Shown here: positions 1 through 21,173 of the stretch, in pieces
Layout: each line of letters starts with the position of its first letter
Position numbering within the stretch: position 1 is the stretch's first letter
IMG/VR virus record: IMGVR_UViG_3300031857_001651
Location: 1 to 21,173 of that record
Reading direction: 5' to 3' (one strand)
DNA: 21,173 nucleotides
Source of the DNA: a virus
Notes under the pieces: generated by a model
The model's input: only the letters and a program-made list of their open reading frames with translations
The model's database searches: none
Told to the model about the DNA's origin: nothing
Translations under genes and position numbers: made by a program

Positions 1-1
1 C

Positions 2-559
2 GAGATCGTTGTTCAGGGCGCACCGCCGCAACCCCCGCTGACGGGCGCCCTTGCCGGCGCTGGAACTGTTGCGCCAATACTTTCGGTGCCTACGCCTACG
101 GCACCGCAAATGCCGGTAGAGCAACCGCTGCCAGAAGAAATCGTCGTCGAGGCCCCACAGGTGACACCCCCGTCTCTGCCACCGCTGACTGATATCGCCT
201 CTATCGGCAGCATTCTCGGGCCGACTTTAGTTACACCGCCCGAAGTTACCGTTCCGAAAACCGAAATGCCGCAGGATAATTTCCTGCGCGACATCATGCG
301 CTACTACACGCTTGGTAGCGGCATCTTGGATGCGCTTGGCGTTGGCCAAGGCGGCGGTGCGGGTACGGCAATGCCGTATACCCCGACCTTCGGTGCCGTG
401 CCGACTTTCGGCCGGGGTCAGTTCCAGCCGTTTACTGGCGACTACGAAACTTACGCCACGGGTCCGGAGTGGAATTTCTTTAACCAGCCCGCCCAGCCGC
501 AGATGCTGGCAAATTCACCATTCCCTTTTCTTCTCCCGCCTAGTACACCAAGCGCATGA
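2..559 (+). CDS. C-terminal part of a Pro-rich phage virion protein (5' partial)
   Basis: The frame is open from the first bases of the window, so the gene starts upstream; the GTG at 86 is merely an internal candidate and I do not take it as the start. The visible ~185 residues are very rich in Pro, Thr, Ala and Gly in the first half (runs such as APPQPPL and TPTAPQMP). A more ordered segment DNFLRDIMRYYTLGSGILDALG follows in the middle, then a Gly/Phe/Pro/Tyr-rich tail ending LLPPSTPSA. It lies just before a small protein, scaffold and capsid genes. In phages with this order the gene before the scaffold block is often the portal or a portal-linked protein, so a disordered C-terminal tail of the portal is one possibility. 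No domain is recognised in the visible part. The stop overlaps the next ATG (ATGA), indicating translational coupling. Confidence 0.6.
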   Translation, partial: EIVVQGAPPQPPLTGALAGAGTVAPILSVPTPTAPQMPVEQPLPEEIVVEAPQVTPPSLPPLTDIASIGSILGPTLVTPPEVTVPKTEMPQDNFLRDIMRYYTLGSGILDALGVGQGGGAGTAMPYTPTFGAVPTFGRGQFQPFTGDYETYATGPEWNFFNQPAQPQMLANSPFPFLLPPSTPSA

Positions 560-795
560 CGGACAGACAGAAACTCGTAGATCGCGGTAATCACGCCAAG
601 CGTTTGCTTGAAGACGAATTGCTCGTTGAGTGTTTCGACCGCATCGAAAAAGATATATTCGACGAGTGGAAGCTAACCGGCGTCAACAACTATGACGAGC
701 GCACTGATTTATTTCTCACGCTCAAATGCCTTGAGCGTTTGAAAGCCCGACTCCGGGCAATCCTCGATGACGGTACTATTGCATTGAGGAGTTAA
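556..795 (+). CDS. Small conserved phage protein of unknown function
   Basis: A 79-residue charged protein, predicted to be almost entirely helical, starting MTDRQKLVDRGNHAKRLL. Its ATG overlaps the stop of the upstream gene by 4 bases. It has many acidic and basic residues (ERIEKDIFDEW-like helix, then ERLKARLRAILDD), no cysteine cluster and no membrane segment. Proteins of this size and composition commonly sit between portal and scaffold genes in podovirus structural operons, usually without a known role. I infer a virion-assembly accessory function from position only; the sequence shows no catalytic motif. Confidence 0.75.
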   Translation: MTDRQKLVDRGNHAKRLLEDELLVECFDRIEKDIFDEWKLTGVNNYDERTDLFLTLKCLERLKARLRAILDDGTIALRS

Positions 796-817
796 CATCG
801 CAGCTAAAAGGTGATAT

Positions 818-1840
818 ATGGCCACTGAAGACGGCAACCCCGATACTGGGATCGGACTTCACGAAGCAACTCTTGCCATCAGTAAACTTCTCGGCCCTGA
901 AGAGGACAACCAAGAGACTGAGGCGCTAGACCCAGAGATGGGTGAAGAGGCTGAAGTAGAAGAGTACGACGACAACGAAGCCGACGGGCAAGTTGAAGAA
1001 GAACTCGATGCTGAAGACTCGGAACCGACGGACGAAGATACAGACGAAGAAGTAACGCAGGAACTTTCGGAAGACCTGACCATCAAGGTAAAAGTTGATG
1101 GCGAGGAAATGGAAGTCACCCTAGCCGAACTTCGGAATGGGTATTCAAGGACGGCGGATTACACGCGGAAAGTGACCGCTCTGGCCAATGAGCGCAAGAC
1201 GCTCCAGGCTGAAGTAGAATCAATCCGCAACGAACGCGCTCAATACGAGCAGCTTCTGCCAGCACTGCGCCAGCAGTTGGAACAGAACGCTGCTGCGGAG
1301 CCTGATTGGGATAGTCTTTACGAAGAAGACCCCATTGAGGCAGCGCGGTTGGAACGTCATTGGCGGAAGTCCCGTGAGGAACAAACGCAAAAGCTCCAAG
1401 CCATCCAGGCCGAGCAGCAGCGTCTCGCACAGGAAAACGCCAAGGAACAGCAGCGTGCAATGGCTGCGTTTATCGAGGCCGAACGTGCCAAACTACCTGA
1501 AGTAATCCCTGAGTGGAAGAACCAGGAAGTGCTGACACGGGAAGTCAACGATCTTCGCAAATGGGCGTTGTCGCAGGGCTTGACGGAACAAGATGTGAAT
1601 TCGCTGCAACAGGCGTCGCACATCGCTATTCTCCGCAAAGCCATGCTGTTCGATAAGGGTACTAAGACTGTGGCTGAATCGAAAGCGCCGGCAACCAAGA
1701 AGGTGGCGCGAATTGTGAAGCCTGGCAGTAGTGGTACGCAAGTCAAGACGGGTTCGACCGAAGTAAAGAGGGCATCGCAGCGCCTCGTGCGTACTGGCCG
1801 TATATCAGATGCGGCTGCGCTTTTGGACAAACTCATCTAA
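818..1840 (+). CDS. Capsid scaffolding protein
   Basis: A 340-residue protein with the composition expected of a podovirus scaffold. Residues ~25-85 are extremely acidic (Glu/Asp runs). A short ordered segment follows (about 87-120, LTIKVKVDGEEMEVTLAELRNG then YSRTADYTRK), then a long coiled-coil rich in Glu, Gln, Ala and Arg (about 120-215), and a basic C-terminus with APATKKVARIVKPG and ASQRLVRTGRI. The scaffold binds capsid subunits, templates procapsid assembly and is then lost. Placement directly before the major capsid gene (13 bases between stop and ATG) is the classical order. The ribosome binding site is AAGGTG upstream of ATG 818. The basic C-terminus is the likely capsid-binding end by analogy with other scaffolds. 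Confidence 0.85.
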   Translation: MATEDGNPDTGIGLHEATLAISKLLGPEEDNQETEALDPEMGEEAEVEEYDDNEADGQVEEELDAEDSEPTDEDTDEEVTQELSEDLTIKVKVDGEEMEVTLAELRNGYSRTADYTRKVTALANERKTLQAEVESIRNERAQYEQLLPALRQQLEQNAAAEPDWDSLYEEDPIEAARLERHWRKSREEQTQKLQAIQAEQQRLAQENAKEQQRAMAAFIEAERAKLPEVIPEWKNQEVLTREVNDLRKWALSQGLTEQDVNSLQQASHIAILRKAMLFDKGTKTVAESKAPATKKVARIVKPGSSGTQVKTGSTEVKRASQRLVRTGRISDAAALLDKLI

Positions 1841-1853
1841 GAGGAATTTACTA

Positions 1854-2804
1854 ATGGCTATTGTTGCAAATACTTTCACCCGCTATTCGGCTATCGGTAT
1901 CCGTGAAGACCTGTCGAATGTGATCTACAACATCTCGCCGGAAGAAACCCCGTTCATCTCGAACATCGGCCGCGAGAACGTCAAGAACACCTACTTCGAA
2001 TGGCAGACCGACAGCCTGGCCGCTGCTTCGGCTTCGAACGCCGCGCTGGAAGGCGACGACGTTTCGTCGTTCACCGCCGTGAACCCGACCAGCCGCGTCG
2101 GCAACTACACGCAGATTTCGACCAAGAACGTCGTGATCTCGGGTACGCTCGAAGCTCTGGACAAGGCTGGCCGTCGTTCGGAACTGACCTATCAGCTTGC
2201 CAAGCTGGGTTCGGAACTGAAGCGCGACATGGAAAGCGCCCTGCTTGCCAACCAGTCGCCGGTTGCTGGTAACACCACCACCGCCCGCCGCACCGCTGGT
2301 CTGCCCGCGTGGCTGAAGACCAACGTCAACAAGGCGTCGGACGGCACCAACAACGCCGGCATTTCGGCCCGTACCGACGGTACGCAGCGTGCGTTCACTG
2401 AGCCTCTGCTCAAGGACATCGTTTCGCAGGTCTGGACCTCGGGCGGTACGCCGAAGATGCTGATGGTTGGTGCTTTCAACAAGCAGGCTGCCTCGGCGTT
2501 CAACGGCATTGCCACTCGCTACCGCGACGTTCCGGCTGGCCAGCAGGCCCAGATCATCGGCGCCGCCGACGTTTACGTGTCGGACTTCGGTACGGTGAAC
2601 ATCGTGCCGAACCGCTTCCAGCGCGCTCGTGACGCCTTTGTCGTCGATCCCGATTACGCGTCGATGGCGATCCTGCGTCCGATCCAGCAGATGGAACTGG
2701 CGAAGACCGGCGACGCCGAGAAGCGCCTGATGCTGGTTGAGTACGGTCTGAAGGTCTCGAACGAAGCCGCTCACGGCATCGTGGCCGACCTTACCACGGC
2801 CTAA
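1854..2804 (+). CDS. Major capsid protein, DUF5309/SU10-type
   Basis: A 316-residue HK97-fold type capsid protein. The start is ATG 1854, preceded by GAGGA at 1841-1845; an earlier in-frame ATG at 1809 lies inside the scaffold gene and has no fitting ribosome site. The N-terminus MAIVANTFTRYSAIGIREDL, then SPEETPFISNIG, WQTDSLA, the EG-D-S segment, STKNVVISGTLEALDKAGR and LGSELKRDMESALL are characteristic of the DUF5309 family, which includes the capsid protein of phage SU10. The C-terminus holds the conserved LAKTGDAEKRLMLVEYGLKVSNE segment. It forms the icosahedral shell. Codons end in G or C far more uniformly than in neighbouring genes (for example TCG for Ser, GGC for Gly), as expected of the most heavily expressed virion gene. 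A hairpin follows the stop. Confidence 0.93.
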   Translation: MAIVANTFTRYSAIGIREDLSNVIYNISPEETPFISNIGRENVKNTYFEWQTDSLAAASASNAALEGDDVSSFTAVNPTSRVGNYTQISTKNVVISGTLEALDKAGRRSELTYQLAKLGSELKRDMESALLANQSPVAGNTTTARRTAGLPAWLKTNVNKASDGTNNAGISARTDGTQRAFTEPLLKDIVSQVWTSGGTPKMLMVGAFNKQAASAFNGIATRYRDVPAGQQAQIIGAADVYVSDFGTVNIVPNRFQRARDAFVVDPDYASMAILRPIQQMELAKTGDAEKRLMLVEYGLKVSNEAAHGIVADLTTA

Positions 2805-2817
2805 TTGACAGGGGGGT

Positions 2818-2841
2818 GGGGGCAGGTTTAGGCTTGCCCCC
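2818..2841 (+). terminator. Hairpin after capsid gene, possible attenuator or leaky terminator
   Basis: GGGGGCA at 2818-2824 pairs with TGCCCCC at 2835-2841 around a 10-base loop, 13 bases after the capsid stop. It is followed only by TAACCTTTGG, so the U-tract is poor. A partial terminator or mRNA 3'-end stabiliser that raises capsid expression over downstream genes would fit, as seen after many phage capsid genes. Confidence 0.4.
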
Positions 2842-2861
2842 TAACCTTTGGAGATAATCCC

Positions 2862-3167
2862 ATGTCAAAGCGCCTTATTTCTAGCGACGCCGAAACCGGC
2901 ATTAACACCTATCTCGATTACGACGGCACCGACGATAACGCCGTCATCGTAAAAGAGCAGGACGTTACCGGAATTGTCGAGTCGAATAGGGCCGCGTTTG
3001 ACGCTGCCCCGAAACGTTGGGGCGACATGACACACGTAGGCCGCATTCCGATGACGGTCTACATGGAGCTAAAGCAGAAGGGTATCCTGGACGACCAACA
3101 GGAACTCGTGAAGTGGCTCAATGATCCCGCCAATGCTATGTGGCGTGTACGACCGGGGACGATCTGA
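2862..3167 (+). CDS. Small conserved phage protein following the capsid gene
   Basis: A 101-residue soluble protein starting MSKRLISSDAETGINTYLDYDG, with ribosome site TGGAG at 2849-2853. The N-terminal third resembles a strand-rich segment (TYLDYDGTDDNAVIVKEQDV). The C-terminal part, with MTVYMELKQKGILDDQQELVKWLNDP followed by a WRVRPG ending, looks helical. Proteins with this architecture recur between capsid and adaptor genes in podoviruses and are usually left as hypothetical. Position suggests a virion or head-completion role, but nothing in the sequence proves it. Its TGA overlaps the next ATG by one base (TGATG). Confidence 0.75.
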   Translation: MSKRLISSDAETGINTYLDYDGTDDNAVIVKEQDVTGIVESNRAAFDAAPKRWGDMTHVGRIPMTVYMELKQKGILDDQQELVKWLNDPANAMWRVRPGTI

Positions 3168-3787
3168 TGGCAATCACGACTTACGCAGAACTGAAGTCGG
3201 CCATCGCGGATTGGCTAAACCGGGACGACCTGGACACCACAATCCCCAATTTCATTTCGCTGGCCGAAGCGCAGTTTAACCGGACCATTCGTCATCGCAA
3301 GATGGTGACGCGCTCGGATGCCACGCTGGACACACCGTATTTCGCGGTGCCGGCCGATTGGCTTCAGACTATTCGGTTCCAGCTTAATACGAACCCGGTG
3401 ACGCCATTGCTCTATGTCACGCCGGAACAGGCGTTGGAAGAGAGCCAAGTCTACAGCGCATCGCAGCAGCCATTGTTTTACACGACTATTGGCCAGCAGT
3501 TCCAAGTTGTGCCGTATCCTGATGGCGAGTACGATGCCGAGCTTCTTTATTACGCCAAAATTCCGGCGCTGTCCGACAGCAACACGACCAATTGGTTGCT
3601 GACCGAAAGCCCTGACCTCTACCTTTACGCGGCCCTTATCCAGTCAGCCCCGTATCTCAAGGAAGATGAGCGAATCAATGTCTGGGCCGGGCTGTACCAG
3701 CGTCTGTTTGATGATATGATGCTGGCCGACGAACGCGCCCGCATTGGGTCGTCTAAGTTGAAGTCGCGTTTCCGCACGTTTGGTTAA
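3167..3787 (+). CDS. Head-tail adaptor protein, SU10 adaptor-like
   Basis: A 206-residue protein. The start is ATG 3167, overlapping the previous stop (TGATG); an upstream in-frame start at 3140 would bury it in the preceding gene. The N-terminus MAITTYAELKSAIADWLNR-DDL, then a helix with IPNFISLAEAQFNRTIR, is the hallmark of the podovirus adaptor family that forms a ring between portal and tail nozzle. The middle is strand-rich (LDTPYFAVPADWLQTIRF) with the typical DAELLYYAKIPALSD segment. The C-terminal helices carry YLYAALIQSAPYLKEDERI and end in a basic tail KLKSRFRTFG. The order capsid, small protein, adaptor supports the call. Confidence 0.85.
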   Translation: MAITTYAELKSAIADWLNRDDLDTTIPNFISLAEAQFNRTIRHRKMVTRSDATLDTPYFAVPADWLQTIRFQLNTNPVTPLLYVTPEQALEESQVYSASQQPLFYTTIGQQFQVVPYPDGEYDAELLYYAKIPALSDSNTTNWLLTESPDLYLYAALIQSAPYLKEDERINVWAGLYQRLFDDMMLADERARIGSSKLKSRFRTFG

Positions 3788-3798
3788 GGATCGGTTGA

Positions 3799-4179
3799 AT
3801 GTCTTTCTCGAATTATCTTGAGAACAAGGTTCTCCTGCACGTCTTCGGGGCGACTGCGTATACCGCTCCGTCCACTCTGTATGTCGCGCTGTTTACCAGC
3901 GATCCGGGTGAAACCGGCAGCGGCACCGAAGTGTCGGGCGGTTCATACGCTCGGCAGACGATTACGTTTACGGTGACGGGTAACCAGGCGTCGAACACTT
4001 CGGCGGTTGAGTTTCCGACTGCCACGGGTTCGTGGGGCACGATCACTTACGCCGCTGTTTACGATGCGCTGTCAAGCGGCAACCTGCTGGCCTACGGCGC
4101 GCTCACGACTCCGAAGACTATTGCGTCGGGCGATGTGCTTCGCATCCCGGCCGGAGACTTCGACATCAATCTGGATTGA
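3799..4179 (+). CDS. Small tail (fibre-associated) protein, Gp80-like
   Basis: A 126-residue strand-rich protein with the widespread phage pattern MSFSNYLENKVLLHVFG, then STLYVALFTSDPGETGSGTE, SGGSYARQTITF and a C-terminal SGDVLRIPAGDFDINLD. This family (Gp80-like, often named tail fibre protein) is present in many tailed phages and is thought to be a virion component of the tail or fibre base; the exact role is not established. AAGGA at 3785-3789 serves as ribosome site. The gene leads into a run of tail and fibre genes, in keeping with the assignment. Confidence 0.75.
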   Translation: MSFSNYLENKVLLHVFGATAYTAPSTLYVALFTSDPGETGSGTEVSGGSYARQTITFTVTGNQASNTSAVEFPTATGSWGTITYAAVYDALSSGNLLAYGALTTPKTIASGDVLRIPAGDFDINLD

Positions 4180-4182
4180 TAG

Positions 4183-4845
4183 ATGGCCGGCTACGGTAGC
4201 GGTCTTTACGGACGTGGCAATTACGGCATAGACCCTAAGGAAATTGGGGTCACCGTAAACGCCACGTCTTCTACGTCTGCGTCTGCGCAGATCGTAAAAC
4301 TCGCCGCCGTTGCTTCCTCTGCTACTTCCTCGACGACGGTTACCGCTAACCGCGTACAGTCGATCTCCGTCGCCGCCAACGCTGCTGCCAACGGTTCAGT
4401 ATCAGCTACGCGCATTCAGCAGCCGAGCGTTACGTCTAGCGCCACGTCTAGCACGACTGTTGCCGCTACCCGCATTCAGCAGAGCGGCGCTACATCAAAC
4501 GCCGCGGCTTCGGTTAGTTGTTCGCTGCAAGGCGTGTTCCTTGTAAAGATTACGGCTAACGCTCAGTCGTCTGCGCAAGTAACTGCCAACCGCATCCAGC
4601 GTGGGATCGTCACCGCAAATGCGCAATCGAGCGTAGCGGTAACTGCGGTTGAGAAGTGGGAGCCGCAGCCGGTAACACCGGAGACCTGGGCGCCACAAGA
4701 AACGACATCCGAGACATGGACTACTCAAGAAGATACTGCTATTTCTTGGACGCCGCAAGAAACATCAAGCGAGACTTGGACTCCGCTTTCTGATACAAGC
4801 GAAACTTGGACGCCGCGAGTATTTCCAGACTCATTGGCTGCGTGA
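4183..4845 (+). CDS. Tandem-repeat structural protein (probable fibre or tail appendage)
   Basis: A 220-residue protein built almost entirely of repeats. Residues 1-22 form a Gly/Tyr-rich head with GSGLYGRGNYG, a motif also present in the nozzle-like protein at 8891-10372. Residues 23-156 are a Ser/Thr/Ala/Val repeat of period 20 with the recurring core ATSSTTV-ATRIQ. Residues 157-216 are six copies of a 10-residue unit ETWTPQETSS. Alternating hydrophobic and small polar residues suggest beta structure such as a thin fibre or beta-solenoid; the Trp-Pro units may be a flexible or sugar-contacting tail. No enzyme motif is seen. The single Cys lies in the most diverged repeat, at about residue 114. 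It sits directly before the tail fibre gene, so a fibre partner is likely. Confidence 0.75.
   Translation: MAGYGSGLYGRGNYGIDPKEIGVTVNATSSTSASAQIVKLAAVASSATSSTTVTANRVQSISVAANAAANGSVSATRIQQPSVTSSATSSTTVAATRIQQSGATSNAAASVSCSLQGVFLVKITANAQSSAQVTANRIQRGIVTANAQSSVAVTAVEKWEPQPVTPETWAPQETTSETWTTQEDTAISWTPQETSSETWTPLSDTSETWTPRVFPDSLAA
4249..4650 (+). repeat. 60-bp (20-residue) tandem coding repeat, about 6.7 copies
   Basis: Within the gene at 4183-4845 the protein aligns to itself at a 20-residue period: copies start at residues 23, 43, 63, 83, 103, 123 and 143. Copies 2, 3, 4 and 6 share the ending ATRIQ or ANRVQ/ANRIQ. Copies 2 and 4 share SSATSSTTV. Copy 5 is the most diverged. The DNA copies are imperfect, so the array is old or under protein-level selection. 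Confidence 0.85.
4651..4830 (+). repeat. 30-bp (10-residue) tandem coding repeat, six copies
   Basis: Six exactly 30-base units start at 4651, 4681, 4711, 4741, 4771 and 4801. They encode EKWEPQPVTP, ETWAPQETTS, ETWTTQEDTA, ISWTPQETSS, ETWTPLSDTS and ETWTPRVFPD. Trp at position 3 is invariant, Pro at position 5 is in five of six, and Glu at position 1 is in five of six. The first unit is the least like the others and overlaps the end of the 20-residue array. Confidence 0.95.
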
Positions 4846-4853
4846 GGTAAATT

Positions 4854-6542
4854 ATGGCTGATACTACCACGACGAACCTTGGACTTACGAAACCGGAAGT
4901 TGGCGCCAGCGCTGATACCTGGGGCACTAAGCTCAACACCGATCTCGATCTTGTCGATGCGGTTTTTAAGGCGGATGGTACGGGCACGAGCGTTGGTCTG
5001 AACGTTGGTTCTGGCAAGGTTCTTACTATCGCCGGCAACGTCTCGGCCAATGGCGCAACTTTGTCGCCTACTGAACTCGGCTACCTCGACGGCGTTACCT
5101 CGTCGATCCAGACACAGCTTAACGGAAAAGAGCCAACGATCACAACGCTTGGTGTTGCTAAAGGCGGCACTGGTGCATCGACGCTTACGGGCTATGTCAA
5201 GGGCAACGGCACTTCTGCGTTTACCGCCTCGTCCACTATCCCGACTAGTGATCTGTCGGGCACCGTTAATCTCGCGACCCAGGTCAGTGGCACGCTTGGC
5301 GTCGCTAACGGCGGTACTGGTACCGCTACGGCCTTCACTGCCGGTTCGGTCGTCTTCGCCGGTGCTTCGGGCGTCTACACGCAGGACAACGCCAACCTGT
5401 TCTGGGACAACAGCAACGACCGTCTGGGTATCGGCACGACTACGCCAGTATGTAAGTTCGATGTTTACGCCGCATCCGGCTACAATGACATTCGGGTCCG
5501 TTCTGGTAGCAACCAGACCTACTTGGCCGCTGACGGCACAAATGCGTATGTCGGAACATACAGCAATATCCCGTTGACGATGTCAACTAACAACACCGAG
5601 CGCATGCGCATCGACGCCAGCGGTAACGTCGGGATCGGGACGAGTTCGCCGGGTTATAAATTGGATGTGCGCGGAGGTACCAGCTCTTTTGAAGGCTCCA
5701 GTGGCGTAGGCGCGGTCCGCATTGCAGGTGCAGGTGGTTCGTGGTTCTGGATCGATAACCCTAGCACTACTGTCCTACGGTTCTCGTCTGGCGCGTCTGC
5801 GGGTACGAACCCAATGACGTTTACTGATGGCGGCAGCTTGGGGATCGGGACGAGTTCGCCGTCGCAAAAGCTGACGCTTCAGGGCGCGCAACTCACTATT
5901 CCTGCCGCTGGCTGGTCAAGCGGCCAAGTCGCGTACAACTATCTCGGCGATACTAACAACGGTATCTCCTCCGCAAACGGCGGGAACACAGATATTTTTG
6001 GATTTAATGGCATCACGTTTAGCTCGACCGGTTACGGCGGCGAAAAGATGCGCATCGACAGCAGCGGCAGCGTCGTGATCGGGGCAACGAGCGCTGCCGG
6101 GGCAAGGTTTAATGTCACTACCGCCAGTGCAGCCGACGTTATCTACGTTGACGCGAATACCGCAGGGGCGGCGGGGACGGCGGTTTATGTTCTGCCAATT
6201 CGCACTGCTGCCACCTTCCGTGGCGGTGTGCGTTGGAACGGTACGAGTGTTGAGTATAACACTACCTCGGACATCCGCCTCAAGGAGAACATCACCGATG
6301 CAGACGATGCTTCGGCCCTAATCGACGCGATCCAAGTCCGTAAGTTTGACTGGAAGGAAACTGGTTTTCATCAGCGCTACGGCTTCGTCGCGCAGGAACT
6401 GGTCGAGGTCGCACCGGAGGCTGTTAGCGCATCAAGCGACCCGGAAGAAATGATGGGCGTAGACTATTCCAAGCTCGTCCCGATGCTCGTTAAGGAACTC
6501 CAATCTCTCCGTGCCCGCGTGGCGCAACTCGAAGGGAAGTAA
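4854..6542 (+). CDS. Tail fibre/spike with C-terminal S74 intramolecular chaperone
   Basis: A 562-residue host-recognition protein. The N-terminus ([23 protein letters not shown]) is the usual virion-attachment type of small phage fibres. Residues ~75-180 carry repeated GVAKGGTG and GVANGGTG motifs common in trimeric fibres. The middle contains GIGTTTP, GIGTSSP and related turns, each followed by a K-L/F-D/T segment, consistent with a repetitive beta shaft. The last ~91 residues are a peptidase S74 (endosialidase chaperone) domain beginning SDIRLKENI. Ser472 and Lys477 match the catalytic Ser/Lys pair at its usual spacing of five. [15 protein letters not shown] and [14 protein letters not shown] are further family motifs, and the C-terminus is a coiled coil. 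The chaperone trimerises the fibre and then cleaves itself off. The ribosome site GAGG overlaps the previous stop. Confidence 0.92.
5631..5861 (+). repeat. Two identical 21-base direct repeats in the fibre gene
   Basis: The 21 bases at 5631-5651 recur exactly at 5841-5861, encoding GIGTSSP plus flanking positions. The starts are exactly 210 bases (70 codons) apart, so they are in frame and could allow in-frame recombination of shaft units. Confidence 0.85.
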
Positions 6543-6544
6543 CT

Positions 6545-6877
6545 ATGGCTATCACCAACACTTGGGCTGTCCAGCAGATGGACTGCTACCCCGAATACGA
6601 AGGCGAGGCCGACGTGGTCTTTAACGTGCATTGGACCCTTAATGCCACTGACGGCACCTACGCCGCTGGTGCCTACGGCTCGATTGGCGTGTCCCTCGAC
6701 GAGGGTAGCAACTTCACCCCCTTCGCCGACCTGACCGAAGAGCAGGTTATCGGCTGGGTGCAGGACGCCATGGGCGAAGAGCAGGTCGATGCCCTCGAGG
6801 CCTACTTGGCCAAGCAGATCGCCGATCAGGCGAACCCGCCGGTCGTGAGTCCGACGCTGCCTTGGGCTGCCGCCTAA
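6545..6877 (+). CDS. Small conserved phage protein after the fibre gene
   Basis: A 110-residue protein starting MAITNTWAVQQMDCYPEYEGEADVV, with ribosome site AAGGGAAG. Residues ~1-60 are strand-rich and aromatic (VVFNVHWTLNATDGTYAAGAYGSIGV). Residues ~65-95 form an acidic helix (LTEEQVIGWVQDAMGEEQVDALEAYLAKQIADQ), followed by a Pro-rich end. This pattern, N-terminal TWxVxQMDxYPEYEGExDVV followed by the acidic helix, is common to a family of short phage proteins found near fibre genes (possibly the one named DUF7936; I cannot check). Its function is unknown; a tail or fibre accessory role is inferred from position. The stop overlaps the next start (TAATG). Confidence 0.75.
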   Translation: MAITNTWAVQQMDCYPEYEGEADVVFNVHWTLNATDGTYAAGAYGSIGVSLDEGSNFTPFADLTEEQVIGWVQDAMGEEQVDALEAYLAKQIADQANPPVVSPTLPWAAA

Positions 6878-7146
6878 TGCTGCACGGCACCCTAGCCTTG
6901 CTCATGCAGGCCGTTATCGGCCTCTCCACCGGAAACTGGTGGGCCGGCGCGGCTTTGGGCGTTGGACTCTTCATTGGCCGCGAACATGCCCAAGCTGAAT
7001 ATCGCTGGATCGAGCGGTACGGCTTGGGTATTCGCGCCAATATGCCGTGGCATGGCGGGCTTCAGGGGCGTGTTTGGAATATTAAATCACTAGCCGATGT
7101 ATTTTTGCCAATCTGCGCGGTTACGGCCGTCGCGCTTTTTGTCTAG
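6877..7146 (+). CDS. Small membrane protein in the lysis region
   Basis: An 89-residue protein with two hydrophobic segments, residues ~4-33 (LLMQAVIGLSTGNWWAGAALG and on) and ~73-88 (DVFLPICAVTAVALFV). They are separated by a polar stretch with GREHAQAEYRWIERYG and NMPWHGG. ATG 6877 is chosen because it overlaps the previous stop by one base; a TTG at 6862 is also in frame. Similar two-segment proteins occur next to phage endolysin genes, but the GREHAQAEYRWIE motif points to a distinct conserved family rather than a known holin class. A role in membrane permeabilisation or lysis timing is possible and unproven. Confidence 0.72.
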   Translation: MLHGTLALLMQAVIGLSTGNWWAGAALGVGLFIGREHAQAEYRWIERYGLGIRANMPWHGGLQGRVWNIKSLADVFLPICAVTAVALFV

Positions 7147-7155
7147 GTATACCTT

Positions 7156-7371
7156 ATGTCTGAAGTACACCACGAAGTAGAGATCGCTATCTTGCAAAAA
7201 GAACTTATCGATCTGACCGACAAGGTAGACACACTTTCAAAAGAAGTCGCCGGACTGGTTGACGCCTGGAAGACTGCGTCCGGTGTCGTCGGTTTTATTA
7301 AGTGGTTATCTGGTGTGATCGTCGCCGTGGGTATCATCTGGACTGCGTTTAAAATTAAGGTTGGAGCCTAA
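7156..7371 (+). CDS. Coiled-coil protein with C-terminal membrane anchor (holin-like accessory)
   Basis: A 71-residue protein. Residues ~1-45 form a heptad-patterned amphipathic helix (VEIAILQKELIDLTDKVDTLSKEVAGLVDAW). Residues ~50-66 are a single membrane segment (LSGVIVAVGIIWTAFKI), ending in KVGA. This resembles the haemolysin XhlA-type lysis accessory proteins, which associate with the membrane and endolysin, but the similarity is of architecture and not a proven family match. It lies 9 bases after the previous gene and 1 base before the endolysin ATG, so it is almost certainly co-translated with the endolysin. Confidence 0.75.
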   Translation: MSEVHHEVEIAILQKELIDLTDKVDTLSKEVAGLVDAWKTASGVVGFIKWLSGVIVAVGIIWTAFKIKVGA

Positions 7372-7372
7372 T

Positions 7373-7804
7373 ATGTCCTTTGTCCTAGGCGCGCGTTCCA
7401 AGGAGCGACTGAAGGGCGTACACCCCGATCTGGTCCGTGTCGTCGAGCGTGCTATTCAGCTTACCGAAGTTGATTTTACTGTACTCGAAGGGCTGCGCAC
7501 CGCCGCGCGCCAGCAGCAACTCATGGCCAACGGCGCGACCAAGACCATGAATTCGCGCCACTTGACTGGCCACGCCGTCGATCTGGGTGCCTTGGTGGGA
7601 GGGTCTGTTCGCTGGGACTGGGGTTTGTATCTCAAACTAGCAGAAGCCGTTCGGTCTGCGTCCGTCAGCGAAAACGTCCCCATTCGCTGGGGCGGCACGT
7701 GGAAACTGCTGACCGCCATTCAGGGACCGATCACAGCAAAGGTTCTGAGCCGGTCGTTTCCCGACGGCCCGCATTTTGAGTTGCCCCGCGCAAACTATCC
7801 CTAG
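7373..7804 (+). CDS. Endolysin, M15-type L-alanyl-D-glutamate (VanY/T5-like) peptidase
   Basis: A 143-residue zinc peptidase that cuts the peptide stem of peptidoglycan at the end of infection. The motif SRHLTGHAVD at residues 61-70 gives zinc ligands His63 and Asp70; the third ligand, His134, is in GPHFEL. The seven-residue spacing of the first two and the C-terminal His match the phage T5 endopeptidase group. Supporting features are the N-terminal VLEGLRTAARQQQLMANG and RWGGTW near residue 105. GGAG at 7363-7366 sets the start at ATG 7373. There is no signal peptide or membrane segment, so it needs a holin to reach the wall. The last 74 bases are overlapped by the 3' end of the antisense HNH gene. 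Confidence 0.92.
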   Translation: MSFVLGARSKERLKGVHPDLVRVVERAIQLTEVDFTVLEGLRTAARQQQLMANGATKTMNSRHLTGHAVDLGALVGGSVRWDWGLYLKLAEAVRSASVSENVPIRWGGTWKLLTAIQGPITAKVLSRSFPDGPHFELPRANYP

Positions 7805-8297
7805 CCGCCCGTATCTGCGCAACGGTCCTCCCAATGAGTTTCATCTCTTCAACGGTAAAACGATTGCCGCGCATAATGTTGCAGTCACCGCACGCGGTCT
7901 GCACATTACCTTTGGTGTGAGGTAGGTCGTTATCTATGCGATCCAACCCGCGGTTTTCGGTTGTTGTTCCGCAATAAACGCAAGGCTGTACGATATACGC
8001 ATGGATTTCTTCGGCCGTCAAATCGCAATCATCGATGCGCTGGTACGCTTTACGCAAATACGTAGCCCGGCCGCGTTGCGTTCGGCCCCAGCGCGCCATA
8101 CGAGCTTTACGCAATTCTTTTTGTTCAGGCGTCAACGCACCCCAGCGTTCTTTGCGCCGGTCTCGGCCCTTTTTCCGCGCCCTATGGCATTCCTTACATT
8201 CATATGATAAGCCTAACGGGCGGCTCTTTTCGCGGTGAAAATTTTCTGGTGTTGCTTCCAGCAAACGATCACAACGAAAACATGTGCGGTGTGTCAT
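7731..8297 (-). CDS. HNH endonuclease, probable free-standing homing endonuclease
   Basis: A 188-residue protein on the strand opposite to its neighbours. It has an N-terminal zinc finger (Cys6, Cys9, Cys34, Cys37), a strongly basic linker (RARKKGRDRRKERW, KELRKARMARWGRTQRG) that may bind DNA, and a C-terminal HNH core. The core carries CVYCG (Cys106, Cys109), LDRID at 118-122, GNV at 130-132 and CGDCN (Cys136, Cys139). This is the layout of small phage HNH enzymes, many of them homing endonucleases. The gene occupies the gap between endolysin and the next lysis gene, and its 3' end runs 74 bases into the endolysin gene in antisense. No Shine-Dalgarno site is evident before ATG 8297. It probably inserted into a formerly continuous lysis cassette. 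Confidence 0.88.
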   Translation of the reverse strand: MTHRTCFRCDRLLEATPENFHREKSRPLGLSYECKECHRARKKGRDRRKERWGALTPEQKELRKARMARWGRTQRGRATYLRKAYQRIDDCDLTAEEIHAYIVQPCVYCGTTTENRGLDRIDNDLPHTKGNVQTACGDCNIMRGNRFTVEEMKLIGRTVAQIRAARDSLRGATQNAGRRETTGSEPLL

Positions 8298-8303
8298 GTT
8301 GTC

Positions 8304-8331
8304 ATTTTAGACGGACCACACTACAAAGCAA
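8304..8331 (-). promoter_or_regulatory. Weak sigma70-like promoter candidate for the HNH gene
   Basis: On the - strand TTGCTT (8331-8326) and TAAAAT (8309-8304) are separated by 16 bases, just before the HNH ATG at 8297. A start site 6-7 bases downstream of the -10 would fall at or next to the ATG, which would give a leaderless mRNA and fit the missing Shine-Dalgarno. The -35 match is poor, so this is a suggestion only. Confidence 0.22.
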
Positions 8332-8342
8332 GGAGTAATAAG

Positions 8343-8495
8343 ATGTTTGCAGGTTACAAAACTTATATCACAGCCGGCGTTGCCGTTCTCACCGCCGTTA
8401 GCGCGTACCTCGTCGGCGATGCCGATCTCATGCAGACCGCCAACCTGGTGTTCACCGCGCTTCTCGCCGCATTTGTGCGTAACGGCGTCAAGTGA
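8343..8495 (+). CDS. Small two-segment membrane protein (holin candidate)
   Basis: A 50-residue protein, start ATG 8343, with a good ribosome site AAGGAG at 8330-8335. It begins MFAGYKTYITAGVAVLTAVSAYLVG, giving a first membrane segment at residues ~7-25. A short loop with DADLMQ follows, then a second segment ~31-45 (ANLVFTALLAAFVRNGVK). Small proteins of this type are widespread in phages and are usually considered holins or membrane lysis proteins. The next gene starts inside its stop (GTGA) and the following genes look like spanins, which supports a lysis role. Which of the three small membrane proteins here is the true holin cannot be decided from sequence. Confidence 0.78.
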   Translation: MFAGYKTYITAGVAVLTAVSAYLVGDADLMQTANLVFTALLAAFVRNGVK

Positions 8496-8713
8496 TCCAG
8501 TTACTCAAGCAACTGTTCGGTTTGCTTCAGGCGGTTGGGCGCCTGTTTGCCGACCGGCAGTTGCTTGACGCCGGAAAGGCGCAGCAGCGCGAGGCCGATC
8601 TACAGGAGGTGATGCGCCGTGAAGAACAAGCCGAACAAGCTGTGGCTACTCCCGATCCTGTTCGCGACGAGCGGTTGCGTTCTAGATTCGACCGCGCCCG
8701 CCGTAGTCAGTGA
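8492..8713 (+). CDS. Putative i-spanin-like (Rz-type) protein
   Basis: A 73-residue protein that starts with GTG overlapping the previous stop (GTGA); a TAA 12 bases upstream in frame limits other starts. Residues 1-25 are hydrophobic but amphipathic (MIQLLKQLFGLLQAVGRLFADRQLLDAG). The rest is a highly charged helix (QREADLQEVMRREEQAEQAV) ending in a basic tail RSRFDRARRSQ. Position and overlap with a lipoprotein gene fit the Rz half of a spanin pair, which links inner and outer membranes for the last lysis step. However, the N-terminus contains Lys, Gln and Arg and is not a convincing membrane anchor, so the call is tentative; it may be a membrane-surface lysis accessory. Confidence 0.6.
   Translation: MIQLLKQLFGLLQAVGRLFADRQLLDAGKAQQREADLQEVMRREEQAEQAVATPDPVRDERLRSRFDRARRSQ
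8604..8609 (+). promoter_or_regulatory. Internal Shine-Dalgarno site for the nested o-spanin gene
   Basis: AGGAGG, a full consensus ribosome site, lies inside the upstream coding region, 9 bases before the GTG at 8619. It settles the start of the nested gene, which begins in another frame. Confidence 0.8.
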
Positions 8714-8858
8714 CTACTGTAAGATCACCAAGCCAATCAGCTACGATAGTCTGAAGGACACCGCCGAAACTATTGCGGAGATCGAGGCCCATAATAGCCG
8801 CTATGTCTGCGTTTGCGAACACGATTGTCCGGTAGATGCAAAGTCTGCTAAAAACTGA
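8619..8858 (+). CDS. o-spanin (Rz1-type outer-membrane lipoprotein)
   Basis: A 79-residue lipoprotein. The signal peptide has a basic start (MKNKPNKLW), a hydrophobic core LLPILFATSG and a lipid-attachment Cys20 after ATSG, a permissible though not ideal lipobox. The mature part has SDYCKITKPISYDSLKDTAETIAEIEAHNSRYVCVCEHDC. The pattern DYC-I-KPISY plus ETI-EIE-HNSRYVCVC is typical of phage Rz1-like proteins. With the i-spanin it would fuse inner and outer membranes after the wall is cut. The gene begins with GTG inside the upstream gene, overlaps it by 95 bases in another frame, and extends 145 bases beyond it. Overlapping Rz/Rz1 genes are a well-known arrangement. Confidence 0.82.
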   Translation: MKNKPNKLWLLPILFATSGCVLDSTAPAVVSDYCKITKPISYDSLKDTAETIAEIEAHNSRYVCVCEHDCPVDAKSAKN

Positions 8859-8890
8859 TATACGGTGAACGGTTAACTACGGACGCAAAC

Positions 8891-10372
8891 ATGGCCCTTC
8901 TTCCGATCAAACTACCACCGGGCATTTACCGCAACGGCACCGAGCTTGATGCTTCCGGCCGGTGGTACGACGCGAGCTTCGTTCGCTGGGTAGAAGGAAT
9001 GATCCGGCCGATTGGCGGATGGCAGCAGCGCACCACGACGCAAATGAGTGGCAAGCCGCGTGGCATGATTACGTGGCGTGATAACAGCAATACCCGCTGG
9101 ATTGGCGTCGGCACGCACTCGAAACTGTACGCTGTTACGCAGTCGAGCGTTGTCGTAGACATCACGCCAACCGGCTTCACGCCGGGCAACGCCGACGCGA
9201 CTGTCGGCGGGGGTTATTCTGTCGGTCTCTATGGTCGTGGTTTCTACGGTACACCGCGTCCCGATGTCGGCTCGACAACGCCTGCAACAACCTGGACGAT
9301 GGATACTTGGGGCGAGTACCTGGTCGCTTGCTCGAACTACGATGGCAAGATTTACCAGTGGCAACTTGACGCGACCACGCCGACCAAGGCCGCTGCGGTA
9401 ACAAACGCGCCGACTTCGAATACTGCGGTTCTCGTGACGAACGAACGCTCAATGATGGCGCTCGGTGCGGGCGGTAACCCGCGTAAAGTTCAGTGGTCTG
9501 ATCTCGAAGACAACACCGTGTGGACTCCGTCCAGCACAAACAACGCCGGCAGTCTTATCCTTCAGACTGGCGGGCGGATCGTTACGGGTAAGCGCGTTCG
9601 TGGTCAGAACTTGATCTTGACGGACATGGACGCGCACATCGTCACCTATACCGGCCAGCCGTTTGTCTACACTTCGGAATACGCCGGTCGTGCTTGCGGC
9701 CTTGCCGGGCCGAACGCTATCGCTGTGCAGGACAACTTCGCTGTCTGGATGGGCACGCGCGGCTTCTTCATGTACGACGGTTACGTAAAGTCGGTGCCGT
9801 GCGAAGTGTCGGATTACGTGTTCAGCGACATCAACCAGGCGCAGATCAGTAAAGTCTACGCTGTCAACAACTCACAGTTCAATGAAGTGTGGTGGTTCTA
9901 TCCGTCGTCTAGCTCGATGGAGAACGACCGCTACGTCGTGTGGGACTACGCCCAAAACTACTGGACCATCGGAACGCTCGCACGCGCAGCGGGCACTGAC
10001 CGGGGTCAGTTCGCCAACCCGCTGTACGTCACGCCAGACGGATATATCTACGACCACGAAGTCGGGGTGAACCACGGCGGCGCGGAAGTATATCTAGAAT
10101 CCGGGCCGGTGCAAGTCGGCAACGGCGACCGCGTGTTTTACGTCAACGAACTGATTCCCGACGAACGCACTCAGGGCCAAGTCACTGTATCGTTCTCGAC
10201 AAAGTACTATCCGAATGCGCCAGTCTGGACGCACGGGCCGTACAGCATGGCCAACCCAACAAGTGTTCGCTTTAACGGTCGCCAGGTCAAAATGAAGATT
10301 ATCGCCCAGGATAATACTGATTGGCGCGTCGGGACGATGCGGCTTGAAGCAATTGCCGGCGGGCGCCGATGA
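8891..10372 (+). CDS. Large tail protein, probable tail nozzle
   Basis: A 493-residue, strand-rich and aromatic-rich virion protein starting MALLPIKLPPGIYRNGTELDASGRW, a conserved opening (KLPPG-YRNGTE) of a podovirus structural family. Further conserved stretches are RWVEGMIRPIGGWQ, a Trp-rich region WTMDTWGEYLVACSNYDGKIYQW, a middle NERSMMALGAGGNPRKVQWSD and the C-terminal VGTMRLEAIAGGRR. The repeated W-x-D and YDG-type strands suggest a beta-propeller-like body. In SU10-type and T7-type tails the protein of this size next to the adaptor is the nozzle, closing the DNA channel; I infer that role. Residues 112-120 (GLYGRGFYG) match the head of the repeat protein at 4183. Its stop overlaps the next start (ATGA). 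Confidence 0.75.
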   Translation: MALLPIKLPPGIYRNGTELDASGRWYDASFVRWVEGMIRPIGGWQQRTTTQMSGKPRGMITWRDNSNTRWIGVGTHSKLYAVTQSSVVVDITPTGFTPGNADATVGGGYSVGLYGRGFYGTPRPDVGSTTPATTWTMDTWGEYLVACSNYDGKIYQWQLDATTPTKAAAVTNAPTSNTAVLVTNERSMMALGAGGNPRKVQWSDLEDNTVWTPSSTNNAGSLILQTGGRIVTGKRVRGQNLILTDMDAHIVTYTGQPFVYTSEYAGRACGLAGPNAIAVQDNFAVWMGTRGFFMYDGYVKSVPCEVSDYVFSDINQAQISKVYAVNNSQFNEVWWFYPSSSSMENDRYVVWDYAQNYWTIGTLARAAGTDRGQFANPLYVTPDGYIYDHEVGVNHGGAEVYLESGPVQVGNGDRVFYVNELIPDERTQGQVTVSFSTKYYPNAPVWTHGPYSMANPTSVRFNGRQVKMKIIAQDNTDWRVGTMRLEAIAGGRR

Positions 10373-11013
10373 AACTCCCTTCGCCACCTCGAATCTATGA
10401 TCCGCTGCACGAAGCGCAGCGCAATCGTATACTGGAGACGTTCGCCCAGCAGACGTATACTAAGGGCCAAGATGTCGGCATTTACGGCCCGGCCAAACTG
10501 ATCGTGCCGGACGTTGATTCGCTCGAAGGCGCGGTGGTCAGTAAGTACGGCGTGTTCTCTGACACGACAACGCAGACGGCCGGGGCCGTCTACACGCCGC
10601 AAGCGATCACGTTCAATACGACAGACGCGGCGGATGGTTTCTCGCGCGGATCGCCAACATCACGCATTGTGGCTTCGCGCAAGGGACACTTCAATTTCCA
10701 GTTCTCGTTGCAGTTGTCCAGTGGCAGCGCAAGCAACAAGAAGGTTTGGATTTGGCCGCGGCTGAACGGCGCAGACGTAGCCAACTCCAACGGCGAAGTC
10801 AGCCTAGCCGGTTCGAACACTATGCTCGTTCCGTCTTGGAACTGGGTTCTGTATCTGAACCCGAACGATTACTTTCAACTTATGTTCGCCGTCGAAGACA
10901 CAAACATCCAGATCACAGCGTATGCGGCAGAGACCGGGGCTAACGGCACGGCCACGTTCGCTCGGCCGGCTGTGCCGTCAGCTATTCTGACCGTGACAGA
11001 AGCACAACCGTGA
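10369..11013 (+). CDS. Phage virion protein with probable jelly-roll C-terminal domain
   Basis: A 214-residue protein, ATG overlapping the previous stop by 4 bases. The N-terminus MKLPSPPRIYDPLHEAQRNRILETFAQQ is helical and basic; DVGIYGPAKLIVPD follows. From ~residue 55 the sequence is strand-rich. The stretch with FNFQFSLQLSSGSASNKKVWIWPRLNGADV, then LVPSWNWVLYLNPNDYFQLMF, matches the general pattern of C1q/TNF-like jelly-roll domains found in many phage tail and head-decoration proteins. Lying between the nozzle gene and the internal virion proteins, it is likely a structural component, perhaps a tail or head fibre. No catalytic motif is visible. Confidence 0.68.
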   Translation: MKLPSPPRIYDPLHEAQRNRILETFAQQTYTKGQDVGIYGPAKLIVPDVDSLEGAVVSKYGVFSDTTTQTAGAVYTPQAITFNTTDAADGFSRGSPTSRIVASRKGHFNFQFSLQLSSGSASNKKVWIWPRLNGADVANSNGEVSLAGSNTMLVPSWNWVLYLNPNDYFQLMFAVEDTNIQITAYAAETGANGTATFARPAVPSAILTVTEAQP

Positions 11014-11378
11014 TGCAACTCCGTGCGGAATTCGACCGATGCGCTAAGTGGCTGGAGAACGCGTTGGTTTACTCGAACGGAACTCACGACATAGAGGATG
11101 TCTGGGACGGAATAGAGGCGGGACGTTTTGAATTTTGGCCGGGGAAGAACAGTGCCGTCGTTACCGAAATTTACGTTTATCCGAAAAAGAAAGTCTTCCA
11201 TATTTTTCTCGCCGGAGGGAAAATGGAAGAGTTACTTGAGATGTGGGATTCCATTGAAATCTATGCTAAGGTAGTCGGGTGTACATCTCTTTCAGTTTCG
11301 GGCAGGAAGGGATGGATGAGGGTTTTAGAAAGCCGTGGCGCGAAACACCTCTGCACTACGGTGATTAAGGAACTTTAA
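11013..11378 (+). CDS. Small protein resembling GNAT-fold virion-associated proteins
   Basis: A 121-residue protein. ATG 11013 overlaps the previous stop by one base (TGATG); a GTG at 11010 in frame is an alternative. The order of elements is an N-terminal helix (RAEFDRCAKWLENALVYSNG), DVWDGIEAGRFEFWPG, strands (SAVVTEIYVYPKKKVFHIFLAGG), a helix (KMEELLEMWDSIEIYAKVVG) and a strand/helix end (LSVSGRKGWMRVLESRG). This is the layout of a truncated N-acetyltransferase (GNAT) fold, and proteins of this type sit before internal virion genes in many podoviruses. An acetyl-CoA loop of the classical form is not evident, so catalysis is doubtful. The next gene follows after 2 bases. Confidence 0.65.
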   Translation: MQLRAEFDRCAKWLENALVYSNGTHDIEDVWDGIEAGRFEFWPGKNSAVVTEIYVYPKKKVFHIFLAGGKMEELLEMWDSIEIYAKVVGCTSLSVSGRKGWMRVLESRGAKHLCTTVIKEL

Positions 11379-11380
11379 GT

Positions 11381-12244
11381 ATGTCTAAAGGCGGTCAAAC
11401 TGCAACGACAACCCAGCAGAATACGCTGGACCCGTTCATTAAGGAAGCGCTGACCCGCAACATGTCGGCCGCGCAGCAAGTCGCTTCGCTGCCGTACCAG
11501 CCGTACAGCGGGCCGCGCGTTGCAGGTTTCCGCCCCGCCGAGCAGCAGGCGTTCGAGATGGCGCAGCAGGCCGCGACTGGCCGGGTTGGCGCACCGGAAC
11601 TGGCGCAAGCTACTCAAGTGGCACAGCAGGCGGCGATGTTCTCGCCGCAGCAGTTCCAGCAGAACGTTCAGGGTTTCATGAACCCGTACCAGCAGAACGT
11701 CATCGATGCCACAATGGCTCGTCTGTCGCAGGCCCGCGCAGAGCGCGACGCTGCTACCAAGGCGCAGCTTGCGGCATCGCGTGCGTTCGGCAATGAGCGT
11801 CGCGGTGTCTACGAAGCCCAGCTTGCAGGCGAACAAGAGCGCAACATGGCCGAGACATTGGCCAACCTGTATAGCCAAGGCTACGGCCAGGCAGCGCAGA
11901 TGGCGATGGGTCTTCCGGGTCAGCAGTTGGCCGGTGCCGCTGCTCTCGCTGGCTACGGCAATCAAGCGCTTCAGCAGGAACAGGCTCGTGCGGCGATGCT
12001 CGGAGGCGCCGGTCAGGCTCAACGTGGCATGGCGCAGCAGAACCTCGACGTGGCCTACCAGGACTTCCTTGCGCAGCGCGGCTATCCGGTCGAGCAGCTT
12101 CGCATTCTTCAGTCGGGTCTCAGCGGTCTTCCGGCCGTTACGTCTTCGACCAGTTCGACGACCACGCCGGGCCAAGGTTTCCTTGGCACTGCCAGCAACG
12201 TCGCTGGCGTCCTTGGTGGCCTCAAGAACCTTGGCTTCTTTTAA
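11381..12244 (+). CDS. Internal virion / DNA ejection protein (small)
   Basis: A 287-residue protein dominated by Ala, Gln and Gly with long helical segments, ribosome site AAGGA before ATG 11381. The N-terminus MSKGGQTATTTQQNTLDPFIKEALTRNMSAAQQVASLPYQPYSGPRVAGF is a conserved opening of podovirus internal proteins. The middle contains a charged helix RLSQARAERDAATKAQLAASRAFGNERRG and then repeated Gln/Ala stretches. The C-terminus is hydrophobic and Gly-rich (FLGTASNVAGVLGGLKNLGFF). Such proteins are packed in the head and ejected ahead of the DNA, crossing the envelope. Together with the next two genes it forms the expected trio of ejection proteins. The role is inferred from composition and order. 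Confidence 0.72.
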   Translation: MSKGGQTATTTQQNTLDPFIKEALTRNMSAAQQVASLPYQPYSGPRVAGFRPAEQQAFEMAQQAATGRVGAPELAQATQVAQQAAMFSPQQFQQNVQGFMNPYQQNVIDATMARLSQARAERDAATKAQLAASRAFGNERRGVYEAQLAGEQERNMAETLANLYSQGYGQAAQMAMGLPGQQLAGAAALAGYGNQALQQEQARAAMLGGAGQAQRGMAQQNLDVAYQDFLAQRGYPVEQLRILQSGLSGLPAVTSSTSSTTTPGQGFLGTASNVAGVLGGLKNLGFF

Positions 12245-12257
12245 GTAGGAACATAGC

Positions 12258-13166
12258 ATGGCTATTAACCCACTTCTGTTTTCTGCTGGTGCGACGCAGG
12301 CCGCGCAAACTCCGCAGACCCAGCCGATGACGCCGGAACAGGCGTATCTGGAGAATATGCGGAAGATCAGCAGCGGCGACTTGAAGTCTTTGCTGACTGG
12401 CGGTGATCGCCTTCTCGCTCTCAGTGCCTTGCTAGGCTCTGTAGCTCGCGGGTCGCGGACTACTCCGCAGGAAGCGATGGCTCAGGTGCAGCAGACCGCT
12501 GCCAACCGCGTCAACATGCAGATGCAGATGGCGCAGCTTCAGGCCAAGGCAGCGGAGGACGCACGCCTGAAAGCCGATCAGCAAACCTTTATCTCTAAAC
12601 TACCAGCCAAATTGCAAGACACAGCTAAGGCGCTGCGCGGTGAAAGCCTTGACAGCTTTATTAAGAACCTGCGCATCAACGCCTCGTACAAGCGCGTCAT
12701 CGAAGACGGCAAGCCAGTGACGAAGGTTGTGTACGGCAGCGGTCTTGAAGAAACCGCCGACTTCCAGATTCCAGCCGACTCCGAAAAGATGTTCGTGAAC
12801 GGCAAGCCGATTTGGGTTTACAAGGATACGCGCACTCCGGTTATTGATCCGGCAACTGGCCAGCCGCTATCGGCCGGTGATCCGATGACGCCAGAAGAGA
12901 TGGCACGTTTGGCACAGGGGCAGGCTCGGATCGACATTGCACGGGCTAACGCTAATCGCCCGCGTGGCGGTGGCGGTGGCGGGGGTGGCGGTACGCTCCC
13001 GGAACCGAAGATGGTGGTGATTGACGGGAAGCCCGTTATGGCGCAGTGGGACAAGCGCCTGCAACGTTATGTGCCTTTCGGCCGTCAAAACGTTAGCAAG
13101 CCAAACGCCAATCCCTTCGGCGGTATTCTATCTGGGGGCGCTGGCTCTCCGTTGTTTGGCCAGTAA
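12258..13166 (+). CDS. Internal virion / ejection protein (middle)
   Basis: A 302-residue hydrophilic protein following the small internal protein by 13 bases. Residues ~20-120 are helical and Ala/Gln/Met-rich (MAQVQQTAANRVNMQMQMAQLQAKAAEDARLKADQQ) and contain a hydrophobic stretch LLALSALLGSVARGS. The middle holds a conserved-looking strand segment (YKRVIEDGKPVTKVVYGSGLEETADFQIPAD). A run of nine glycines is encoded at 12966-12992, making a flexible linker to a C-terminal domain with PKMVVIDGKPVMAQWDKRLQRYVPFG. The two DGKPV motifs before and after the linker suggest a duplicated small beta unit. No enzyme motif is visible. Location makes it part of the ejection machinery. Confidence 0.7.
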   Translation: MAINPLLFSAGATQAAQTPQTQPMTPEQAYLENMRKISSGDLKSLLTGGDRLLALSALLGSVARGSRTTPQEAMAQVQQTAANRVNMQMQMAQLQAKAAEDARLKADQQTFISKLPAKLQDTAKALRGESLDSFIKNLRINASYKRVIEDGKPVTKVVYGSGLEETADFQIPADSEKMFVNGKPIWVYKDTRTPVIDPATGQPLSAGDPMTPEEMARLAQGQARIDIARANANRPRGGGGGGGGGTLPEPKMVVIDGKPVMAQWDKRLQRYVPFGRQNVSKPNANPFGGILSGGAGSPLFGQ

Positions 13167-13182
13167 TAGTACGGAGTCTTAA

Positions 13183-16131
13183 ATGGCACTGGCCCCGCAA
13201 AGCATTGCGACGACTCCGACGCAAGCTGATACCAGCCTTGCGCTTGCGCAAGAGCTTCAGCGTATGCTCGATGCAGGCGCCAGCGTAGACGATCTCCTCA
13301 AGACCGCTGCCGGCAAGGGCGTAACTCTCGACCCCAGCCGCATAAAGCAGATGGTCGATTACGTTGCTTCGGGCCAGAAGGGCGCCAGCTTTGTGCCTGG
13401 CGTTTTCAACGAGCAGCCAACTGCGGCGATCACCGAAGCGCCGTCGCCACTTGAACGGGCGCCGCTTGGTGCTGCAATCCTCGGCGCCGCCGATGTGTTT
13501 GCGGCCGAGCCGTCAATCGGTCTTGATCCAGAGAACCGCAGAGCCATAGAGAACCTCGGCGTTCTGGGCCGGTATCTCTATGCTCCGCTCGGCGACATTG
13601 GCGCTGCCACGTACACGACCGCGCAAGCCGGTCTGATGGGCGCCGCTCGGGGCACGGGTCAACTGCTGGAAAACATCGGCGTGTTGCCGGCGGTAGAGGC
13701 GCTGACTAGCGTCAAGCAGACACCGGAGACATTCGCCGAACAAGCGCTCGGCATCGCCGACTTCGCAGCGATGAAGTATCCGACGCTTGCGATCCCCGAG
13801 TTTCCGGTTCGCACCGCGCCGGCATTGCCGCGCATTGCGGAAGTCGCGGCTGAAGTTACGCCGCCCCCGGCCCGGCGTGTTCGCGCGCCAAAGGCCGAGC
13901 CGACTGTAGCGGTAAACGAACTGCCGACCATGACGCCGGCCGAAGGCAAGGCCGCGCTCGGTAGCATGGAGCAACAGGGCTTGACGCAGCCGCTGCCCAA
14001 GCTGGACGTTAGTGAAAAGGTAGCGAACTTTGCGTCTGACTATCTAAACGCCGGCAACTTGACACGCCCGGCCGATATGCCGTTTTCGGAATTCTTCTAT
14101 CGTCACGTCAAGGCCGGCACTGTCCCCGAAGAACAGTTCGCCGAACTCGTCAAGAAGTACGAGCTTGACGATCAGGATGTGATGGAACTTTTCACTGGCA
14201 CACGCCAGGGTCTCGGCGATGCCGCCCGAACCATGCAGCGTTTCAGCATTGCTAGTCGCTACGTCCCAACCGAAGCGGGTGAACTTGCTAAGCTCGGTGT
14301 CGAGCAGGCAGCAGACCTCTCGTTGTGGAGCCGGCTCACGAACGTATACCGCGGCGCGCTGGTGTCCAACATGGCGACGACCATGCGCAACAACATCTCG
14401 TCGCTGGCCCGTGTTCCAATTGACGCGGTAACGAACCTAGCAGACACCGCAATCAACGCAGTCGCCAATCCGTTCCGCGCCGAAAAGGTTGGCGTCAACC
14501 CGATGGATGCGTTCGCGGTTATCACCGACCGCTTCAACCCGGCGCAGAATAAAAAGTTCTACGAGCAAATCCGCAACATTCAGCCGGGTGTAAACCAGGA
14601 ACTAATGGCCACCTACGCCGCAGACGTGGCGCGGGTAACGAAGAAGGATGCGTTCTCGAAAGCCGAGAAGGCGGTAGACGCTATCAACCTGTTCAACCGT
14701 GTGTCTGAAACGGCCACGCGCAAGGCAATGTTCCCGGTGTTCCTGCGCCGCGAAGCAACGCGCCTCGGCTATAACTTCGACGAACTGGTTGACGCTGAAC
14801 GCCTGAGTGAATTGCCGGAAGAAGCGTATCAGAAAGCGCTTAACAGCACGCTCGACTACACATACTCGGCCCGGCCAAAGCCAAACAGTTTCGCCGATTT
14901 GTTCGTGCGCATGGTTGAAAAAGGCGGTCTCCCCCTAGCGACAGTCATGCCGTTCCCGCGCTTTATGGTCAACGCCATGAAGTTCCAGTTCGACCACAGC
15001 CCCGCCGGGTTCTTCCGTCTGTTGTCGAAAGCCGAGCAAGAGAAGTTCGCGAAAGGCGACGTGTCGGCATTGTCGAAAGCAATGGTCGGCTCGTCGTTGC
15101 TCTACGCCGCCTACGAATTCCGCAACAGCGAGAACGCTGGCGAGAAGTGGTACGAAGCCAAGACCGACAGCGGCAAGACGTTCGATCTTCGACCGTTCTT
15201 CCCGGCCGCGCCGTATCTGCTGGTGGCCGATGTCATTAAGCGGGCACAAGACGGCTCTATCGACCTGGCGTTCCAGACCAAAGACATTCTTCAGGGCTTG
15301 ACCGGCGCGCAGTTCCGCGCCGGCGGTGGCCTCTACGTGGCGGATGAACTTATCCGTGATCTCTCCAGCGCTGGAACGAATACCGAAAAGGCCAAGACCA
15401 TTGCGACGCAGTGGCTCGCTAATCTCGGCTCTGGCTTCCTTGTTCCGTTCCAGCAGTTCAAAGACTTCTACGCGCAGTATAACCCAGAAGAAGCGGTCTA
15501 CCGCGACGCCAAAGACAGCGCCGTTGGTACGCTGGTGCGCTCTATCCCCGGTGCGCAGCGTGCCCTCGGAGTGCCCGAAGCCGAGCTACCGACCCGCGAA
15601 GGCGGCTCGACAACGGTAGACCCGGCGCTGCGTCAGCTTCTCGGTGTTACGATCAAGCAGGAAAAGAATTTCCTTGAAAGCGAGATCGACCGCCTGGGTC
15701 TCACGCCGTATGAGCTTGGACCAAAGACCGGCGACCCGGAGATGGATCGCCTGATTAACCGCGATCTCGGCATCATCGCCGAGCGGGGCGTATTGCCGCT
15801 GATTGAATCAGCGCAGTACAAGCAGCTTGACGATGTGCGTAAGGTGCAGGCTATCCGCGATGTCTACACCCGCGCTCGTGCCGTAGCGGTGCAGAAGTTT
15901 GAAGCAGAGAACCCGGAACTTGCGCTCATCAAGAGCCTCAAGCGCCGCAACCGTACCGAAAAGGTTCTTATTAACCGGGCATTCGAGGAGAAGACCGGCA
16001 AGACTGCGGAAGAGTTTCTGCGCCAGCTTCGTGAAGCGCCGATGGTGCGCACACAAGAACAGTACGACGCTCTCCCGAAGGGTGCGAAGTTCACTGATCC
16101 CGGCGACTATAAAGTGTACGAGAAAAAGTAA
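13183..16131 (+). CDS. Large internal virion / DNA ejection (pilot) protein
   Basis: The largest protein of the window, 982 residues and mostly helical. The first ~260 residues are Ala/Pro-rich with likely flexible segments (VTPPPARRVRAPKAEPTVAVNELP). Residues ~280-740 form a conserved-looking core with YRHVKAGTVPEEQFAELVKKY, ELFTGTRQGLGDAARTMQRFS, RGALVSNMATTMRNNISSLARVP, and PLATVMPFPRFMVNAMKFQFDHSPAGFF. The last third is charged and helical, ending KFTDPGDYKVYEKK. Short hydrophobic stretches near 630-660 could be membrane-active but none is a clear transmembrane segment. I see no lysozyme or transglycosylase motif, unlike T7 gp16. The protein probably forms part of the conduit that carries DNA through the cell envelope. 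Its stop overlaps the next ATG by one base. Confidence 0.75.
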   Translation: MALAPQSIATTPTQADTSLALAQELQRMLDAGASVDDLLKTAAGKGVTLDPSRIKQMVDYVASGQKGASFVPGVFNEQPTAAITEAPSPLERAPLGAAILGAADVFAAEPSIGLDPENRRAIENLGVLGRYLYAPLGDIGAATYTTAQAGLMGAARGTGQLLENIGVLPAVEALTSVKQTPETFAEQALGIADFAAMKYPTLAIPEFPVRTAPALPRIAEVAAEVTPPPARRVRAPKAEPTVAVNELPTMTPAEGKAALGSMEQQGLTQPLPKLDVSEKVANFASDYLNAGNLTRPADMPFSEFFYRHVKAGTVPEEQFAELVKKYELDDQDVMELFTGTRQGLGDAARTMQRFSIASRYVPTEAGELAKLGVEQAADLSLWSRLTNVYRGALVSNMATTMRNNISSLARVPIDAVTNLADTAINAVANPFRAEKVGVNPMDAFAVITDRFNPAQNKKFYEQIRNIQPGVNQELMATYAADVARVTKKDAFSKAEKAVDAINLFNRVSETATRKAMFPVFLRREATRLGYNFDELVDAERLSELPEEAYQKALNSTLDYTYSARPKPNSFADLFVRMVEKGGLPLATVMPFPRFMVNAMKFQFDHSPAGFFRLLSKAEQEKFAKGDVSALSKAMVGSSLLYAAYEFRNSENAGEKWYEAKTDSGKTFDLRPFFPAAPYLLVADVIKRAQDGSIDLAFQTKDILQGLTGAQFRAGGGLYVADELIRDLSSAGTNTEKAKTIATQWLANLGSGFLVPFQQFKDFYAQYNPEEAVYRDAKDSAVGTLVRSIPGAQRALGVPEAELPTREGGSTTVDPALRQLLGVTIKQEKNFLESEIDRLGLTPYELGPKTGDPEMDRLINRDLGIIAERGVLPLIESAQYKQLDDVRKVQAIRDVYTRARAVAVQKFEAENPELALIKSLKRRNRTEKVLINRAFEEKTGKTAEEFLRQLREAPMVRTQEQYDALPKGAKFTDPGDYKVYEKK

Positions 16132-16256
16132 TGGCCAAAATATCTACAGGTGTGACATGGAAGCCACAGCCGAAAGCCAAGCGGCGTAGTAAGCCAGTTG
16201 GTCTTCGCCACCGTAAGAAACTGGGGCCACGTAGTCACTTGCGTACTAAGTTCTAA
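16131..16256 (+). CDS. Very short basic protein (41 residues)
   Basis: The ATG overlaps the stop of the large internal protein by one base (TAATG). It encodes MAKISTGVTWKPQPKAKRRS followed by more Lys/Arg-rich sequence ending SHLRTKF. About 15 of 41 residues are Lys, Arg or His and none is acidic, so the peptide must bind nucleic acid or an acidic partner. Comparable tiny basic proteins opening with MAK-STGVTWKP are found in other podoviruses at the end of the structural operon, to my recollection and without known function. The overlap and the absence of any other explanation for the gap make it very likely real. It could be a minor packaged DNA-condensing protein. Confidence 0.75.
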   Translation: MAKISTGVTWKPQPKAKRRSKPVGLRHRKKLGPRSHLRTKF

Positions 16257-16274
16257 GCGTCTACTATTCACCCC

Positions 16275-16826
16275 ATGAAAATTATGGGCGTAGACCCCGG
16301 CGCTTCTGGCGCTTTAGTTATTCTCGACACGGACGACCGTTCGATTGTCGTGATCGACATGCCCACTACTAAGGTTAAGCGAGGGCCACGAACCGTCAAT
16401 CAGGTTGACGCCGTGGCCCTTTCTCATGCGCTGCAGCCTTACGCTGGTGCTTGCACCGCAGTCGTCGAGAAAGTTCACTCGATGCCCGGCCAGGGCGTTG
16501 CATCCACTTTCAGTTTTGGCCGCGCAGCCGGCGTTCTCGAAGGCGTTCTAGCCGCGCTCGATATTCCTTTCACCTTGATCCCGCCGCAGACGTGGACTAA
16601 AGCTATGCGATTGTTTGGCGGAAAGGACGGAAGCCGAGCAAGAGCGCAAGAACTTTTCCCCGATCAAGCCCATCTCTTTGCGAGGAAGAAGGACGACGGC
16701 CGGGCGGATGCTGCGCTGATTGCTTGCTACGCCGCAGAGAGGCTGGAGAATGGATCACCTATTCGAGTATCAGAAGACGGGGGCAAAGTTCCTCGCAGAA
16801 AACCCCGCAGCCTTCCTGGCCGATGA
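16275..16826 (+). CDS. RuvC-like Holliday junction resolvase
   Basis: A 183-residue nuclease of the RuvC/RNase H fold. The opening GVDPGASGALVIL carries the first catalytic Asp7; AVVEKVHSMPGQG holds Glu65; KKDDGRADAALIACYAAE gives the C-terminal acidic pair Asp141 and Asp145. These four acidic residues in this order are the mark of the family. FSFGRAAGVLEGVLAALDIPF is the usual helix between them and PPQTWTKAM follows as in bacterial and phage relatives. It resolves branched DNA before packaging and may help degrade host DNA. No Shine-Dalgarno site precedes ATG 16275; ATG 16284 (MGVDP) is a possible alternative start. The 3' 77 bases overlap the helicase gene. Confidence 0.88.
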   Translation: MKIMGVDPGASGALVILDTDDRSIVVIDMPTTKVKRGPRTVNQVDAVALSHALQPYAGACTAVVEKVHSMPGQGVASTFSFGRAAGVLEGVLAALDIPFTLIPPQTWTKAMRLFGGKDGSRARAQELFPDQAHLFARKKDDGRADAALIACYAAERLENGSPIRVSEDGGKVPRRKPRSLPGR

Positions 16827-18033
16827 GCAGGGGCTGGGCAAGACAATCCAAGTCATCGCCGCGTGTGATGATCTCGGCTTGAAGAAAGTTGCCGTAGTCT
16901 GCCCGGCCATCGCCAAGATCAACTGGCGCCGCGAGTTCGAACGCTGGGGCAAAGTCGAACGCGAAGTTCTCGTCTATAGTTACGACAAACTAACGCAATC
17001 GAAGGAGGCGCGTAATGAGATCGCCAAACTGGAGCCAGACGTTATTGTCCTCGACGAAGCGCACTATCTTAAGAATCGTCAAGCGAAGCGCACAAAGTAT
17101 CTATATGGTCAGTACTGTCGTGGCGACGGTCTTGTTCGTTTTAGCGACCGCGTTTGGCTTCTTAGTGGCACTCCCATTCCTAATGATGTCTCTGACTTCT
17201 GGACTCATCTTAAAGCGATATGGAACTATCCGCTAAACTTCGTAGACTATACTCTATATTTCTGTAAGACCTGGAACGGGCAGTTCGGCATTAAGGTTTT
17301 GGGCAACAAAGCTGAACGAATGGGCGAGTTCAAGTCCATCCTTCAGTCGATCATGCTCCGCCGCAAAGCTGACAAAGTTCTGACCGAGTTGCCGCCGCTC
17401 TGGTGGCAGGACACTGTGGTCGAGGTCAGCGGCTGGGATGACATGGCCCACATCGAAAGCCCGGAAGAGCGCCAAGCCGTCGAGCTTATCCTGCAAAGCG
17501 CCATCACGCAAGAGGATGTATCTGGCAAACTCGATTCGATTGTGTCTAGCATGGCGTCGATGCGGCGCTTGACGGCTCTGGCCAAGGCGAAGCCAGTCGC
17601 TGCGCAGTTGTCGGCCGAGTTGAAGGATCACGCCTACGACAAGGTTGTGGTGTTCGCCTACCACCGCGCTGCGCTCGAAGCATTGCGCGAAGAACTGGTG
17701 GAGTTTAATCCAGCTTACGTGGTGGGCGGTATCGGCACAGCCGAACGCCAAGCCGAGATTGACAAGTTCCAGACTGACCCGTCGTGCCGCGTCTTCATCG
17801 GCCAGATCACGGCGTGTTCGACCGCGATTACGCTTACAGCCGCAAACCAGGTTGTTTTCGTGGAGATGGACTGGGTGCCGGCTACGAATGCTCAGGCTTC
17901 GAAGCGATGCCACCGCATCGGCCAGTCTAAGCCAGTTATTGTGCGGTCGTTTGGCCTGGCAAATTCCTGCGACGAAATCGTTGCACGGGCACTTGCTAAG
18001 AAAGCACAGATGATCTCTGAGGTGCTAGATTAA
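16750..18033 (+). CDS. SNF2-family DNA helicase/translocase
   Basis: A 427-residue superfamily-2 helicase of SNF2 type. From ATG 16750: MDHLFEYQKTGAKFLAENP (Q-motif region); DEQGLGKT at residues 25-32 (Walker A); DEAH at 102-105 followed by YLKN (motif II); LLSGTPIPN around 137-145 (motif III); QASKRCHRIGQ at 382-392 (motif VI). The second RecA domain also shows VVVFAYHRAALEALREEL and TAANQVVFVEMDW. ATG 16750 is chosen over an earlier in-frame start at 16720 because AGAGG at 16738-16742 has good spacing and the family start begins near the Q motif. It likely remodels replication forks or assists recombination with the adjacent resolvase. It is the last + strand gene before the convergent junction. 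Confidence 0.9.
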   Translation: MDHLFEYQKTGAKFLAENPAAFLADEQGLGKTIQVIAACDDLGLKKVAVVCPAIAKINWRREFERWGKVEREVLVYSYDKLTQSKEARNEIAKLEPDVIVLDEAHYLKNRQAKRTKYLYGQYCRGDGLVRFSDRVWLLSGTPIPNDVSDFWTHLKAIWNYPLNFVDYTLYFCKTWNGQFGIKVLGNKAERMGEFKSILQSIMLRRKADKVLTELPPLWWQDTVVEVSGWDDMAHIESPEERQAVELILQSAITQEDVSGKLDSIVSSMASMRRLTALAKAKPVAAQLSAELKDHAYDKVVVFAYHRAALEALREELVEFNPAYVVGGIGTAERQAEIDKFQTDPSCRVFIGQITACSTAITLTAANQVVFVEMDWVPATNAQASKRCHRIGQSKPVIVRSFGLANSCDEIVARALAKKAQMISEVLD

Positions 18034-18034
18034 A

Positions 18035-18104
18035 ATCGAGACGGCCTGTCGGATCGATTGACAACGGTGCTGACCGCCCTCTCCAACAAGTGTGCCGTCT
18101 CGAT
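18035..18104. other. Potential three-way-junction RNA element after the helicase gene
   Basis: Perfect 11-base inverted repeat: ATCGAGACGGC at 18035-18045 and GCCGTCTCGAT at 18094-18104. Inside are two further small stems: TGTCG (18047-18051) with TGACA (18059-18063), including one G-U pair, and CGGT (18065-18068) with ACCG (18073-18076). Together they would fold as a three-way junction with an unpaired 17-base stretch at 18077-18093. It begins two bases after the helicase stop. As RNA from the + strand it would cap the 3' end of the helicase message; on the - strand it would lie downstream of the terminator. Function unknown. The outer stem is certain, the inner stems are short. Confidence 0.6.
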
Positions 18105-18137
18105 AAAAAAGCCGGGGGCGACTTCCGAACCCCCGGC
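18105..18137 (-). terminator. Intrinsic terminator of the - strand replication operon
   Basis: An 8-bp GC-rich stem, GCCGGGGG (18111-18118) with CCCCCGGC (18130-18137), 11-base loop. Read on the - strand it is followed immediately by six T (18110-18105), so it ends transcripts coming from the ssDNA-binding protein gene, whose stop is at 18173. On the + strand the hairpin lacks a U-tract, so any effect on the helicase transcript would be weaker. Confidence 0.85.
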
Positions 18138-18142
18138 CCCAG

Positions 18143-18167
18143 TTTGTACTGCTTTATAGCAGACAAG
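18143..18167. other. Second hairpin between the - strand stop and the terminator
   Basis: CTGCT (18149-18153) pairs with AGCAG (18158-18162) over a TTAT loop. The stem continues as TTGT (18144-18147) with ACAA (18163-18166) past a bulged A at 18148, giving about 9 bp. No T-run follows on either strand, so it is more likely a 3' RNA stabiliser than a terminator. Confidence 0.5.
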
Positions 18168-18172
18168 TCAAA

Positions 18173-18733
18173 TCACAAGAGATCATCCAAGTCCGAAATG
18201 TCCGCGGACGGACGAGCTTCAGCCGAGAACTCATCAGCGGCCGAGAGGCGACCGTCCATACGTGGACCGTCATCCGTCTTCTGAATATTGCCCAGCGAGA
18301 ACGCCACGCCGTTGTTGCCATTCACGCTGTAAGCGTAGGCGCGCAGCGAAGCGCGGACCTTGGCGCCAGGGTAGATTTCCTTCGGATCAGAGATCGCAGC
18401 CGGCTTACCGTCGGGACCAGCGAACTTCGACACAACCTGCGGCGCCTGCTTCGACTTAACGTTCATGAAGACCGCACCTTCAGGATAGCCCTTCTCGACA
18501 CCGTCTTCGCGGAACGGCATACGAATCTTTCCGGACTGAAGCAGAGCTTTGAACTTGTCGCCCCACTTTTCTTTGCCAACGGCAAGGGCTGCGGCTTTGA
18601 GTTCGGTGATGTCGGTCCCGTCGGGAAACACCAGAGAGCAGGAGTACACCGGCTCTGTCGCTCCCGGCGGTGTCTGCGGCTCGAAGATGTGCGGATAGCT
18701 GATAACGGCTTCGGGTGTAATAACTTTGGTCAT
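18173..18733 (-). CDS. Single-stranded DNA-binding protein, DUF2815 family
   Basis: A 186-residue SSB-like protein. MTKVITPEAVISYPHIFEPQ, then YSCSLVFPDGTDITELKAA, KWGDKF and ADDEFS-like acidic ending are family features. A large internal block carries VFMNVKSKQAPQVV and GAKVRASLRAYAYSVNGNNGVAFSLGNIQK, the beta-barrel core. The C-terminus is acidic and flexible, ending ISDLDDLL; such acidic tips recruit other replication proteins, as in bacterial SSB. It binds and protects ssDNA during replication and recombination. It is the last gene of the - strand operon, 15 bases after the nuclease gene, followed by the terminator. Confidence 0.85.
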   Translation of the reverse strand: MTKVITPEAVISYPHIFEPQTPPGATEPVYSCSLVFPDGTDITELKAAALAVGKEKWGDKFKALLQSGKIRMPFREDGVEKGYPEGAVFMNVKSKQAPQVVSKFAGPDGKPAAISDPKEIYPGAKVRASLRAYAYSVNGNNGVAFSLGNIQKTDDGPRMDGRLSAADEFSAEARPSADISDLDDLL

Positions 18734-18748
18734 AACGTAGTCTCTCTT

Positions 18749-19906
18749 TTACTCAGTCACGTCAAATTCGTCAGCCGCAAGGAGCGCGGCTGGCGGGCGG
18801 TTGTCGCTATCAGGGACCATCGAGACCCCAGTTGATACCGACATAACGAGCGTGCCGGGGAGGTTCTTCTTCCCAACAACGCGCTCGATCTGCGAAGGCG
18901 ACTTCAACTTCTTTTCGTAGATGTCGTCGTCTTCGAGACCTTCCGTCGTCGCCCATGCAAGCAGTTCCTCTTCGTTTTTCCAACGACGAGTAGGGCGCTT
19001 TTCCACAAGTTTAAAGCCGGGCAGCGTCTGCCCAGTCTCAAGCATAGTGTGGGCATGGCGACGGATGGACTTGATCCACTCTTCAAGCAGCGGAATCTTG
19101 TCCATGTAACTTGCGACTTCGGCTGGCGACAGGTCTTCGATGCTGCGCGTCACGCCGAACTCATCTTGCGCGACAGCCAGCGCGTTGCTGCGCAGCGCCG
19201 AGCAGGTGCCCGATGCCTTACAGAACTTGCAGTGGTCGCCGGCAATCAGCGGCGCATCAGGCTTCATGGCCGCGTGCGCTGCGTCAATCAGGTCAGTGCC
19301 GAAGTCGAGGATTTCGTCCTTCGTATAGCTGTGCGTCCGGATCGAACCGAGAACGTGCGGAGCGCGAGGCTGGACAATGGCGGTGTGGATCGCGTTGATC
19401 GGGGCGCGGTCGCCGATCTTCAGCACAGCGCCCAGTGCGTAGTACTTAAGTTGCGGATTGTCTTCCGCGTCTACGGCTACGCCCTGGCCGTGCTTGTAGT
19501 CGATCACCCAGAGGTTGCCGCTCGTCTTGCCATAGATCGTACAGTCGCTGGTGCCGAACATTGGCATCGGCGGGTCTAGCGCCTCAAGACTGAAGCGCTG
19601 CTCCAGCTTCAGCAGCGCAGGCGCTTCTTCTTCCGCGATAGAACGCACGTAGTCTACGTAGATACGCACGGCGGAAGCCATGTTGTCATCGACTGGGTGA
19701 TCGTTGAACGTGCGGCCGAGCATCGTGAACACGTCGGTGATATCATTCTCTAGACAATACTCGCCCAGTTCGTGCGCCGCTGTGCCAAGTTCCGCGAACG
19801 GACTAGACGTGTCCGGGAACTTTGCTTCGGCGTTGAGACTACCGGGGCAGGCCATACGCCGCTTGGCGTTGGACGCGCCGAACGAGGCGTGTGCGATCTC
19901 ACCCAT
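18749..19906 (-). CDS. RecB-like PD-(D/E)XK nuclease, DUF2800, with iron-staple cysteines
   Basis: A 385-residue nuclease. The RecB-type motifs are GTAAHELGEYC with His45, FGTSDCTIYG with Asp121, VIDYKHGQG with Asp136 and Lys138, and PQLKYYALGA (Q-x-x-x-Y). Cys20 near the N-terminus together with Cys226, Cys229 and Cys235 (CKFCKASGTC) is the pattern that holds a 4Fe-4S cluster in Cas4 and AddB nucleases, the 'iron staple'. It probably resects DNA ends or processes recombination intermediates and would work with the adjacent SSB. GGAG eight bases before ATG 19906 serves as ribosome site. Its start overlaps the previous stop by 8 bases, so translation is coupled to the DnaA-like gene. Confidence 0.85.
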   Translation of the reverse strand: MGEIAHASFGASNAKRRMACPGSLNAEAKFPDTSSPFAELGTAAHELGEYCLENDITDVFTMLGRTFNDHPVDDNMASAVRIYVDYVRSIAEEEAPALLKLEQRFSLEALDPPMPMFGTSDCTIYGKTSGNLWVIDYKHGQGVAVDAEDNPQLKYYALGAVLKIGDRAPINAIHTAIVQPRAPHVLGSIRTHSYTKDEILDFGTDLIDAAHAAMKPDAPLIAGDHCKFCKASGTCSALRSNALAVAQDEFGVTRSIEDLSPAEVASYMDKIPLLEEWIKSIRRHAHTMLETGQTLPGFKLVEKRPTRRWKNEEELLAWATTEGLEDDDIYEKKLKSPSQIERVVGKKNLPGTLVMSVSTGVSMVPDSDNRPPAALLAADEFDVTE

Positions 19907-20483
19907 CTTCTAACTCCTCGCTCTGCGGCTGAAACTCAATCAGCCGGTTAACCTTGTCCGCGTAATCCGCGTCACGCTCCATCATGTACCCCGCCCGCTC
20001 GACGCCGTACATAACCGTGGAGTGGTCACGATTCATGATGCGACCGATATGTGGATAAGACAACCCTCGTTCACGGAATGCCCTAAACAATGCAAACCGC
20101 GCCGGCATTAGAAAGTTATACCGATAGGGTCCGGTGATGTCGCGCTTATGTACGTGGAACAACCGACTAGCTTCGTCGATAACCTCTGCGATTAACACGG
20201 ATTTCCTTTCCTGTGGGTTCATAATGTCTTGGTATTTCGTCACGTAAGGGGCGCCTAGCAGCCAATGCGGATTTACTCCGAGAACTTTGGCCAGTGTCCA
20301 CAGCCCGGCGATGGTGGGGTTTGTGCCCTGGCCATTACGAAGACGGCGAATGTGCGCGGCAGAATACTCCGACACTTTCGCCACCTCGTGTGAGGCCAGG
20401 CCGCTTGTGTCGATGGCTTCCCGAATGCGGTCGCGGACTAGAGCCTGCGCCGCATCTAGGTCAAAGATGTCTTGGTGTGTCAT
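19899..20483 (-). CDS. XRE-type HTH fused to DnaA domain IV, DNA-binding protein
   Basis: A 194-residue protein from ATG 20483; an in-frame TTG at 20492 is possible. Residues ~13-77 form a Cro/C1-type helix-turn-helix with ASHEVAKVSEYSAAHIRRLRNGQGTNPTIAGLWTLAKVLG. Residues ~97-167 match domain IV of bacterial DnaA: EVIDEASRLFHVHKRDITG, a basic loop, PARFALFRAFRERGLSYPHIGRIM and the signature NRDHSTVMYG, in which Asp153, His154 and Ser155 correspond to the residues that read the DnaA box. There is no AAA+ ATPase domain, so it cannot act alone as an initiator. It could recognise DnaA-box-like sites in the phage origin, compete with host DnaA, or regulate early genes. The ATG overlaps the upstream stop (ATGA). 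Both domains are clear by motif; their joint function is unknown. Confidence 0.85.
   Translation of the reverse strand: MTHQDIFDLDAAQALVRDRIREAIDTSGLASHEVAKVSEYSAAHIRRLRNGQGTNPTIAGLWTLAKVLGVNPHWLLGAPYVTKYQDIMNPQERKSVLIAEVIDEASRLFHVHKRDITGPYRYNFLMPARFALFRAFRERGLSYPHIGRIMNRDHSTVMYGVERAGYMMERDADYADKVNRLIEFQPQSEELEDG
20050..20058 (-). promoter_or_regulatory. Consensus DnaA box within the XRE-DnaA(IV) gene
   Basis: TTATCCACA on the - strand, a perfect match to the bacterial DnaA box, lies in the codons for Ser-Tyr-Pro-His of the DnaA domain itself. It could be a target of host DnaA or of the gene's own product, or a coincidence of coding sequence: one exact nonamer is expected about 0.16 times by chance in this window. 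Confidence 0.35.
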
Positions 20484-20608
20484 CGCATCCAATCAGTATC
20501 ATCTAGGTCTTCGACGCCGCGAATGATCGCCTCTCGAACACAGTGGACGGCATAGAAAAACACGGTCATACCTATACCTACGCAAGCGGCAATGAGTAGC
20601 TCAATCAT
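20480..20608 (-). CDS. 42-residue single-span membrane protein
   Basis: Starts with ATG 20608 preceded by AGGGAAGAGG and encodes MIELLIAACVGIGMTVFFYA, one membrane segment of ~20 residues. A basic patch (VREAIIRG) follows, then an acidic end EDLDDTDWMR. It overlaps the upstream 54-codon gene by 8 bases (ATGATTGA) and the XRE-DnaA gene by 4 (ATGA), so it belongs to a tightly coupled chain. Its function is unknown; it may anchor or inhibit a host process at the membrane. The two cysteines (Cys9, Cys23) flank the membrane segment. No family is recognised. Confidence 0.75.
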   Translation of the reverse strand: MIELLIAACVGIGMTVFFYAVHCVREAIIRGVEDLDDTDWMR

Positions 20609-20765
20609 CTTCCTCTTCCCTCTTTAGTGATATACGAATTTCATATTCGGCCCCGTTCCACTCAAGTGGAAACCGGGCAAAACATTCGGGCATGAACAAT
20701 CGCAGTTTATCGGCATCGTCGAGTATGCGCTTGCCCAAGTAGTGGATCAATTCCTCTTCGGTCAA
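20601..20765 (-). CDS. 54-residue acidic protein with a TTG start
   Basis: The TTG at 20765 overlaps the upstream stop (TTGA) and has GAGGAG eight bases before it; a stop 15 bases upstream in frame excludes a longer version. The protein begins MTEEELIHYLGKRILDDADKL and ends EYEIRISLKREEEDD. An N-terminal helix, the middle MPECFARFPLEW and a C-terminal strand plus acidic tail suggest a small folded domain. Acidic tails of this kind are typical of DNA mimics or inhibitors, but that is only a suggestion; no family is recognised. Confidence 0.7.
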   Translation of the reverse strand: MTEEELIHYLGKRILDDADKLRLFMPECFARFPLEWNGAEYEIRISLKREEEDD

Positions 20766-20845
20766 AACCTCAACTCCTCATCATCCCAATCGTAAACGTC
20801 CCAACCGAAGTTGGTCCATATCCAGTGGCGCAGTGCGGGGGTCAT
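20762..20845 (-). CDS. 27-residue Trp-rich mini-protein
   Basis: ATG 20845 is preceded by AGGAG (20857-20853) at an ideal spacing of 7 bases; the ribosome site overlaps the stop of the coiled-coil gene. The peptide is MTPALRHWIWTNFGWDVYDW followed by DDEELRF: four Trp in 27 residues and an acidic C-terminus. Its stop overlaps the next start (TTGA). The start signals are excellent for such a short frame, so it is either a real mini-protein or a translational relay leading to the 54-codon gene. Confidence 0.62.
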   Translation of the reverse strand: MTPALRHWIWTNFGWDVYDWDDEELRF

Positions 20846-20855
20846 GGTTTGGCTC

Positions 20856-21173
20856 CTAGTCCTGTCCAACGGCTGCGACATACTTGGCGCGAAACTCATC
20901 TGCCTGCGCCTTATACATTCGAGCCAGTTGATTGTTGGCCTTTGCGTTTTCGGTCAACCGCTCAACCTCCGCGCTCAGGGCCGTGATGCGGTCGGCGGCT
21001 TGCTCCATACTCTTGAGCGCCGCTTCAAACCTACGTAGCCTTCGCCCCTGCCGTTCGGGCGTATCGGTTTTGCGGGTGCCGAATCGAAGGTGCGCAATCT
21101 CGTCGGCCACGACTTTGGCGGCCTGTTCCAACTCCCCGTCATCCCCGGTAGCGCGAGGGACAAGGTGGTGGCG
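20856..21173 (-). CDS. Coiled-coil protein, 5' part beyond the window (partial)
   Basis: The frame is open to the window edge, so the gene begins outside; a TTG at 21131 is only an internal start candidate. The ~105 visible residues show EQAAKVVADEIAHLRFGTRKTDTPERQGRRLRRFEAALK, then a strong heptad region (MEQAADRITALSAEVERLTENAKANNQLARMYKAQADEFRAKYV) and the end AAVGQD. The basic middle and the helical C-terminus suggest an oligomeric DNA-associated or structural helper of the early region. The family is not recognised. The TAG stop is within the ribosome site of the next gene. Confidence 0.65.
   Translation of the reverse strand, partial: RHHLVPRATGDDGELEQAAKVVADEIAHLRFGTRKTDTPERQGRRLRRFEAALKSMEQAADRITALSAEVERLTENAKANNQLARMYKAQADEFRAKYVAAVGQD

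Follow-up and report, generated by a model that had tools for sequence, protein, structure and literature searches.

T4-type phages reportedly carry promoter-early stem-loops (PeSLs), which are said to be mobile regulatory cassettes. Elements of the MITE/REP kind are short and palindromic, have terminal inverted repeats and are present in many copies in a genome. PeSLs are reported (PMC4503421) to join a terminator to an early promoter and to be dense in regions of shuffling. Homing endonuclease genes, according to passages of another study, lie near essential genes and at the boundaries of phage exchange (Barth 2023, PMC10448857). The top-ranked titles and abstract openings of the open-access literature contain no account of the junction described here or of structured alternatives such as those that occupy it.

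The window that we analyzed is the complete record, 21,173 bases long, of an uncultured virus, and the junction that we followed up spans 18034-18172 (139 nt). A helicase gene on the plus strand and a gene for a single-stranded DNA-binding protein (SSB) on the minus strand converge on it. The helicase gene product matches phrog_62 (3.9e-91) and has SNF2-rel_dom and Helicase_C domains; the SSB product matches phrog_112 and Enc34_ssDNA-bd. The features of the region are as follows.

16720-18033, plus strand: SNF2-like helicase gene, left neighbor (listed open reading frame, TTG start, stop TAA at 18031-18033)
18031-18035: TAAAA, left copy of a possible 5-bp target duplication (weak, low-complexity; comparison with the empty site of relative L006)
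18035-18104, minus strand: element A, an exchangeable structured cassette of 70 nt (repeat, folding and relatives)
18035-18045: left arm of A, ATCGAGACGGC in plus-strand letters (repeat search)
18065-18076, minus strand: apical hairpin of A, CGGT GCTG ACCG in plus-strand letters (folding)
18094-18104: right arm of A, GCCGTCTCGAT in plus-strand letters (repeat search)
18104-18108: TAAAA, right copy of the possible 5-bp target duplication (weak; comparison with the empty site of L006)
18105-18110, minus strand: U-tract of hairpin T, six U (sequence)
18108-18140, minus strand: hairpin T, terminator-like, of the SSB operon (12 pairs, loop UCGGAAGUC)
18142-18169: H3, the third and small hairpin, lying between T and the stop codon of the SSB gene (folding and relatives)
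18173-18733, minus strand: SSB gene, Gp2.5-like/Enc34 family, right neighbor

Two further genes of the window are recorded here as observations. The minus-strand gene at 19899-20492 encodes a protein with HTH_3 and a DnaA-type C-terminal helix-turn-helix (Bac_DnaA_C), which is perhaps a replication-initiator-like regulator by its domains. An Endonuclease VII-like gene (phrog_1035; 7731-8297, minus strand) lies amid the plus-strand late region and is possibly another homing insert.

Comparison with described systems

Among relatives of the window, the place taken by A is left empty or is taken instead by a second structured cassette, B, or by a long insert. PeSLs are the nearest known idea to these junction cassettes, being likewise small intergenic stem-loop cassettes tied to module exchange between related phages. 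The junction cassettes differ from them in two respects. No sigma-70-like promoter was detected with them (0 sites on both strands of 15000-21173 against 2.7 expected by chance, in a scan that covers the sigma-70-like type only), and A and B are each found at one place only, whereas there are reportedly several PeSLs per genome. The link between endonuclease genes and phage exchange in the passages of Barth 2023 (PMC10448857) is matched by two junction inserts with HNH_3 and AP2 domains; however, those passages include no structured non-coding alternative occupant, and the words "terminator," "promoter," "noncoding" and "non-coding" are absent from the main text.

Like an intrinsic terminator, T in the window has a GC-rich stem and six U on the minus strand. 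Unlike one, its loop is strongly conserved under a highly variable stem and it is adjoined by exchangeable cassettes, of which A encloses 48 nt between its arms and is followed by a short U tail. A and B share with MITE/REP-like elements their terminal inverted repeats, a length of 58-70 bp and a patchy presence, but multiple copies of them were not found in the records searched and a target duplication is uncertain.

Hairpin T is conserved among relatives

Relatives were gathered by protein scans with the SSB and the helicase, three of the four scans being confined to the best 80 matches. This gave at least 317 sources, with a helicase match in 303, an SSB match as well in 290 and both genes complete enough in 263. 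These 263 sources reduce to 81 distinct helicase/SSB pairs (rows), in which 68 different junction strings occur. Several of the loci represent overlapping parts of a single contig.

T contains a perfect 8-bp GC repeat (18111-18118/18130-18137) within 12 minus-strand pairs, GU included, and its surroundings (18105-18145) fold at -22.4 kcal/mol. The stem is GC-rich and is directly followed on the minus strand by TTTTTT in the window; a simple terminator scan, restricted to loops of 3-8, did not list it. The loop motif is present in 81/81 rows, as GACTTC in 70, CCCAAC in 9 and CTTCCTA in 2 (plus-strand letters), and a stricter second pattern missed six of the rows so counted. We compared 40 distinct T hairpins. 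Their cores comprise 400 cells, of which 395 pair; shuffling the arms whole leaves 251 paired on average and 290 at most. This control was needed because the finder chooses the best-pairing stem and so inflates the percentage paired; in L009 it took another hairpin. Two-sided changes occur at 10/10 core positions. Wobbles in the core are GU on the minus strand 26 times and on the plus strand 4 times. The tails of all 40 hairpins hold 3.7 (minus) versus 3.2 (plus) T of 8, with 18 minus tails incomplete, and the 22 hairpins with a full minus side hold 4.4 versus 2.9. The covariation, the bias in GU wobbles, the U-tract and the tail counts together make T a conserved terminator-like hairpin, which by these features most likely serves the SSB operon as its terminator and is perhaps bidirectional in some relatives.

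The T loop (18119-18129) is itself strongly conserved, reading GGAAGUC on the minus strand in most relatives, over a stem that is highly variable; a second loop type, GUUGGG on the minus strand, characterizes another clade. A conserved loop over a variable stem looks like a recognized hairpin tip. No full T loop was found elsewhere among hairpins of at least 8 pairs in nine further records and the window. Near matches were seen in one record (G009), namely GGAAGTC over a stem-loop border at 23871-23904 and CCCAAC in the loop of 6149-6178.

H3 folds around 18142-18169 and is a second exchanged piece. Its stem is GCGTCA/TGACGC in L002 and GCGTAG/CTACGC in L006, so that these close relatives differ by two two-sided changes. 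The H3 of the window is the same as that of L004. The claim of the original prediction that three structures are packed into 139 bases is borne out insofar as an 11-bp repeat, the adjoining hairpin T and the small H3 are present, but not as to the three-way-junction shape that it gave to the first of them.

Element A is predicted to fold as a long hairpin on the minus strand

A is bounded by the perfect 11-bp inverted repeat that had been predicted (18035-18045/18094-18104), which has 48 nt between its arms and begins one base past the helicase stop. When the 139-nt gap was dinucleotide-shuffled 20,000 times, such a repeat (spacer 3-60) arose in 17 cases, in agreement with the rough figure of one in a thousand given beforehand. 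Over the whole window, 2 perfect 11-bp repeats were seen against 0.55 expected (mean of 60 shuffles; maximum, 3), so the repeat count taken alone says little. The other one, at 8505-8568, lies within a small open reading frame (8492-8713) and has a very stable fold.

The whole of 18034-18172 folds at -68.2 kcal/mol on the minus strand (z -6.55) versus -56.1 on the plus strand (z -4.75), and 0/200 shuffles folded as well on either strand. For A with its flanks, z is -6.46 on the minus strand (81 nt) and -3.58 on the plus strand (77 nt). A itself reaches -36.4 kcal/mol on the minus strand versus -26.8 on the plus strand, a difference that is partly due to GU pairs, which any fold gains.

A second copy of A is found in IMGVR_UViG_3300042554_000451 (L082) and differs from that of the window at 18049, 18062 and 18077. 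On the minus strand, both copies form a single long hairpin (-36.4 kcal/mol in the window and -33.8 in L082) of which all pairs are intact. The plus-strand three-way junction with two inner stems, as first proposed, did not hold up. It has an energy of -25.0 kcal/mol versus -26.8 for the best plus-strand fold, and its first inner stem has a pair probability of 0.30-0.35 on the plus strand and 0.0 on the minus strand. In L082, T18049C creates a C.A mismatch that breaks this stem, and its probability falls to 0.0; the same difference also disrupts one pair of the window's best plus-strand fold. We therefore reject the three-way junction as the main fold of A, as it is minor and loses one pair in L082. 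The original prediction had seen in the structure a possible protector of the late mRNA's 3' end, a small RNA or a protein-binding site. As far as folding can tell, the computed energies and the retained pairs favor one long hairpin on the minus strand, which is that of the SSB operon, over a three-way junction that would end the helicase mRNA.

The retained minus-strand pairs lend support short of proof, since there are two sequences and no two-sided change among their three differences. For the same reason, covariation, the check suggested at the outset, can neither support nor refute A, although for T it gave the clear excess over the shuffled arms reported above. A was also considered as a standard intrinsic terminator and rejected on account of its 48 nt between arms and its tails, UUUUAA on the minus strand and AAAAAA on the plus strand. 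This agrees with the earlier view that there is more to the junction than a single ordinary terminator and that the repeat itself is no standard one.

It might be argued that the repeat of A arose by chance in a gap free of constraint, given that 0.55 such repeats are expected per window and that only two copies of A are known, with no two-sided change between them. We give this little credence, since few shuffles of the gap itself hold such a repeat, the minus-strand fold withstands all three differences between the copies, and the unrelated but structured B, similar in size and in closing stem, sits in the same slot. A is a real structured element with a bias to the minus strand, yet it is local and exchangeable, and its interest is in the slot that it occupies rather than in a three-way junction.

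The original prediction also suggested a search for the element elsewhere in the genome, and no second copy was found. Run against 24 sources, a model of A recovered the known places alone, with further weak matches at E 3.1 and 5, and against 40 sources it gave nothing up to E 1. Patterns for the middle and the right-hand part of A each matched only the L082 contig, in a search from which the window's own record may be excluded. Many of the records searched for further copies are fragments.

A scan of Rfam 15 with 17900-18300 of the window up to E 10 gave one chance match, within the SSB gene. Eight relatives scanned up to E 5 gave four matches far below gathering scores, none of them on A or B; two of the four were to PVT1_3 (E 3.2 and 4.1), at chance level, and run from the SSB gene into the first arm of T. 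Membership of A, B or T in a known Rfam family was rejected, as the matches are at chance level only. No tRNA or tmRNA identity was found.

The reference phages contain no DNA match to the helicase-SSB stretch and match A only at E 8 and B only at E 6, and their protein relatives are all less than 60% identical. A scan of the genome collection with the helicase profile found no relative.

An insertion slot between the helicase stop and T

The stretch from the helicase stop to T behaves as a slot. Of the 81 rows, 53 have no insert there and 19 a long one; 7 rows hold B, the window holds A, and one row holds A followed by B, where "none" denotes a junction of <115 nt without A or B and "HNH" a junction of >450 nt. 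A is absent from 79/81 rows. Two of the 19 long inserts were tested, and both match HNH_3 and AP2 above the Pfam cut-off; a similar-looking minus-strand reading frame is visible in 18 of the 19. Three HNH inserts (L004, L029 and L040) have on the minus strand a Shine-Dalgarno-like AGGAG beside a CUGCU...AGCAG stem right before the start codon, as if the arrangement held down their translation.

Among the phages with a full junction, the four closest differ in their slots. The window has A, L002 has A and B, L004 has an HNH insert and L006 is empty, while their helicases are 95.0-98.9% and their SSBs 93.5-99.5% identical as proteins. On the helicase tree, the state of the slot requires at least 20 changes (shuffled mean, 25.9; minimum, 4) and is thus clustered but far from the minimum; HNH alone requires 14 changes, 13 of them forced by well-supported branches, and B alone 4, all 4 forced. 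These counts can be inflated by recombination within the helicase gene, as in L042. This locus is the same as L034 from the last 200 bases of the helicase gene through the entire junction and over the compared part of the SSB region, but not in the upstream part of the helicase, which is plain recombination. The turnover of the slot involves recombination in at least one such case and probably homing too.

A long insert is never found together with A or B (0/81 rows). This raises the possibility that the cassettes act as plugs against homing, in that they split an HNH recognition site at the empty junction and thereby confer immunity. Use of one slot by A, B and the long HNH-class inserts would agree with this, as would the frequency of the latter (19/81). 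However, any insert would suffice for such a purpose, which leaves the strong fold of the cassettes unexplained, and most rows are empty despite the presence of endonucleases. We consider immunity by plugging very unlikely.

Element B is an unrelated structured cassette in the same slot

B has a length of about 60 nt and no evident sequence in common with A. Its minus-strand fold is a three-way junction, on which 98.9% of the cells of its four full variants pair. Of its 23 pairs, 17 are invariant, four vary on one side, one varies on both sides and one is lost in L082; with four rows, the pairing is not separable from chance in a shuffle control (255/500). A pattern for the B core has exact matches in 14 IMG/VR records, every one at this junction, and no exact match in a genome collection of 84,980 species. 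A B model found none elsewhere in 24 sources and one match at E 0.53 among 29 records; the model is less sensitive than it should be because one of its helices is shifted by one column. The identity of B as a self-cleaving ribozyme or a riboswitch was rejected, since Rfam gave nothing on it in the relatives, which were scanned up to E 5.

The B of L002 is identical to those of six other rows at 51-54 of 60 positions, while the helicase DNA is 69.5-71.9% and the SSB DNA 73.2-75.1% identical (the truncated helicase gene of L042 was left out). B is thus better conserved than its coding neighbors, which indicates that it is held by selection or has moved more recently than the genes. Homology between the B of L082 and that of the other lineage ends at the base of the outer stem, and the flanks differ between L082 and L034. 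The boundary of B is therefore its structure. Its tail is not U-rich in most copies, and A has the tail UUUUAA; hence, neither is a classical terminator.

These observations bear on two other readings of the cassettes. One takes A and B to be very small inverted-repeat elements of a non-autonomous mobile or passenger kind, MITE- or REP-like, which sit in a permissive slot and have no role in the phage. In its favor, the ends of both match terminal inverted repeats, of 10-11 bp in A and of 9-11 bp in B, and both are patchily distributed. Compared with the empty site of L006, A can be taken for a 68-bp element flanked by duplicated TAAAA. The neighboring sequence of B is not the same in L082 as in L034, and the homology stops at the base of its stem. 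Yet no second copy of A or B was found elsewhere in the sources searched, the B core is confined to this junction in its 14 IMG/VR records and missing from the 84,980-species collection, and the TAAAA duplication sits in an A-run, with no clean duplication for B. We regard a passenger origin without function as unlikely, though it deserves to be taken seriously.

The other reading is that A, and B with it, is a stand-alone minus-strand small RNA acting in trans. The stable minus-strand folds of both and the conservation of B above that of the coding neighbors would be consistent with such an RNA, but there is no sigma-70-like promoter site in 15000-21173, no Rfam match (to A up to E 10 in the window junction and to A or B up to E 5 in relatives), and both elements are dispensable in close relatives. 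A small RNA acting in trans is, in our view, highly doubtful.

Discussion

The junction between the helicase and SSB genes has a conserved hairpin, T, and beside it a slot with structured occupants that turns over among relatives, and its folds are biased to the minus strand. The reading that we prefer, held tentatively and with somewhat less than even confidence, is that T ends the SSB operon and that A is an exchangeable cassette in the slot, perhaps a second barrier to read-through, while the slot also takes B or HNH genes.

On this preferred reading, T would be an intrinsic-terminator-like hairpin that is read on the minus strand and closes the SSB/exonuclease operon. Just past its U-tract and up to the helicase stop would lie the insertion slot, swapped among related phages. 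A would be one occupant, a discrete inverted-repeat cassette of 68-70 nt, transcribed only when RNA polymerase reads through T, and its RNA would then form one long, stable minus-strand hairpin. Its most likely role would be that of a second barrier after T, limiting read-through into the 3' end of the converging operon. The slot could alternatively be filled by the unrelated structured cassette B or by an HNH-type endonuclease gene, with exchange presumably driven by homologous recombination and homing. The transcription of A, its barrier function, its mode of movement and the early or late status of the operons are what we infer from the arrangement of the junction. A barrier to read-through would have to be dispensable, because 53/81 rows have no insert at all, and the many empty slots, the weak U tail of A and the mostly missing one of B speak against an essential terminator role.

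A broader and rather doubtful suggestion is that A and B belong to an undescribed kind of cassette, comprising unrelated structured RNAs of 58-70 nt that move as units delimited by their outer stems and share a slot past a terminator with homing endonucleases. Such cassettes might provide homing immunity or serve as minus-strand modules.

Our results illustrate how relatives can correct a strand and a shape that were assumed from one sequence. In the 81 sequences with distinct helicase/SSB pairs, the terminator-like hairpin is fixed, and the slot next to it turns over more quickly than the surrounding genes, taking either endonuclease genes of a selfish type or small elements with structure. 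Should the cassettes block homing or read-through, the insulation of transcription in these phages would be tied to an arms race with homing endonucleases.
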